A DNA stretch of 64,000 nucleotides from Gayadomonas joobiniege G7 (lineage in GTDB: Bacteria > Pseudomonadota > Gammaproteobacteria > Enterobacterales > Alteromonadaceae): contig NZ_AMRX01000001.1 in the NCBI RefSeq assembly GCF_000300815.1, positions 124,001 through 188,000 on the forward strand, read 5' to 3'. The notes beneath the pieces are model-generated. The model was not told where the DNA came from and made no database searches. It saw only the letters and a program-made list of their open reading frames with translations. Both the position numbers and the translations under genes were made by a program. This document shows, piece after piece, positions 1 through 64,000 of this stretch (position 1 is the stretch's first letter; every line of letters starts with the position of its first letter).

Positions 1-1
1 G

Positions 2-1336
2 GTTAATAATATGGGCGGCGGCACAGCTCGTGAGAACATCCGAGGGATACAAGATTACCTCAATAACGAAGGTGCTGTATTGATTTTCCCAGCCGGTGAA
101 GTCTCTCGGTTAAAACCTATTGGTATTCGCGATAGCAAGTGGAACGGCGGTTTTTTAAAGTTTGCTAAAGCGACTCATTCACCAATTTTGCCTATTCATG
201 TTAGTGGCAAAAACTCTACATCATTTTATTTGTTATCTATGATGTACAAACCACTTTCAACACTGTTTTTAGTTAAAGAAATGTTCCGCCAACAAGATAA
301 AAATATGCCTGTGAAAGTTGGCGAATTAATTCCTTATGACGGTTTTAAAGGGTTACAGCTAAACAACAAAGAGCAAATCCGCTTATTCCAACGCCACTTA
401 TACCGTATCGGCAAGCAAAAAAAAGGCTGTTTTGCGACTGAGTCAGCAATTGCTCGAGCTGAAAACCGAGACGAATTAAAAGCTGCACTTAAAAAGTGTA
501 TGCATCTGGGTCACACCAGTGATAATAAAGATATCTATTTATATCGCTTTACCGATAGTTCACCTGTAATGAGAGAAATAGGCCGTTTGCGAGAAGTCGC
601 GTTTCGGGCTGTTGGTGAAGGCAGTGGTAAACGCAGAGATATTGATAAATACGACGCTTATTATGAACACTTAATTTTATGGGACGAAAAAGACGCTGAA
701 ATAGTGGGTGCTTATCGCCTTGGTGATACCCAAAAAATTGTTTCTGAATATGGTCAAAATAGCCTCTATACAGACTCTTTATTTAATTATGCTGAGCAAA
801 TGGAAGTGTATTTAACACGCGGGTTGGAGCTTGGCCGCAGTTTTGTGCAGCCTAAATATTGGGGTCGCCGTAGCTTAGACTATTTATGGTATGGTATTGG
901 TGCTTATTTACGCCAGCACCCTGAAATTCGCTATTTGTTCGGCCCAGTTAGCATGAGCAACAGTATGCCCAAGGCGGCCAAAGATCTCATGGTGTACTTT
1001 TACAAATTGCACTTTCAAAAAAATACCGAAATTGCTCGCCATAAACAACCATACCAGATCCCCAATGATACGGTTTCTGCGTTAAAAGAAGAGTTTACTG
1101 GAGAGAGTTACAAAGAAGACTTTGTAAAGCTTAAATCTATGTTAGCCAATATGGGCACAAGCATCCCAACCTTGTACAAACAATATAGTGAGCTTTGTGA
1201 TGATGGTGGGGTTGAGTTTTTAGATTTTGGTGTTGATCCTGATTTTGCTGACTGTATTGATGGTTTGGTACTTGTTGATATTCAGAAACTTAAAGACAAT
1301 AAAAAAGCCCGTTATCTAGGCACTGATGGCGAATAA
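2..1336 (+). CDS. Acyltransferase/GNAT fusion protein, 5'-truncated by the window edge
   Basis: The frame is open to the first bases of the window, so the start lies upstream and the ATG at 11 is probably internal. The visible N-terminal part carries FPAGEVSR, which looks like the third block of PlsC/LPLAT acyltransferases; the HX4D block must be outside the window. From about residue 180 the protein resembles the OlsB/hemolysin-like GNAT N-acyltransferases (LREVAFRAVGEGSGKR, then a region with YYEHLIL and VGAYRLG). The combination suggests acyl transfer to a lipid or amino-lipid at the inner face of the cytoplasmic membrane; the substrate cannot be read from sequence. A strong terminator follows directly, so this is the last gene of its transcript. 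Confidence 0.75.
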   Translation, partial: VNNMGGGTARENIRGIQDYLNNEGAVLIFPAGEVSRLKPIGIRDSKWNGGFLKFAKATHSPILPIHVSGKNSTSFYLLSMMYKPLSTLFLVKEMFRQQDKNMPVKVGELIPYDGFKGLQLNNKEQIRLFQRHLYRIGKQKKGCFATESAIARAENRDELKAALKKCMHLGHTSDNKDIYLYRFTDSSPVMREIGRLREVAFRAVGEGSGKRRDIDKYDAYYEHLILWDEKDAEIVGAYRLGDTQKIVSEYGQNSLYTDSLFNYAEQMEVYLTRGLELGRSFVQPKYWGRRSLDYLWYGIGAYLRQHPEIRYLFGPVSMSNSMPKAAKDLMVYFYKLHFQKNTEIARHKQPYQIPNDTVSALKEEFTGESYKEDFVKLKSMLANMGTSIPTLYKQYSELCDDGGVEFLDFGVDPDFADCIDGLVLVDIQKLKDNKKARYLGTDGE

Positions 1337-1342
1337 TAGTTA

Positions 1343-1378
1343 AAAAGTCGCGTCCGTTAGGCGCGACTTTTACTTTTT
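1343..1378 (+). terminator. Rho-independent terminator after the acyltransferase gene
   Basis: A ten-base-pair stem (AAAAGTCGCG at 1343-1352 with CGCGACTTTT at 1362-1371) closes a nine-base loop and is followed by TACTTTTT. It starts seven bases after the stop codon. Confidence 0.85.
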
Positions 1379-1530
1379 ACGCAAGTTAAATTAATCCAAA
1401 CCTCTCAAACCTTCGTTATATAGTTATTTTAAAGCGTTTTTTGCCGCACAATTAACATTTTTGCGGCGATAACTTGCCACTATAAGCGTGAAAATGCGAA
1501 TATAACCCATTAAATAAAATTGCTGTAAAC

Positions 1531-2274
1531 ATGGAAATGAAAACCTTGAAATACATGATGTTAATACCGTTTGCTCTGTTGCATACCGGTTGTGCGAGTT
1601 TTTTTCAGGCTCAACATGAAGAACAAAAAGCTGAACTTAACAAATTATCAAACCAAATAACCGCCTGCTATACATACCATAATAAACAGCTGAGCGATCT
1701 ACAATACAGTGACCAACAACTGCAGCAGTCACTTGTCCAGCTTAATCAAACTCAGCAACAGATACTAAAAAAGATAAAACAACCTAAAGTCACTCAGCCA
1801 ACCTATACAGAGTGTAAAAAACCATCTTATGAGGTGGATGGTAAGGTAATATTGGGCATGGCTGAATGGGTTTATTTTCCTGAGCTAGACAGGCACTTCA
1901 AAGCCCGAGTAGATTCTGGCGCCACCACTTCATCAATCAGCGCCAAAAACATACAAAAGTTCGAACGTGACGGCGATAACTGGGTGCGCTTTGATATGAT
2001 CCACACAGATACGGGCCTAGAAGAAACCTTAGAAGCGCCAGTTGTTAGAAAGGTTCGTATCCGCCAGGCCTCAGCCGACGAAACAGAACGCCGTTTAGTG
2101 GTTGAGCTTAACCTTTATTTAGGTAAACAGCTAAAACAAAAAGCCGAATTTACCTTAGCAGATCGCAGTGAGATGAACTTTCCAGTGTTGCTAGGACGTG
2201 AATTTTTGCGTGACGTCTCTTTAATTGACGTTGGTCAGTCGTATTTACACGACAAATATTCTAACGAACAATAA
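1531..2274 (+). CDS. Retropepsin-like 'ATP-dependent zinc protease' family lipoprotein (DUF785 type)
   Basis: About 247 aa. The N-terminus looks like a lipoprotein signal (hydrophobic stretch ending LLHTGC, Cys about 21), although His at the -3 position of the lipobox is unusual. Residues about 30-85 are Gln/Lys-rich and probably coiled coil. The C-terminal half carries ARVDSGATTSSISA, the Asp-Ser-Gly active-site signature of retropepsin-fold aspartic proteases, and GREFLRDV near the end. The family's database name mentions ATP and zinc, but the motif points to an aspartic peptidase. It precedes a transglutaminase-like membrane protein and an ATP-grasp ligase, a gene trio I recall as conserved in gammaproteobacteria. 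The start may be 1531 or the in-frame ATG at 1537; neither has a clear ribosome binding site. Confidence 0.75.
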   Translation: MEMKTLKYMMLIPFALLHTGCASFFQAQHEEQKAELNKLSNQITACYTYHNKQLSDLQYSDQQLQQSLVQLNQTQQQILKKIKQPKVTQPTYTECKKPSYEVDGKVILGMAEWVYFPELDRHFKARVDSGATTSSISAKNIQKFERDGDNWVRFDMIHTDTGLEETLEAPVVRKVRIRQASADETERRLVVELNLYLGKQLKQKAEFTLADRSEMNFPVLLGREFLRDVSLIDVGQSYLHDKYSNEQ

Positions 2275-2287
2275 TCGGGGCTTTATT

Positions 2288-3820
2288 ATGCAACATTCCC
2301 GCTGGCGCTTTCATGCCCTTATCTTTATCTTGTTTTTTAGTGGCTTATTGCTCTCTATTTTTCGCCACATTGAATACCAGGTGCCTTGGTTACCAGGTGA
2401 AAGCCTAACGACCTGGTCGTTAGAGGCCAGAGTTGAATTATTGGCTGGTGATGATCCCGTATCAGTGCGCTTGGCGCGACCAACCGACCAGCCTGGTTTT
2501 ACCCGTATCAACGAATCAACTGCTTCACCTGGTTTTGGCGTTGTTTATCAAAATACGCCAGATCGTATCGAGTGGACTAAACGCAGTGCAACCGGTACAC
2601 AAACATTGTTCTACCGCACAGAATTTTTAGTTGATAACGCTCAAACTGGGAGCGAGCCACCCGCCCCGAGTTTACCCACAGTGGTTTGGCAAGAGCCTTA
2701 TAACACAGCAGCAGAGCAATTATTACAAAGTGTGCACGCCCGTTCTGCTGACCCTATTAGTTTTGCACAGCAATTATTTTTAACACTAAAACAGAAAGAT
2801 AACCCAACTGGACAGAACATCTCCTTATTAAAAAACGCCCAACCAGACAGTGCGACATTAGCCGTAAAACTATTAAACCAAGCAGAGATCAAAGCCGCGA
2901 CCATTCGTGCACTAAGGCTTGAAGATGGTCGTCGGCGACAACAACTCGTCCCATTGATTCGGGTTTGGGTAAGTGATAACAAGAGTGTCATTTTTGATCC
3001 TCGAAGCGGTCAACAAGGATTGCCCGAAAATCACATCATTTGGCAATCAGCTGGTTTGCCTTTGTTAGAAGTTATCGGTGGTGAAAACTCAAGTGTCAAT
3101 TTTGCAATCATTCGCCAACAAGAAAGTATTACAGGTGCTGTGCGTGCACAACACGATAATTCACATGATTTAATTAATTTTTCAATTCATAGTTTACCGC
3201 TAGAAGAACAGGCGTTGTTTAAAACCATTTTATTATTGCCTGTAGGTGCACTCGTAGTCTGTTTATTACGAATTTTAGTTGGTTTACGAACTTCCGGAAC
3301 TTTTATGCCAGTATTGATCGCCCTGGCGTTTATACAAACTTCGTTAGTTACAGGTTTAGTTGGCTTTTTATTGATTGTTTTTACCGGTTTAATGCTCCGC
3401 GGCTACCTATCTCAGCTTAACCTGCTATTGGTTGCACGGATTTCAGCCGTCATTATTAGTGTTATTGCTATCATCTCCTTGTTTAGTTTGGTCAGTTACC
3501 AAGTTGGTTTAAGTGAAGGCCTTAAAGTTACCTTCTTCCCTATGATTATTTTATCCTGGACGATAGAGCGAATGTCAATTTTGTGGGAAGAAGAAGGGAC
3601 CAAAGAGGTCATGATCCAAGGTGGTGGAAGCTTGTTAACTGCGATCATTGCTTATCTGGCAATGACCAATGAATGGGTTCGCCATTTAACTTTTAACTTT
3701 TTAGGGATGCAGCTGATCTTGTTGTCCTTTATTTTGGCACTTGGCAACTATACTGGCTACCGTTTGTTCGAGTTATTCCGCTTTAAAAGCATGGTCAAGG
3801 ACAAACAAAATGCTAACTAA
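2288..3820 (+). CDS. Inactive-transglutaminase/7TM membrane protein (UUP1 type)
   Basis: About 510 aa from the ATG at 2288, which has GGGG at 2277-2280; a longer frame from 2225 overlaps the previous gene and is not preferred. One N-terminal membrane segment (about residues 8-28) is followed by a roughly 280-residue periplasmic part that matches the transglutaminase-like domain family usually called inactive. Six or so hydrophobic segments then run from about residue 315 to 495. The gene lies 13 bases after the retropepsin-like lipoprotein and overlaps the ATP-grasp gene by 11 bases, so the three are almost certainly co-translated. It may present or sense a peptide in the periplasm. Function is inferred from family and context only. 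Confidence 0.75.
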   Translation: MQHSRWRFHALIFILFFSGLLLSIFRHIEYQVPWLPGESLTTWSLEARVELLAGDDPVSVRLARPTDQPGFTRINESTASPGFGVVYQNTPDRIEWTKRSATGTQTLFYRTEFLVDNAQTGSEPPAPSLPTVVWQEPYNTAAEQLLQSVHARSADPISFAQQLFLTLKQKDNPTGQNISLLKNAQPDSATLAVKLLNQAEIKAATIRALRLEDGRRRQQLVPLIRVWVSDNKSVIFDPRSGQQGLPENHIIWQSAGLPLLEVIGGENSSVNFAIIRQQESITGAVRAQHDNSHDLINFSIHSLPLEEQALFKTILLLPVGALVVCLLRILVGLRTSGTFMPVLIALAFIQTSLVTGLVGFLLIVFTGLMLRGYLSQLNLLLVARISAVIISVIAIISLFSLVSYQVGLSEGLKVTFFPMIILSWTIERMSILWEEEGTKEVMIQGGGSLLTAIIAYLAMTNEWVRHLTFNFLGMQLILLSFILALGNYTGYRLFELFRFKSMVKDKQNAN

Positions 3821-4751
3821 CCCATTTGCATTAGCCCGCATGGGCATCCTTGGCATGAACGAACGCAACATTTGTTATATCTCTAAATATAACAAACGCC
3901 GTCATTTTCCACTGGTAGATGACAAGCTCAAAACCAAAAAACTGCTGATGAATTCCGATATCCATGTACCTGAGTTATTAGCCACGATTAAACATCAGTT
4001 TGATGTCAGAAACCTGTTTCAGCATCTGCCTAAAACAGGTGGTTTTGTCATTAAACCGTCTAAGGGCAGTGGCGGTAAGGGAATCTTAGTGGTTCAGGAA
4101 AACCATCAAACTGAGTTTGTAAAACCCAGTGGGCAAAGTTTGCAAATCGATCATTTACAGCACCATTGTTCTAATATTCTAGCCGGTTTGTATAGCCTAG
4201 GTGGCAAACCCGATGTCGCTATCATTGAACGCTTAATTAACTTTGATCAGCTATTTGCTGATTACAGTTTTGAAGGTGTGCCAGATATTCGAGTGATCAT
4301 CTTTCAAGGTTACCCTGTTATGGCCATGATGCGACTTTCGACAGAAGCGTCGGATGGTAAAGCTAATTTACATCAAGGTGCCGTTGGGGTTGGCTTAGAT
4401 TTAAAAAACGGTCAGGCGTTACATGCAGTGCAATTCGGTGAGCCTATCAGTCATCATCCGGATACCGGACAAAACCTAAAAGAGCTGAAAGTGCCCGACT
4501 GGACCTCTTTATTAGAGTTAGCGGCGAAGTGTTATGAAAGAACAGAGCTTGGTTATTTAGGCGCTGATATAGTACTGGATGTAAAACATGGTCCTTTATT
4601 ATTAGAACTCAATGCCAGACCGGGCTTATCAATTCAAATTGCGAATGGTTGCGGTCTTAAACCTCGCCTCAAATTAGTCGAAAAACAAACGCTTACTCGG
4701 ACACCAGCCGAGCGGGTAAAATTTAGTCAAACAGAAATGGCCCTTCTTTAA
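3810..4751 (+). CDS. RimK-like ATP-grasp ligase (alpha-L-glutamate ligase-like)
   Basis: 313 aa. The ATG at 3810 is preceded by AAGG (3797-3800) and overlaps the end of the membrane-protein gene, which fits translational coupling; an upstream in-frame ATG at 3741 lies deep inside that gene. ATP-grasp features are clear: a glycine-rich nucleotide loop IKPSKGSGGKGI near residue 95 and the metal-binding end LLLELNARPGLS near residue 275. Such enzymes join an amino acid or peptide to a carboxylate using ATP. With a periplasmic protease and a transglutaminase-like transporter as partners, it may make or modify a small peptide. The substrate is unknown. A hairpin overlaps its stop codon. Confidence 0.8.
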   Translation: MLTNPFALARMGILGMNERNICYISKYNKRRHFPLVDDKLKTKKLLMNSDIHVPELLATIKHQFDVRNLFQHLPKTGGFVIKPSKGSGGKGILVVQENHQTEFVKPSGQSLQIDHLQHHCSNILAGLYSLGGKPDVAIIERLINFDQLFADYSFEGVPDIRVIIFQGYPVMAMMRLSTEASDGKANLHQGAVGVGLDLKNGQALHAVQFGEPISHHPDTGQNLKELKVPDWTSLLELAAKCYERTELGYLGADIVLDVKHGPLLLELNARPGLSIQIANGCGLKPRLKLVEKQTLTRTPAERVKFSQTEMALL

Positions 4752-4763
4752 AAGGAAAGGGCC
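4739..4763 (+). terminator. Hairpin overlapping the stop codon of the ATP-grasp gene
   Basis: GGCCCTT (4739-4745) pairs with AAGGGCC (4757-4763) across the TAA stop. There is no good T-run after it, so it could be a weak terminator or an RNA end structure. Confidence 0.4.
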
Positions 4764-4890
4764 CACTTCTCTCGTTCAACAGATCCTCACATCAATTAAT
4801 GCTGTTTAAAAAGTTTTTATTGACCAGGCCGCTGCAAATATATTGTTTTAAATCAACGGCCAGCCGATTAGACTTTTTGTTTAATCTGTA

Positions 4891-7332
4891 TTACTCGGGT
4901 TGAGGAAAAAACTTCTTGCAACCACCACCAGCCACATCACTGGCGGTCCGTAAAACGCTTGATAGCGGGCTAGTAACAGCACCACTGGTGGTATTAAACA
5001 GCACGTCACGAACTTTTGAAAAAGGACCATCTAATTTTTGCTGTACTGGCGCGCAGCCGTCCTCTTTTAATAAACCAAACTTAAAATCTTTAAACGCATT
5101 ATTGACCAGATCTATGCCACCATAAAAACCTAAATGGTTATCTTGGGTTTTGATGCGTGTATTGGCAATTTTCACGACACTTTGATTAATTTGGCCATGC
5201 ACCTCTATCTGCTCTACTTTTGTTGAGCCTTTTAACTGCATTGCCCCTGAACCTAATTGGACAAATTGCATGGCAATCATACCGACTGGTCCTGTCACTA
5301 AAAAGGTTCCAATATCGAACAATGAGGTTTCTTGACTGGCTTTAAAACCATCTAAAATTTTGTCTAATGCTAAACCATTCAAGTTAAAGTCGTCTGTCTT
5401 CAACCAAAACTCACCATTTACACCCGCCGGTAACTCAGCACCTTCATCTAATACAAGATCTGAAGAAAATTCTGCATTTAATAAACCCGTGGGTTTAATT
5501 GGGCTGGACACCAACATAGGTGCCAGCTTATCTAAATTAAGCTGATCTATCTTAGAGATAAGGTTGACTTTAATTTGTTTACCTTGCTGCTGAATATCCC
5601 CGTTTACCAAAGCACTGCCATCGTCTAAAGTCACACTAGCATCGGTTAAGTGAACACCTGCGTCTATGGTATTAGCATTCATCTTTAGATCTTTTAAACG
5701 TGTTTGTAGATACTGAATATTTGCAATATCAACACCTAAATTTGCACCTGGCTTAAAATCGCTTAACTGTTTAATCTGGCCATTTTCTATCAAGGTAAAT
5801 TGATCGGCAAAAAAGTGGATCGGATGCACATCTAACCAGACTTCTTGGGTATTAGGATCAGTGACTTTAACGGTTATATTTTCTAAATGTATCTTTTCAA
5901 TACGCGCCAACCGCACTTTTTCAAGCGCTTCGTTTGTCTTGCTCTCTTGTTGTTCATTGGGCTGACTGTCACTTGCCGCCCCCTCAGTGAGTTCATTATC
6001 GCTGGTTTCACCTTCGCTCTGCTGAGTTTTATTTGTATCGCCTGCCCCCGCACTATTGCTGTCGGTGGTCGATTGAGGGTTTTCTGGCTCAACTGGTTTT
6101 GCCTGCTCAACTTTTACCGCCAGATTTTTAGCCACAAGATCATCTAACACAAAAGCATAAGGCTCAGATAAATTACTATGAGCTTGCATTGACATCTCAC
6201 CCTCAAACGTTTTGAACACTAGCTCATCCAAAAAAAACTCGTCTTTTGCCAACCGACTGGTGAACGATAGATCATCAATTTGATAAGGATCTGCAATGAC
6301 ATGTTCAAGTTGACTTTGCAGGCGAATATTAATCAGATCTTGCCAGCGTTTGGCTTGCAAATTTAACTGAATATCCGATAGTTCAATATCTAGATCTTGA
6401 ACTAAAACGGATTGCTCAGGTATCTCTAAACTCAAATCGTTATTGTTAAAATGCATATCGCCAATTGCGAGTTCAAATGGCAGCGATGGGATCAGAGGGT
6501 TGATATTTTGCGTGCTCGACTGGGCACTATTTTCCGTCACCAGATCTGATTCTTCAACGAAATTTTTATTATCATCTGTCGGCGAAATTCGCTGTACAAA
6601 CTTAATCAATGATGCTGAGTTATTAAGTTTAGTTAGGCTCAGGAGAGGCTTTTGTGAACCACTTTGCAAGTTTGCCGCGAGCTCTGTTTTGGTAAATTGT
6701 GCAATTAATTGCTGCTGCTCATTGTTTTGTTCAAACTCGACTTTTTCCAATATCACGACCACATGCCCCACCAAAGCATTAAGATCAAAAGGAAAAATAG
6801 GTGATAACTGCCAGTCGGAGAGCTCGATGCTGGCTTCATTAATTTGGATAGATTCAGCGGCAGTGTTAAAATCAACATCAAACGAACGAACGGCAAAATA
6901 GTCAAGCTCAGCAGTCGAAAAATAGCTCTCGTCATCCTGCTCGTTGCCACTGTCTTTTACAGCGGGTGGCAAGTTATTTTGTAACGATTGCAGTCCTTTT
7001 TGTGAACCTTTAACTTTTAAACCAGTTAAAATCAAGCTATCAACATCGACAGTACCAGACAGTAATGCTTGCCAATTTAAATTTAAGTCTAGTTTTTCCA
7101 GCAAAATGGTATCACCATACTCATCCTGCCACTTAATGTCTGTCAACATTAATTGCCCTGGCGCCAACAATTTATGTTCAACCTTACCAATCTGAACTGT
7201 AAACGGATAAGGTTTTAGCGCATCAGAAACTAACTTATTAGTGACTCCAGTACGATCAAATAGATAGTCAAAGGTGACAATTGATATCATTAAAAAAAGG
7301 ACGACCGCTAAACTGATCCGTGCAAAACGCAT
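4891..7332 (-). CDS. AsmA family protein
   Basis: 813 aa. One N-terminal membrane anchor (about residues 6-24) is followed by a long periplasmic beta-rich region typical of AsmA-family proteins, which are thought to bridge inner and outer membranes and help move phospholipids. The N-terminal AsmA part and the C-terminal AsmA_2-like part (from about residue 600, including LLNAEFSSDL and NGEFWLKTDD) are separated by a hydrophilic low-complexity insert at about residues 405-470, rich in Glu, Gln, Ser, Thr and Asn. Two cysteines close to the C-terminus (near DGCAP and GGGCKK) could form a disulfide. It lies 22 bases downstream of fxsA on the same strand, so the two probably share a transcript. 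Confidence 0.8.
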   Translation of the reverse strand: MRFARISLAVVLFLMISIVTFDYLFDRTGVTNKLVSDALKPYPFTVQIGKVEHKLLAPGQLMLTDIKWQDEYGDTILLEKLDLNLNWQALLSGTVDVDSLILTGLKVKGSQKGLQSLQNNLPPAVKDSGNEQDDESYFSTAELDYFAVRSFDVDFNTAAESIQINEASIELSDWQLSPIFPFDLNALVGHVVVILEKVEFEQNNEQQQLIAQFTKTELAANLQSGSQKPLLSLTKLNNSASLIKFVQRISPTDDNKNFVEESDLVTENSAQSSTQNINPLIPSLPFELAIGDMHFNNNDLSLEIPEQSVLVQDLDIELSDIQLNLQAKRWQDLINIRLQSQLEHVIADPYQIDDLSFTSRLAKDEFFLDELVFKTFEGEMSMQAHSNLSEPYAFVLDDLVAKNLAVKVEQAKPVEPENPQSTTDSNSAGAGDTNKTQQSEGETSDNELTEGAASDSQPNEQQESKTNEALEKVRLARIEKIHLENITVKVTDPNTQEVWLDVHPIHFFADQFTLIENGQIKQLSDFKPGANLGVDIANIQYLQTRLKDLKMNANTIDAGVHLTDASVTLDDGSALVNGDIQQQGKQIKVNLISKIDQLNLDKLAPMLVSSPIKPTGLLNAEFSSDLVLDEGAELPAGVNGEFWLKTDDFNLNGLALDKILDGFKASQETSLFDIGTFLVTGPVGMIAMQFVQLGSGAMQLKGSTKVEQIEVHGQINQSVVKIANTRIKTQDNHLGFYGGIDLVNNAFKDFKFGLLKEDGCAPVQQKLDGPFSKVRDVLFNTTSGAVTSPLSSVLRTASDVAGGGCKKFFPQPE

Positions 7333-7354
7333 TTTCTGCTCCTATAAAATTTCA

Positions 7355-7828
7355 TTAATTATCGTCTTTGCGTTCCCATTGCCCTTCAATAACTTCGTTT
7401 TGCTGTTTACGCTCTTTTGAATAATAATTTTGCTCGCTACCATAAACATTCTGAGATTGGGCAACAAACACTTTATGGCCGACCTGTGCCATCACAACTT
7501 TGGCTAATGGTTTACGCGTTAACGGTAATGTTAAGAGTAGACCGAAAATGTCAGTAATAAAACCAGGGGTTACTAACAATATGCCAGCCACTAAAATCAT
7601 TAGACCTTCAGTTAATGACTCTGCTGGTAACACCCCTTGACTCGCTTTTTTCTGAATTTCGGCTAAAGTCGCTAAACCTTGATTTCGCACAAGGTGGGCA
7701 CCAGCTAGCGCGGTCAAGATGACAATAAAAAACGTATTCCAACCACCAATGAGATCGCCAACATGCAGTAACACGGCAATTTCAGCGATAGGCAGAACGA
7801 TAAATAAAAAAAATAATTTAAAAGACAT
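7355..7828 (-). CDS. fxsA: FxsA family inner-membrane protein
   Basis: 157 aa. The N-terminal 110 residues match FxsA: a first membrane helix with FIVLPIAEIAVL, a second near residue 35, the segment HLVRNQGLATL, and a helical pair around ILLVTPGFITDIFG. FxsA is a small cytoplasmic-membrane protein known in E. coli for overcoming F-plasmid exclusion of phage T7; its normal role is unclear. The C-terminal 40 residues are polar and variable, as usual for the family. It is the first gene of a two-gene unit with the AsmA-family gene. The 276-base gap to the divergent aroQ is AT-rich and must hold promoters for both directions, but I could not fix one. Confidence 0.85.
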   Translation of the reverse strand: MSFKLFFLFIVLPIAEIAVLLHVGDLIGGWNTFFIVILTALAGAHLVRNQGLATLAEIQKKASQGVLPAESLTEGLMILVAGILLVTPGFITDIFGLLLTLPLTRKPLAKVVMAQVGHKVFVAQSQNVYGSEQNYYSKERKQQNEVIEGQWERKDDN

Positions 7829-8104
7829 AAGTATCCTGTTGTACTCACTGATTAAAATTTAGATCAAAAAAACGTTAACAAGTTCACTTTTTTAAAAGCT
7901 TTTGCTTAATCTAATCCGTGCTGCCAAATTCGGTAAAAAGCAGGTTAAATATCCACTAAAAGTCGATTAAAACGAATTATTTAGAATTTTTTTGATTTTT
8001 GATTTCAAATTAATGATATTTCTTCTATGATTAACGGCAAAATGTAACTTAACAGCATTTTCTCAGATTTTTCTTCGAATAACCTGGATAAAAAGACAGT
8101 TTTA

Positions 8105-8563
8105 ATGCAAAACAAAAAATTTAAAGTGCTTTTGTTAAACGGCCCTAACCTAAATATGTTAGGAAAACGTGAACCTGAAATATACGGCAGCACTAGCCTC
8201 GCCGAAATAGTTTCTCAGCTAACAGATAAAGCGTCAGCTTTAAATATAGAGCTGATCCACCAGCAGTCCAACGCCGAATTTCAATTGATTGATATACTGC
8301 ATCAACACTTTGGCCAGTTAGATTATATCATTATTAATCCGGCTGCGTTTACTCATACCAGCGTTGCATTAAGAGACGCCATCTTATCTGTCTCTGTCCC
8401 TTGCATTGAAGTTCATTTATCTAATATTCACAAGCGCGAAGCTTTTCGCCATCATTCATACTTTTCTGACATCGCCGAAGCCGTTATTTGCGGTTTGGGC
8501 AGTCAGGGATATTTTTACGCGCTTGATGCCGTGCATCAAGCTTTAAACCATGAGTCACACTAG
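8105..8563 (+). CDS. aroQ: Type II 3-dehydroquinate dehydratase
   Basis: 152 aa, normal for the family. It dehydrates 3-dehydroquinate to 3-dehydroshikimate in the cytoplasm, the third step of the shikimate pathway. The active-site blocks are all present: [20 protein letters not shown] (flexible loop with Arg and Tyr), NPAAFTHTS, the catalytic-His region [13 protein letters not shown], and [11 protein letters not shown]. It stands 18 bases before accB, the aroQ-accB-accC order found in many gammaproteobacteria, so the three probably form one operon. The ribosome binding site before the ATG at 8105 is weak. Confidence 0.96.
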
Positions 8564-8581
8564 ATTAAAGAGAGAAAGACA

Positions 8582-9040
8582 ATGGCAATGGATATTCGCA
8601 AAGTTAAAAAACTAATCGAATTAGTAGAAGAATCAGGCATCTCTGAATTAGAGATCACCGAAGGTGAAGAGTCTGTTCGTATTAGCCGAGCTGCACCTGT
8701 GGCAAATTTTGCCCAGCCAGTTGCTGCACAACCAATCTCAGCGCCAGCGCCGGCAGCGCCAATTGCTGAAGCGGCCACAGCCGCACCAGCCGCTGCCGAA
8801 GAAGCCGGACACCAGGTTAAATCACCTATGGTGGGTACATATTACGCAGCACCAAAACCTGGAGCAGCTGATTTTGTCAGTGAAGGTGACAGCGTCAACA
8901 TCGGTGATACTCTTTGTATCATTGAAGCGATGAAAATGATGAACGAAATCACAGCTGACAAAGCAGGTACAGTGAAAAAGATTATGGTACAAAATGGCGA
9001 TGCGGTTGAGTTTGAACAGCCTCTATTCATCATAGCTTAA
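8582..9040 (+). CDS. accB: Biotin carboxyl carrier protein of acetyl-CoA carboxylase
   Basis: 152 aa. It carries biotin between the biotin carboxylase and carboxyltransferase halves of acetyl-CoA carboxylase in fatty-acid synthesis. The N-terminus ([20 protein letters not shown]) matches E. coli AccB; an Ala/Pro-rich linker spans about residues 45-80, and the C-terminal biotinyl domain has the modification site EAMKMMNEI (Lys about 118). Two in-frame ATGs exist, 8582 and 8588. The purine-rich AAAGAGAGAAAG upstream fits either, but E. coli-like proteins begin at the second. It lies 10 bases before accC. Confidence 0.96.
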
Positions 9041-9050
9041 GGGGTTACCT

Positions 9051-10394
9051 ATGATTGATAAGGTTTTAATCGCCAATCGCGGCGAAATCGCACTGCGGAT
9101 TTTACGGGCCTGTAAAGAACTCGGCATTAAAACAGTGGCTGTGCATTCGGTTGCAGACCGTGAGCTCAAACATGTGTTACTTGCCGATGAAACCATTTGC
9201 ATTGGTAAAGCACCGGCCACAGAGAGTTATTTAAATATCCCGCGAATTATAGCCGCCGCTGAAGTGACCGATTCAGTCGCCATACATCCGGGTTACGGCT
9301 TTTTATCAGAAAACGCTGATTTTGCTGAACAAGTCGAAAAATCAGGTTTCATCTTTATCGGCCCAACAGCAGACTCTATTCGTTTAATGGGTGATAAAGT
9401 TTCTGCGATCAATGCAATGAAAAAAGCTGGCGTACCATGTGTTCCTGGCTCTGATGGTCCACTCGGTGAGGACGATCAAAAGAATCTACAAATTGCTAAA
9501 CGCATTGGCTACCCAGTCATAATTAAAGCCGCTGGTGGTGGTGGTGGCCGTGGTATGCGAGTCGTTCGCAGCGAGAAAGAGTTAATTAAGTCGATTGAAT
9601 TAACTAAACAAGAAGCAGGTGCTGCCTTTAACAATGATGTGGTTTACATGGAAAAATTCCTTGAAAACCCACGTCACGTAGAGGTTCAAGTTCTGTCTGA
9701 CGGGCAAGGTAATGCCATTCACTTGGGTGAACGTGATTGTTCTATGCAACGTCGTCACCAGAAAGTGGTAGAAGAAGCACCAGCGCCTGGAATTACCGAA
9801 GAAATGCGTAAATTCATCGGAGACCGTTGCCGTCGTGCTTGTATAGAAATCGGTTATCGCGGTGCCGGTACTTTTGAATTTTTATTTGAAAACGGCGAGT
9901 TTTATTTTATCGAAATGAATACTCGAATTCAGGTTGAACACCCAGTTACAGAAATGATCACAGGTGTTGATTTGATTAAAGAGCAGTTGAAAATAGCGGC
10001 TGGTCAACCGCTTTCAATTACTCAAGACGAAATTCGTATTCGCGGCCATGCCATTGAATGCCGGATTAATGCAGAGGATCCGTCAACTTTTATGCCATGC
10101 CCAGGTAAAATTAACCGTTTCCACTCGCCAGGTGGTCTAGGTGTTCGTTGGGATTCTCATATTTATGCAGGTTATAGCGTACCGCCGAACTACGATTCTA
10201 TGATAGGCAAGCTTATCACCTACGGTGAAAACCGGGGTATTGCGATCGCTCGGATGCAAAATGCCTTAAGTGAATTAGTGGTTGATGGTATTAAAACAAA
10301 TGTCAGCTTGCATAAAGAGATTATGAAAGACGAAAATTTCCAAAATGGTGGCACTAACATCCACTATCTTGAGAAAAAGCTCGGAATTTCTTAA
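9051..10394 (+). CDS. accC: Biotin carboxylase subunit of acetyl-CoA carboxylase
   Basis: 447 aa, full length. It carboxylates the biotin on AccB using ATP and bicarbonate. Family marks are in order: [18 protein letters not shown] at the N-terminus, [15 protein letters not shown], the ATP-grasp glycine loop [14 protein letters not shown] near residue 160, [19 protein letters not shown], and [14 protein letters not shown] near residue 290. It is in an operon with accB (10-base gap), and the operon ends at a strong terminator 27 bases after the stop codon. Confidence 0.97.
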
Positions 10395-10420
10395 TACTCT
10401 GGTAAGCTATTGCCTTTGAT

Positions 10421-10448
10421 AAAAGCCGAACTCTCGTTCGGCTTTTTT
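10421..10448 (+). terminator. Rho-independent terminator after accC
   Basis: AAAAGCCGAAC (10421-10431) pairs with GTTCGGCTTTT (10436-10446) around a TCTC loop, ending in a T-run. It separates accBC from prmA, which begins only 25 bases further on. Confidence 0.9.
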
Positions 10449-10472
10449 ATTAGATAGACAACGGAATATAAA

Positions 10473-11351
10473 ATGGCCTGGATTCAAATACGTTACACAA
10501 CAGATAAAAAAAATGCTGAGTTAATTGCCGACAGCATGTTAGAACTAGGCGCTTTTTCAGTGACCTTTTTAGATGCTGAAGACACCCCAATTTACGAACC
10601 TAAACCCGGTGATTTTTTGTTATGGGATAGCACAATAACCATGGGGTTATTCGATGCCGAAACAGATCCTGAACAAATTATTGGTGAGTTGAAAAAGCTA
10701 AACAGCGGCCAACAAGGCAGCTACAAAGTAGAGCAACTAGAAGATAAAGACTGGATCCGTGAATGGATGGATAGTTTTTCGCCGATTCAATTTGCTGATA
10801 AATTATGGGTTTGTCCAAGCTGGTGTGAGATCCCAGACCCCAGTGCCGTAAATATTATTTTAGATCCGGGTTTAGCCTTTGGCACAGGCACACACGCAAC
10901 AACATCTTTATGTTTAAAGTGGCTAGCAGATGAAGTTAAAGGAGGCGAAACTTTAGTTGACTTTGGCTGTGGTTCTGGCATTTTGGCTGTTGCAGGGCTT
11001 AAACTTGGCTGTTCAAAAGCGATTGGTATCGACATAGATCCCCAAGCAATTGATGCCTCTACTGCCAATGCTGAACGCAATGCTGTGCAAAATCAGTTAG
11101 AATTGTTTTTACCCGAACAACAACCCACGTTAGAAGTAGATTTAGTCGTTGCCAATATCCTGGCTGGACCGCTGCGTGAATTAAAAGAGATTATTGCCGG
11201 CTATGTCCGCCCGGGTGGAAAAATCGCGTTGTCAGGTTTATTAGCCAGCCAAGCTGAAGAAATAGCTCAACTATACAGTGAGTGGTTTGAGCTAGATCCA
11301 ATTGCCCAAGAAGGGGATTGGTGCCGCGTATCTGGCACCAAACGAAGTTAA
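10473..11351 (+). CDS. prmA: Ribosomal protein L11 methyltransferase
   Basis: 292 aa, normal length. PrmA trimethylates lysines and the N-terminus of ribosomal protein L11 using S-adenosylmethionine. The N-terminal substrate-binding domain (about 1-110) includes [16 protein letters not shown]. The methyltransferase domain has [14 protein letters not shown], the SAM loop [13 protein letters not shown] near residue 168, [12 protein letters not shown], and [10 protein letters not shown]. The gene directly follows the accC terminator, so it is either reached by read-through or uses a promoter inside the terminator region. It converges on the small gene at 11354. Confidence 0.96.
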
Positions 11352-11353
11352 TA

Positions 11354-11710
11354 TCAAAGTTCGCCAGCTTGATTGCTTTCGGCTTGAATAACTTCCAAAA
11401 ACTGTGCCTGAGTAGTAAAAATCAGCTCTAACCGGGCAACTATACTACTCAGTTTTTGTTGATCCAAATTTTCTAACTGTGCTTGACGCAGTTGGGTTAC
11501 CTCATAAAAATCTTTCGCCACGTCTTCAACATAAGGCATAAATCTATCTGCTTGCACATTAAAGCCCTCTTTAAAGATACAGCTAAATTGACCATGCCCT
11601 TGCTCTTTTAATGCATCTAAATAAGCATCACAATCTAACGCTCGGCGATGCGCTTGTGCTAAGTTTTCACGAATGGATTCAACTAAATTTTGCAAATTAT
11701 TGCCCCTCAT
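11354..11710 (-). CDS. Small alpha-helical protein, possibly PriC-like
   Basis: Up to 118 aa, with no signal peptide or membrane segment; it looks wholly helical. The C-terminal half (SSIVARLELIFTTQAQF) and FMPYVEDVAKDFYEVTQ weakly recall the primosomal replication protein PriC family, but the protein is shorter than E. coli PriC and the likeness is not decisive. The start is uncertain. The ATG at 11710 lacks a ribosome binding site, whereas a TTG at 11695 sits seven bases after AGGGG (11707-11703) and would give a 113-aa protein starting MQNLVESIREN. It converges with prmA, with two bases between stop codons. Confidence 0.55.
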   Translation of the reverse strand: MRGNNLQNLVESIRENLAQAHRRALDCDAYLDALKEQGHGQFSCIFKEGFNVQADRFMPYVEDVAKDFYEVTQLRQAQLENLDQQKLSSIVARLELIFTTQAQFLEVIQAESNQAGEL

Positions 11711-11806
11711 AAGTTTATTTTTTTTCAGCCAAATTAATATTAAAGTTTAGCCTTTGTCTGCCGATAAAGAATAGCCAACATTATACCACTTAAACCAGGA
11801 GTCAGT

Positions 11807-11998
11807 ATGGATATAAACCCGGCGAATACCAGTATGACAGGTGTGCAGACACCAGCCAGTGCCGAACTACGCGGTGCTCAACTGGCTAAAGACCAACAAC
11901 AAGCCGAAGGCCAAGCAAGTTTAAAGCTGCTTGAATCAGCCGCGCCGGCACCGTCGGCCGACCCAGCTATTGGCCAAAACATAAATATTAAAGTTTAG
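11807..11998 (+). CDS. YjfB-like putative motility small protein
   Basis: 63 aa, with a good ribosome binding site (CCAGGAG about eight bases before the ATG). It begins MDINPA, has a central Gln/Ala-rich helical part ending GQASLKLLESA, then an Ala/Pro stretch, and ends DPAIGQNINIKV. This matches the pattern of the YjfB family of Bacillus and relatives (Met-Asp-Ile start, D-P-x-x-G-x-N-I-x-I-x-V end), annotated as a putative motility protein without firm function. It stands alone, and its last four bases overlap the end of the convergent epmB. Confidence 0.6.
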   Translation: MDINPANTSMTGVQTPASAELRGAQLAKDQQQAEGQASLKLLESAAPAPSADPAIGQNINIKV

Positions 11999-12999
11999 CT
12001 TGCCTGAGTTTTAAACATTATGGGGCTTTTACTAGCAAGCCCCGCTACTTCTCGTGCAATTTTTGGCACTAAAAAGCCAGGTAATGCTTTAAGCATACCC
12101 GCTTGTAACTGTCCGACTTTATCCTCGTCACAATCAAAATGCGCTGCGCCTTCAACTTTATCCAACAAAAACAAATAATACGGCAATATACCAGCGGCAA
12201 ACAAAGCCTCACTAAGCGCGACCTGAGCGGTTACCGTATCATTGACTTTATTTAATAAGGTCGCTTGGTTTAATAGAGTAACATTTGGCTGCCTCAGAGC
12301 GGCGAAGGCGTCTTTAACCCATGTATTAATCTCATTGGCGTGGTTAATATGCAGCACCATCACAACTTTTTGCGAATGGTTTGCCAGCAAGCGGCTTAAC
12401 TGTGGCGTGATACGTTGCGGGATCACCACCGGCAATCGTGTATGAATACGAATACGGGTGAGTTGCTTTAGTTGTGCAAGCTCAGCAAACAACCAACTAA
12501 GGTGCTGATCATTTGCCATTAACGGATCTCCACCACTTAAAACAACTTCGTTTATATCTGGATGAGCCAAAACATAATCTTTAATCGCCTGCATATCGCT
12601 GCGCTTAAAAACGTTATCTTGATACGGGAAATGGCGCCTGAAACAATAGCGGCAATTGATTGCACAGCCCCCCCGAACCATTAGCAGCACTCGGCTTTGA
12701 TACTTATGCAATAAACCAGGCAATACACTTTGATGCTCAGCTAACGGATCTTTTTGATAGCCTTCAACCTTTAAAAACTCGTCCGCTTGTGTCATTACCT
12801 GCAACAATAAAGGATCATTGGGATCACCGGCTTTCATCCGAGCCACAAAAGGTCTAGGTACTTGCATCGCAAACAGTTTCCGAGCCGAAAAACTGGTTTG
12901 CCAGTGGGATTCATCTAAATTAAGCAGTTTGACCAAATGTTGTGGGTCTTTAATGGCAGATGCCAGCTCTTTTTGCCAATTTGTTTCGTAATTAAACAT
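11995..12999 (-). CDS. epmB: EF-P beta-lysylation protein EpmB (lysine 2,3-aminomutase-like radical SAM enzyme)
   Basis: 334 aa. EpmB turns (S)-alpha-lysine into (R)-beta-lysine, which EpmA then attaches to elongation factor P. The radical-SAM cluster motif is CAINCRYCFRRHFPY near residue 112, followed by VVLSGGDPLM, the glycine-rich SAM site, and RIHTRLPVVIP. A PLP lysine is expected near the C-terminus, where VPKIAREVAG matches the family. It is divergent from efp-epmA with about 140 bases between, so the full modification pathway is clustered here; a separate EpmC hydroxylase is not seen in this window. Confidence 0.95.
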   Translation of the reverse strand: MFNYETNWQKELASAIKDPQHLVKLLNLDESHWQTSFSARKLFAMQVPRPFVARMKAGDPNDPLLLQVMTQADEFLKVEGYQKDPLAEHQSVLPGLLHKYQSRVLLMVRGGCAINCRYCFRRHFPYQDNVFKRSDMQAIKDYVLAHPDINEVVLSGGDPLMANDQHLSWLFAELAQLKQLTRIRIHTRLPVVIPQRITPQLSRLLANHSQKVVMVLHINHANEINTWVKDAFAALRQPNVTLLNQATLLNKVNDTVTAQVALSEALFAAGILPYYLFLLDKVEGAAHFDCDEDKVGQLQAGMLKALPGFLVPKIAREVAGLASKSPIMFKTQAS

Positions 13000-13140
13000 A
13001 CAGCTTTGATTTTTTATAAAAACCCATATTCTACCTGTTTGTTTTGCCGAACTCTAAATAAACTGACGACTAGACTGCCAAAGCGCACTAAAATCAGTTA
13101 AAATTCGGTGATTTGTAATTTAAACCTAATTGAGGAAAGC

Positions 13141-13707
13141 ATGGCAACTGTAAGCACCAATGAATTTCGTGGCGGCCTAAAAATCATGTTAGATGGCGAA
13201 CCTTGTGCCATTATTGAAAATGAATTTGTAAAACCGGGTAAAGGACAGGCCTTTAACCGTGTTAAAATTCGTAAATTGATCTCAGGTAAAGTTTTAGAAA
13301 AAACCTTTAAATCAGGCGAAAGTGTTGAAAAAGCCGAAATAATGGACCATGAATTGGCCTATTTATATAACGACGGTGAGTTCTGGCACTTTATGAATAA
13401 TGAAACTTTTGAGCAAATTGCTGCAGATGCTAAAGCGGTTGGTGATAATGAAAAATGGCTGGTTGAACAAGACACTTGCATTATCACGCTGTGGGACGGT
13501 AATCCGATTGCCGTTACGCCACCTAACTTTGTTGAATTAGAAGTTACAGAGACAGATCCAGGATTAAAAGGCGATACAGCCGGAACAGGCGGTAAACCTG
13601 CGACATTGAGCACAGGCGCTGTTGTTCGCGTTCCTTTGTTTGTACAAATTGGCGAAGTTATCAAAGTAGATACTCGCTCTGGTGAATATGTCTCTCGGGT
13701 AAAATAA
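13141..13707 (+). CDS. efp: Translation elongation factor P
   Basis: 188 aa. EF-P binds between the P and E sites of the ribosome and relieves stalling at polyproline. The start at 13141 ([12 protein letters not shown]) is chosen because GAGG at 13132-13135 precedes it and E. coli EF-P starts at this point; an upstream frame from 13108 has no such support. The modified lysine is Lys34 in [13 protein letters not shown], exactly as in E. coli. The EF-P signature is near [13 protein letters not shown] in the third domain. The stop codon is followed at once by the epmA ATG, so substrate and modifying enzyme are co-expressed. Confidence 0.98.
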
Positions 13708-14676
13708 ATGAATCAATGGCAACCGTCGGCCAGTATAGAGTTTTTGCGTCAGCGGGCGGCTGTCATACGCCAGATTAGAGAGTTTTTTTGGCAAAGAGAC
13801 GTGCTCGAGGTCGAAACCCCAAGTTTAGCTAGATTTGGGGTGAGCGATGTACATTTAGAAAATTTAAACACCCAATATAAAGGCCCTGGCCACCCAGATG
13901 GTTTGCGATTACATCTGCAAACATCCCCTGAATATGCCATGAAACGGTTATTGGCTGCTGGCAGCGGTAGTATTTTTCAAATTTGCAAAGCGTTTCGAGA
14001 TGACGAATCGGGCCGTTATCATAATTTAGAGTTTAGCCTGTTAGAATGGTACCGACCTGGATTTACAGCCCATCAACTCATGGCAGAAACCAGCGCTCTT
14101 GTTAGTCAGGTCTTACAAGTACCCACCGCTGATATTATAACTTACCAACAAGCGTTTTTAGCTCAGTTGGATATAGACCCGTTAACGGCCAATGTGGCTG
14201 AACTGAAAGCACTATTATGTCAGCATAAATTAGCAGATTTGGCCGCTTTAACCGAGGATAAACACACCTTGCTGCAATGGATCTTCAGTCAACTGATAGA
14301 GCCAGTGATAGCTCAGAATCAACCTTGTTTTATTTATCAGTTTCCGGCCGAACAAGCTAGCCTAGCCAAACTATCGCCTCAAGATCCTCGTGTTGCTGAA
14401 CGTTTTGAGCTTTACTATCAAGGCATAGAGCTGGCAAACGGTTTTGATGAGCTAACCTGTGCAAAACAGCAGCAAGCCAGATTTGAAGCTGATAATGGGC
14501 GGCGTCGACAACTAAATAAAGCCGAAAAACCAATCGACAGCTATTTGCTGCAAGCACTTGCAGCAGGCTTACCGCAATGCTCTGGCATCGCATTAGGGTT
14601 AGACCGTTTAATTATGCTGGCCACTGGTGCTGAACATATCAACCAAGTATTAGCGTTTCCACTTGATCGCTGTTAG
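13708..14676 (+). CDS. epmA: EF-P beta-lysine ligase EpmA (PoxA/GenX/YjeA)
   Basis: 322 aa. EpmA is a stand-alone class II aminoacyl-tRNA synthetase core, related to LysRS without the anticodon-binding domain, that loads beta-lysine onto Lys34 of EF-P. Class II motif 1 lies near VLEVETPSLARFGVSD, motif 2 is FRDDESGRYHNLEFSLLEW (about residues 96-114), and motif 3 is GIALGLDRLIMLATG close to the C-terminus. The length equals that of E. coli EpmA. It abuts efp (TAA then ATG), giving an efp-epmA operon. Confidence 0.96.
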   Translation: MNQWQPSASIEFLRQRAAVIRQIREFFWQRDVLEVETPSLARFGVSDVHLENLNTQYKGPGHPDGLRLHLQTSPEYAMKRLLAAGSGSIFQICKAFRDDESGRYHNLEFSLLEWYRPGFTAHQLMAETSALVSQVLQVPTADIITYQQAFLAQLDIDPLTANVAELKALLCQHKLADLAALTEDKHTLLQWIFSQLIEPVIAQNQPCFIYQFPAEQASLAKLSPQDPRVAERFELYYQGIELANGFDELTCAKQQQARFEADNGRRRQLNKAEKPIDSYLLQALAAGLPQCSGIALGLDRLIMLATGAEHINQVLAFPLDRC

Positions 14677-14766
14677 CACCCCTTAGCTAAACAATGCAGT
14701 CTACTGGCTTTATCAGCCCTTTATTTGTATGCTAGTTTTACAGCCGCATTCAGACAAGATAGGTTT

Positions 14767-15288
14767 ATGAAAACATCATTTAAAACAGTTAGTTTTGCCA
14801 GCTTAGCTATTATTGCCCTCGTTTCAGGTATTTATGCCGCCACCCACATATTTTTACCACCAACGCATGATCACTGGCAAAAAAAGTTTCCAGCTAACAT
14901 GCAAATACAAAGTTTAGCTGAATTTGACAGTCAATTTTTAGTGATCGATTTTTGGGCAAGCTGGTGTGTACCATGCGCTGACTCATTGCCGCATTATAAA
15001 AGTTTATTTGCACCCTTTACGGCAGAGAAGTTACAGTGGGTTGCGGTAAATCAAGATCTCGATAAAAAAAATGCAGATGCGTTTTTAAAGCGCAATCAGT
15101 TGCAGGATATTCCGGTATTTTACGACAGCAATGCTAGCTTACAACAAGCATTTAAGGTACGGGGTTTACCCACATTAATCGTATTCGATCAAAACCGGAA
15201 AGAGATCACTCGAGTGTCAGGATATGATAAAAGTAAACAGCAAGCGGTTGAGGCATTAATTATGGCTGCCCTTGCAGAGCAACCATAA
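14767..15288 (+). CDS. Membrane-anchored thioredoxin-like protein (TlpA/ResA type)
   Basis: 173 aa from the ATG at 14767; a frame extending to 14725 exists, but the 14767 start places a clean hydrophobic anchor (about residues 7-27) at the N-terminus. The thioredoxin fold follows, with active site FWASWCVPC near residue 65 and the cis-proline region VRGLPTLIVFD. It should face the periplasm and act as a thiol-disulfide reductant or oxidant, perhaps in cytochrome c or metal-centre maturation. It sits between epmA and the convergent erpA, with nine bases to the erpA stop. The partner is not known from context. Confidence 0.8.
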   Translation: MKTSFKTVSFASLAIIALVSGIYAATHIFLPPTHDHWQKKFPANMQIQSLAEFDSQFLVIDFWASWCVPCADSLPHYKSLFAPFTAEKLQWVAVNQDLDKKNADAFLKRNQLQDIPVFYDSNASLQQAFKVRGLPTLIVFDQNRKEITRVSGYDKSKQQAVEALIMAALAEQP

Positions 15289-15296
15289 CCCGCTTA

Positions 15297-15632
15297 TTAA
15301 ACTGAAAAACTAGCACCACAGCCACAAGTTGTCGTAGCATTGGGATTTTTGACAAAAAAGCGTGAACCTTCTAAACCAGACATATAATCAACTTCACCAC
15401 CCATTAAATATTGCAGGCTCATAGGATCAACCACTAGGTTAACACCCTCTTTTTCAATCAATATGTCACCGTCATTGACCTTTTCGTCAAACATAAAACC
15501 ATATTGAAATCCTGAGCATCCGCCCCCCGTGATATAGACACGAAATTTCAGGTTGGGATTTTCCTCTTCTTCGATCAATACTTTCACTTGCTGCGCCGCC
15601 GCATCAGTGAAATTTAAAGGAATATCATTCAT
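15297..15632 (-). CDS. erpA: Iron-sulfur cluster insertion protein ErpA
   Basis: 111 aa. ErpA is an A-type carrier that passes Fe-S clusters to target enzymes such as IspG. The three cluster cysteines are present: one in [14 protein letters not shown] and two in TTCGCGASF at the C-terminus. [17 protein letters not shown] and [13 protein letters not shown] closely match E. coli ErpA. The ATG at 15632 is preceded by TGAGG with eight-base spacing; the longer frame would start at an in-frame TTG two codons upstream and is less likely. Confidence 0.96.
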
Positions 15633-15696
15633 GCACAAAACCTCATTAATAAATTCATAGGTTATTATCTAATACCTGAGTAAAACGTTCAACTAT

Positions 15697-16398
15697 TTAA
15701 TCTGAACGAGCTGGGATCAAGGTGCCCTCGCGCCAATCTAGAACCTTTGTTAACTCGAATTTTTTACCTTTTTTGACTGTAACTTGCAAAAACAATTGTT
15801 TTGGCTGCTCGGTTTCAGGCAATTGAAAACGCTGCTCCATAATTTGAAAATACTTAAAATTAAATGTGCCCTCTTGCTCTGGCAATATATTGATACTCTG
15901 TTCGCCATACTTGAGCTGCATCTTTACATGACCAGCTACATACCCTTGCTCGGTTGGATTTTTCACCAGTGCCAAACGCACCAGATATTCGTTGTTGTCA
16001 ACGGCTTGTACAACCAAAGATTCAACCCTCAATCGATCATCGGTTAATTCGGGCGCCATGACTCTTTCATAAAAAGTCAGCTGAGCTTGCAAGTTCTGTT
16101 TATCTTCATTTAACGCTTGCAATTGCTGCTGTATCTTTTGCACTCCCATTTGGTTAATCTCATTTTCAACGTTGACAAAATTTAACTTTTGCTCAACTTG
16201 TATCAAAGCCTGCTGCTTTTCTTGTAAACGAGTCTCTAGCTGAGCAATTTTATTCTCATTTTGAGTCAGTCGTATCTGATTAACCTGCATACCCGCTAAA
16301 AAACACAAAATCGCAATGCCTACGCCGATTAAAGAACTGTAAAATCTCACGTTTGCGTTGCGAATTATCTTTATTTTTTGCTTATTAGCTTTAACCAA
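15697..16398 (-). CDS. Membrane-anchored coiled-coil protein (DUF6776-like)
   Basis: 233 aa. One membrane helix (about residues 20-40) is followed by a heptad-rich coiled coil (about 45-115) and a C-terminal beta-rich domain containing LRVESLVVQAVDNN and FKYFQIMEQRF. This layout fits the uncharacterised gammaproteobacterial proteins I know as DUF6776, often near erpA. The start is a TTG at 16398 with AAAGGA six bases upstream; the nearby ATG is out of frame and stops at once. It is in the same direction as erpA (64-base gap) and divergent from the ClC gene. No function is known. Confidence 0.65.
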   Translation of the reverse strand: MVKANKQKIKIIRNANVRFYSSLIGVGIAILCFLAGMQVNQIRLTQNENKIAQLETRLQEKQQALIQVEQKLNFVNVENEINQMGVQKIQQQLQALNEDKQNLQAQLTFYERVMAPELTDDRLRVESLVVQAVDNNEYLVRLALVKNPTEQGYVAGHVKMQLKYGEQSINILPEQEGTFNFKYFQIMEQRFQLPETEQPKQLFLQVTVKKGKKFELTKVLDWREGTLIPARSD

Positions 16399-18198
16399 AC
16401 CTCATCCTTTTTAAAAAATTTAGCAAAATCAGTGACAAATCCAGTTAGCTTGATTAATCTGTTAATTAACTATTCGCCAACAAAATATGCAAACGTGCTG
16501 CAAAATCAACTCCAGCTACTTAGACGCCAATTAGCTTATCCCAAAATCTCAATTCAATTGAGTATTCTAGGTTTATTAGCTGGGATCTGTGCATCTGCTT
16601 TTATTCTCGCATTTCGCTGGGTACTTGAAAACGTGCAATTGTTATATTTGGATAACCCAGATGACTTTACCTCACTGAATACGTTTTTCCACTTAATTCT
16701 GCCGTTTATTGGCATCGCACTCATCGCACTATTAGGCTGGTTTACTGATTTTAAATATTTTCGATTGGGTATCCCCTTTGTTATTTATCGATTGAAAGCC
16801 TTTTATGGCATGATGCCAATGCGCAATACGATTAATCAGTTTTTTGGCGGTATTATCGCTATGTCGAGTGGTTTTTCGGTTGGCCGTGAGGGCCCAGCTG
16901 TACATCTCGGGGCTGGTGCGGCCAGTTACCTAGCGGCCGGTCTTAAACTCCCCTACAACTCAGTTCGTACTTTATCCGCTTGCGGCATGGCCGCCGCGAT
17001 TTCAGCTTCGTTTAATACGCCTTTGGCAGCTGTAATTTTTGTAATGGAAGTCGTTCTGCGTGAGTATAAAATTCATATTTTCGTACCCGTGATGCTGGCT
17101 TCTGTAGCCGGCGCAACGGCTAATCGTTTTGTATTTGGTCATGAACATGACCTAAGTACCTTGGATATTAACCTACTGGGTATTCAACATTACCCTTATT
17201 TGGTTTTTATGGGCGTCATAGTCGGTTGTTTTGCTTTTGCTTTTAACCGCCAGTTAATAGAAATTATCCGCTCGTTCAAATACGTAAATATGATCCCACG
17301 CCTTGCTTTAGCTGCCACAGTCACAGCAATCATAGGCGCGATTGTTCCCGAAGCTTTAGGCATAGGGTTAGGCGCGATCTCCATTGCCCAACAAGAAACC
17401 GGAAATGCCCAATTATTGATGACGGTTTTTATCAGCAAAGCCGCACTGACTTTTTTTGCAATTGGGTTAGGGATACCAGGTGGCATCATTGGCCCAATTT
17501 TAGGCTTAGGCATGATGCTGGGCACTTTACTTGCCCTAATGGCATCAATTTTTATTGGTGACGTGCACGACTATGCCGATATTTACGGTGTTTTAGGGTT
17601 AGCAGCACTCATGGCGGCTTGTTTGAATGCGCCACTCGCCGCCTTAGTCACTGCGTTAGAAATGACCTATAACCCAGATATAGTAGTCCCAGCTATGTTA
17701 GTGATCGTCTGTGCTCATGTGGTTTCCAGCCAAATTTTCCGTAATCGTTCGCTATTTTTGTTACAGCTCGAAACACAAAAACTAGATTACCAATCCCCAC
17801 CAACCTATGATATTTTACAAAAAACCGGTGTTCTGGCGGCCATGACACGCAACTTTATTCTAATTAAACGCAAAGACGACGAGGCGTTAAAACGGGCGCT
17901 CGACCGGGCTGGTAAACGCCCTGTGATTTTAAAAGAAGATCACCCAGATGGAACCAGCTTTAAACTGGTCAATTACAATGTTTCTTTAGATCCCTTGCAA
18001 AATTCACCTTTTAGTTTTGAAGACCTGCAAGGGGTAGAGTCTAGATATACCCTAGCTGAGCCTTATGAAATATTGCAAGATCGCCGTTCTGGCTCAGTTT
18101 ATATATTTGCAGATCAGCTTGACCAGATTATCGGTGTGATCAGCTGGGAGCAGCTTAGACTCAGGTTAACTAAAGGTTCGTATCAGGTGTTTGAATGA
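16378..18198 (+). CDS. ClC-type chloride channel/transporter with channel-like residues
   Basis: Up to 606 aa. The ClC core runs from about residue 55 to 465 with roughly ten hydrophobic helices. LGIPFVIYRLK stands at the GSGIP position, GREGPAVHLGAG carries the gating glutamate, and LGIPGGIIGPILGLG stands at GGIFAP. Relative to E. coli ClcA, the intracellular proton glutamate (E203) is Val (FVMEVV against FIIEEM), and the central tyrosine (Y445) appears to be Phe (SLF against PLY). About 140 residues after the membrane part look like a degenerate CBS-type tail. The start is uncertain: the TTG at 16378 overlaps the divergent gene, and GTG codons at 16432 or 16495 are possible. It overlaps hemJ by four bases. 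Confidence 0.85.
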   Translation: MLISFNQTSSFLKNLAKSVTNPVSLINLLINYSPTKYANVLQNQLQLLRRQLAYPKISIQLSILGLLAGICASAFILAFRWVLENVQLLYLDNPDDFTSLNTFFHLILPFIGIALIALLGWFTDFKYFRLGIPFVIYRLKAFYGMMPMRNTINQFFGGIIAMSSGFSVGREGPAVHLGAGAASYLAAGLKLPYNSVRTLSACGMAAAISASFNTPLAAVIFVMEVVLREYKIHIFVPVMLASVAGATANRFVFGHEHDLSTLDINLLGIQHYPYLVFMGVIVGCFAFAFNRQLIEIIRSFKYVNMIPRLALAATVTAIIGAIVPEALGIGLGAISIAQQETGNAQLLMTVFISKAALTFFAIGLGIPGGIIGPILGLGMMLGTLLALMASIFIGDVHDYADIYGVLGLAALMAACLNAPLAALVTALEMTYNPDIVVPAMLVIVCAHVVSSQIFRNRSLFLLQLETQKLDYQSPPTYDILQKTGVLAAMTRNFILIKRKDDEALKRALDRAGKRPVILKEDHPDGTSFKLVNYNVSLDPLQNSPFSFEDLQGVESRYTLAEPYEILQDRRSGSVYIFADQLDQIIGVISWEQLRLRLTKGSYQVFE

Positions 18199-18623
18199 TC
18201 ATTTTATGGCTGAAAGCGCTACACATTATATTTATGGTCGCTTGGTTTGCAGGCATTTTTTATTTTCCTCGACTGCTGGTTTATCACGCGCAAAACCAAT
18301 CAGACCAGGTCCACCAACAATTTTGTATTATGGAACGACGTCTGCTGTATTTTGTCACTCCATTTGCCATTTTAACCGCAGTTTTTGGTATATGCTTAAT
18401 GGTGTTATACGGAAGTGAGTGGCTAAAAACCAGCGGCTGGTTACATGCAAAACTGACATTAGTCACTTTGCTTTATGTTTACCATGGTTATTGTTTTGTG
18501 CTGTTAAAACGCTTTAAAGCTGGTCGGAACAAACGCTCAGCGCGTTTTTACCGCTATTTTAATGAAGCCCCTGTCATCTTATTATTTGCCATTATTATAC
18601 TGGCCGTCGTCAAACCTTTTTGA
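18195..18623 (+). CDS. hemJ: Protoporphyrinogen IX oxidase HemJ
   Basis: 142 aa, four predicted membrane helices. HemJ oxidises protoporphyrinogen IX to protoporphyrin IX late in heme synthesis, in the cytoplasmic membrane. The conserved start LKALHIIFMVAWFAGIFYFP with its histidine, the ME..L motif after helix 1, and LKLTLV-like AKLTLVTLLYVYHGY in helix 3 fit the family. The ATG overlaps the ClC stop (ATGA), so the two are translationally coupled. hemL, another heme-pathway gene, lies 1.1 kb downstream beyond pyrB. Confidence 0.9.
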   Translation: MIILWLKALHIIFMVAWFAGIFYFPRLLVYHAQNQSDQVHQQFCIMERRLLYFVTPFAILTAVFGICLMVLYGSEWLKTSGWLHAKLTLVTLLYVYHGYCFVLLKRFKAGRNKRSARFYRYFNEAPVILLFAIIILAVVKPF

Positions 18624-18662
18624 TTTTGCAGCGTGCCAAGTATGCTATCATAGCGCCAGTTT
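18624..18662 (+). promoter_or_regulatory. Possible promoter upstream of pyrB
   Basis: The 63-base gap before pyrB contains TATGCTATCAT (about 18640-18650), which could be an extended -10 element. The -35 match is poor, so this is only a suggestion. Confidence 0.3.
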
Positions 18663-18686
18663 TGGACTCAGCTAAGCAGGTGTTTC

Positions 18687-19709
18687 ATGTTTAAATTTGA
18701 AGGGGCGAATATACTCTCAGTACAGCAATTTGATCGCGAGAGTATTGAATATCTTTTTCGCATTGCCGATGCGATGCAACCTTATGCTCACCGTCATAAA
18801 AGAACGCATGTTCTTGATGGAGCAATTTTAGGCAATTTGTTTTTCGAAGCCAGTACCCGAACCCGAGTGAGTTTTGGCACCGCATTTAATCTGTTAGGCG
18901 GGCATGTCCGTGAAACCACTGGGTTAAAAAGCTCAGCGTTGGCCAAGGGTGAATCTTTATATGACACAGCCCGTGTATTAAGTAGCTACAGTGATGTTAT
19001 TGCGATGCGGCATCCTGATTCTGGATCTGTGGCTGAATTTGCCACCGGCAGCCGTGTCCCCGTCATCAACGGTGGTGATGGTGCGAACGAACATCCAACC
19101 CAAGCACTATTAGATTTATACACCATACAAAAAGAGCAACACGCCCATCAATTAGGTATTGATGGCATGCACATAGCGCTCATCGGTGATTTAAAATATG
19201 GCCGTACGGTGCACTCTTTGTGTCAATTATTATGCCTGTATAAAGACTTAAAAATTACCCTTATCTCGCCAGCCGAATTAGCCATGCCAGATAAAGTCAT
19301 TTCAGCAATCGAAAATGCGGGTCACCAGTGTATTATTACAGAGCAGCTAGAAGGCCACTTAGATGCTGATATTGTCTATCAAACCCGTATTCAGCAAGAA
19401 AGGTTTCCATCTGAACAAGAAGCAAATCTATACCGCGGCCGTTTCCGTTTAAATCAATCTATTTATACCAAACACTGTAAGTCTAATACAGTGATCATGC
19501 ACCCACTGCCGCGCGACTCACGATCTGATGCCAACGAACTGGATAATGATTTAAATCTAAATCCAAACCTAGCTATTTTCCGTCAAGCGGATAATGGCGT
19601 ATTAGTGCGAATGGCGCTTTTTGCAGCCACTTTAGGGGTTGAAAACTTAGTCAACCGCTATGAATCAGAAGTACGCTGGTACAGTAACAAAGGAAATACG
19701 GTAAATTAA
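18687..19709 (+). CDS. pyrB: Aspartate carbamoyltransferase catalytic chain
   Basis: 340 aa, somewhat longer than E. coli PyrB. It joins carbamoyl phosphate and aspartate in pyrimidine synthesis. The carbamoyl-phosphate loop FFEASTRTRVSFGTA is near residue 55, the 80s loop is KSSALAKGESLYDTA, and the substrate blocks NGGDGANEHPTQALLDL and HPLPRDSRSDANELD are intact. No pyrI regulatory-chain gene follows; hemL starts immediately after the stop codon, so pyrB and hemL are co-transcribed. This is therefore an unlinked PyrB, which may work without PyrI or with one encoded elsewhere. Confidence 0.95.
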   Translation: MFKFEGANILSVQQFDRESIEYLFRIADAMQPYAHRHKRTHVLDGAILGNLFFEASTRTRVSFGTAFNLLGGHVRETTGLKSSALAKGESLYDTARVLSSYSDVIAMRHPDSGSVAEFATGSRVPVINGGDGANEHPTQALLDLYTIQKEQHAHQLGIDGMHIALIGDLKYGRTVHSLCQLLCLYKDLKITLISPAELAMPDKVISAIENAGHQCIITEQLEGHLDADIVYQTRIQQERFPSEQEANLYRGRFRLNQSIYTKHCKSNTVIMHPLPRDSRSDANELDNDLNLNPNLAIFRQADNGVLVRMALFAATLGVENLVNRYESEVRWYSNKGNTVN

Positions 19710-20996
19710 ATGTCTAATTCAGAACTTTTATTCGAACAAGCCCAACAGCATATCCCAGGTGGTGTCAATTCGCCTGTACGCGCATTTAAAGGTGTGGGTG
19801 GCACACCTGTATTTATTGATTACGCTGAAGGCGCTTATTTATTTGATGCCGATGGGCAAAAATATATTGATTATGTAGGCTCTTGGGGGCCCATGATTTT
19901 AGGCCATAATCACCCTGAAATCCGTCAAGCTGTGCATCAAGCAGTGGACAAAGGCCTAAGTTATGGTGCACCGACCGCCTCAGAAACACAAATGGCTGCC
20001 CTTGTAAAATCAATAGTGCCCTCTATGGACAGTGTTCGTATGGTAAACTCAGGTACCGAAGCAACCATGTCGGCGATCCGCTTGGCCCGAGGTTATACTG
20101 GCCGCAATAAACTGGTCAAATTTGAAGGGTGTTATCATGGTCATGCCGACAGCTTGTTAGTTAAAGCAGGATCTGGTGCATTGACCCTTGGTGTGCCTAA
20201 CTCGCCTGGTGTACCGGCAGACTTTGCCAAACACACATTAACGGTTGAATTTAATAACCTAGATTCAGTCAAAGCCGTTTTTGCTGAAGCCGGTGATGAT
20301 ATCGCTTGTATTATTGTAGAACCCGTTGCGGGTAATATGAACTGTATACCGCCACAAGCTGGTTTTTTACAGGGACTGAGAGATATCTGTGACGAATACG
20401 GTGCTGTGCTGATTTTTGATGAAGTCATGACTGGCTTTCGAGTGGCTTTAGGCGGTGCACAAGCGCATTATGGTATTACCCCAGATTTAACCACTTTAGG
20501 TAAAATCATTGGCGGTGGTATGCCAGTCGGTGCTTTTGGTGGAAAAAAAGAGATTATGGACTATATCGCACCCGTTGGCCCAGTTTACCAAGCCGGTACT
20601 TTATCCGGTAATCCGATCGCAATGGCTGCAGGTATTACTGCCTTATCTATTCTGCAAAGCTCAGCAAACGAGCTGTATCCTGCATTAGCGGCCAAAGCAA
20701 GCCGTTTATGTGATGGTTTTAAACAAGCTGCAAGTGAAGCAGGTATTGCGTTAACTACTAACCAAGCTGGCGCTATGTTTGGTTTTTTCTTTACTGAGCA
20801 ATCACAAGTGAATTCATTTTCACAAGCAACAGCTTGCGACCAAAAAAGGTTTAAACAGTTTTACCAACTGATGTTAAAGCAAGGTGTGTATTTAGCACCT
20901 TCTGCATTTGAAGCTGGGTTTGTTTCTAGTGCTCATACAGATGAAGATATAGAGAACACCATCAAAGCAGCAAAAAATGCCTTTTCAGCATTGTAA
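19710..20996 (+). CDS. hemL: Glutamate-1-semialdehyde 2,1-aminomutase
   Basis: 428 aa, full length. HemL makes 5-aminolevulinate from glutamate-1-semialdehyde, the entry to heme by the C5 route. It is a class III PLP enzyme: [17 protein letters not shown] near residue 120, the conserved block [27 protein letters not shown], and the PLP lysine in [17 protein letters not shown] near residue 265. It begins at the base after the pyrB stop and ends eight bases before a strong terminator. Confidence 0.97.
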
Positions 20997-21003
20997 AATA
21001 TAT

Positions 21004-21033
21004 AAAACTAGACTGCCCTGCAGTCTAGTTTTA
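21004..21033 (+). terminator. Bidirectional terminator after hemL
   Basis: AAAACTAGACTGC (21004-21016) pairs perfectly with GCAGTCTAGTTTT (21020-21032) around a CCT loop. The A-run before and T-run after mean it can serve hemL on the plus strand and the DUF1328 gene on the minus strand. Confidence 0.9.
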
Positions 21034-21046
21034 TTTACATTCCAAA

Positions 21047-21220
21047 CTAATTTGGTGGTCGGCCTCGCAACGCATTCGCTAACAATGCAATCAACCACAA
21101 TATTAAAAATAGAATAAATAATATTTTTGCTATTTCAGTCGCAACGCCTGCAATGCCAGTAAACCCCAGTACGCCGGATATCAAAGCAATAACCAAAAAT
21201 AAAAAGCTCCACCCCAACAT
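21047..21220 (-). CDS. DUF1328 (YtjA/UPF0391) small membrane protein, copy 1
   Basis: 57 aa. It starts MLGWSFLFLVIALISGVLGF, with GAGG eight bases before the ATG at 21220. Two hydrophobic helices (about 5-21 and 30-50) flank the conserved GFTGIAG and AKILF segments, and it ends with a basic tail NALRGRPPN. This matches the YtjA/DUF1328 family of tiny inner-membrane proteins, of unknown function and often linked to stress regulons. A paralogue lies at 21759-21935, with the acidic secreted protein gene between them. Confidence 0.85.
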   Translation of the reverse strand: MLGWSFLFLVIALISGVLGFTGIAGVATEIAKILFILFLILWLIALLANALRGRPPN

Positions 21221-21377
21221 ATTTAGTGCCTCGCTATAAATGCTCAGGTGTTATTATTTTAGTCGAATATTCGAAAAATCCATAAAGTGTGTTCAGGTCT
21301 GAACAATACGTGTTTGGAGGGTGAAAGATACAAGAATGATATTAACTTATGGTGAAAAATGCGATCGGTTTATGAGG

Positions 21378-21399
21378 ACCAGCCGCATATGCGGCTGGT
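21378..21399. terminator. Perfect palindrome downstream of the acidic-protein gene
   Basis: ACCAGCCGC and GCGGCTGGT flank ATAT. The 22-base palindrome sits 17 bases beyond the stop of the minus-strand gene at 21417, where a terminator is expected, but no clear T-run follows on either strand. It could be an RNA end hairpin or a protein-binding site. Confidence 0.5.
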
Positions 21400-21416
21400 T
21401 AACCTAACGCCTACCA

Positions 21417-21674
21417 TTAACAATCTGTGTCGTCGGCGTCTGCTTCTTCTTTAGCATCTTCACACCAGTCTTCAACCTGATTGCCAGCATCTTCTGCTGC
21501 ATCTTCGGTTTCTTCTTGAGCATCTTCAACTGCGTCTTCAGTTTCATCAACTAAGTTGTCCCATTGATCTTCCACTTCTTCCGCAGCCTCTTCATGGTCA
21601 TCAGCCAACGCAACTGGGCTCAATACTAACGCCGAACTTACCAATGCCGTTTTTAAAAGGTTTGAAATTTTCAT
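21417..21674 (-). CDS. Small, extremely acidic exported protein
   Basis: 85 aa. A normal signal peptide (about residues 1-24, ending SPVALA) is followed by a 61-residue mature part in which 31 residues are Asp or Glu, with one Lys, one His and no Arg. It repeats units like EDAVEDA, TEDAAEDA and VEDWCEDA, giving a likely charged helix with an acidic face. Two cysteines (WCED and the final residue) could form a disulfide or bind metal. It is probably periplasmic. I do not recognise a family. It sits between two DUF1328 genes on the same strand. Calcium or other cation binding, or a hydration/stress role, is a guess. Confidence 0.7.
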   Translation of the reverse strand: MKISNLLKTALVSSALVLSPVALADDHEEAAEEVEDQWDNLVDETEDAVEDAQEETEDAAEDAGNQVEDWCEDAKEEADADDTDC

Positions 21675-21758
21675 GATCTGACTCCTTAATAGTTAAAAAA
21701 CAAACATCCGTTGTTCCTTGCATGCGCTATCCCTAACACATGTGATGCTTCATATTGA

Positions 21759-21935
21759 TTAGGGTTTAGGTGATTTTCCGCGTACCGCATTAGAAATTAA
21801 CGAAATAATTAACAATACGACAAAAACGAAAAATAATATTTTGGCAATCCCTGCAGCTGCACCAGCAACCCCAGAAAAACCTAAAATACCCGCAACAATA
21901 GCGACAATTAAAAATACAAGACTCCAACCTAACAT
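21759..21935 (-). CDS. DUF1328 (YtjA/UPF0391) small membrane protein, copy 2
   Basis: 58 aa, starting [20 protein letters not shown] with a strong AAAGGAG ribosome binding site before the ATG at 21935. It has two membrane helices, the conserved [17 protein letters not shown] centre and a basic tail [10 protein letters not shown]. It is closely similar to the copy at 21047-21220, so the pair arose by duplication, with the acidic exported protein gene between them (84 and 196 bases away). Function unknown; family only. Confidence 0.88.
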
Positions 21936-22098
21936 TTGCTTTCTCCTTTAGATGCGAATGTAATAGTTGTATTGCGAAGCTTATGCCAACTTTAAAAAAA
22001 ATTTATAAGATATTGATTTTTAATGTTTATTTATTTTAAAAGGCTGGTCTTCAGAAGTTTTTCACGGACTAAGGTTTGCATTTAAACAGAAATTATTG

Positions 22099-22138
22099 CA
22101 AGCCCCGTATGTAACTTTTACACGTAGGGGCATATTTT
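22099..22138. terminator. Terminator-like hairpin beside the thyA stop
   Basis: GCCCCGTATGT and ACACGTAGGGGC form an imperfect stem followed on the plus strand by ATATTTTTT. It abuts the thyA stop codon (minus strand), where it would end the rppH-thyA transcript, although the T-run is on the opposite side. Confidence 0.5.
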
Positions 22139-22990
22139 TTAGACAGTAAAGGGATATGCAATGGCGGGATGATATTGATACCCTTCGACCTGAAAGTCAT
22201 CACGAGTGACCCAGGTCTCTAGATCTTCTAAAGATTTAATCTCAGGGTTTATGGTGAGCGTCGGTGACGGATACGGATCACGTTTAAGCTGTACATCACG
22301 CATTAATGGCAATTGGTTTTCATATATGTGGGCATTAACAATTTTATGATAGGCTTTACCTGGTTTATGGCCCGTAATACGGGCCATTAGCGCCAGCAAT
22401 ACAAAACATTGGATTTGATTAAAATTTAATCCAAGTGGCACATCACAACTGCGCTGATAAGAAGTTAAATACAGAGTATCACCCAACAACGAAAATGTAT
22501 GTGTATGCATGCAAGGCCGCAAACACCCTAGCTCAAATTCACCAGGGTTATAAAAAGTCACAATTTCGGCTCTGTCATCAATGCCATTTTTTAAATTATC
22601 GACCACTTTTTTAAGTTGGTCTAATTTGCTGCCATCAGGTTTTTGCCAGCCGCGAGCCTGTACGCCATATACTCGCCCCATGTCATCTTCACCTGCACGG
22701 TGAGGATTATTGAGCCAAGCCTGGTTATCATTCGCGTTGGCATTCCAAGTATTACAGCCGATGGCTCTAAAATCAGCGGCGCTGCTATATCCTCGCAAAT
22801 AACCAAGCAGTTCGGCGATGGCCGCTTTATAATAACTTTTTCGGGTGGTAATAATTGGAAATTGGTTTGCGCCAACATCATACTCAAGATCGGCATTCAC
22901 AACCGTCAAACAGCGAGTACCTGTGCGTTTATTTTCTACCCAGATGCCTTCGTCGATAATGCGCTGTGCAAGTTTTAGATACTGTTTCAT
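22139..22990 (-). CDS. thyA: Thymidylate synthase
   Basis: 283 aa, like the Vibrio-type enzyme rather than the 264-aa E. coli form. It makes dTMP from dUMP with methylene-tetrahydrofolate. The catalytic cysteine is in [10 protein letters not shown], followed by the dUMP-binding block [17 protein letters not shown] and, further on, [31 protein letters not shown] near the N-terminus holds the phosphate-binding arginine. Its ATG overlaps the lgt stop by four bases, so lgt and thyA are translationally coupled, as in E. coli and Vibrio. Confidence 0.96.
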
Positions 22991-23802
22991 GCTTTTGCTG
23001 CCTTATTTGCCTGTTGTCTATTTTTGCATGCATAGATAATCAAAGCCAAACCGACAAGTATCATAGGTACACACAAAAGTTGCCCCATGGTCATAAAACC
23101 ACCCATAAAGTTTTGCAGATGTGCATCTGGCTCTCTGAAATATTCAACGATAAAACGGAAACTACCATAACCTAACGCAAATAGACCGGCAATCATGCCT
23201 GTTGGTGGCTGTTTACGACGAACCCAGTTGAGGATAATAAAAAGGACTAACCCTTCTAAAAAAAATTCATACAACTGAGAGGGATGTCGAGGTAAGTCAC
23301 CTGCATTTGGAAAAACAATTGCCCAGGGCACATCTGTGGTTCGTCCCCATAGCTCTGCGTTAATAAAATTACCGATACGGCCTGCGCCTAAACCAAGCGG
23401 AACCAGCGGGGCAATGAAATCTGCAACTTGCAAAAATGTGGTTTTGGTTTTGTGAGCAAACCAAAACATTGCAACAACAACCCCTAAAAATCCACCATGG
23501 AAAGACATGCCACCTTCCCAGATTTTAAACAAATAGCTAGGATCATCTAAAAATAATGGGAACTGGTAAAATAATACATAGCCTATGCGACCGCCTAGAA
23601 TAACCCCTAAAAAGCCATAAAACAGCATGTCACTCAGTTGGTCTTTAGTCCATAAACAACCTTTTTCTTCAGCGCGGCGGTTAGCAAGGTACATAGCGCC
23701 TGCAAATCCAATTAAGTACATTAAACCGTACCAACGTAATGCGATAGGGCCGACCTCAAAAATAACAGGATCTATGGCGGGAAATTGCCAATATTCTTGC
23801 AC
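22987..23802 (-). CDS. lgt: Prolipoprotein diacylglyceryl transferase
   Basis: 271 aa with seven predicted membrane helices. Lgt moves diacylglycerol from phosphatidylglycerol to the lipobox cysteine of prelipoproteins, the first step of lipoprotein maturation. Marks: [11 protein letters not shown] in helix 1-2, [10 protein letters not shown] with the essential histidine near residue 103, the signature [18 protein letters not shown], and [13 protein letters not shown]. Gene order rppH-ptsP-(TauE)-lgt-thyA supports the call. Lipoproteins encoded in this window (at 1531 and 53785) would be its substrates. Confidence 0.96.
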
Positions 23803-23817
23803 TGTAAATTCTCCAAC

Positions 23818-24621
23818 TTAAAAACTAATAAACATTTTTAGCGCAGAAGCCGCTAAGGCTATACCTAAACAAATACGTATTACGCGCTCTGAAAAATGTG
23901 TTGCCATTTTTGCGCCCAAAGGGGCAAATAACATAGAGGTGGTTATGATCGCAAAAAATGCCGGTAAATAAACATAACCTATGGTATAGGGTGGCAAGTC
24001 TACCGCATTTGCGCCGTTGATAACATAGCTTAACGAGCCAAACACAGCGATCAATAAACCGCAGGTTGCTGAGGTGCCAACAGCGCGTCTGGCTTCTAAA
24101 CCTAACCAGATAAGCGCAGGCCCTAACATGGTGCCGCCACCGATCCCAACTAAACTAGATATGAGGCCTGTAATAAAACCAATTAAACTCAACCAGACCC
24201 GACTTTGCGCATAATCAGATACTGGGCGGATGTAGCGCTGGCCAAAAACCACATAAAGTGCTAAAAAGCTGCAAAAAACACCAAAAAATAACGCTAAACT
24301 GTTATTGCTCATTTGTGAACCAAGGGTGCCGCCTAATAAGGCGCCAAACATAAGGCCTGGAAACAAGCTAAAAACAGCTGGCCAAACCACATTATGATTT
24401 TTTCGGTGGCTGTTGGTGGAAGCGAGCGCAGTAAAAATGATGGTTGCCATTGAGGTACCCACTGCAATCACCATGAGGTTTTGTTCAGGTACACCAACCA
24501 TAGGTAATACAAAAGATAATAAAGGCACAACCACTAAACCGCCGCCTATGCCTAAAAAACCAGCTAATATGCCTGCAACGACACCACTCGCTAAAAACAT
24601 TAAAATAAAAATGAGATCCAT
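23818..24621 (-). CDS. TauE/SafE-family membrane permease
   Basis: 267 aa with about eight membrane helices in two homologous halves. Each half has the family's glycine-rich loop: LAGFLGIGGGLVVVP near residue 22 and SLVGIGGGTMLGPAL near residue 145. Members export or import small sulfur compounds such as sulfite or sulfoacetate, but the substrate is rarely predictable. It lies 13 bases after ptsP and 15 before lgt on the same strand, so it is embedded in the rppH-thyA operon. Confidence 0.9.
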   Translation of the reverse strand: MDLIFILMFLASGVVAGILAGFLGIGGGLVVVPLLSFVLPMVGVPEQNLMVIAVGTSMATIIFTALASTNSHRKNHNVVWPAVFSLFPGLMFGALLGGTLGSQMSNNSLALFFGVFCSFLALYVVFGQRYIRPVSDYAQSRVWLSLIGFITGLISSLVGIGGGTMLGPALIWLGLEARRAVGTSATCGLLIAVFGSLSYVINGANAVDLPPYTIGYVYLPAFFAIITTSMLFAPLGAKMATHFSERVIRICLGIALAASALKMFISF

Positions 24622-24634
24622 AACAGCCTGTTAG

Positions 24635-26905
24635 TTATTTACCGGCGCGGATAAAACCACCCATCCCTAAGTCTTCAAGCTTCTGCGTGACCATTTTTTT
24701 AATTTGCTCGGGACAAGCCAACTCGCGGATTTGATTTTTAAGATATTCTACTTCATCAAGGGTGACACTTTTAAGAACCCACTTGGCTTTTAGCAGGTTT
24801 TGCGCACTCATACTAAAACTACGGTAGCCCATTGCCACTAACAGCAGCAGTCCTATAGGTTCGCCAGCCATTTCTCCACAAACGCTGACCGGCACTTTAA
24901 AGCGTTTACATTGCTGAGCTATAAAACCAAGCGCTTCTAACACGCCAGGATGATAACAATCATACAAGCTAGCAACTTTTGGGTTGTTGCGGTCAACTGC
25001 CAATAAATATTGAGTTAAATCATTGCTACCAACCGAGAAAAAATCAACCATTTGCGACAATAAACCAATTTGGTAAATAGCCGCCGGTACTTCTAACATG
25101 GCGCCAATAGGAGGCCAAGGCACATCACATTTTAACTCTTCTTCAAGTTCATGGTGAGCTTGCTGAATTAAGCGCATACAATCAGCCACTTCCTGCACCG
25201 AAGTGATCATAGGCAACAAAATTTTCAAATTTCCGCGTCCAATGTTAGCCCTCAACATTGCTCGGACTTGGACTAAAAGGATTTCAGGATGATCGAGCGT
25301 CATCCGGATGCCGCGCCAACCCAAAAAGGGGTTGTCTTCTTCTATCGGAAAATAAGGTAGTGGCTTATCACCACCAACATCCAAAGTACGCATCAGCACA
25401 GACTTTCCCGGGTAGGCATCTAATGCTTTGGCGTATAAATCATATTGTTCTTGCTCAGATGGAAAACAACTGCGCATCATAAAAGGTATTTCGGTTCGGT
25501 AAAGACCAACACCGTCGGCGTGAATACCCCGCACCACCTCAAAGTCCGCAGCTAACCCTGTATTTATGCTAAGTGATAAAGGTTCACCATCTTTCGTTCT
25601 AGCCGCTTCGTCAGCAACGGTTTTTACTAGGTCTTCAAGCTCTTGTTCTTCCATTAACAATTGCCGGTATTCTTTAATAACAACAGGATCAGGATTAAAA
25701 TAAACTAAACCACTGTAGCCATCTAAAATCGTCGAACGACCATCAATATTGTTCATTGGTAGGTCTTCTAGACCCATTACAGCCGGGATCCCCAATGCGC
25801 GAGCCAAAATAGCAGCGTGCGAATTATTAGACCCCCGCATTGAACAAATACCGCGTAATTTTTCTCGTGGTATTTCCGCCAACATAGAGGCTGTGACTTC
25901 TTCAGCCACCAATACAAGATCGTCCGGCATCGGCCGCTTTTGCATTTCTTTTTTAACCAGGTTGGTTAATACACGCTGCCCTATATCGCGAATATCCGTG
26001 ATCCTTTCACGAATATAACTGTCTTCCATTTGCCCTAGTTCGGCACACAACTCTTCGATCACTATTTTAAGTGAGGTCGCACAGCTCCACCCATTGTGGA
26101 TTTGTTGCTGTACTCTATCACCTAATAAATCGTCATTAAGCATATGATGATATACGTCAAAGATGGCTGACGTATCGCTTGGCAAAATGGTTGTCATTTT
26201 AACTGACAACTCTTTTAGTTCTATTTGTGTTTTTTTAACCGCTTGTTTAAACCGCACGATCTCGCGGCCAACATTGCGGGTGCGGCGTGGCACAATGGAC
26301 GAAAAAGTGATATGAGGCTGGATTGCAAAAGCAGTGCCCAGTGCAATCCCCGTTGAACCGGCCACCCCTCGCATCGCTCGAGCGCGTTTTTTTAATTCAG
26401 GACTTTCGGTACGGTTCAGAGCTTCTCGTGCTTCTGCGTGCGCAACTGCTGAGCCTAATTGTGTTGCCAAAGTGACCAAAAAAGCAACTTGGTTTTCGTC
26501 AAAAACTTCATGGCGGGAATGTTGTACGCTAATAACACCCACGACTTGTCGTTGATGAATAATTGGCGCACCCAAAAAAGAGTTATATCCGTCTTCTAAA
26601 ACTTGGGGAGTTACCAAAAATCTTGGGTGGGCATGCGCATTTGCAACATTAACCGGCTCTTCTTTTTGGCCGACTAAACCCACTAAACCTTCATTAAAAC
26701 CTATAGCCACCGACCCCACAGCAGCTGGGGACAAACCATCGGTAGCCATCAGTAAATAATGTTTATTTTCTTCATCGGCAAGATAAATTGAACAACACTC
26801 AGTTTTCATCGCATCTTTGGTCAAATGAGCGACTCTAGCCAATGCTTTTTCAAGCACTGGCTGGCGGGTCATTTCATCAACAATGCGCTTGAGCGTGTTA
26901 ATCAT
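24635..26905 (-). CDS. ptsP: Phosphoenolpyruvate-protein phosphotransferase PtsP (EI-Ntr)
   Basis: 756 aa, close to E. coli PtsP. The N-terminal GAF domain (about 1-165) senses nitrogen status, reportedly through glutamine; the EI part follows. The phospho-histidine is in [18 protein letters not shown] near residue 355, and the PEP-binding barrel has [11 protein letters not shown], the Arg-containing [15 protein letters not shown], and VCGEMAGEP with the catalytic Cys. It starts the nitrogen-PTS phosphorelay (PtsP to NPr to EIIA-Ntr). Its ATG overlaps the rppH stop by four bases. The relay genes ptsN and ptsO are not in this window. Confidence 0.96.
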
Positions 26906-27441
26906 CGACGATAAGATCTCCGTTTTCGATTGTTTTGATTGTGGCGTTTATGTTCTTTGTGTCGCTTATTAGGCATAGCAATTGGCGCAAACTCTTTCAT
27001 TACCTTGCGGTATACATCCCGTTTAAATGAAACCACTTGACGAACTGGATACCAAAAACTTACCCAACGCCACTCATCAAACTCCGGATGGTTAGAACTT
27101 AAAAGGTTTACATCACTCTCTGCACAGGTTAGTCGTAGTAAAAACCACTTTTGTTTTTGCCCGATACAAACTGGGTTAGAATCTTTTCGCACTAAGCGTC
27201 GAGGTAAACGATATTTATGCCAATTTTTAGTGACATACATAATCTCTACGTCTTTCTGTTTTAACCCAACTTCTTCGTACAATTCCCGATACATGGTTTG
27301 TTCTGGGGTTTCACCCGGATCCATACCACCTTGAGGAAATTGCCAAGAGTGCTGCCCATATCTTCTCGCCCAAAAAACTTGGCCAGATCGATTGCAAATT
27401 ACTATGCCGATATTGGCGCGATAACCATCGGCGTCTATCAC
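26902..27441 (-). CDS. rppH: RNA pyrophosphohydrolase RppH
   Basis: 179 aa. RppH removes pyrophosphate from mRNA 5' ends and triggers RNase E decay. The Nudix box [20 protein letters not shown] lies near residue 38, preceded by [10 protein letters not shown]. The start is a GTG at 27441 (read [18 protein letters not shown]), which matches the E. coli protein start. The C-terminal tail is very basic (about residues 155-179, many Arg, Lys and His), fitting RNA binding. It is the first gene of the rppH-ptsP-TauE-lgt-thyA operon. Confidence 0.96.
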
Positions 27442-27564
27442 TTTTCAACTCACACTTAAAAGTCTTGCTATATGTCTGATTCTTTCACAATCTAGTCACA
27501 TGAGCAAACAAAGTCTTACGTTAAAAGCTATTTTTATTCATCACATTCGGTTTTATTCGAGCAA

Positions 27565-27594
27565 TGAAGCCCCAAAATACCTATTTGGGGGCTT
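27565..27594 (-). terminator. Terminator-like hairpin after the hybrid kinase gene
   Basis: AAGCCCCAAAATA and TATTTGGGGGCTT pair with one mismatch around a short loop, just past the stop codon of the minus-strand kinase at 27600. The T-run is poor. Confidence 0.55.
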
Positions 27595-27599
27595 GTTGT

Positions 27600-29606
27600 T
27601 CACATTAGATAATGTTGAAGAGTTTGAGACAAGGTATCTGGTGCGAGCGGTTTTCGTAAAAAGCCATTCATACCCGCTTCTAAACACTTAATTTCGTCTT
27701 GTCTTAGCGTGTGTGCAGTAAGTGCAATAATCGGAGTGGTTAAACCTCTTGCTCGTAATGCTTTCGTACATGCCAGCCCATCCATTTTAGGCATGTTTAA
27801 ATCCATTAAAATTAAATCAAACTTTTCATCCGCTAATATGGCTATCGCCTCTTCGCCATTTGCAACCACCTGACTTTCGATTTTGAACTGACTGAGCTGG
27901 GCCAAAATAACTTCTTGATTAATATCATTATCTTCAACCACTAATACGCTTTTATTGGCTAATGTTTGCGAACTTCGCTGAGGTTCGAGGTCAAGTTGTG
28001 TACTAATAAGCTCTAGGGTGGCATATCTAGGCAGCAAATAACGGCTACAGCTACGGGTTTGGGAAGCTAATATAATCACATTCTGGGTATCATGGAAATG
28101 ATCATGATGGTGACATTTTTTATCAATTAGGTATAACGTGTCTGAATTAGCTTCAATCACACAATCAGCTTGCTGCTCGACAGTGAGTGCCAGCTTGCTA
28201 AATAACATTTGATAATATTGCCATAACAGCAGATCTTCAGTGACTACCTGCACTTGTTTATATTTAACTAAAAGATCCGTTTGTAAACTTGGTAAATAGT
28301 GACGCTCACAATCTTGTTGGAATGGTATTTCCAAAATAACGTTAGTTCCATGGCCTGGTTGGCTATGATATTCGATATGGCCTGCAAGCAGTTTTATAAT
28401 ACGAGCAACTGTGTATATGCCCAAACCAGTTGCGTTTGCTTCAACTTGAGAGTCTGTGTCTAATTGTAATTGACCTTTTTTTATATGCTCTAATTGCCGT
28501 GCTGAGATCCCAGTACCTGTATCTAATACTTGTATTTTAAGATGGTCAGACTTTTTTTCTGAAACGGTAAAAACAACCCTGATTTTACCCGTTTCGGTAT
28601 GTTCAATAGCATTATCTAATAGATGATTCAGTACTCTTTGCAGCAGATACTCATCAGCGACCAAACTCATAGGTACATTTGGGGTAACTTGCATAATAAA
28701 CTTAACAGGTGTGGCAACGAGTTTATTTAGATATCTATGCTGGATCTCAGCTAACGCACTAAATAAACAAAAAGGACGCGCTTTGGGCACGATACTGCCT
28801 TGTTCAAGCTCAGCATATTCAGAGGCCACATTAATTGCATCTTGCATGTCTAAGATAGCTTGTGTAGTTTTAGCCAAAGCAGCGTCTTTATCAGCCGATT
28901 CGGTTGTGGCAATCTGTAGCATACCTAAAGCACTATTTAACGAAACCCGCATTAGGTGCCCCACCTTATAAATCATATTAAGATGATTTTGTTGCAAAGC
29001 TTCACTGATCTGGCCACGTTTTTCTAATAAAAATTTTGCCTGTTTTTCATTCTGATAAAAATGGCTGATTCTGCGATATAGAGGTTTATAACGATATTGA
29101 TAAAAAATAACTAATGACAAAATTATCAAAACTGGCAAAAAAAGTGACATTACTTTATAGATATGGCTGTGTGAACGACGCGTTTGTGTGAGCGATTTTT
29201 GCGCGGCTTGCATTTGCAAATAAACATCTTCAAATGAATCTAATAATGCTTGTTTTGCATACGGCTCTTCATCTAATAAAGCTTGTAATTGTTGCAGCAT
29301 AATGGCATTGCTTTGTTGTAAAGCATGTAATTTTTCTGCTGCCGCTAAACTAGACTGAACACTGTTCAAGCGAGATTTGAGATAACGTAAGTGACGCATA
29401 TCTGTATTAGCATTTAACAACACCACACTTAACTCATTTAAGGTACTGCTTTGGGTGTATAATTGTTCGCTAAAAAAATGGTTTTCGTCTTGTGCTTCTG
29501 ATACCTGAAATAGAGCGACACAGTATAAACAAGCAATGCTACTTAACAGCAGCGTTAAGACTCCATATTGGCGCAATAGGTTTTTTAAAAGTTGTATGAT
29601 GGCCAC
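27600..29606 (-). CDS. Hybrid histidine kinase/response regulator with atypical H-box
   Basis: 668 aa. Two membrane helices (about 14-33 and 150-168) bracket a helical periplasmic sensor. The cytoplasmic part has an H-box IYKVGHLMRVSLNSALGM near residue 215: the histidine is there, but the following acidic residue is Leu and the usual Thr-Pro is Val-Ser. The ATPase domain keeps the N-box (HLLDNAIEHT), G1 (VLDTGTGIS) and G2 (ATGLGIYTV). A normal receiver follows from about residue 545, with Asp in LILMDLNMP, Thr in ALTA and Lys in LRKPL. Between them lies a degenerate receiver-like stretch (about 430-535). The start is a GTG at 29606. No obvious target genes are adjacent. Confidence 0.85.
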   Translation of the reverse strand: MAIIQLLKNLLRQYGVLTLLLSSIACLYCVALFQVSEAQDENHFFSEQLYTQSSTLNELSVVLLNANTDMRHLRYLKSRLNSVQSSLAAAEKLHALQQSNAIMLQQLQALLDEEPYAKQALLDSFEDVYLQMQAAQKSLTQTRRSHSHIYKVMSLFLPVLIILSLVIFYQYRYKPLYRRISHFYQNEKQAKFLLEKRGQISEALQQNHLNMIYKVGHLMRVSLNSALGMLQIATTESADKDAALAKTTQAILDMQDAINVASEYAELEQGSIVPKARPFCLFSALAEIQHRYLNKLVATPVKFIMQVTPNVPMSLVADEYLLQRVLNHLLDNAIEHTETGKIRVVFTVSEKKSDHLKIQVLDTGTGISARQLEHIKKGQLQLDTDSQVEANATGLGIYTVARIIKLLAGHIEYHSQPGHGTNVILEIPFQQDCERHYLPSLQTDLLVKYKQVQVVTEDLLLWQYYQMLFSKLALTVEQQADCVIEANSDTLYLIDKKCHHHDHFHDTQNVIILASQTRSCSRYLLPRYATLELISTQLDLEPQRSSQTLANKSVLVVEDNDINQEVILAQLSQFKIESQVVANGEEAIAILADEKFDLILMDLNMPKMDGLACTKALRARGLTTPIIALTAHTLRQDEIKCLEAGMNGFLRKPLAPDTLSQTLQHYLM

Positions 29607-29705
29607 AGGCGCAACGAATCCGAGTCTTGATTGATAAACTTAGCGCTAGTTTAAGTTAAGCAAAGCTAGAATTCGAGTAAAAAATGACGTTAATTTGGTC
29701 GAAAT

Positions 29706-30092
29706 TTAGCAGCTTTTACAGCTTTTACATAAACGAATGTTTAAAATGTGGGCCAGTACGATAAGGCCTGCACCTGCCGCAATCATGTATGGTTGCACGG
29801 CTTCACTCACTTCGTGTTTGCTAGCATAAATAATGCCACCCAAAGCTAGTGAATAAAATGGGTAAAGTTTTTTATGATATTTATGAAAACCAGCAAATAA
29901 CGCAATAAAACCCATTACCAGTGTAATTAATAAAATGAGGTGCTCAAACGTATCTTCAGCGACCATAGATAAACCTAACAAAGGTAACACAGGCAACAGA
30001 ACAGGCAAAAAGATACAGTGAACTGCACACAAAGAGGTCGCAGCAATACTCATTCTGTCGAGCCAGTTATTTTTGTTGAGTTTATCTTGCAT
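29706..30092 (-). CDS. MerC-domain membrane protein
   Basis: 128 aa, about four membrane helices. The first contains SLCAVHCIFLPVLLP, the paired-cysteine motif of MerC mercury transporters, and the C-terminus ends RLCKSCKSC, a second thiol-rich site. No mercuric reductase, MerR or other mer gene is nearby, so this is an orphan chromosomal copy. It may move another soft metal ion. It is transcribed with, but 132 bases downstream of, the rpsF-rplI operon, whose terminator lies between. Confidence 0.8.
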   Translation of the reverse strand: MQDKLNKNNWLDRMSIAATSLCAVHCIFLPVLLPVLPLLGLSMVAEDTFEHLILLITLVMGFIALFAGFHKYHKKLYPFYSLALGGIIYASKHEVSEAVQPYMIAAGAGLIVLAHILNIRLCKSCKSC

Positions 30093-30160
30093 ACATAAAT
30101 CCTACCGCCGAAGTAAGCTTGTAATGATATAACATTTGTAGAAAAAATAAAGGGGGTAAG

Positions 30161-30191
30161 TGAAAAACACCGCCCAGCAAGACGGTGCTTT
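30161..30191 (-). terminator. Terminator of the rpsF-priB-rpsR-rplI operon
   Basis: On the minus strand AAGCACCG pairs with CGGTGTTT and is followed by TTTTC. It lies about 34 bases past the rplI stop codon. Confidence 0.75.
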
Positions 30192-30224
30192 CAATTCTTG
30201 AATCTTAGGTACGGGGTATCAAGC

Positions 30225-30677
30225 TTAAGCTTCAGCAATAACTTCTAGCTTGATAGTTGTAATAACATCTGCGTGTAATTGCAGGCTGATTTCAAATTCA
30301 CCAGTGTTGCGGATCGCACCTTCTGGTAATTTAACTTCAGACTTAGCAACCTCTACACCAGCTGCAGTGACAGCATCAGCAATATCGCGAGTACCGATAG
30401 AACCGAACAATTTGCCTTCTTCACCTGCTTTAGAAGCAATAGTGACTGATGACAGTTCATTGATTTTTTCAGCACGTGCTTCAGCAGCGCTTAATACGTC
30501 TGCTAATTTAGCTTCAAGCTCCGCACGCTGTTGCTCAAAATATTCTACGTTCGCTTTGTTGGCTGGTACTGCTTTACCCTGTGGAAACAGGAAGTTACGC
30601 GCGTAACCGGCTTTAACTGAAACCTGATCACCTAATGTGCCCAGGTTGGCAATTTTATCGAGAAGAATGATATCCAT
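30225..30677 (-). CDS. rplI: 50S ribosomal protein bL9
   Basis: 150 aa, full length. bL9 binds 23S rRNA and reaches toward the neighbouring ribosome. The N-terminal RNA-binding domain has [20 protein letters not shown] and [15 protein letters not shown]; the long connecting helix (about 41-75) and the C-terminal domain ([15 protein letters not shown]) follow. It is the last gene of the conserved rpsF-priB-rpsR-rplI operon, 30 bases after rpsR. Confidence 0.98.
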
Positions 30678-30707
30678 CTTGCTACCTTTAAACTATTTAT
30701 TCGGTGA

Positions 30708-31254
<547 letters not shown>

Positions 31255-31256
31255 GC

Positions 31257-31640
31257 TTATTCAGCAGCCTGAGCCTTGCTTTCTTCAGCTTTTTCACCAC
31301 GTGGGGCACGCGTGCTAGTCTCTTCTTTCTTCGCCATTGGAGAAGCTTCAGTGACAGCATTTTTAGTACGCATGATGATGTTGCGTAATACCGCATCATT
31401 GAAACGGAAAGCGGTTTCCAGTTCTTCGATGGCAGCAGTTGTTGCTTCAACATTCATAAGTACATAGTGTGCTTTATGTAGTTTTTCGATTGGATAAGCC
31501 AGTTGACGGCGACCCCAGTCTTCCAGACGGTGAATTTGACCACCAGCATTTTTAACGATGCCTTCATAGCGCTCGATCATGCCAGCAACCTGCTCACTCT
31601 GATCCGGGTGGACCATAAATACGATTTCGTAATGACGCAT
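31257..31640 (-). CDS. rpsF: 30S ribosomal protein bS6
   Basis: 127 aa. The ferredoxin-like core includes [38 protein letters not shown] and [18 protein letters not shown]. The Ala/Glu/Lys-rich tail after residue 100 is usual. It begins the rpsF-priB-rpsR-rplI operon and pairs with bS18. A good AAGGAG site precedes the ATG. In other bacteria the bS6-bS18 pair represses this operon through the mRNA leader; the 136-base leader region here could serve the same way. Confidence 0.98.
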
Positions 31641-31727
31641 GTGTGCTCCTTACGGTTAGTTAGCCCCGAGAACAGCTCAGTCAGACTGCCTATGGAGGCA
31701 AGGAACTTAATAAATGACTGATTTGAG

Positions 31728-31763
31728 GGCGCGAAGTTTACGTTAAAGCTGCTCAAAAGACAA
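31728..31763 (-). promoter_or_regulatory. Predicted sigma-70 promoter of the rpsF operon
   Basis: On the minus strand TTGTCT (31763-31758) and TAAACT (31740-31735) are spaced by exactly 17 bases. A GC-rich discriminator (CGCGCC) follows the -10 box, typical of stringently controlled ribosomal promoters. The leader then holds a small hairpin TGCCT-CCAT-AGGCA (31700-31687). Confidence 0.5.
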
Positions 31764-31776
31764 GCAGCAATCTTGT

Positions 31777-32094
31777 TTATTTAAGATAATGGACTTTGAT
31801 TAAGTGGTAACCAAATTTAGTTTTAACTGGACCAACTATCTGACCAGGTTTAGCCGAAAAAACTGCAGCATCAAATGACTTCACCATAACGCCGCGTTTA
31901 AACTCACCTAAATCACCGCCTTTTTTCGCCGTTGGGCAATTTGAATAACGCTTAGCGAGCAAAGCAAAATCAGCCCCTTTTTCTAGTTCCTGCTGGGCTT
32001 TTTTTATTCGTTCTGGATTACGCGTTAGGATATGTTGCGCAGAGGCATACATAGGTTTGCCAGGGCGTGCAGATTTACCAGCCATTACCACCAT
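31777..32094 (-). CDS. ppiC: Parvulin-type peptidyl-prolyl cis-trans isomerase
   Basis: 105 aa, a single PpiC/parvulin domain with no signal peptide, so cytoplasmic. ASAQHILTRNPE holds the first active-site histidine. ALLAKRYSNCPTAKKGGDLG, FKRGVMVKSFDAAVF and FGYHLIKVHYL give the substrate pocket and second histidine, and closely match E. coli PpiC. It starts at 32094 with AGGAG seven bases upstream. It stands between the purA terminator and the rpsF promoter and is probably a single-gene transcript. Confidence 0.93.
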   Translation of the reverse strand: MVVMAGKSARPGKPMYASAQHILTRNPERIKKAQQELEKGADFALLAKRYSNCPTAKKGGDLGEFKRGVMVKSFDAAVFSAKPGQIVGPVKTKFGYHLIKVHYLK

Positions 32095-32126
32095 TTTTTA
32101 GCTCCTGTATTTTACTTTAGTTATAA

Positions 32127-32150
32127 AAAAACCGGCCTAAGCCGGTTTTT
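32127..32150. terminator. Strong bidirectional terminator after purA
   Basis: AAAAACCGGC (32127-32136) pairs perfectly with GCCGGTTTTT (32141-32150) around CTAA, with A- and T-runs on both sides. It ends the purA message on the minus strand. Confidence 0.9.
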
Positions 32151-32176
32151 AAACCATCATTTGGGCTGTTTTCATT

Positions 32177-33526
<1,350 letters not shown>

Positions 33527-33559
33527 CTAAGATCATTAACAAAAGCAGATTTTTTATTT

Positions 33560-33745
33560 TTAACCCGCCAACCAAAGAATTATTGTGCCTGTTGCCAATA
33601 AAATTGCACCGACCATCCGCAAGTGTTCAGTCGGCATACGGGCCATTTGCGCTAGGTATTTTTGCCACTTTTGTGGAAATAAAAACGGCCCAATTGCTTC
33701 AACTATCAATACTAAGGCAATTAATTTAATCCAATCTAATTGCAT
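33560..33745 (-). CDS. yjeT: DUF2065 small membrane protein (YjeT)
   Basis: 61 aa, two membrane helices (about 5-22 and 42-59) joined by the conserved basic loop FLFPQKWQKYLAQMARMP. This matches DUF2065/YjeT, found between hflC and purA across gammaproteobacteria. GGGAGGC precedes the ATG. A strong terminator separates it from hflC, so it probably travels with purA rather than with the hfl genes. Function unknown. Confidence 0.92.
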   Translation of the reverse strand: MQLDWIKLIALVLIVEAIGPFLFPQKWQKYLAQMARMPTEHLRMVGAILLATGTIILWLAG

Positions 33746-33763
33746 TATCAGCCTCCCAAAAGC

Positions 33764-33791
33764 AAAAAACCCTGCCTAAGCAGGGTTTTTT
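33764..33791. terminator. Strong terminator between hflC and yjeT
   Basis: CCCTGC (33770-33775) and GCAGGG (33780-33785) pair around CTAA, flanked by six As and six Ts that extend the stem. It begins three bases past the hflC stop codon. Confidence 0.92.
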
Positions 33792-33793
33792 AA

Positions 33794-34669
33794 TCATTCG
33801 CCAGCCAGCTTCATGTATTCAAAAAACTCACTATCTGGTTTAACCAGTATCACATCAGATTTTTCGTTAAAGCTCGCGCGATACGCCTCTAAACTTCGAA
33901 TAAAGGCGTAAAACTCTGGATCTTGATTGTAGGCTTCAGCATAAATTTTAGCCGCTTCTGCATCCCCTTCACCACGAATCGCACGTGAGTTACGCTCAGC
34001 ATCCGCAATCATTACTGTAATTTTTGCATCAACATCTGCGCGGATAAATTCAGCTTGCTCTTTACCTTGTGACCTGTGCTCAGCAGCCACCGCATTACGC
34101 TCAGCACGCATGCGATCATAAATGTAAGAGCTCACTTCATCTGGTAAGTTGATCTTTTTAACTCGTACATCAACAACTTCAATACCCAACTCTCGTGCGC
34201 TTTCTTTCACTGAAGCTAATGCTTTATCCATTAACTCATCGCGTTCGCCCGAAACAATTTCAGCTATGGTTCTAGTCCCAATTTCGCTGCGTAAACCATT
34301 GTTAAACTTCCTCGCTAACAAGGCTTCGGCGTTCGATTTGATACCACTGGTTTTTAAGTAGTATTGCTCAAAATCTTGGATCCGCCACTTGACATAAGAA
34401 TCAACAATTAAGTCTTTTTTCTCTGATGTAACAAATCGATCTGATTCGCTGTCTAAGGTTTGAATACGTGCATCCAAAATACGTACTTTTTCAATCAATG
34501 GGATCTTAAAATGCAGACCTGGTTCATAAACAACAGTACGGTCTTGGCTATCACGTTTAACCTTACCAAACTGACTGACAATACTGCGCTCTCCTTCACT
34601 TACAACAAATAGTGATGAGAACGAAGTGATCGCCACAGCAGCTATAACAATGATAATTAAATTTTTCAT
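33794..34669 (-). CDS. hflC: HflC, membrane modulator of FtsH
   Basis: 291 aa. An N-terminal membrane anchor (about 4-22) is followed by an SPFH/band-7 domain (SEGERSIVSQFGKVKRD, FKIPLIEKVRILDARIQ) and a helical region with AEAAKIYAEAYNQDPEFYAF. HflC forms a large periplasm-facing cage with HflK around the FtsH protease. It starts at the base after the hflK stop, as in E. coli, so the partners are made together. Confidence 0.97.
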   Translation of the reverse strand: MKNLIIIVIAAVAITSFSSLFVVSEGERSIVSQFGKVKRDSQDRTVVYEPGLHFKIPLIEKVRILDARIQTLDSESDRFVTSEKKDLIVDSYVKWRIQDFEQYYLKTSGIKSNAEALLARKFNNGLRSEIGTRTIAEIVSGERDELMDKALASVKESARELGIEVVDVRVKKINLPDEVSSYIYDRMRAERNAVAAEHRSQGKEQAEFIRADVDAKITVMIADAERNSRAIRGEGDAEAAKIYAEAYNQDPEFYAFIRSLEAYRASFNEKSDVILVKPDSEFFEYMKLAGE

Positions 34670-35839
34670 TTATCGGCCTCCTGTATAACGACCTGAATCC
34701 CGTAAACTGCCCGACTGTCTGGACTGATCATTGGAGACATTCACTGGCGGCGTATAGCGTCCACTATCGGTGTTTTCAGTGTTTTTCTTTTGCTCTGTGC
34801 CATTTTGTCGCTCTAAAATTTTGTCCAGCGGCAAATAAATCATGTTGCCATTGCCTTCAGTGTCGACCACAATTTTGCTGGTTTTACTATAAACGCTTTC
34901 CATTGTTTCTAAATACAAACGTTTACGTGTCACCTCTGGTGCCGTTTCATACTGAGGGAGTAACTTTTCAAAACGTACAACTTCACCGCGAGCTTTTAGA
35001 ATAACTTGCTGCTTATAAGCTTCTGCTTCTTCTTGAATACGACGCACCTTACCACGCGCTTCAGGCTCACGCGCTCTGGCGTAGGCTTGTGCTTCTTGGA
35101 TATATCGGTTTTCGTCTTCTTGCGCAGCGATTGCGTCATCAAACGCCGGTTTGACTTCTTCTGGCGGGCGTACCGCTAAAAAGTTAACGTCAACCACTTG
35201 CAACCCGGTATTGTACTTTTCAATCGTATTTTCGATGTTTTCCCAAGTTTGCTGGCGCACTTGCTCACGACCCTTAGTGAGTACATCATCCATTGTTGAG
35301 TGACCTACAACATATCGCAATGCGCTATCGGTTGCTTGGCGCAAGCTATAAACGGGTTCAGTCACACTAAATAAAAAGTCCCTCGGGTTTTCGATCCGGT
35401 ATTGAACTTCGATCTCAACCATCACCACGTTTTCGTCGCGAGTCAACATCACACCATTTGAAGTTAACGACTCAACACTTTCAACATTAACAGGGTAAAC
35501 CTTATCAATAAATGCGGGTTGCCATTGCAAGCCTGGTTCGATAATGCTGTGGAATTGACCAAACCTTAATACCACACCCCGCTCGGCTTCGCGGATGGTA
35601 TTGGCACCTAAATAGATCCAGACCAATAAAAATATGACCAGTACTAAAATCAAACCAGTGCTACTAAAGCCACCACCTTGATTGTTACTATTGCCACCAT
35701 TGCCACCGCCAAAAGATTTGCGAATTTTTTTCATGGTATCTTTATAAATCTCATCTAAATCAGGGGGCCCCTGATTTTTTCCACCACGATTACCCCAAGG
35801 GTCTTTATTGTTGTTATTACCCGGTTCGTTCCAGGCCAT
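34670..35839 (-). CDS. hflK: HflK, membrane modulator of FtsH
   Basis: 389 aa from the ATG at 35839 (MAWNEPGNNN), which has GGAG upstream and matches the E. coli start. The N-terminal 75 residues are Gly/Asn-rich and cytoplasmic. A membrane helix (about 65-85) leads into the SPFH domain (GVVLRFGQFHSIIEPGLQW) and a helical region with RIQEEAEAYKQQVI. The C-terminal 40 residues are disordered and repeat SGRYT. It is partner to HflC in the FtsH complex and lies 17 bases after hflX. Confidence 0.97.
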   Translation of the reverse strand: MAWNEPGNNNNKDPWGNRGGKNQGPPDLDEIYKDTMKKIRKSFGGGNGGNSNNQGGGFSSTGLILVLVIFLLVWIYLGANTIREAERGVVLRFGQFHSIIEPGLQWQPAFIDKVYPVNVESVESLTSNGVMLTRDENVVMVEIEVQYRIENPRDFLFSVTEPVYSLRQATDSALRYVVGHSTMDDVLTKGREQVRQQTWENIENTIEKYNTGLQVVDVNFLAVRPPEEVKPAFDDAIAAQEDENRYIQEAQAYARAREPEARGKVRRIQEEAEAYKQQVILKARGEVVRFEKLLPQYETAPEVTRKRLYLETMESVYSKTSKIVVDTEGNGNMIYLPLDKILERQNGTEQKKNTENTDSGRYTPPVNVSNDQSRQSGSLRDSGRYTGGR

Positions 35840-35856
35840 AATACACTCCAACTAAA

Positions 35857-37143
35857 TCAATGAATTATGAATGCTTCTAATTGGTTATTGTGTTGCTTAT
35901 TTAAGCGATTCCAATCCTCGCTCTGCATTCGCACATCAATTAACCAATCGCCAATCTCACTATAGGATTCATTTTTTATGCAATCTAACGCATAAAATAT
36001 GCCTCGCCATTGTTGTTCACTTTGAGGTATTGCCAATTGATATTCAACCATTTGGCGAGCCAACCGCTCTTGCAATGCATCTAGCAGCAATTGGCAACCT
36101 TCTCCTGTTTGTGCAGATAACCAAACCCGCACAATATTACCCTCGTCATCTCTATCAACATGCGGTCGAACCCCATCCAGCTGATCGATTTTGTTATAAA
36201 CGAGGATCTGCGGAATATCGTCCGCTTCAATTTCTTCGAGCACTCGGGTGACTGATTCAATGTTCTCAGCTCGGCGCTCATCAGATGCGTCTATTACGTG
36301 TAATTGAATATCTGCGTCACGCGTTTCTTGTAAGGTTGCTTTAAACGCTGCCACCAAATCATGCGGCAAATGGCGAATAAAACCAACAGTGTCGGCAAAA
36401 ATGACATCGCCAACTTCTCCAAGCGAAAGCTTTCGCAACGTCGGGTCTAATGTTGCAAACAATTGGTCAGCTGCATACACGTCGGCTTCGGTTAAACGAT
36501 TAAATAACGTCGATTTGCCCGCATTGGTATAACCGACCAGAGAAATCGTCGGCGTATCTGATCGTTTACGAGCCCGTCGCCCTTGATCTCGTTGTTTTTC
36601 AACCTTTTCTAAACGACGTTGAATATTTTTGATCCGCCCTCGAATTAAACGGCGATCGGTTTCCAGCTGAGTTTCACCCGGCCCACGTAAACCTATACCA
36701 CCTTTTTGCCGTTCAAGGTGAGTCCAACCACGAACTAAGCGAGTTGAAATGTGCTTTAACTGAGCCAGTTCAACTTGCAAATTACCCTCATGCGTACGAG
36801 CTCTTTGGGCAAATATATCTAAAATTAAGGTGGTTCTATCTAACACCCTACATTTAAACAATGCTTCCAGACTCTTTTCCTGCGATGGGCTTAATGCGTG
36901 ATTAAAAATGACAACATTAGCTTCTAGCGCGACCACAGTCTGCTGAATTTCTTCAGCTTTACCTGTACCAACAAAATATTTGGGATCAGGTTTACCTCGT
37001 GACGCCGTCACCACAGCTAGAGTATTCACTCCCGCTGAAGACGCTAACATCTTTAATTCGTCTAAGTCTTCTCTGGCGATTTCGTCGTCCAGATCAACAT
37101 GTACTAATATGGCCTGCTCGCCTGCTTTGTATCTATCAAACAA
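35857..37143 (-). CDS. hflX: Ribosome-splitting GTPase HflX
   Basis: 428 aa. HflX binds the 50S subunit and splits stalled or heat-damaged ribosomes. The N-terminal domain (about 1-195) ends in the coiled helix LRGPGETQLETDRRLIRGR, and the G domain has GYTNAGKSTLFN (P-loop), DTVGFIRHLPHDL (G3) and YNKID (G4). The C-terminal domain is also present. It sits between hfq and hflK as in E. coli. Confidence 0.97.
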   Translation of the reverse strand: MFDRYKAGEQAILVHVDLDDEIAREDLDELKMLASSAGVNTLAVVTASRGKPDPKYFVGTGKAEEIQQTVVALEANVVIFNHALSPSQEKSLEALFKCRVLDRTTLILDIFAQRARTHEGNLQVELAQLKHISTRLVRGWTHLERQKGGIGLRGPGETQLETDRRLIRGRIKNIQRRLEKVEKQRDQGRRARKRSDTPTISLVGYTNAGKSTLFNRLTEADVYAADQLFATLDPTLRKLSLGEVGDVIFADTVGFIRHLPHDLVAAFKATLQETRDADIQLHVIDASDERRAENIESVTRVLEEIEADDIPQILVYNKIDQLDGVRPHVDRDDEGNIVRVWLSAQTGEGCQLLLDALQERLARQMVEYQLAIPQSEQQWRGIFYALDCIKNESYSEIGDWLIDVRMQSEDWNRLNKQHNNQLEAFIIH

Positions 37144-37166
37144 GCGTCAGACTCCTAAAACAAAAA

Positions 37167-37454
<288 letters not shown>

Positions 37455-37484
37455 TTACCAGCATTCTAGACTGTTAAATTTCTT

Positions 37485-38423
37485 TTAACTAGCAGTATTT
37501 TCTTTAATGAGTGCTAAAGCACGATTTATCAACCCTGATGATTCACTATCAAGCCAATTAATATTTGGCCACCCCCGCAACCACGTCATTTGACGCTTGG
37601 CCAGTTGCCGAGTTGCCACTATGCCTCGAAAGGTCATTTCATCATAGTTTGATTTTTTTTCAAGATAATCCCACATTTGGCGATACCCTACACATCTGAT
37701 AGAGGGTAAATCTGCATTTAGATCACCTCTTTGATAGAGTTTTAACACCTCAGCTTCAAATCCTTGCGCCAACATTTGCCGAAAACGTTGCTCTATACGC
37801 TGATGCAACACGGCTCTGTCTTGCGGCCCTATCGCCAGCTGCATAACTGGATAAGGAAATACACTATCCTGTCCTGCTGTCAGCTCGCTCATAGTTTGGC
37901 CACTGATGCGATAAACTTCAAGTGCCCGATTGATTCTTTGTGGATCATTCGGGTGAATTTTTGCTGCCGACTGAGGGTCAATAGCTGCCAATTGTGCATG
38001 TAATCCAGTCCAACCACAGATTTCTGCCTCTTGAGCTAACTCAGACCGTACCTTTGCATCAGCCGCAGGTAATGGTGATAAACCTTCTAATAAAGCTTTA
38101 AAATACAACATTGTACCGCCAACTAACAAGGGCGTTTTACCACGTGCATGAATTTGTTCAATCAGCTTTAATGCGTCAAGTCTAAAATCCGCAGCCGAAT
38201 ATGTTTGCGCGGGATCAAGAATATCAATTAAATGATGAGGCACTAAAGACCGCTCTTGCTCGCTCGGTTTGGCTGTACCTATATCCATACCCCGGTATAC
38301 GAGTGCCGAATCAACACTGATAATTTCACACGGGATACGTTCACTAATAGCAAGTGCTAACGCCGTTTTTCCCGACGCTGTCGGCCCCATTAAACATAAA
38401 GTTTGTTTATTCTTTAATTTCAA
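37485..38423 (-). CDS. miaA: tRNA dimethylallyltransferase
   Basis: 312 aa. MiaA puts an isopentenyl group on A37 of tRNAs reading codons that start with U. It has the P-loop [15 protein letters not shown], the catalytic Asp in [36 protein letters not shown], and the tRNA-binding segment around [34 protein letters not shown] near the C-terminus is a family hallmark. It starts one base after the mutL stop codon. Confidence 0.97.
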
Positions 38424-38424
38424 T

Positions 38425-40344
38425 TCAACTATCCAACCACTGATTTAAATCCATTTTAACGCTATTTTGCTGCAAATACGTTTGCAACTGCGATTCGGCT
38501 TGCTCAGAAACATCATTCAACCATAAACTAAAGTGCTGAGGCTGAGTAATTAGCTCAGGTGCAACCGCCTGGCTCAGTGCGTTTAGCCAATTATGACTAT
38601 TCAATTGCTCGTTTTGTTCACTGATCTTTCGCAAAAGCTTAAAAATAATAGAGTTTATCTGAAAATCTTTGACTACTGCCGGAATTTTTTGCACCACCAG
38701 CTTATTGCTCGGCGATATTTTTACAGCAAATCCCAGCGCTTCAAACTGGTCGCGATGCGTTTTTAACAATTCAATTTCTGCATTTTCAACTGAGATAGCA
38801 ACAGGCAACAATAGAGGTTGACTGACAATACCAGTGGCTAAACTGCGACTCAACTTGTTTTTTGCCAAAAACTCACAGCAAGGCAATGCAGCCGTTGCAT
38901 GTAAATGTCCTTGGTAGTTAAAGAGTAACCATTTTTCTTGCACCAAAGTTAAATATAGCCAATCTTTATCGCTAGCCGTGTTGGAGTTATACCCAGTTTG
39001 TTTTGCTTGAGGTAAAACCGAAGATGGTTTAATAAGCTGCCCGTATAAATGGCTCGATTGCGCCTGTGTATCGGTTTGTCCTGTTTTTGCGCGCGCTGCG
39101 CTAACACCTGTTAAGTGCTTTTGGCCCGGAAAAAGAGTGCTAATAGCATGTACTGGACGACTCTCTGGAACTTGTTCAGCTTTGCTTTTTTGATATTCAT
39201 TGCTGGCTTTTTGCGGCGGGTGTTTGTAACAACTAACCTGATCGTTAACTAGATCAGGACTGGTCTCGCGATCCTTAGTATTTGCCATATCAACAGTGTC
39301 AGCAATGCTTGGCTGAGCATACTCATTTTGTGCTGCCACCTGAATATCATCTTGCTCTAATGTTTCTGCTAATACCCGATAAACATAATCATGTACCATG
39401 CGTGCTTGGTGAAAACGAACTTCATGTTTGGCTGGGTGTACATTCACATCAACCTGGCTAGGATCTAACGTTAAATATAATACAAATGCTGGATACTGCT
39501 CATTGGCTAACTTATCAGAAAACGCTTGACGAATGGCGTGATTAAGCAATTTATCACGCATCATTCGACCATTGACGTAGGTATATTGTAAATCAGCTTG
39601 GTTTCGTGCCGCACGCCGACTGCCAAGCCAGCCGGAAAGTTCTAAACCGTCATAACTGGCGTTTATTTTCAACGAGTTTTGTAAAAAGTGAGCACCACAA
39701 ATCGCTTTAATACGCTTGTCTTGAGCTTGGCTGTCACTTGCTGGCATATATTGACGGACTAATTGTCCATTGTGACTTAGTCTAAACTGGATGTTAAAAC
39801 AACTTAGCGCAATGCGTCGGATCACCTCATCAATATGACTAAATTCAGTTTTTTCAGTACGTAAAAAACGCCGTCGAGCAGGGGTATTAAAAAATAGATC
39901 TGCAACTTCGACAGTCGTTCCCTGCGGGTGTGCAGCAGCCCTAACCTCGACAGTCATCTCACGACCTTCCGCGGAAGCTGCATAGGCACAGTTTTGATCA
40001 GCCGTACAAGATGTAAGCGTTAGCCGAGCAACTGAACTAATACTGGCTAACGCTTCACCACGAAAGCCCAAACTCATAATTTTATCGAGGTCGCTTAAAT
40101 CACTAATTTTTGATGTTGCATGGCGAGATAATGCTAACGCCAATTCAGCTTGGGCGATGCCAACACCATTGTCTCGAACTTTAATCAAACGGCTACCACC
40201 ACCTTCAATCTCAAGCTCAATTTTAGTCGCACCCGCATCTAAGCTATTTTCTACCAATTCTTTGACCACAGAAGCAGGTCGCTCGACCACTTCACCGGCA
40301 GCTATCTGATTGGCAAGTTGTGCAGAAAGTATTTTTATGGGCAT
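38425..40344 (-). CDS. mutL: DNA mismatch repair protein MutL
   Basis: 639 aa. The N-terminal GHKL ATPase is complete: [41 protein letters not shown], and [13 protein letters not shown] with ATSKISDL. The linker (about 345-460) is polar and variable. The C-terminal dimerisation domain lacks the DQHAAHER-type block of endonuclease MutLs and has [16 protein letters not shown] instead, consistent with a MutH-dependent, non-nicking MutL as in E. coli. Its ATG overlaps the amiB stop (TAATG). Confidence 0.97.
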
Positions 40345-41666
40345 TAGGGTATTTTAAGCACTTGGCCAACTTTTAACAAATCTGATGTTAGCTGATTATT
40401 TGATTTAAGGGCCGCCACTGAAGTTGAATATCGTTTGGCAATACGCGACAACGATTCACCACGTTTAACCACATGCTGCTGTGATTTTTGTTGGCTGGCA
40501 TGCCAAGTACCTGCAATGGGATAATCGGTAAAATAACTATCAATGGCTTTTGTAATGGCTTTTGCTAACTTAGTTTGATGCTCATGCTGGCTTAATAAAC
40601 GCTCCTCTGATGGATTTGACATAAACCCAGTTTCTACCAGCAGAGAGGGTATATCTGGAGATTTTAAAACGCCCAAACTAGCCGCTTGTGGTGTCGACTT
40701 ATGCATACGAGTAACTTTTGACATGGCTTCAACCATCTTTTCACTGAGCAAATAGCTACTTGAGATGCTATGGTCCATCGACATTTCTAACAAAGCATGA
40801 GCAAGATATTTTTCGCTTTTTTTATCTTGAATAATACGTCCAGCGCCCCCTAATAATTCTGCCTGCTGCTCTGTTTGCTCTATCCAACGACCAATTTCTG
40901 TATTCGCGCGGCGCATTGACAAAATCCAAACGGATCCGCCTCTAGGTTGTGGACTAGTGAAAGCATCCGCATGAATTGAAATTAATAAATCTGCTTTTTT
41001 TTGCCGCGCTATTTCAGAACGTTTATTAACATGCACATAATAGTCACCTTCACGGGTTAATACAGCCCTCATCCCAGGCGTATTATCAATATAGTCTTTT
41101 ACCTTTTGGGCAATTTGAAACGTAACAACTTTTTCGTATAAGCCAGAGGGGCCAATCGAGCCTGGATCTTCTCCCCCATGGCCAGCATCCACGGCAATAA
41201 TCAGATCACGAAGCGGATTGGCGCTGATACTTTCTGGTGGCTTCGCCGATATTGAAGCTTGTGCATCTTTTAAATCCACCACCAAACGGTTGCCGTACTG
41301 CCCCACTGGCGGCAGTGCAAAAATTCCCGCTTGTAGACTTTTATTTAAATCTAAAACAACCCGAGTTGAATTTTTGTATTCAGGCGAGCTATAACGCAAG
41401 CGTTTAAGCAAATCACCTTTTGCTTTAACCGAAGTTAATTTAATGCTGCGGTTGGTGTGGCGCAGATCAATCACCAAACGATCAGGATTGCTTAGAAAAA
41501 AATAGCTATATTCGGGTTTATCACTAAGATCAAATACCACTCGGGTACTATCTGGTGACGGCCAAATACGAACACTTTCTATTTTATTGGCAGCAAACAC
41601 TGGCGCAATCAAAGCGCTTAAAGTCAATATCGTTGCAATAAATTTAGTTAAAATAGTCTGTTTCAT
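40344..41666 (-). CDS. amiB: N-acetylmuramoyl-L-alanine amidase, AmiB type
   Basis: 440 aa. A signal peptide (about 1-25) is followed by an AMIN domain (about 28-125), an Amidase_3 zinc domain (about 150-375; IAVDAGHGGEDPGSIG, SIHADAF, VETGFMSNPSEE) and one C-terminal LysM (HVVKRGESLSRIAKRYSTSV). It cuts the amide bond in septal peptidoglycan for cell separation and is normally activated by EnvC-type proteins. It overlaps tsaE by four bases and mutL by one. Confidence 0.95.
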   Translation of the reverse strand: MKQTILTKFIATILTLSALIAPVFAANKIESVRIWPSPDSTRVVFDLSDKPEYSYFFLSNPDRLVIDLRHTNRSIKLTSVKAKGDLLKRLRYSSPEYKNSTRVVLDLNKSLQAGIFALPPVGQYGNRLVVDLKDAQASISAKPPESISANPLRDLIIAVDAGHGGEDPGSIGPSGLYEKVVTFQIAQKVKDYIDNTPGMRAVLTREGDYYVHVNKRSEIARQKKADLLISIHADAFTSPQPRGGSVWILSMRRANTEIGRWIEQTEQQAELLGGAGRIIQDKKSEKYLAHALLEMSMDHSISSSYLLSEKMVEAMSKVTRMHKSTPQAASLGVLKSPDIPSLLVETGFMSNPSEERLLSQHEHQTKLAKAITKAIDSYFTDYPIAGTWHASQQKSQQHVVKRGESLSRIAKRYSTSVAALKSNNQLTSDLLKVGQVLKIP

Positions 41667-42118
41667 TCAAGTGCGTTTAATATTTTTTGTCCAATTTCTG
41701 TACCTGCCACTAAGGTGACAACCCGTTGGTTGTTATCATGCATTAATTCAACATGTATATCTGCTTGTGGCAACCATCCAGCTCCTTTATCAGGCCACTC
41801 GATCAAGGTGATACTTTTTGCGGTAAAATATTCCTCAATGCCAATAAACTCCAGCTCCTCTGGAGAGCTCAATCGGTACAAATCAAAATGATATATTTCG
41901 ATATCTGCAAATTGATAAGGTTCCACTAAAGTATAAGTCGGAGATTTTACATTGCCGTCAAACCCCAAACCCTGAATAAAACCACGCGAAAATGTTGTTT
42001 TGCCGGCACCTAAATCACCTGTTAAAAAAATAACGAGCGGCGCTTGGCTGACTCTACTGAGCTGACTGGCATATTGCACAGTTTGTTCGCTACTCTCTAA
42101 TCTTTTTATAATCTTCAT
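41663..42118 (-). CDS. tsaE: tRNA threonylcarbamoyladenosine synthesis ATPase TsaE
   Basis: 151 aa. TsaE works with TsaB and TsaD to make t6A37 in ANN-decoding tRNAs. It has the Walker A motif LTGDLGAGKTTFSRGF, then SPTYTLVEPYQF and IYHFDLYRLSSPEELEFIG, and TLIEWPDKG. It overlaps nnr and amiB by four bases each, part of the tight nnr-tsaE-amiB-mutL-miaA chain. Confidence 0.96.
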   Translation of the reverse strand: MKIIKRLESSEQTVQYASQLSRVSQAPLVIFLTGDLGAGKTTFSRGFIQGLGFDGNVKSPTYTLVEPYQFADIEIYHFDLYRLSSPEELEFIGIEEYFTAKSITLIEWPDKGAGWLPQADIHVELMHDNNQRVVTLVAGTEIGQKILNALE

Positions 42119-43620
42119 TCTATGTCTACCGCTTGGTTTAAAAGCTGCCGAACAAACGGCAATAAATCACTGGCAATCATGCCTCTTTGACCTTTCCTAG
42201 CCGCTAAATCACCCGCTTTAGCGTGGACACAAACCGCTATCTCAGCCGCTCGCTGTAAACTAAATTTTTGTCCTAATAAAGCAATACAAATGCCGGCTAG
42301 CAAATCGCCCATGCCACCAGCAGCCATACCTGGGTTGCCTAATGTACAGATTGCACTGTTATATTCATTGCTAACGATGCTGCCCGCACCTTTTAAAATG
42401 CAAACGCCTCCATAGCGCGCTTGGATTTCGCTGGCAACATCAAATCGACTTTGCTGCACTCGAGCTGTGGTCAATTTTAATAACCGACCTGCTTCCCCCG
42501 GATGCGGTGTTAATATCCAATTGTGCTGCTTTTGTGGATTGGCTGCAAGCCAGTTGAGAGCATCTGCATCAACGACCTTAGCTTGTGGCAAACCACAAAT
42601 ATATTGCATCAAGCCGTTTGCAAAGCCACCTGTATTTAAACCAGGTCCAATTAAGATGCAATCTGCCTGCTCAATTTGTTTTTTAACCTGCGGTGTCAGG
42701 CCGTTAGCCGCCAGCACCATTAACTCGGGTTGCCCACCCGCCACCAGCCCATAGTTGTCTGGATGAGTCAGCACCGTGACTGTGCCCGCACCAGCTCTTA
42801 ATGCGCCGAGCGCAGCTAAACGAATAGCCCCAGACATACCTTTGTCACCACCGATACATAAAACTCGCCCAAAATCCCCTTTATGGCTGTTGGCAGCCCG
42901 TGCTGGAATGCTTTGTTTAAGTTGATTAAAGTCTAAACGATGAAAATAACTCCGGTTATACCTAACAACTTCATCTTGCACGTCCAAACCAGCGAAGTGT
43001 ATCTGGCCAACATAGTCTTTAGCATCACCGGTCAACAAGCCAGGTTTAACCGCCAGAAAAGTAACTGTGTGGCTTGCTTTTAATGTCCCTGTCACTGCAT
43101 AACCATTGTTTGCGTTTAACCCACTTGGAATATCCGCACTTACGACACAAGTGGCCGCTTGGTTCACCCGCTTTAAAATATCTCGCCATTCGTCACTAAA
43201 TTCGTATTTAAAACCTATTCCACAAACTGCATCTAACACTATTTCAAATTGCGAAAAATCTGCATCATTGGGGTTCGCCCACTGTCCGCCAGATGACAGA
43301 TCGGCATAGGCTTGCCCAGCAGCCCCTTGCCAATTGGCACAACCTGGCATTGGTAATAAGGTGACTCGCCAACCCGCCATTAGCGCTAATTGCGCCACAG
43401 CCAAACCATCCCCCGCGTTATTGCCTTTTCCCAATAAAATAGCTAATTGTTTATGTGGTGCCTGACATGCACAAATAACCTCAAATAGCGCCACCGCCGC
43501 TTTTTTCATTAACTGGTATAAATCAACTTGATTATTTTGCTGCATCATTTTTTCAGCATGCGCAACTTGAGCAGCGGTAAATAAGCGTTCTGGTAAGTTT
43601 TGGGTACTATGTAGAAGCAT
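42115..43620 (-). CDS. nnr: Bifunctional NAD(P)H-hydrate epimerase / ADP-dependent hydrate dehydratase
   Basis: 501 aa, a fusion of the YjeF_N epimerase (about 1-225; LLGKGNNAGDGLAVAQLA, VLDAVCGIGF, SADIPSGLNANNG) and the ribokinase-like dehydratase (about 230-500; GDFGRVLCIGGDKGMSGAIRL in part, LTPHPGEAGRLL, GNPGMAAGGMGDLLAGI). It repairs hydrated NADH and NADPH. The ATG at 43620 is 79 bases from the divergent queG, as in E. coli. Confidence 0.96.
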   Translation of the reverse strand: MLLHSTQNLPERLFTAAQVAHAEKMMQQNNQVDLYQLMKKAAVALFEVICACQAPHKQLAILLGKGNNAGDGLAVAQLALMAGWRVTLLPMPGCANWQGAAGQAYADLSSGGQWANPNDADFSQFEIVLDAVCGIGFKYEFSDEWRDILKRVNQAATCVVSADIPSGLNANNGYAVTGTLKASHTVTFLAVKPGLLTGDAKDYVGQIHFAGLDVQDEVVRYNRSYFHRLDFNQLKQSIPARAANSHKGDFGRVLCIGGDKGMSGAIRLAALGALRAGAGTVTVLTHPDNYGLVAGGQPELMVLAANGLTPQVKKQIEQADCILIGPGLNTGGFANGLMQYICGLPQAKVVDADALNWLAANPQKQHNWILTPHPGEAGRLLKLTTARVQQSRFDVASEIQARYGGVCILKGAGSIVSNEYNSAICTLGNPGMAAGGMGDLLAGICIALLGQKFSLQRAAEIAVCVHAKAGDLAARKGQRGMIASDLLPFVRQLLNQAVDIE

Positions 43621-43699
43621 CTTAATTCAATATTAATCAATCACATTTAAGGTTATAATACGTTAAATTTACGACCAGTTCAGCCGAAATCAAATAAGC

Positions 43700-44836
43700 A
43701 TGCCGTTAAGTGATAAACAGTTAGAAAAACTGGCCAAACAAATTAAACAATGGGCACTCAGTCTGGGCTTTCAGCAAGTTGGCATTAGTGATCTAGACTT
43801 AACTGAGCATGAAGCCGCTCTACAAAACTGGCTAGATAAAGGCTACCATGGCGAGATGGATTATATGGCGCGCCATGGTACGCTCAGAACCCGACCTGCA
43901 GAACTGCATCCGGGTAGCGTACGCTGTATCAGCGTACGAATGGATTACCTCCCCCCCAAAGCCGGCTTTGCCAAAACTTTAAAAAATCCACATAAGGCCT
44001 ATATTAGCCGTTATGCATTAGGTCGTGACTATCATAAAACGCTACGTAATAAACTAAAAAAACTGGGCCAAATCATCGAACAGCAAACCGAATTAAATAT
44101 AGGTTTTCGCCCCTTTGTTGATTCAGCGCCTATTTTAGAGCGGCCTCTGGCAGTGAAAGCCGGCCTAGGTTGGACAGGTAAGCATAGTTTAGTATTAGAT
44201 GCCGAATCAGGTAGCTGGTTTTTTTTAGGTGAACTTTTAATTAATCTACCACTACCAGTTGATCATCCCAAAACAGACCAATGCGGAAGCTGCGTTGCTT
44301 GCATGACCATTTGCCCCACTAATGCGATTGTTGAGCCGTATCAAGTAGACGCCAATAAATGTATCAGCTATTTAACAATAGAATACAAAGGCAGTATTCC
44401 GCTGGCTTATCGCAAGGCGATCGGCAATCGAATATACGGTTGTGACGACTGCCAGTTGATCTGTCCATGGAACCGGTTTGCTAAGGTCACTAGTGAAGGT
44501 GACTTTAGCCCTCGCCAACAAATCGACCAAGCTGATTTATTAAGCCTTTGGCAGTGGTCAGAGCAGACATTTTTAAACAATACCCAAGGCTCTGCCATCC
44601 GCCGCATAGGTTATCGCTTTTGGCAGCGTAATTTAGCGGTTGCTATGGGCAATGCGCCTGCTTCCGACGCGCTTTTAACAGCATTAAAGGCGCGCTTACC
44701 CCAAGTTTCTGATGATGTGCTGTTAAGCGAGCATATTGAATGGGCGATTAAAGAACAACAAGCCGGTTTTCAACAAAATAATAAAACCCGACGTTTGATA
44801 AAAGCAGTTGAAAAAGGCCTGCCACGCGACGCTTGA
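43700..44836 (+). CDS. queG: Epoxyqueuosine reductase
   Basis: 378 aa. QueG performs the last step of queuosine synthesis in tRNA, reducing epoxyqueuosine with cobalamin and two [4Fe-4S] clusters. It has the cobalamin/active-site region RPFVDSAPILERPLAVKAG, the cluster motif CGSCVACMTICPTNAI near residue 195, and the second set YGCDDCQLICPWN near residue 247. The C-terminal HEAT-like part (about 300-375) is present. It is divergent from nnr. The gap to the next coding start (192 bases) holds the sigma-54 promoter and leader of the cyanate cassette. Confidence 0.96.
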   Translation: MPLSDKQLEKLAKQIKQWALSLGFQQVGISDLDLTEHEAALQNWLDKGYHGEMDYMARHGTLRTRPAELHPGSVRCISVRMDYLPPKAGFAKTLKNPHKAYISRYALGRDYHKTLRNKLKKLGQIIEQQTELNIGFRPFVDSAPILERPLAVKAGLGWTGKHSLVLDAESGSWFFLGELLINLPLPVDHPKTDQCGSCVACMTICPTNAIVEPYQVDANKCISYLTIEYKGSIPLAYRKAIGNRIYGCDDCQLICPWNRFAKVTSEGDFSPRQQIDQADLLSLWQWSEQTFLNNTQGSAIRRIGYRFWQRNLAVAMGNAPASDALLTALKARLPQVSDDVLLSEHIEWAIKEQQAGFQQNNKTRRLIKAVEKGLPRDA

Positions 44837-44888
44837 ACACTTTTACCGCTTTTACGCTGTCGAAAGCGACCTTTACCCACTTTCGATT

Positions 44889-44905
44889 TTGGCACTTCTT
44901 TTGCA
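44889..44905 (+). promoter_or_regulatory. Sigma-54 (RpoN) promoter for the cynS cassette
   Basis: TTGGCAC-TTCTT-TTGCA places the invariant GG at 44891-44892 and GC at 44903-44904, exactly ten bases apart as required for -24/-12 promoters. TGGCAC and TTGCA both match consensus. Transcription should begin around 44915, leaving a leader of about 110 bases before cynS. This suggests control by nitrogen limitation. Confidence 0.8.
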
Positions 44906-44929
44906 CTATCCCTAACGACCATTATTAAA

Positions 44930-45010
44930 ACTATCTTTGGTGCACCAATAATGGTACTAAAATTACCACTTAACGGTATTAATCATCTAATTAAGCACCA
45001 CAAGGGTGCA
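44930..45010 (+). promoter_or_regulatory. NtrC-like dyads in the cynS leader
   Basis: AGCACCA-CAA-GGGTGCA (44994-45010) has the NtrC-site form GCACC-N5-GGTGC. TTGGTGCACCAA (44937-44948) is a perfect palindrome whose halves also form two near-sites, each with one extra base, with flanking ACTATCTT and ATAATGGT. All lie downstream of the sigma-54 promoter. The first dyad and ACCATTATT/AATAATGGT (44918-44926/44947-44955) could also fold as leader RNA hairpins. Confidence 0.5.
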
Positions 45011-45028
45011 TTGGATAAGGACGCTAAC

Positions 45029-45469
45029 ATGAATAAAGAAACTATGACGGATTTAATTGTACAAAAAAAGCTGGCTAAAGGGCTCAGCTGGGAGAAAATC
45101 GCCAATGATTTAGGTTTTTCGCCGGTATGGTTAACATCAGCCTGTTTGGGTATGAACAGCGCCCCAAAAGAAAAAGCAGCTAAAATCACTGCCTACTTAG
45201 ATTTACCAGATGCTGTGACAGAAGCGCTGATCGCTTACCCAACTAAAATATGGGACCAAGCGGTGCCAACGGACCCGCTTATTTATCGTCTATACGAAGT
45301 TGTGGGGGTTTACGGGGATACCTTAAAAGAAGTCATCCAAGAAAAATTTGGCGACGGGATTATGAGTGCAATCGACTTTTCAATGGAAGTCGACAAAATT
45401 GAAGATCCTAAAGGCGATCGTGTTTTGCTCACCTTAAACGGTAAGTTTTTACCCTACAAATCTTGGTAA
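45029..45469 (+). CDS. cynS: Cyanate hydratase (cyanase)
   Basis: 146 aa from the ATG at 45029, which has AAGGA seven bases upstream; a 26-residue longer frame would cover the leader and is not supported. Cyanase converts cyanate and bicarbonate to ammonia and carbon dioxide, giving nitrogen and detoxification. The helical N-terminal domain (GLSWEKIANDLGFSPVWLT) precedes the conserved active-site region VPTDPLIYRLYEVVGVYG (catalytic Arg and Glu) and EKFGDGIMSAIDF (catalytic Ser). It ends GKFLPYKSW, like E. coli GKYLPTKPF. It is the first gene of a three-gene unit behind a sigma-54 promoter. Confidence 0.95.
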   Translation: MNKETMTDLIVQKKLAKGLSWEKIANDLGFSPVWLTSACLGMNSAPKEKAAKITAYLDLPDAVTEALIAYPTKIWDQAVPTDPLIYRLYEVVGVYGDTLKEVIQEKFGDGIMSAIDFSMEVDKIEDPKGDRVLLTLNGKFLPYKSW

Positions 45470-45513
45470 ATATTCATTCTTTTATTCTAACATCCACTGA
45501 AGAGGACTGAGTT

Positions 45514-46323
45514 ATGTCTTATTTAGCACCCGCCGAATTTGCCACAAAAATGGTAGATGCCGGTGAATCTAAAATATTTATGTCGACTAAAGACACTTTA
45601 ATCCGTGCTTTTATGGCGGGCGCCATTTTAGCTTTAGCTGCCGTTTTTGCGGTTACCATTGCCGTGCAAACCGGTAGTTTTTTATTGGGAGCCATCTTAT
45701 TTCCTGTCGGTTTTTGCATGTTGTACCTTATGGGATTTGACCTGCTAACGGGTGTTTTTGTATTGGCTCCGCTGGCTTGGTTAGATAAAAGAGCTGGTGT
45801 CACAATTAGTGGTATTTTACGCAACTGGGGATTGGTTTTTGTTGGTAACTTTGCAGGTGCTCTCACGGTTGCCTTTATGATGTCTTTTATTTTTACCTAT
45901 GGTTATAACGTTGACGCGGGTGTCATTGGAGAGAAGATTGCTGGCATTGGTGAAGCGCGAACTCTAGGTTACGCAGAGCATGGTTTTGCCGGTTGGATGA
46001 CGATTTTTATCCGCGGCATGTTATGTAACTGGATGGTTTCTATGGGTGTTGTTGGCGCTATGATCTCAACCAATGTCAGCGGCAAGGTCATTGCCATGTG
46101 GATGCCGATATTTTTGTTCTTTTTCATGGGTTTTGAGCATTCGGTTGTGAATATGTTTTTGTTCCCATTCGGTATCATTATGGGCGGGGAATTTTCAGTT
46201 GCAGATTATCTTATTTGGAACGAAATACCAACGGCGCTAGGTAACCTAGTCGGTGGTCTTGCGTTTACAGGCTTAACCCTGTATTCAACTCACGTGCGAA
46301 CTTCACCTAAACGCAGTCGTTAA
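45514..46323 (+). CDS. Formate/nitrite transporter family channel (NirC/FocA type)
   Basis: 269 aa, six predicted membrane helices. FNT signatures are present: ILRNWGLVFVGNFAGA, MLCNWMVSMGVVG and the gate histidine in GFEHSVVNMFLFPFGI. FDLLTGVFVLAPLAW covers the conserved Thr loop. Such pentameric channels pass formate, nitrite, hydrosulfide or lactate. Lying 44 bases after cynS, its cargo could be nitrite, bicarbonate or cyanate itself; the sequence does not decide. FNT genes beside a PP2C/kinase gene are familiar to me from nitrate-assimilation loci of marine gammaproteobacteria, which supports a nitrogen role. Confidence 0.9.
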   Translation: MSYLAPAEFATKMVDAGESKIFMSTKDTLIRAFMAGAILALAAVFAVTIAVQTGSFLLGAILFPVGFCMLYLMGFDLLTGVFVLAPLAWLDKRAGVTISGILRNWGLVFVGNFAGALTVAFMMSFIFTYGYNVDAGVIGEKIAGIGEARTLGYAEHGFAGWMTIFIRGMLCNWMVSMGVVGAMISTNVSGKVIAMWMPIFLFFFMGFEHSVVNMFLFPFGIIMGGEFSVADYLIWNEIPTALGNLVGGLAFTGLTLYSTHVRTSPKRSR

Positions 46324-46340
46324 TAAACAAAGGTATGGGT

Positions 46341-48077
46341 ATGCAAGCATTAAAAGTGAGTATTGGGCAATACTCTGAACAGGGTAAAAAAAGCCTCAAC
46401 CAAGATAGTATTAATGCGCATCACCCAGATGGCTGGACGTTAGATATTAAAGGGGTTGCTTTAGCCATTGCCGATGGCATCAGCCCCAGTCCTCATAGCC
46501 ATCAGGCAAGCGAAATTGCCGTTAAGAATTTTATTAGTGATTATTATAGTACGCCAGAGAGCTGGACCGTAAAAACCGCGGGTTTAAAAGTCTGCCAAGC
46601 GCTTAATCGGTGGTTATACAACCAAACCATGCAAGGTGCGGGTCGTTACAATAAAGAAAAGGGCTATGTTTGCACCTTCAGTGGTTTAGTTTTAAAAAAC
46701 CAAACAGCGCATGTTTTTCATATTGGTGACTCTCGCATTTACCACATTAGTAAAACTGGTATTGAGCAGTTAAGTAAAGATCATAGGATTTGGACCAGTG
46801 CCAATCATAGCTATTTATCTCAAGCCCTTGGTATAGAACCACAAGCTGAATTTGAATATTTTAGTTGCCGTATTGAACGAGGTGATATTTTATTGTTGGT
46901 TACCGACGGTGTGTACGAATATTTACCAATGGCTGAGATTTCAAATGAACTTAAACGGGATCCTCGTAATTTAAATCAGTTAGCTAAACGTTTATGTAAA
47001 ACCGCATTGGCGCGAGGCAGTAAAGACAACTTAAGCCTGCAAATTGCGCGCATTGATCAACTGCCCGAGCAATTACATTGGCAACTACAAAAAGATGTTG
47101 AACAGCTCCCCATATTAAAGCAGTTGGCGGCTGGTCAACAAGTTGATCAATACCGATTGATCCGGCAGCTCCATCACAGCAGTCGCAGCCAGGTGTTTCT
47201 TGCCCAAGATACCGATAAAAAATACTATGCAATTAAATTCCCTAGTGGCGAAAGTGCTCAAAACCCCGAGTTTTTGAGTAAACTATTAACCGAAGAGTGG
47301 GTCGCACGCCGCATCAATAGTGTTCATGTTGTAAATAGCCCACCTCAATCCACTGCAAAAAGCGCGCTCTACGTAGTGACTGAATACGCCGGCAACCAGA
47401 CGCTGGCTCAATGGGCAGTTGATAATCCAACCCCATCGTTAACTCTGGTCAGGGACATTTTACAGCAGCTGTGTAAGGGGCTGTATGCTTTTCACCGTAA
47501 AGACATGTTACACCAGGATATACGGCCGGAAAATATTATCATCGATGAAGACGGCACCATTAAAATTGCTGATTTTGGTTCTGTTTATATTCAAGGTATC
47601 GGCGAGTTAGAAAACAGTCCACCAGCAACATATCTGCAGGGCACAGCTTTATATAGTGCTCCAGAATATTTTTTAGGTGAACAAGGCAGTACAAGCTCGG
47701 ATCTTTTTTCTATCGCAGTACTTGCGTATTATCTATTAACAGGCCAGTATCCGTACGGTAATAAGGTGGCAAGATGCAAATCATTAGCTTCTCAAAGGGC
47801 ATTGAGCTACACAGATATTCGCCATTACCGAGAAGATATTCCCAATTGGGTAGACAAAACACTCGCACGCGCTTTGGCCGTGCAACCCAATCTTAGATAT
47901 GATAGTTTGTTTGAGTTTTTACAAGACTTAAACCGACCCAACCCAAGCTATTTAAAACCGCAAAAATTACCGCTAATACAGCGTAATCCAATGGCTTTTT
48001 GGCAAGGGTTAAGTGGTATTTTAATAATCGTCTGTGGTTATTTAGCCTGGTTATTACACCAGGCCGGCTGTGTTTAA
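46341..48077 (+). CDS. Fused PP2C-type phosphatase and Ser/Thr protein kinase
   Basis: 578 aa from the ATG at 46341, seven bases after AAAGG; the ATG at 46335 is too close to that site. A PP2C domain (about 1-235; LNQDSINAHHPDG, ALAIADGIS, HIGDSRIYH, LLVTDGVYE, SKDNLSLQI) is joined to a kinase (about 265-530). The kinase has AIKFPSGE as the ATP lysine, a catalytic loop LHQDIRPENIIID with His-Gln-Asp in place of His-Arg-Asp, and ADFGSVYI. The glycine loop is poor (LHHSSRSQVFLA). A membrane helix closes the C-terminus. It starts 17 bases after the FNT gene and may switch that channel by phosphorylation. It overlaps the end of the convergent ilvH. Confidence 0.9.
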   Translation: MQALKVSIGQYSEQGKKSLNQDSINAHHPDGWTLDIKGVALAIADGISPSPHSHQASEIAVKNFISDYYSTPESWTVKTAGLKVCQALNRWLYNQTMQGAGRYNKEKGYVCTFSGLVLKNQTAHVFHIGDSRIYHISKTGIEQLSKDHRIWTSANHSYLSQALGIEPQAEFEYFSCRIERGDILLLVTDGVYEYLPMAEISNELKRDPRNLNQLAKRLCKTALARGSKDNLSLQIARIDQLPEQLHWQLQKDVEQLPILKQLAAGQQVDQYRLIRQLHHSSRSQVFLAQDTDKKYYAIKFPSGESAQNPEFLSKLLTEEWVARRINSVHVVNSPPQSTAKSALYVVTEYAGNQTLAQWAVDNPTPSLTLVRDILQQLCKGLYAFHRKDMLHQDIRPENIIIDEDGTIKIADFGSVYIQGIGELENSPPATYLQGTALYSAPEYFLGEQGSTSSDLFSIAVLAYYLLTGQYPYGNKVARCKSLASQRALSYTDIRHYREDIPNWVDKTLARALAVQPNLRYDSLFEFLQDLNRPNPSYLKPQKLPLIQRNPMAFWQGLSGILIIVCGYLAWLLHQAGCV

Positions 48078-48571
48078 AAACGCAGTGATTTTTCGCCACG
48101 TGATAAGCCTGTGACCCCAGTTCGAGAGACTTCAATAATTTCAGCTTCGCTGCGGACTGCTTCAATAAAAGCGTCTAACTTACTGGTTGTGCCAACAATT
48201 TGAACGACATAAGTAGAAGTAGATACATCGACAATTTGCGCTCTGAAAATATCACTTAAGCCTTTTATTTCGGCTCGAGTGCTTAAGCTATCGACTTTAA
48301 TTTTAATCAGCATTAATTCACGCTCGATATGCTCCCCTTCAGTGATATCCTGAATTTTAAGCACATCGATAAGCTTATTTACTTGTTTGGTGATCTGTTC
48401 AATAACCTTATCATCACCTTCTGTGATCACTGTTAAGCGCGACAGAGTTTCATCATCCGTTGGTGCAACGGTCAAACTTTCGATATTGTAACCACGCTGC
48501 GAAAATAAACCGACAATGCGGGATAAAGCACCAGGCTCATTTTCTAATAATACAGACAAGATTCTTCTCAT
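48074..48571 (-). CDS. ilvH: Acetolactate synthase small (regulatory) subunit
   Basis: 165 aa. The N-terminal ACT domain (RRILSVLLENEPGALSRIVG, FSQRGYNIESLTVAPTDDE) binds valine and gives feedback control; the C-terminal half (EIIEVSRTGVTGLSRG) completes it. Together with IlvI it forms AHAS isozyme III. It starts at the last base of the ilvI stop codon, so the subunits are coupled. It converges with the phosphatase-kinase gene, overlapping by four bases. Confidence 0.97.
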   Translation of the reverse strand: MRRILSVLLENEPGALSRIVGLFSQRGYNIESLTVAPTDDETLSRLTVITEGDDKVIEQITKQVNKLIDVLKIQDITEGEHIERELMLIKIKVDSLSTRAEIKGLSDIFRAQIVDVSTSTYVVQIVGTTSKLDAFIEAVRSEAEIIEVSRTGVTGLSRGEKSLRF

Positions 48572-50289
48572 TAGGTACGCTCCGTCTTGCTTAGTAACAT
48601 TTCGTCCATTGCACCAAACTTAATTTGCATTGGGTATACATGCTCGTTTTGATCAACCAGGATGTCCATAAATACCACTCTGTCTTCCATCGCAAAACAT
48701 TTTTCCATCGCGGCATCGAGTTCAGCTGGGTCAGAAACTCTAATACCCACATGACCGTAAGCTTCCGCTAGTGCGACAAAATCAGGCAAAGATTCCATGT
48801 AAGAATGACTGTGGCGCCCTCCATAAATGAGATCCTGCCACTGTCTAACCATACCTAACGCCTGGTTATTTAGTGAAATCACTTTAACTGGGATGTTGTA
48901 TTGTAAACAAGTCGAAAGTTCTTGAATATTCATTTGAATGCTACCATCACCCGTAATACAAACAGCAATACTATCAGGTAGTGCAACTTTCGCGCCCATT
49001 GCCGCCGGTAAACCAAACCCCATAGTGCCTAAACCGCCAGAGTTAATCCAACGTCGAGGTTTGTCAAATGGATAATATAGGGCGGCAAACATTTGGTGTT
49101 GGCCGACATCAGAACAGACATAAGCTTCACCATTGGTGTGTTTGTATAAAGCCTCGACCACTTGCTGGGGTTTAATTGTTTGCGCTGATTTTTCATAGGC
49201 CAAACAATTTCTTTCTCGCCACGTATCGATTTGCATCCACCAATCCGATAAATTTTGTGGTTCAAAATTTTCACTCTTGCTATCAAGCAGCGACATCATG
49301 TCATTAACCACTTGCTCAACAGAGCCAACAATAGGCACATCCGCACTAATGGTTTTTGAAATTGAAGCCGGATCTATATCAACATGCAAGATGGTTGCAT
49401 TCGGGCAGAACTTTTTAACATTATTAGTCACCCTGTCATCAAATCTGGCACCCAGAGCTAAAATAACGTCGGCATGGTGCATGGTATTATTTGCTTCCAA
49501 AGTCCCATGCATGCCTAGCATACCTAAACATTGTTTGTGAGTTCCAGGGAATGCACCCAACCCCATTAAAGTATTGGTAACGGGTAAATTGAGTCGTTCA
49601 GCAAATGCCGTAATTAACTCACTACAATTAGCCGCTATGGCACCACCACCTAAATAAAGTACAGGTTGTTTCCCTGCTAACAATATTTGCAGGGCCTTTT
49701 TTATTTGCCCTCTATGCCCTTTTACATGAGGGTTATAGGAGCGCATCTGTACGGATTCAGGAAACACATACGGGTGTTGTTCTTTCGGGTTAACAATATC
49801 TTTTGGAATATCAACAACTACAGGGCCCGGTCGGCCAGTCGCGGCAATATGATAAGCTTTTGCAATAGTAGCCGGAATATCTTCGGCACGTTTTACCAAA
49901 AAGCTGTGTTTAACCACAGGTCGTGAGCAGCCCACCATATCGCACTCTTGGAACGCATCTTCACCTATTAAGCTTGTGGCGACCTGACCTGATAAAACAA
50001 CCATAGGAATCGAATCCATATAAGCCGTAGCGATTCCGGTAATAGTATTGGTTGCGCCCGGGCCTGACGTGACTAACACAGTACCAACTTTACCTGTTGC
50101 CCGCGCATAACCATCCGCCATATGAGCCGCAGCTTGCTCATGGCGCACTAAAATATGCTCTATACCTTCAGCTTCAAATAAAGCATCATAAATATCCAGA
50201 ACAGCACCGCCCGGATAACCAAAAATATGTTTTACACCCACCTGGGTAAGAGCCCGCACGACCATATCGGCACCAGACATCATTTCCAC
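48571..50289 (-). CDS. ilvI: Acetolactate synthase large (catalytic) subunit
   Basis: 572 aa. A thiamine-diphosphate enzyme making acetolactate or acetohydroxybutyrate for branched-chain amino acids. It has the catalytic Glu in [30 protein letters not shown], the FAD region, and the ThDP motif [18 protein letters not shown] with [13 protein letters not shown]. The end [12 protein letters not shown] matches E. coli IlvI. The start is a GTG at 50289 with AGGGG nine bases upstream, giving [11 protein letters not shown]. Confidence 0.97.
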
Positions 50290-50402
50290 GATAGATTTCC
50301 CCTAAAATTTAAGTTTATCGGCAAGGATACCAATTTTAGAACAATATAAAAAATGGATTGTTTAATTATTCCTAAAAAATACTCGATAAACGCAAAAAAC
50401 TA

Positions 50403-50419
50403 AATGACTCCATGTCATT
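50403..50419. promoter_or_regulatory. Inverted repeat between ilvI and the EAL-GGDEF gene
   Basis: AATGAC-TCCAT-GTCATT is a perfect six-base inverted repeat in the AT-rich 189-base divergent gap. It may be an operator for ilvIH or the c-di-GMP gene; the binding protein is not evident. Confidence 0.3.
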
Positions 50420-50478
50420 AATCATTCACATTACAAATATAAAATAATTATTTTAAAGCTGTTGTTGGTGTATTTATT

Positions 50479-52281
50479 ATGTTTGATTCGAGTGTTTCAA
50501 TATTGTCTGTTGTTGATGTGATCCGCACCACACAAATAGAAACTCACTTTCAAGCAATTTATAACTTGTCCAATAATCAGATATTAGGCTATGAAGCCCT
50601 CACCCGTGGACCCGCACAGAGTTCGTTGCGCTCACCGATTGAGCTTTTTAACCAAGCACAATTATGTGGTTGTCTGAACGACTTAGAAGCTATCTGTGTA
50701 GAAAGTGCGTTAAAAAACTATGCAAGGTTAAAGTTAACACACAAACTTTTTATTAACCTAAGCCCAGAATTTTTAGTCACTCAACCTGATTGTTTAAACT
50801 TTTTTAAAAGCCTATTTAAGCGCTTCCAAATAGCGGGTGAAAAAATTGTCATTGAGATCACTGAGCAAAATCCAGCTGAACAATTGACTGATTTAACCCA
50901 TATTATAGCTCGTTTACGCACACTAGGTATTCAGTTTGCCATCGATGATTTAGGGGCTGGTTTTTCTGGCCTGATTCAATGGTCACAAATACGACCTGAT
51001 ATCATCAAAATTGATCGCCATTTTGCACGAGGGTGTGAGCAAGATAGTACAAAACAAACCTTCTTACGTGCCCTGTTAGAGCTTGCCAATAACACCCACG
51101 CACTTACCATAGTAGAGGGCATAGAAACAGAGCAAGAGCTCACTTGTATTCGTCGTTTAGGGATTCATTTTGCTCAAGGTTTCTTGTTGTGCAAACCGTG
51201 CGCCGAACCAAAACTTACCACACCTTTGGCCTTGCAATGTCAACCTGAGTTGCCCACACCCGCAGTATTTAATAATGAAACGGTCGTTCACTTGTTAGAA
51301 CCTGTTGAGGGCGCTCAATGGCAAACGACTACTGGACAGATATTGAAACGCTTTCGGGATGACAAAACCTTGTTCACAATTCCAATTCTAGAGCAAGACA
51401 AGGTCATTGGAATTATTACGCGAGAAGAGCTAATGGAGCGTTTTTCACTTCCTTTAAGTTTAGCTTTGTACGAGAACAAACCCATTAGTCAGATTATGCG
51501 CAGTAATTTTGTCGCGGTTGAACATAACTGTCCCATTGATAAACTCAGCCTTATTGTCACCGATGAAAGTCGACCTGAAGCCCGTATACCTATAGTCATT
51601 TTACAAAACAATTGCTATTTAGGTTTGGTATCTATCCGCTCGTTATTAAAACGAATGACGTTGGCTAAAATTGAACGCGCACAACATAGCAATCCATTAT
51701 CGAATTTACCTGGTAATGTACCAATAGAAAAAGAACTAGATGCGTTGTTGGCACGCCGTCAGAACTTTCACTTTGCATATATAGATTTAAATCACTTTAA
51801 AGCTTATAACGATCACTATGGTTATGCCAAAGGTGATCAAGTGATTTTAATGCTAGCTAACCTTTTACAAGATATTTGCCCAGCCAATAGCTGTTTTGTC
51901 GGTCATATTGGCGGTGATGATTTTGTAGTTATTTTTTATCAGAACAATTACGGTGAATTACTCAACCAAATCATGCAAAACTTTAATAAACGAATCGATG
52001 CATTTTTTAGCGAAGAAGATAAACAAAAACAAGGTTATTATGGTCACACAAGAAGTGGTGAAGAAGCATTTTACCCACTGATAAGCCTTGCTATCGGTGT
52101 CGTTTCTCCTGATATCCATTGTTGTCAATCACACCACCATGTTGCAGAGCTTGCCACTGATGCAAAAAAACAGGCTAAAAAAATGCAACCTGGCGAGATT
52201 TTCTTCTGCCGTCGAAAAATACCTACCAGCCTATTTGCTTACCCTGCTAAACAGCAAGATCCCCTGCAACTTCAAGGGTAG
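50479..52281 (+). CDS. EAL-CBS-GGDEF cyclic-di-GMP protein with GGDDF site
   Basis: 600 aa, no membrane segment. The EAL domain comes first (about 15-250) with the residues expected for an active phosphodiesterase: GYEALTRGP, LFINLSPEFL, VIEITEQNP, FAIDDLGAGFSGL, IIKIDRHFARG, IVEGIETEQEL and FAQGFLL. A CBS pair (about 265-395) may bind a nucleotide. The GGDEF domain (about 405-580) has FAYIDLNHFKAYNDHYG and HIGGDDFVVIF: the fourth signature residue is Asp instead of Glu, so cyclase activity is uncertain. It is divergent from ilvIH. Its last 35 bases overlap the convergent AMMECR1 gene. Confidence 0.92.
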   Translation: MFDSSVSILSVVDVIRTTQIETHFQAIYNLSNNQILGYEALTRGPAQSSLRSPIELFNQAQLCGCLNDLEAICVESALKNYARLKLTHKLFINLSPEFLVTQPDCLNFFKSLFKRFQIAGEKIVIEITEQNPAEQLTDLTHIIARLRTLGIQFAIDDLGAGFSGLIQWSQIRPDIIKIDRHFARGCEQDSTKQTFLRALLELANNTHALTIVEGIETEQELTCIRRLGIHFAQGFLLCKPCAEPKLTTPLALQCQPELPTPAVFNNETVVHLLEPVEGAQWQTTTGQILKRFRDDKTLFTIPILEQDKVIGIITREELMERFSLPLSLALYENKPISQIMRSNFVAVEHNCPIDKLSLIVTDESRPEARIPIVILQNNCYLGLVSIRSLLKRMTLAKIERAQHSNPLSNLPGNVPIEKELDALLARRQNFHFAYIDLNHFKAYNDHYGYAKGDQVILMLANLLQDICPANSCFVGHIGGDDFVVIFYQNNYGELLNQIMQNFNKRIDAFFSEEDKQKQGYYGHTRSGEEAFYPLISLAIGVVSPDIHCCQSHHHVAELATDAKKQAKKMQPGEIFFCRRKIPTSLFAYPAKQQDPLQLQG

Positions 52282-52831
52282 TGAAAGTAAATGCTTTCAT
52301 CGCTGATGTCCAACCGTGTTCAGGCCAGTTGGCTTTCTCTTTAAGCGCGGCCAAAAAATCACTCGAATTTTTATAAAACTGCCATTGGCATGGCAAAAAA
52401 CTAGCCTGCAATTGGCCGTAACGAATATTTAAACCGGGTTTGTGCTGTTGCAAATAGGCGACTAATTCGTCCTCACTGTTGACACAGATTGCTTTTAATG
52501 GAGACAGGATAGCAACCTTATAAGAGAGGTGGGCACGCTCATCAACTTTAATCGCATCAAATCTAGGATCTTTAAAAGCCGCCGAGTAGGCTGTATCAGC
52601 AAGATGATAGTCGAGTCGATAGCCGGCAACAGCTGAACCATAACAGCCACGTAAAGTACCTTGATTGAGCAGCCAAATATAACAAGCATAAGCGTTTTGT
52701 AATTCGGTGTTGTTGGTTAGCTGATAATCAGGGATCCGTTGGCCATTATGGTCAAGGGCATAGTTAAGGGTATCGGAGACAATTCCCCGTATGGCTTGCT
52801 CAACGGCAAAGCTGTTTAGTCTCTCTAACAT
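52247..52831 (-). CDS. AMMECR1-domain protein (AmmeMemoRadiSam system protein A type)
   Basis: 194 aa. The family hallmark is GTLRGCYGSAV (LRGC motif) near residue 58, with preceding helices and a C-terminal FLPCQWQFY and NWPEHGW segment as in bacterial AMMECR1 proteins. In other genomes the protein is encoded with a Memo-like protein and a radical SAM enzyme; neither partner is here. The cysteine of LRGC is thought to be functional, but no reaction is established. The coding end overlaps the EAL-GGDEF gene by 35 bases, tail to tail. Confidence 0.88.
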   Translation of the reverse strand: MLERLNSFAVEQAIRGIVSDTLNYALDHNGQRIPDYQLTNNTELQNAYACYIWLLNQGTLRGCYGSAVAGYRLDYHLADTAYSAAFKDPRFDAIKVDERAHLSYKVAILSPLKAICVNSEDELVAYLQQHKPGLNIRYGQLQASFLPCQWQFYKNSSDFLAALKEKANWPEHGWTSAMKAFTFTTLEVAGDLAV

Positions 52832-52938
52832 AAGATGCTGTAACCCTAGTTTGACGGAGCAAATATCAACCTAACATATTCTGGCAACTAAGCAAAGGCT
52901 GAGATTTTAACTTACCCAGCCAAATTTTTTTATTTGTT

Positions 52939-53322
52939 TTAATCATCACTCCCTATACTGGTGGCGAGCTCTGTATCGTCGTCAACTTCAATAGCATCGT
53001 CTTCGTCACTCGTATAGGTTGCTTTTTTATTACCGTACAAACTACCGAGTTTTGGTCGATTGAGCCGAGATTGATATTTTAACCAAGCTTTTTCAGGAAC
53101 GGTTTGAGGTTCCACACGCCCCTGCATCACAGCAATAATACGGTCATCCTCTTCATCTGAAGGCTCTATTTCGCCCTTGTATAGAGCATTAAACAAGTTG
53201 CCGTAGGCAGACAAAGCTTCCGATTCTCGGATTGAAAAATCGCCCGAGCGGCGAAATCCATAAGGATAATTTTTAGGGTCGTCATAAATACGCGCTAACA
53301 ATTGTTGTTTTGTTTTAGACAT
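52939..53322 (-). CDS. maoP: Macrodomain Ori organisation protein MaoP (DUF413)
   Basis: 127 aa from the ATG at 53322, with GAGAGG six bases upstream; a ten-residue longer frame has no such site. PYGFRRSGDFSIRESEALSA, LYKGEIEPSDEEDD and EKAWLKYQSRLNRPKL follow E. coli MaoP (YifE) closely. In E. coli MaoP acts with the maoS site to shape the Ori macrodomain. The C-terminal 35 residues are very acidic and end SDD. It appears to be a single-gene transcript. Confidence 0.9.
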   Translation of the reverse strand: MSKTKQQLLARIYDDPKNYPYGFRRSGDFSIRESEALSAYGNLFNALYKGEIEPSDEEDDRIIAVMQGRVEPQTVPEKAWLKYQSRLNRPKLGSLYGNKKATYTSDEDDAIEVDDDTELATSIGSDD

Positions 53323-53437
53323 TTTTAACCTCTCAACAGACAATAGTATCAAAACGCTTCAGGGGATCCTGAATATACGATCTGACTTTTAACCCTAAAC
53401 TTGGACTCTGTCAAAATAAAACTGTATGAATTTTTAT

Positions 53438-53785
53438 TTACCGTATTAAATCGAGCAAATAATCCGGGTTAAAAGGTTTATTAATACATTCATCCACACC
53501 CGCTTCGAACGCAGCTTGCTGAACCGCTTTGCTATTAAAAAAGCTAATGCAGATTATCTTTGGTCGAGTGGTTTGAGTTTGCACGATTGAATCAACAAAC
53601 GATTCAACGGGCATTTCTACCGCATGGAGATCAAAAATAATAACGCTAAACGAGTTTTCTGCCGCATACGATAATGCAGATCCAGCCGTTTGATGCAAAA
53701 CAAAATCGACTTTATGTTCGTTAAATAAGGTTTGATACAAATCCGACATAAGCGGATCCGGCTCAACAATTAATAAATTTTGCAT
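53438..53785 (-). CDS. Single-domain response regulator coupled to the SCO gene
   Basis: 115 aa, a lone receiver with no output domain. The acidic pocket (VEPDP), phospho-acceptor Asp in VIIFDLHAVEMP, Ser in ICISFFNS and Lys in CINKPFNPDYL are intact, so it can probably be phosphorylated. Its ATG overlaps the SCO stop (TAATG), so it is translationally coupled to the end of the cytochrome oxidase assembly operon. No histidine kinase gene is adjacent. Confidence 0.88.
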   Translation of the reverse strand: MQNLLIVEPDPLMSDLYQTLFNEHKVDFVLHQTAGSALSYAAENSFSVIIFDLHAVEMPVESFVDSIVQTQTTRPKIICISFFNSKAVQQAAFEAGVDECINKPFNPDYLLDLIR

Positions 53786-54381
53786 TACAAAGTATTCTTT
53801 AAATATTTCACAACCGCGGGCAATTGACTTAAATCGACACTGGGCGGGACACCGCCTGCATCAGGTTTTAGCATGGCTCTGATCCGTCCATCCGGTCCAA
53901 TTATCACCAAACTGGCCGAATGATTGATTAAATAATCATCACCTTCACCATGCATGGCATACACTAACCCTAAATTTCTAGTAAATGGCAATAAATCTTT
54001 GTGAGGCGCACGCAAGGCAACAAATTCAGGATTAAAAAACTCTATGTAAGCTTTCAGCCGTGCTGGGGTATCTCTGCTCGGATCTGCGGTCAACAAAAGC
54101 ACCTGAACCTTTTCGTCGATTTTTTTAAGCTCTGGGTAAACCCGGTTTAAATCAGTTAAGGTCGTTGGACAAATGTCGGGACAAAAAGTAAAGCCCAGAA
54201 ATAAGATACTCCAATGTCCTTTTAATGATTGATTGTCGAAAGTATTTTCATGATGATCCATCACGGTAAACGCTTGTAATGTTTTACCTTCCGGATAAAC
54301 AAGAAGATTATCAAAACTCGTTTTATTCGGCTGACAGCCGACAAGGACAAACAAACAGATACCAATTAAAAGTCTTTTCAT
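53785..54381 (-). CDS. SCO1/SenC copper chaperone lipoprotein
   Basis: 198 aa from the ATG at 54381, chosen because it gives a lipoprotein signal (MKRLLIGICLFVLVGC) and its ATGA overlaps the cyoE stop. The copper site is complete: FCPDICPTTLTDL (CX3C) and a distal His in INHSASLVIIGPDG. SCO proteins deliver copper to, or reduce, the CuA centre of cytochrome oxidase subunit II, encoded in this operon. It is probably anchored to a membrane and faces the periplasm. Confidence 0.93.
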   Translation of the reverse strand: MKRLLIGICLFVLVGCQPNKTSFDNLLVYPEGKTLQAFTVMDHHENTFDNQSLKGHWSILFLGFTFCPDICPTTLTDLNRVYPELKKIDEKVQVLLLTADPSRDTPARLKAYIEFFNPEFVALRAPHKDLLPFTRNLGLVYAMHGEGDDYLINHSASLVIIGPDGRIRAMLKPDAGGVPPSVDLSQLPAVVKYLKNTL

Positions 54382-55280
54382 AACATGAAATGGTCCAACA
54401 ACATAACAACAAATACCCATAATAAATGCCAAACAGAAAATTTAAACATTTTATACGCCAATAATGGCCTATCAAACCATTTAAGGCGAACTGCGTAAAT
54501 AATAAAATAGAGATTCAAAAAACCGACCATAACAGCATAAAACGATGAAAATAATCCATTTAACCAAGGTAATAAAGACACCAAAAGCAATAAAACGGTA
54601 TAAGATAAAATCATAGTTTTAGTAAATTCAATGCCGTGGGTCACTGGTAACATAGGAACATTCGCATTTTTATATTCGTTTTTGCGGTGAATCGCTAACG
54701 CCCAAAAATGTGGTGGTGTCCAAGTAAAAATAATTAAAACTAATAATAAAGCATTAGGTGCCACTTCGCCTGTAACCGAGGTCCATCCTAGGAGAGGCGG
54801 CATTGCGCCCGCCAAGCCACCAATGACAATATTTTGTGGGGTATACCGCTTTAAAAATACCGTATATACCAGGGCATAACCCAATAACGATGCAAAGGTT
54901 AACCAAGCGGTAAGTGGGTTTACAAAATAATAAAGTAAGGCAAATCCCAACAATGCCAGCATACTAGCAAAAGTCACCGCTTGGCCTTGTTCCACCCGGC
55001 CTTTAGCCACAGGTCGCATATAGGTTCTAGCCATTTTCTGGTCAATGTTTCGATCTAAAACGTGATTAAAACAAGCCGCTGAACCAGACAATAAAGCAAT
55101 ACCGGTAAAAGCCCAAAATATGAGTTGCCAATCTGGCAACCTGGTTTGCGCCACTAGCATGCCGACTAAAGCTGTTAACAGGATTAGCGCAACAACTTTA
55201 GGTTTGGTCAGCTCAAAATAATCTCGCCAATGTAACTGAGCCGTTTTATAACTGGGTAAAAGAGGTATTCTAAAACTCAT
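54378..55280 (-). CDS. cyoE: Heme O synthase (protoheme IX farnesyltransferase)
   Basis: 300 aa with about eight to nine membrane helices. It adds a farnesyl group to heme b to give heme O, the precursor of heme A. The UbiA-type motifs are NHVLDRNIDQKMARTYMRP and the second Asp-containing loop (HFWALAIHRKNEYKNANVPM). Also called ctaB. It overlaps ctaA by four bases and the SCO gene by four. Confidence 0.96.
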   Translation of the reverse strand: MSFRIPLLPSYKTAQLHWRDYFELTKPKVVALILLTALVGMLVAQTRLPDWQLIFWAFTGIALLSGSAACFNHVLDRNIDQKMARTYMRPVAKGRVEQGQAVTFASMLALLGFALLYYFVNPLTAWLTFASLLGYALVYTVFLKRYTPQNIVIGGLAGAMPPLLGWTSVTGEVAPNALLLVLIIFTWTPPHFWALAIHRKNEYKNANVPMLPVTHGIEFTKTMILSYTVLLLLVSLLPWLNGLFSSFYAVMVGFLNLYFIIYAVRLKWFDRPLLAYKMFKFSVWHLLWVFVVMLLDHFML

Positions 55281-56281
55281 ACTGTCTGCCTCCGGTAGTA
55301 TAAACTCAGCACTAATGTGGCGAGCAATAACAAAGCGACTGCGTTATGTAACACAGCTACCGCTAATGGTAATGCCAACACAACATTGGCAATGCCTAAC
55401 GATACTTGAATGGCCAATAGCCCCATCCCAACCTGCGCGATTAAACGTAAAAGTTGTGGTTTATGCGGCAATGCTAGGCGACCAAACCACAAGAGTAAAA
55501 AAATAAAAGTTAATACAGCGCCAAAGCGATGGAAAATATGTATGGTTGCACGTGCCTCATAAGATAACACGCCATACTGATAACTCTGAGCTTCTGGCGG
55601 TAACGAAAAGGCCTCTGATATCTGTAAATTATCCTTCCAGTTGCCTTCACAAATCGGCAATTGAGTGCAAGCGGTCGCGGCGTAGTTGGCCGCAGTCCAA
55701 CCGCCCAGCGCAATCTGAACCACTAGCAGCACCAGAGCTAACCAAGCAAACGACGGCAATGTTTTTTTAACCGCTGAATTCAAATGCGGTTGTTGCTCAG
55801 CCGGTTTGACTAAACGCCGCTCAAGCAGCAGTAGTAAAATCACTATGCTAAAGCCTCCTAATAAATGGCCCATCACGACGAGTGGCATCAACATAAGCGT
55901 CACTGTCCACATCCCTAACAAAGCTTGGAAAACAACCAGTGCAAATAACAATAGCGTATGTCGCAAAATCTTTAGGTTAAATTGATTTTTTTGCTGTGAT
56001 TGCCGTCGCCACGCAAGCGTTAATAAAGCAGTAATAAACATACCTAATGCGCCGGCGAAATACCTGTGGATCATTTCATTCCATGCTTTATCCACTTCTA
56101 TCGGCTGCTCTGGAAAACGAGCTTGGGCGGTTGCAATCTGAGTGTCGTGCGGAACTTTTAAATGACCATAACAGCCCGGCCAATCAGGGCAACCCAAACC
56201 AGCTTCAGTTAAACGAGTATAAGCCCCTAAGATCACAACAGCCAAAGACAACAGCAAAGCTAACCTTGTTAATTTAAGCAT
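55277..56281 (-). CDS. ctaA: Heme A synthase (COX15/CtaA)
   Basis: 334 aa, about eight membrane helices. It converts heme O to heme A for the aa3 oxidase. Conserved parts: GAYTRLTEAGLGCPDWPGC, NEMIHRYFAGALG, GWTAANYAATACTQLPICEG and IHIFHRFGA with heme-ligand histidines. The paired-cysteine loop (CTQLPIC) is typical. It overlaps cyoE and touches the upstream thioredoxin-like gene by one base. Confidence 0.95.
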   Translation of the reverse strand: MLKLTRLALLLSLAVVILGAYTRLTEAGLGCPDWPGCYGHLKVPHDTQIATAQARFPEQPIEVDKAWNEMIHRYFAGALGMFITALLTLAWRRQSQQKNQFNLKILRHTLLLFALVVFQALLGMWTVTLMLMPLVVMGHLLGGFSIVILLLLLERRLVKPAEQQPHLNSAVKKTLPSFAWLALVLLVVQIALGGWTAANYAATACTQLPICEGNWKDNLQISEAFSLPPEAQSYQYGVLSYEARATIHIFHRFGAVLTFIFLLLWFGRLALPHKPQLLRLIAQVGMGLLAIQVSLGIANVVLALPLAVAVLHNAVALLLLATLVLSLYYRRQTV

Positions 56282-56787
56282 TAACCCACCTTTGATAGTT
56301 TTAACAAGCGTCGTAAATCGGACAATACTTGTTTAGCCGTTGAAATAACCTCTTTTTGATCGCTTGGTACCGGGTATTTCAGCATCACAAACCCTAAAGG
56401 ATCACTGATATACAAATAGTCCTGCATGAGCTTACGGCCAAAAGTTTTTAGTTCAACAACCTCAGTTTGTGTTGGGATATTTTGATTCGTTAGCAAGGTT
56501 AAACGTGCTTGTTCACGCCCTAGTGCCACTTTAACTTGCTGCATTAAATAGGCAGCCTGTTGGCAATGGCTGCAATGTTTATCGCTGGCATAAATCAGCA
56601 GCCAACTTTGTTTTAAAGGCGCGGGCCATTGACTACGATCTAATTCTAAAACGGGTTGTAATAAGGTTCCTTGATTGGTTTTAGCACTATTGAACCAACC
56701 AGCTTGTTTAGCAATGATCGCCATAATAAAAGGCACTAAAAAACAAGCAACTAGCGCAATCATTGACATTTTTTGTTTAGCCAGCAT
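56281..56787 (-). CDS. Membrane-anchored CXXC protein of the oxidase operon
   Basis: 168 aa from the ATG at 56787, which has GGGG just upstream and overlaps the SURF1 stop by 11 bases. One membrane helix (about 7-27) is followed by a periplasmic domain with DKHCSHCQQAAYL, a CXXC motif in a thioredoxin-like setting. Conserved hypothetical proteins of this kind occupy this place in alteromonad cox operons. A role in reducing or loading a cofactor of the oxidase is likely but unproven. Confidence 0.7.
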   Translation of the reverse strand: MLAKQKMSMIALVACFLVPFIMAIIAKQAGWFNSAKTNQGTLLQPVLELDRSQWPAPLKQSWLLIYASDKHCSHCQQAAYLMQQVKVALGREQARLTLLTNQNIPTQTEVVELKTFGRKLMQDYLYISDPLGFVMLKYPVPSDQKEVISTAKQVLSDLRRLLKLSKVG

Positions 56788-57484
56788 GTTTACCCCGCGT
56801 GTTGACAGCCCAAAGACTAACAATTAACCAAGCACAAGCAATTAAGATCCATTGCAGTGCATATGCAAAATGACGATCAGGCGTCATTTGATTCACTTGA
56901 TATTTTCTATTTTGCAGCCCTGTGTCCGCTTTATCTGGATAAAAAACAAAGTTAGATAATGGCTTATTTTGATGTTTTTGCACTAGCGCTATATCTGGCT
57001 CACCAATAAGTGTCCAACCCTGGCGCTGCTCAACGAGCGCGCGAATAAAAGGGTTATCCGCAGGTTTAGTGAGCACACCTGTAACCTCCCAGCTGCGTGC
57101 TTCTTCTGCAATAAAACCCTCTGGCAAACGATGTTGATTTAATGGCAACCAACCTAATCGAACCAAAATATTTTGTTGTGGCTGACCAACTTGTGCTATT
57201 TGCCAAACATCTACGCCAAGCCTTTGTTGATTTAGCATATTGTCTTGTAACCAAACTGAACTTTGCGACCGTTTTGCAAGCTTCAACGTCAAACGCACAT
57301 GGGCAAGCTCTGCACCAGTCGCGGACAACTTTGCTAAATCATTCGTATGACTCACATTAGCTATGGTTTGGGCTCTTTGTGCTTTATCTAGACCTCTAAA
57401 CAATTGCCAACTTGCCAGACTAAAAAATAATCCAGTGATTACTATAATAAATACCAATGTCCAAATTCGACCTTTTATCTGCAT
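56777..57484 (-). CDS. SURF1 family cytochrome oxidase assembly protein
   Basis: 235 aa. Two membrane helices near the ends (about 8-26 and 208-226) enclose a periplasmic domain, the standard SURF1 plan. SLASWQLFRGLDKAQ follows the first helix, GVDVWQIAQV and LVRLGWLPLNQH lie in the middle, and HFAYALQWILIACAW is the C-terminal helix. SURF1 helps insert heme A into subunit I. It starts at the base after the subunit III stop. Confidence 0.93.
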   Translation of the reverse strand: MQIKGRIWTLVFIIVITGLFFSLASWQLFRGLDKAQRAQTIANVSHTNDLAKLSATGAELAHVRLTLKLAKRSQSSVWLQDNMLNQQRLGVDVWQIAQVGQPQQNILVRLGWLPLNQHRLPEGFIAEEARSWEVTGVLTKPADNPFIRALVEQRQGWTLIGEPDIALVQKHQNKPLSNFVFYPDKADTGLQNRKYQVNQMTPDRHFAYALQWILIACAWLIVSLWAVNTRGKHAG

Positions 57485-58369
57485 TTACAAAACATAAACA
57501 AACAAAAACAAACACAACCAAACTATATCGACAAAGTGCCAATACCAACTAGCCGCTAAAAAAGCAAAATGATTCTCCGAACTAAAGTGTCCGCGTACAA
57601 TCCTCAACCACATGACCAATAAAAAGAGGGTGCCCAAAGTCACGTGTAAACCATGAAATCCGGTTAACATAAAAAAGGTATTACCATAAACGCCAGAGCT
57701 TAACGTAAGCCCTAAATCCTGATAGGCATGTATATACTCTTCAACTTGTAAAAATAAAAAGCCAATACCGAGTAAAATAGTGATAAATAACATGCTGCTA
57801 AGTTGTTTTCGATTGCCTTTTTTAAGTCCCAGATCAGCAAAATGAATAGTGACGGAGGAAGTTAACAAAATCACTGTATTAATGAGCGGCAATCCCCAGT
57901 AGCCCATCGCTTGTGTTTTGGTACCGTCTGGTGTTTCGGTTAACGGCCATTGAGGCACAAAGTCAGGCCATAATACGGCGTGTGTCATTGCATTGTTACT
58001 ATCCCCACCTAACCATGGCACTGCAATCACACGTAAATACAAAAGTGCGCCAAAAAAAGCGGCAAAAAACATTATTTCTGAAAAGATAAACCACAACATG
58101 CCTTGCCGATACGAGATGCCCAGTTGCCGATTATGTAATCCGCTACGGCTTTCATTGATCTGATCTTTAAACCAACCAGCGAGCATGATAAATAGCACCA
58201 GAACGCCAGCAATTAACAGCAAACTGCCCCACTGGCTTGCTTGAGGATCTTGCAAGTCGGCAACCATGTGACCCGCGCCGAAAGCAATTAAAAAAAACGC
58301 ACAAGCACCGACAATCGGCCATGGACTCTGCGCTGGTACATAATATTGACTCTTATCTTGTTGTGACAT
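57485..58369 (-). CDS. ctaE: Cytochrome c oxidase subunit III
   Basis: 294 aa, seven membrane helices. LGISYRQGMLWFIFSEIMFF, WGLPLINTVILLTSSVTIHF and FHGLHVTLGTLFLLVMW are subunit III signatures, and SWYWHFVDIVWLCLFLFVYV ends the protein. It stabilises proton uptake by subunit I. A 16-base gap separates it from ctaG. Confidence 0.96.
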   Translation of the reverse strand: MSQQDKSQYYVPAQSPWPIVGACAFFLIAFGAGHMVADLQDPQASQWGSLLLIAGVLVLFIMLAGWFKDQINESRSGLHNRQLGISYRQGMLWFIFSEIMFFAAFFGALLYLRVIAVPWLGGDSNNAMTHAVLWPDFVPQWPLTETPDGTKTQAMGYWGLPLINTVILLTSSVTIHFADLGLKKGNRKQLSSMLFITILLGIGFLFLQVEEYIHAYQDLGLTLSSGVYGNTFFMLTGFHGLHVTLGTLFLLVMWLRIVRGHFSSENHFAFLAASWYWHFVDIVWLCLFLFVYVL

Positions 58370-58385
58370 AGTCTTCTCCCGTTAA

Positions 58386-58934
58386 TTACCGCGACGCGGT
58401 CACTTTGTCTGTGATCGGGTATAAAGTATAAGCCAGCGTCAGTTGTTGAATGTTCTGCGGTAGCTCAGTATCAATATAAAACTTAATAACAAAATTTTTG
58501 CTTTCACCGGCTGCAACCTTCTGCTGTTCAAAACAAAAACACTCAAGTTTATGCAGATATAAAGCAGCTTGCCCCGGTGACACCGAAGGTATTGTTTGCA
58601 CATAAGCGTCTTGCTGGCTGTGATTTTGGATATTGAAGCTGACTTCTTGCATCGCGCCCGGTTGCAACAGCATTTGATTTGCCAAACTCTCAAATGACCA
58701 ATCATTACCACCTTGATTGATGCTGATAAACTCAACTTTGAGTTGTCGGTTTGCATCAACCTGCGTTGGCAGCTTATCGGTCAATTGCACACGATTGACA
58801 GTGCGGCCGTTAATCCCAGTTACGTCGCAAAAAACGTCATATAAAGGGACAAGCGCAAAGCCAAAAGCAAACATGCAAACAACAACCAAACATAAACGTT
58901 TAATCAGTTTTTTTTGCGCGGCTTCAGTGTCCAT
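58386..58934 (-). CDS. ctaG: Cytochrome c oxidase assembly protein CtaG (Cox11)
   Basis: 182 aa. One N-terminal membrane helix (about 11-30) with YDVFCDVTGINGRT following, then a periplasmic immunoglobulin-like domain. The copper motif is KLECFCFEQQKV near residue 132, and IKFYIDTELP follows. Cox11 delivers copper to the CuB site of subunit I. It lies between the subunit I and III genes, the usual order in proteobacterial cox operons. Confidence 0.95.
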   Translation of the reverse strand: MDTEAAQKKLIKRLCLVVVCMFAFGFALVPLYDVFCDVTGINGRTVNRVQLTDKLPTQVDANRQLKVEFISINQGGNDWSFESLANQMLLQPGAMQEVSFNIQNHSQQDAYVQTIPSVSPGQAALYLHKLECFCFEQQKVAAGESKNFVIKFYIDTELPQNIQQLTLAYTLYPITDKVTASR

Positions 58935-58942
58935 TCGTCACC

Positions 58943-60532
58943 TCACTCAATTTTTGGCGGTTTTTCAAAGGTATGGTAAGGCGCTGGTGATGGCAGTTGC
59001 CATTCGAGCCCTTTGGCCCCATCCCAAACTTGATGGTTGACCACAGCCCCACGTTTTCGACAAGCTTTTATGACCAATACCAAAAAGATAAGTTGGGATA
59101 AACCAAACGCAAAACCGCCGATGCTTATTAGCTGGTTCCAGCCAGCAAATTGAATCGAATAATCAGGGATCCTTCGTGGCATTCCGGCTAAACCAATAAA
59201 GTGCATAGGAAAAAACAGTAGATTTACAGATATCAGAGAACACCAAAAATGCCATTTAGCCAACACTAAGTCATACATGACCCCAGTCCATTTAGGCAGC
59301 CAGTAATAAGTTGCAGCTATCAATGAAAAAATAGCGCCGGTAACCAACACGTAGTGAAAATGCGCAACAACAAAATAGGTGTCATGATATTGAAAGTCGA
59401 CGGGAGTGATCGCTAGCATCAAGCCCGAAAAGCCACCAAAAGTAAACAAAACAATAAAAGCAACTGAAAACATCATAGGCACCTCATAAGAAATAGCGCC
59501 CCGCCACATAGTCGCGACCCAGTTAAACACTTTCACCCCAGTTGGCACAGAGATAAGCATAGTGCAATACATAAAAAACAATTCAGCATAGACTGGCATC
59601 CCAGTGGTAAACATATGGTGAGCCCAAACAATAAAACTTAGCAGTGCAATCGAAGCGGTGGCATACACCATAGACGAGTAGCCAAATAATGGCTTGCGAC
59701 TAAAGGTAGGGACTATGGTTGAGATAATGCCAAAGGCTGGCAAAATCATAATATAAACTTCTGGGTGACCAAAAAACCAAAAAATATGCTGAAACATAAC
59801 AGGATCACCGCCACCGGCTGCATCAAAAAATGAGGTGCCAAAATATTTGTCGGTTAATACCATAGTAACTGCACCTGCAAGTACTGGCATTACCGCGATT
59901 AATAAAAAGGCTGTGATAAGCCAGGTCCAAACAAATAACGGCATCTTCATCCATGTCATGCCAGGCGCCCGCATATTGCAAATGGTTACAATAACGTTTA
60001 TCGCCCCCATAATCGAAGATATCCCCATTATATGCACTGAAAAAACAAACAGGGCAGTGCTATCGCCACTATAAGTGGTAGATAAAGGTGCATAAAATGT
60101 CCATCCGAACGCTGGACCACCACCTTCAACAAATAAGCTAGCCAATAAAATGGTAAACGCAAAAGGTAAAATCCAAAAACTTAGGTTATTCATACGTGGA
60201 AGCGCCATATCAGGCGCCCCAATCATAATTGGGATCATCCAGTTAGCTAAACCTGTAAAAGCAGGCATTACAGCACCAAAAACCATGATCAAACCATGCA
60301 CTGTTGTCATTTGATTAAAAAAGTGTGGTTCAACAATCTGCAAACCTGGCTGAAACAACTCAGCCCGGATCACCATCGCCATAGCACCACCCGTCAAAAA
60401 CATAATAAAAGCAAACCATAAATAGAGGGTGCCTATGTCTTTATGATTGGTGGTAAATAACCAGCGCTTTATCCCTTTAGCAGGTCCGTGATCATCAGTA
60501 TCCTGTGTTGTTGTACTTGCCACTGAATTCAT
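58943..60532 (-). CDS. ctaD: Cytochrome c oxidase subunit I (aa3 type)
   Basis: 529 aa, twelve membrane helices. It holds heme a and the heme a3-CuB centre where oxygen is reduced. TTNHKDIGTLYLWF starts the core; DMALPRMNNLSFW carries the D-channel Asp; FWFFGHPEVYIMILP has the CuB His, the cross-linked Tyr and the E286-type Glu; IVWAHHMFTTG supplies two further CuB histidines; VPTGVKVFNW has the K-channel Lys; and HFHYVLVTGAIF has the heme ligands. This is an A-family heme-copper oxidase. AAGGAG precedes the ATG. Confidence 0.98.
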   Translation of the reverse strand: MNSVASTTTQDTDDHGPAKGIKRWLFTTNHKDIGTLYLWFAFIMFLTGGAMAMVIRAELFQPGLQIVEPHFFNQMTTVHGLIMVFGAVMPAFTGLANWMIPIMIGAPDMALPRMNNLSFWILPFAFTILLASLFVEGGGPAFGWTFYAPLSTTYSGDSTALFVFSVHIMGISSIMGAINVIVTICNMRAPGMTWMKMPLFVWTWLITAFLLIAVMPVLAGAVTMVLTDKYFGTSFFDAAGGGDPVMFQHIFWFFGHPEVYIMILPAFGIISTIVPTFSRKPLFGYSSMVYATASIALLSFIVWAHHMFTTGMPVYAELFFMYCTMLISVPTGVKVFNWVATMWRGAISYEVPMMFSVAFIVLFTFGGFSGLMLAITPVDFQYHDTYFVVAHFHYVLVTGAIFSLIAATYYWLPKWTGVMYDLVLAKWHFWCSLISVNLLFFPMHFIGLAGMPRRIPDYSIQFAGWNQLISIGGFAFGLSQLIFLVLVIKACRKRGAVVNHQVWDGAKGLEWQLPSPAPYHTFEKPPKIE

Positions 60533-60543
60533 TCTCGCGCTCC

Positions 60544-61686
60544 TTATTGGCCTTGCTTATGTAAATGAACGTCTTTGGGTTGCACTATGTCGCCCGAATT
60601 CATGCCCCAAGCGTTTCGCTCATAGGTGATCACAGCCGCTAACTGTTTTAGCGTTAACTGTTTTGCAAAGGCCTGCATCGCTGTGCCATTTTTACCATTC
60701 AGTACAATTTCAATATGGTCTGCGACAGGCCCTCGGGTCACAACACTATTTATCAACCCCGGAAACACCCCAGGTAAACCAGCACCATTGGGTTGATGGC
60801 AAGCGGCACAATAAGCGCCATACACTTTTTCACCTTCAGCCATTAATTCATCAAACGACATACTCATTGCTAATAAGCGCTGCTCTTCAGCCTTGGCTTG
60901 GCGAATAAACTCTTTTTGTTGCAGCATCCAACTGTCAAACTCCGCGGGTGGAACGGCTTTAACTACAATGGGCATAAAACCATGATCTTTACCGCACAAC
61001 TCTGCACACTGTCCTCGGTAAATACCCGCTTCATTCACACGAGTCCAAGCTTCATTAATAAACCCAGGATTCGCATCTTTTTTTACCGCAAAATCAGGTA
61101 CCCACCAACTATGAATAACATCATCCGAGGTCATTAAAAATCGAACTTTACGCTCGGTCGGAATAATTAACGGTTTATCCACCTCTAACAGATAGTCATC
61201 TCCTTTTATCCATTTATTTTGAATTTGTTCCATTGGCGTGTCTAACAAGCTATAAAACTCAATGCCATGACCATGGTACTGGTAATGCCATTTCCACTGC
61301 GAACCTGTTACTCGAATGGTCAAATCGGCTTGGCTGGCATCTTCCATGTCAATCAAGGTGGACGTGGCTGGGACCGCCATAGCAATCAAAATTAAAAACG
61401 GCACTATGGTCCAGGCAATTTCAACTTTAATACTTTCATGAAAATTAGCGGGTTTGGCGCCACGAGATTTACGGTGAAATACCATTGCATACAACATCAC
61501 CCCAAATACCAGTAAGGCAATGACGACACAAATATAAAAAATAGTCATATGCAGGTCGTAAACCTGATGACTGATGTCAGTAACCCCTTTTCTAAGGTTA
61601 ATGGAAGATTCGCTGGCCGCGGCCGGTAAAACCTGGATGCCTGTAAAAAGGCAAAGCAGCAGTACTCGTTGGGCAGATGAAACCAC
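60544..61686 (-). CDS. ctaC: Cytochrome c oxidase subunit II fused to cytochrome c
   Basis: 380 aa. A signal peptide and two membrane helices (about 45-67 and 88-108) lead to the CuA cupredoxin domain, with RGQCAELCGKDHGFMPIVV as the CuA ligands near residue 220. A C-terminal cytochrome c domain follows with CAACHQPNGAGLPG near residue 295 and a distal Met near GTAMQAF. This is the caa3-like fused form. The start is a GTG at 61686 with AAGGAG six bases upstream; the ATG four bases earlier is out of frame. It is the first gene of the operon. Confidence 0.96.
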   Translation of the reverse strand: MVSSAQRVLLLCLFTGIQVLPAAASESSINLRKGVTDISHQVYDLHMTIFYICVVIALLVFGVMLYAMVFHRKSRGAKPANFHESIKVEIAWTIVPFLILIAMAVPATSTLIDMEDASQADLTIRVTGSQWKWHYQYHGHGIEFYSLLDTPMEQIQNKWIKGDDYLLEVDKPLIIPTERKVRFLMTSDDVIHSWWVPDFAVKKDANPGFINEAWTRVNEAGIYRGQCAELCGKDHGFMPIVVKAVPPAEFDSWMLQQKEFIRQAKAEEQRLLAMSMSFDELMAEGEKVYGAYCAACHQPNGAGLPGVFPGLINSVVTRGPVADHIEIVLNGKNGTAMQAFAKQLTLKQLAAVITYERNAWGMNSGDIVQPKDVHLHKQGQ

Positions 61687-61820
61687 GCATATCTCCTTGC
61701 TTTGTTGTTATCTGATAATTGCCTTGTAAAAAGACATGAATAAAAAATAGACAACAAAAAACAAATTGACAAAATTTTTTTAAAAAAATAACGCGGTTAT
61801 ATTAAAAATATATTAACTTA

Positions 61821-61844
61821 AAATTAAAACCAGTATTTCACTGG
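61821..61844 (-). terminator. Terminator of lexA
   Basis: On the minus strand CCAGT-GAAAT-ACTGG is followed by TTTTAATTTT. It lies about 24 bases past the lexA stop codon and ahead of the cox operon. Confidence 0.75.
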
Positions 61845-61867
61845 CAACAAAAGTAGGTGAAAACAAA

Positions 61868-62497
61868 TTAAAAACCGCCAGAGTTACGTACGACTCCAAC
61901 CGCTAAGCCTTCTATGGCAAACTCATTTTGCGTTAAGTCCACCTCAATCGGATCAAAGTCATCGTTTTCGGCCAACAACAATACTTTAGCACCTTTTTGT
62001 TGATAGCGTTTTACCGTGACTTCATCACCCACTCGGGCAACGACAACCTGTCCATTTTGAACCGATTGTGTACGATGCACAGCCAATAAATCTCCATCTA
62101 AAATGCCAACATTAATCATGCTGTCACCATATACCCGTAATAAAAAATCAGCACCGGGTTTAAATAACATAGGATCAACTTGGTAGTGGCTTTCTACGTG
62201 TTGTTCAGCCAAAATAGGGCTACCGGCAGCTACACGACCGATAAGGGGCAAACCCTCAGCCTCATTGGCAGCTTCGTCTTCTCCCTGATCGATTAGACGA
62301 ATCCCCCTGCTGGTACCTGCAATGATTTCGATCATGCCTTTTTTAGCTAAAGCTTTTAGATGTTCTTCGGCGGCATTGGGAGACTTAAACCCTAAAATCC
62401 TAGCGATCTCGGCACGTGTAGGCGGCATTCCGGTTTGCAGAATATTATCTTTAATCAACTCTAGAATCTGTTTTTGTCGGGCGGTTAATGGTCTCAT
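61868..62497 (-). CDS. lexA: LexA, SOS repressor
   Basis: 209 aa. The winged-helix DNA-binding domain ([36 protein letters not shown]) is followed by the self-cleavage site in [11 protein letters not shown] (Ala-Gly bond). The peptidase fold follows, with Ser in [15 protein letters not shown] near residue 126 and Lys in [14 protein letters not shown]. It represses SOS genes until RecA filaments trigger its cleavage. An SOS box lies upstream, so it represses itself. It is divergent from plsB. Confidence 0.97.
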
Positions 62498-62499
62498 AG

Positions 62500-62539
62500 G
62501 TGGTTATCTATACAGTACAAATACTGTAAGTATAAACAG
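62500..62539 (-). promoter_or_regulatory. LexA operator (SOS box) upstream of lexA
   Basis: CTGT-AAGTATAA-ACAG at 62524-62539 is a perfect CTGT-N8-ACAG SOS box. A second, weaker box (CTGTATAGATAACCAC read on the minus strand, 62515-62500) lies 24 bases nearer the ATG, like the tandem boxes of E. coli lexA. The strong box could also affect plsB. Confidence 0.85.
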
Positions 62540-62635
62540 CTTGTACAAAAACGCAACCATTCAATTTACTGCAAAATTTTACTATTAGCATGTTACAATT
62601 ATCGGTATATAAGTCGATTTGAAAAATGGAACAGG

Positions 62636-64000
62636 ATGGCTGATTTTAAAAAACTGTTGAGCTATATGCTAACATTGCCAATACGCGTATTAACCAAAAC
62701 CAAGTTGGTATTGGCCAATTATGAAAAACTAGATGGTAATAATTTAAACAAACCCCTGTTTTACGTGGTTAAACACGACTCAGCCAGTGATTTAGTCGTT
62801 TTAGATATCGCTTGTCGCAAAGCAGGTTTGCCAAGTCCGTTTTCAAGGGTAAAACTGGGTGATCAAAAAATAAAACGATACTTGTGCTTAGATAAACTAC
62901 ACCCAGTGATTAGTAAAAAACGTGGCACAACGGATGCGATGGCGCTGATGGAACTTGCATTAGAATTACATCAACAACATCCAGAGCTCGACGCACAGTT
63001 GGTTCCTTGTTTTATCAATTGGGGTCGTTCTCCGGGCCGCCACTCAGCTAAAGAACAGCCGTTATTTGATGACTTTAGCAAACCAAGCTGGCTAAAAAAG
63101 CTGTATATAGTGACGTTTCGTGGCCGAGATAACTTTATCTCGATTGATGATCCTGTTTCCTTGCGTTATACAGTAGACCAACATGGTTATGATAGCAGCA
63201 TAGCGCGCAAGCTGTTACGAGTGGCTAGATTTCACTTTCAGCGCCGTCAGTTAATGATGTCTGGACCCAGACTTTGGCACAGAGATCAATTTATCACCGC
63301 CTTGATGGCTTCTCCAGTGATTAAAAAAGCCATCGCCGATGAGGCTAAAAGTAAAAATATTAGCCGTGAACAAGCGCGCACGACCGCCCGCACCTATTTA
63401 GAAGAAATGGTTGCTGATTACCGCGGTGGCTGGATCAGATTTTTAGATCGTGTTTTAACTTGGGTTTGGAACAAACTCTACTCTGGTTTGCATATTCAAA
63501 ATGGTGAAGCGGTACGCAAACTCGCACAAGAAGGCCATGAAATTATCTATATGCCCTGCCACCGCAGCCATATGGATTACCTGTTATTAACTTATGTCAT
63601 CTATTATCAGGGACTAGTGCCACCGCACATTGCGGCTGGGGTAAATTTAGATTTTTGGCCTATGGGTGGTGTCTTTCGTCGTGCTGGTGCGTTTTTTATG
63701 CGCCGCTCATTTCGCGGCAACAAGCTCTACTCTGAAATTTTTCGAGAATATTTGGCCCAATTAATTTTTCGTGGTCATTCAATCAAATTTTATCCTGAAT
63801 CAGGTCGATCTCGCACAGGCCGTTTGCTAAAACCTAAAACAGGTATGTTAGCCATGGTCATACAGACCCTTTTTCGTGGGCAAGACCGCCCTGTCACTAT
63901 AGTTCCTGTTTATATCGGGTATGAACACGTAATGGAAGTCAAAACCTATTTACGTGAGCTAAGTGGCGCAAAAAAGAAAAAAGAGTCTTTTTTACACTTA
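62636..64000 (+). CDS. plsB: Glycerol-3-phosphate 1-O-acyltransferase PlsB, 3'-truncated by the window edge
   Basis: 455 codons are visible and the frame is open at the window end; the full protein is usually about 800 aa. PlsB acylates sn-glycerol-3-phosphate, the first step of phospholipid synthesis, at the inner membrane. All four acyltransferase blocks are seen: I CHRSHMDYLLLTYVIYYQG, II GAFFMRRSFRGNKLYSEIF, III YPESGRSRTGRLLKPKTG and IV VTIVPVYIGYEHV. The ATG at 62636 (MADFKKLLSY) has only a weak GGA upstream; the earlier ATG at 62626 stops after five codons. It lies beside lexA as in E. coli, but dgkA is not between them. Confidence 0.96.
   Translation, partial: MADFKKLLSYMLTLPIRVLTKTKLVLANYEKLDGNNLNKPLFYVVKHDSASDLVVLDIACRKAGLPSPFSRVKLGDQKIKRYLCLDKLHPVISKKRGTTDAMALMELALELHQQHPELDAQLVPCFINWGRSPGRHSAKEQPLFDDFSKPSWLKKLYIVTFRGRDNFISIDDPVSLRYTVDQHGYDSSIARKLLRVARFHFQRRQLMMSGPRLWHRDQFITALMASPVIKKAIADEAKSKNISREQARTTARTYLEEMVADYRGGWIRFLDRVLTWVWNKLYSGLHIQNGEAVRKLAQEGHEIIYMPCHRSHMDYLLLTYVIYYQGLVPPHIAAGVNLDFWPMGGVFRRAGAFFMRRSFRGNKLYSEIFREYLAQLIFRGHSIKFYPESGRSRTGRLLKPKTGMLAMVIQTLFRGQDRPVTIVPVYIGYEHVMEVKTYLRELSGAKKKKESFLHL

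Follow-up and report, generated by a model that had tools for sequence, protein, structure and literature searches.

A conserved FNT channel and PP2C-kinase pair, optionally joined by cyanase, as a candidate phosphorylation-controlled entry route for nitrite and possibly cyanate

The constant core of the cassette studied here, located in a 64,000-nucleotide stretch of the Gayadomonas joobiniege G7 genome (hereafter the window), is an FNT channel together with a PP2C phosphatase-Ser/Thr kinase fusion, with cynS as an optional third gene. The interpretation that we favor, and which we consider on balance probable, though by a modest measure, is that of a nitrite channel induced through NtrC and sigma-54, which probably also admits cyanate and whose gating is controlled by a kinase/phosphatase of its own. 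Bacteria may, in this manner, use protein phosphorylation to switch the uptake of nitrogen anions on and off.

Family profile searches and the list of open reading frames confirm the gene order claimed in an earlier note on this DNA, namely cynS, FNT channel and PP2C-kinase fusion behind a -24/-12 site, all on the forward strand. The product of cynS (45029..45469, 146 aa) is a cyanase (cyanate hydratase), scoring over the cut-off with PF02560, PF21291 and TIGR00673 (169.6 bits, cut-off 113.3), and its residues 6-144 align with 1dw9, including the YR.YE and SAI.F stretches, where we take the catalytic residues to lie (in cyanases, these are Arg, Glu and Ser). The channel gene (45514..46323, 269 aa; PF01226, 216.6 bits) starts after a gap of 44 bases, just as had been stated, and is followed by the PP2C-kinase gene (46341..48077; PF13672 and PF00069), whose proposed membrane tether was indeed found, as a hydrophobic segment at the C-terminus that reads as a transmembrane anchor. 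The 17 bases given for the gap between channel and kinase hold if translation starts at the second ATG (46341, 578 aa), which is better spaced from AAAGG than the first (46335, 580 aa), from which the gap is 11 bases. A terminator-like hairpin (48067..48086, forward strand), detected in a consensus scan only, marks the putative operon end, and the three genes are probably co-transcribed as one operon. The flanking ORFs read, from their translations, as queG and ilvH/ilvB. No RNA motif reached the gathering threshold in 44600-48400, and, by the same reading of translations, neither carbonic anhydrase nor CynX nor CynR, nor cynABD genes, were found in or beside the cynS run, which does not have the make-up of an E. 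coli-type cyn operon.

The -24/-12 site (TGGCACTTCTTTTGCA, 44890..44905, forward strand), previously described as near-consensus, is an exact match to TGGCAC-N5-TTGCA and the sole exact match in the window. Its rarity was rejected as proof of a promoter, given that the exact pattern occurs twice in the genome and the reversed-pattern control three times; the window promoter is convincing because related cassettes keep the site upstream, the exact match alone being within chance. Sites with at most one mismatch were found upstream of 43 of 102 related cassettes (mononucleotide shuffles 0.2, reverse complement 2, coding control 1), and sites with at most two mismatches upstream of 71, the window's included (2.5, 6 and 14, respectively), in a scan that left out L064, L065 and L068 (FNT near cobA/nirB) and L071 (broken FNT). 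Near-consensus sites precede only 8 of the 24 nirB-linked cassettes, presumably because such cassettes sit inside nirB operons.

A perfect NtrC-type palindrome, GCACC-N5-GGTGC (44995..45009, forward strand), absent from the earlier note, lies downstream of the promoter, 105 bp from the -24 element. Taken alone it is within chance (2 matches with at most one mismatch in the 64-kb window, 1.18 expected). Across the family, palindromes of this type stand upstream of 28 of the 102 cassettes (6 perfect and 22 with one mismatch; mononucleotide shuffles 1.8), with the N5 spacing enriched and the N4 and N6 controls flat. In 23 of 26 site pairs the palindrome precedes the -24 element by 40-130 bp; it is upstream in all 25 other pairs and downstream in the window only. 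A 12-base perfect palindrome read from the sequence (TTGGTGCACCAA, 44937..44948, no strand) may be a further, imperfect site of the NtrC-like kind (TGCACC-N6-GGTAC). The genome holds both rpoN and ntrC, and the region combines the elements of a predicted sigma-54 promoter, namely TGGCAC-N5-TTGCW and an activator site within reach. The other exact -24/-12 promoter of the genome, that of a purine operon, has a nearby NtrC-type match with two mismatches, which is within chance. It seems to us very improbable that the match before cynS is coincidental and that another promoter reads the gene: such a view can point to the genome-wide exact matches, which are not above the reversed control, and to a sigma-70-like match at 44925-44952, though this is within chance (6 found, 7.7 expected in shuffles), but position, orientation and paired NtrC-type sites are kept across related cassettes. 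With both sites conserved at the right spacing, the nitrogen-starvation control suggested earlier appears, at the sequence level, strongly supported.

Two samples were used to determine which genes define the cassette. For the 80 named loci, the top matches listed from a longer scan, the proportions are biased toward close relatives; the fairer sample consists of the 274 genomes of the class (26 with the channel, 248 others). Among these best-matching loci, channel and kinase share a single run in 77 of the 80, cynS is in the run at 23, in three positions that differ between lineages, and nirB is the partner at 24. Channel and kinase lie within 1.5 kb of each other in 21 of the 26 channel-bearing class genomes, the remaining 5 having no kinase within that distance. 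The three-gene combination does recur, with channel and kinase as its core. (L046 and L148 represent a single cassette, so that at least one duplicate is included in the counts of 102 cassettes, of 105 channels and of 57 cyanases.) Although cynS occurs in 17 of the 26 channel genomes against 20 of the 248 others (p 5e-11; 4 of these 20 are under the family cut-off), 9 of the 26 have no cynS match anywhere, and in 8 class genomes the channel-kinase pair exists with no cynS match in the genome. On the FNT tree, the partner labels cynS, nirB and neither require 27 changes, with the pore columns unchanged. The proposal of a dedicated cyanate cassette is thus unsupported as a description of the core, and a channel dedicated to cyanate or bicarbonate was rejected on the same level because of these 9 genomes and the mixing of labels on the tree.

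The channel has the residues of the FNT family, with H209, F63 and F202 in 105 of 105 rows, and it stays under the cut-offs of the NCBIfam FocA, NirC and fnt models (TIGR04060, 129.3 vs 290.1; NF008595, 43.7 vs 293; TIGR00790, 143.8 vs 232.3). Its best PDB match is LCIA, a protein with a bicarbonate role. Mapped onto FocA, the NirC-alpha signature consists, in the part of PMC5525234 used here, of Phe at L79, Val at A212, Val/Leu/Ile at F90 and a basic residue at L37, and the window channel conforms to it, being assigned to NirC-alpha by these signature residues; the corresponding columns are F67 and V212 (105 of 105 each), L78 (104 of 105 relatives) and R31 (invariant, 25 of 25). NirB is matched in 23 of the 26 channel genomes and in 101 of the 248 others (p 3.6e-6), and nitrite reductase genes of some kind are found in all 26 (one partial), a count without an exact background, the search for NirA having been confined to channel genomes. 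A cyanate-only role, as might be read from the NirB-less genomes, was rejected, since two of these, G171 and G085, encode NirA-family proteins that exceed the NF007126 cut-off (and that of the CobG model TIGR02435 as well), and the third, G101, retains a C-terminal NirB fragment close to the end of a contig, its 394 bits falling short of the model's cut-off. Of the three substrates named in the earlier note, nitrite is best supported, by the NirC-alpha signature and the nitrite reductase genes, cyanate is possible, and bicarbonate is suggested by the LCIA match only; the channel would, therefore, probably transport nitrite, with cyanate second.

How much weight cyanate deserves can be judged from two alternatives. 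That the FNT protein mainly conducts cyanate (or bicarbonate) for CynS, the first reading given to this DNA, strikes us as improbable; the enrichment of cynS, the LCIA match and the cynS-FNT neighbors reported for nitrifiers in the portion of PMC10753782 consulted speak for it, and it is opposed by the channel genomes that have no cynS match, the exchange of cynS with nirB and the NirC-alpha pore. Conversely, the channel may carry nitrite only, with cynS as a fellow NtrC/sigma-54 nitrogen-scavenging gene (for example, removing cyanate that arises in the cell from carbamoyl phosphate) and with nitrite entry alone under the control of the kinase, which we regard as possible but somewhat unlikely. 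This would agree with nitrite reductase genes being present in every channel genome and cynS in only 17, with the 8 genomes that have the pair and no cynS match, and with the lack of inhibition by cyanate of nitrite uptake through NitM (PMC4390861, as far as the available part of that paper goes). Against it, cynS occupies three different places within the run, depending on the lineage, the gaps in the run, which is where we searched, are too short to accommodate another cyanate importer, and at least 5 of 20 non-cassette cynS genes follow a trio that resembles an ABC transporter by gene lengths (the families were tested for one trio, L194).

The second member of the core combines a PP2C phosphatase (PF13672, 64.5 bits; N.D, ADG, DG and DN motifs kept) with a Hanks-type kinase, in which the Lys, Glu, catalytic Asp, Asn, DFG Asp and APE residues are each kept in at least 90% of 96 FNT-linked kinases. 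Kinase activity is nevertheless not certain, because in the window the Gly-rich loop has no glycines (LHHSSRSQVF) and the catalytic-loop Lys is absent (HQDIRPEN), being replaced by Arg in most FNT-linked kinases. The family occupies 112 places in 94 of the 274 class genomes, adjoining an FNT channel (21) or a NarK/NasA-type transporter (69) in 90 of them, nirB alone in 7 and none of these in 15. In the window's genome, a second kinase, in the genome's own nas operon, overlaps a NarK-family transporter by 1 base, with nirB (identified by reading its translation) adjoining. One could see the kinase as a general nitrogen-status enzyme with a soluble target (PII, nitrate/nitrite reductase or NtrBC), the operon meaning co-expression only; we give this a minority chance. 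The two unrelated transporter folds beside the family, the 7 places with nirB alone and the 15 with no such neighbor would fit this view, but a C-terminal hydrophobic anchor is present in 90 of the 96 FNT-linked kinases, FNT- and NasA-linked kinases mostly fall into clades of their own (three labels require 7 changes), as expected of partner-specific enzymes, and 10 genomes keep one of each. The idea that the kinase may regulate the channel, put forward in the earlier note, is strengthened by the very stable linkage of the two genes. A candidate site is Thr263 in the C-terminal tail of the channel (codon 46300..46302, forward strand), which comes directly after the Arg that corresponds to FocA R280 in the alignment; the residue is Thr in all 99 kinase-linked rows, against 4 of 6 rows with no neighboring kinase, and that it is phosphorylated is a guess. 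Another conceivable site is the N-terminal S24/T25/T28 cluster of the channel.

From these data we infer the substrates, the target of the kinase and the direction of the switch in the following scheme. Under nitrogen limitation, phosphorylated NtrC would drive RNA polymerase-sigma-54 at 44890-44905, and cynS, the channel and the kinase would be transcribed in one operon. The NirC-alpha channel would admit nitrite and most likely also cyanate, since both are small monovalent anions; nitrite would be reduced to ammonium by NirB, encoded elsewhere in the genome, and cyanate converted to ammonia and CO2 by CynS. Because excess nitrite and cyanate are toxic, the membrane-anchored kinase/phosphatase would set what fraction of the channel is open by phosphorylating it reversibly, first of all perhaps at the Thr263 tail, and the paralog in the nas operon would exert an equivalent control over the nitrate transporter.

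Extending this scheme, we tentatively propose, with confidence just short of even, that in Pseudomonadota and some Campylobacterota the import of nitrogen anions is generally gated after translation by a family of membrane-anchored kinase/phosphatases, one clade acting on the NirC-alpha nitrite/cyanate channel and another on the NarK/NasA-type nitrate transporter, both within the NtrC/sigma-54 nitrogen response. According to the accessible part of PMC4390861, cells overexpressing NitM died on nitrite medium and a reversible regulator of this channel was called for; a conserved kinase/phosphatase beside the channel is a concrete candidate for preventing such toxic nitrite flooding via FNT proteins, with Thr263 as its candidate regulatory site. 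The general gate, if it exists, would do by Ser/Thr phosphorylation what PII does in cyanobacteria, where it mediates the ammonium-dependent switching of nitrate, nitrite and cyanate uptake, and the channel-kinase pairing points to a function for the nas-operon kinases.

The E. coli cynTSX operon stands under CynR and has carbonic anhydrase, CynX and CynR beside cynS. Like this operon and the cynABD-cynS operons, the window combines a cyanase with an anion importer; unlike them, it has an FNT channel, a kinase and sites of the NtrC/sigma-54 type. In Pseudomonas aeruginosa, the nas operon (nasA, PA1782, nirBD) presumably contains, in PA1782, a kinase of the window's family that neighbors a nitrate transporter, an arrangement also seen in the nas operon of the window's own genome; there the transporter is an MFS protein instead of an FNT channel, and NasA-linked kinases form a largely separate clade. 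Loss of ntrB or ntrC lowers transcript levels of both nasA and nirBD in P. aeruginosa (PMC7214821). Our literature searches did not find the channel-kinase pair described; a cyanase gene beside focA/nirC is already known from the nitrifiers Nitrospira and Ca. Nitrososphaera gargensis, where FNT was proposed as the cyanate transporter, the kinase, sigma-54 and an NtrC site going unmentioned in the portion of PMC10753782 at hand. Also close are the nirBD-linked NirC-alpha nitrite channels (PMC5525234), which share the FNT family, the constriction residues and the nitrite reductase link, and the cyanobacterial NitM, compared here as an FNT nitrite channel and reported to be induced by nitrogen deprivation (PMC4390861); unlike these, the window channel is paired with a kinase/phosphatase and its relatives are often accompanied by cynS.

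The cassette is a real, conserved operon with sites of the NtrC/sigma-54 type, and its interesting part is the putative phosphorylation switch of the channel by its kinase. The trio proposed in the earlier note was borne out in gene order and promoter: cynS (45029..45469), the channel (45514..46323) and the kinase (46335/46341..48077) match the families cyanase, FNT and PP2C plus Pkinase, and the -24/-12 element (44890-44905, + strand) fits the consensus exactly. The start of cynS was taken as the ATG at 45029, a longer reading frame from 44951 being rejected as a mechanical extension.

Taken alone, an exact -24/-12 match is not rare, since the whole 3.9-Mb genome has two such sites and three of the reversed pattern (control). 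The genome contains rpoN and a single ntrC above the family cut-off. Its only other exact site (L006:4856-4871, contig C1:51855-51870, - strand) precedes an operon for purine/allantoate degradation (allantoate amidohydrolase, 8-oxoguanine deaminase), which is another nitrogen-scavenging set. We then searched the 400 bases upstream of the first gene of 102 related cassettes (including at least one duplicate) for the best -24/-12 match, with GG and GC fixed. At most one mismatch was found in 43 cassettes and at most two in 71, against 0.2 and 2.5 in mononucleotide shuffles, 2 and 6 in the reverse complement, and 1 and 14 in an intragenic stretch. Sites with up to two mismatches occur in 31/36 cassettes with cynS, 32/42 with neither partner and 8/24 with nirB (which, in most of this last group, stands before the channel). 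The palindrome GCACC-N5-GGTGC, allowing one mismatch, occurs in 28/102 cassettes against 1.8 in shuffles (perfect in six, including the window's at 44995-45009), while spacings of N4 (1/102) and N6 (3/102) remain at background. With both elements far above shuffles, the NtrC/sigma-54 control hypothesized earlier stands as the predicted mode of regulation. Among 26 pairs of the two elements (25 cassettes), the palindrome lies upstream of the -24 element in 25, at 40-130 bp in 23; the window is the sole case with it downstream, at +105. Enhancer sites are able to act from downstream, and this one might equally tune or repress. A perfect 12-base palindrome, TTGGTGCACCAA (44937-44948), lies between the promoter and the NtrC-type site and could be a second regulator site.

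A search with the FNT protein across 274 genomes of the class gave matches in 33, in two identity groups: the window's own with 25 others at 61-84%, treated here as the subfamily (26 genomes), and seven others at 40% or less. In the subfamily, 21 genomes have a kinase gene no more than 1.5 kb from the FNT gene (same strand in 19), and 13 have a same-strand cynS within 2 kb (one more at 2.3 kb); none of the nine low-identity FNT places has a kinase or cynS nearby. In the named-genome scan, among the best 80 loci of the matches listed, channel and kinase form a single run in 77, with cynS inside the run in 23 and a same-strand nirB, without cynS, in 24. Among the organisms with such loci are Alteromonas, Marinobacter, Pseudomonas, Stutzerimonas, Microbulbifer, Methylomonas, Halomonas and two Campylobacterota. 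An upstream nirB leaves a gap of 0.4-0.7 kb to the channel, enough room for nirD. Among 57 treed cyanases, cynS is first in the run in 4, in the middle in 13 and last in 17. A second cyanase gene, interrupted by one TGA, was seen downstream of one cassette on the same contig (L046:3025-3351), and the genes immediately 3' of two non-cassette cynS (L188:5607-6545, L185:5340-6662) have no Pfam match at 1e-5. In genome G085, whose cynS is located elsewhere, the FNT gene is in two pieces (L071:5280-6084), either an interrupted gene or a sequencing error.

The window's FNT falls below the NCBIfam cut-offs for FocA, NirC and fnt, and among PDB entries the algal LCIA matches it best; the subfamily channels have the NirC-alpha constriction residues, by the criteria of PMC5525234. 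A NirB match was found in 23/26 subfamily genomes against 101/248 others, and cynS in 17/26 against 20/248. The three subfamily genomes outside the 23 have a NirA-family protein (G171, G085) or a partial NirB near a contig end (G101), NirA having been searched in these three genomes only. With NirB or NirA in all 26 (one partial), nitrite reduction is the constant correlate of the channel and cyanase a frequent one. When the 105 channels were treed, the rows linked to cynS, those linked to nirB and the rest intermingled, and were also clustered, since 27 changes are needed against a shuffled mean of 48.4 (least possible, 2). The starred branches force at least four changes for cynS, at least four for neither and at least two for nirB; in Alteromonas, one cynS-linked channel neighbours a nirB-linked one (support 90, branch not starred). 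As the labels are mixed and eight pore columns show no difference between channels (one row excepted), it would seem that one channel type serves either enzyme. The characterised FNT NitM takes nitrite uninhibited by cyanate, and its overexpression is lethal on nitrite (PMC4390861), which by analogy argues for nitrite as first substrate and for a need of control. The earlier emphasis on cyanate did not hold.

Kinase homologues occupy 112 places in 94/274 genomes: 21 within 1.5 kb of a subfamily FNT, 69 of a NarK/NasA-type transporter, seven more of nirB and 15 of none (three of these partial or at a contig start). Ten genomes, the window's included, have one FNT-linked and one NarK/NasA-linked kinase. 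The second copy in the window's genome (L005:10140-13327, contig C7) is 38% identical to the first, overlaps by one base the end of the preceding NarK-family gene (TIGR00886 over cut-off), and forms with it a pair adjoining genes read from sequence as nirB and cobA. A tree of 126 kinases places FNT- and NasA-linked members largely apart (seven changes for three labels). In the alignment, the phosphatase motifs are conserved, as are the kinase Lys, Glu, Asp, Asn, DFG Asp and APE. The glycine-rich loop lacks the consensus glycines in both kinds, and the catalytic loop has Arg (HQDLRP) in most FNT-linked kinases against Lys (HQDLKP) in NasA-linked ones (these deviant loops being residues 275-292 and 392-401 of the window's kinase). 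A hydrophobic C-terminal segment is present in 90/96 FNT-linked and 19/20 NasA-linked kinases. In the channel tail, Thr263 (codon 46300..46302) occurs in 99/99 kinase-linked rows against 4/6 without an adjoining kinase, directly after the Arg aligned with FocA R280, which is required for formate uptake (PMC5572259). Because the channel rows are related, this pattern is a lead and not a proof.

Our literature search found no description of the channel-kinase pair, and PA1782 of P. aeruginosa is presumably a member of the window's kinase family. PMC8560001 names PA1782 as a possible kinase. In nitrifiers, cynS beside an FNT gene has been published, with a cyanate role proposed without experiment (PMC10753782), and P. 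aeruginosa ntrB and ntrC mutants show a strong fall of nasA and nirBD transcripts (PMC7214821).
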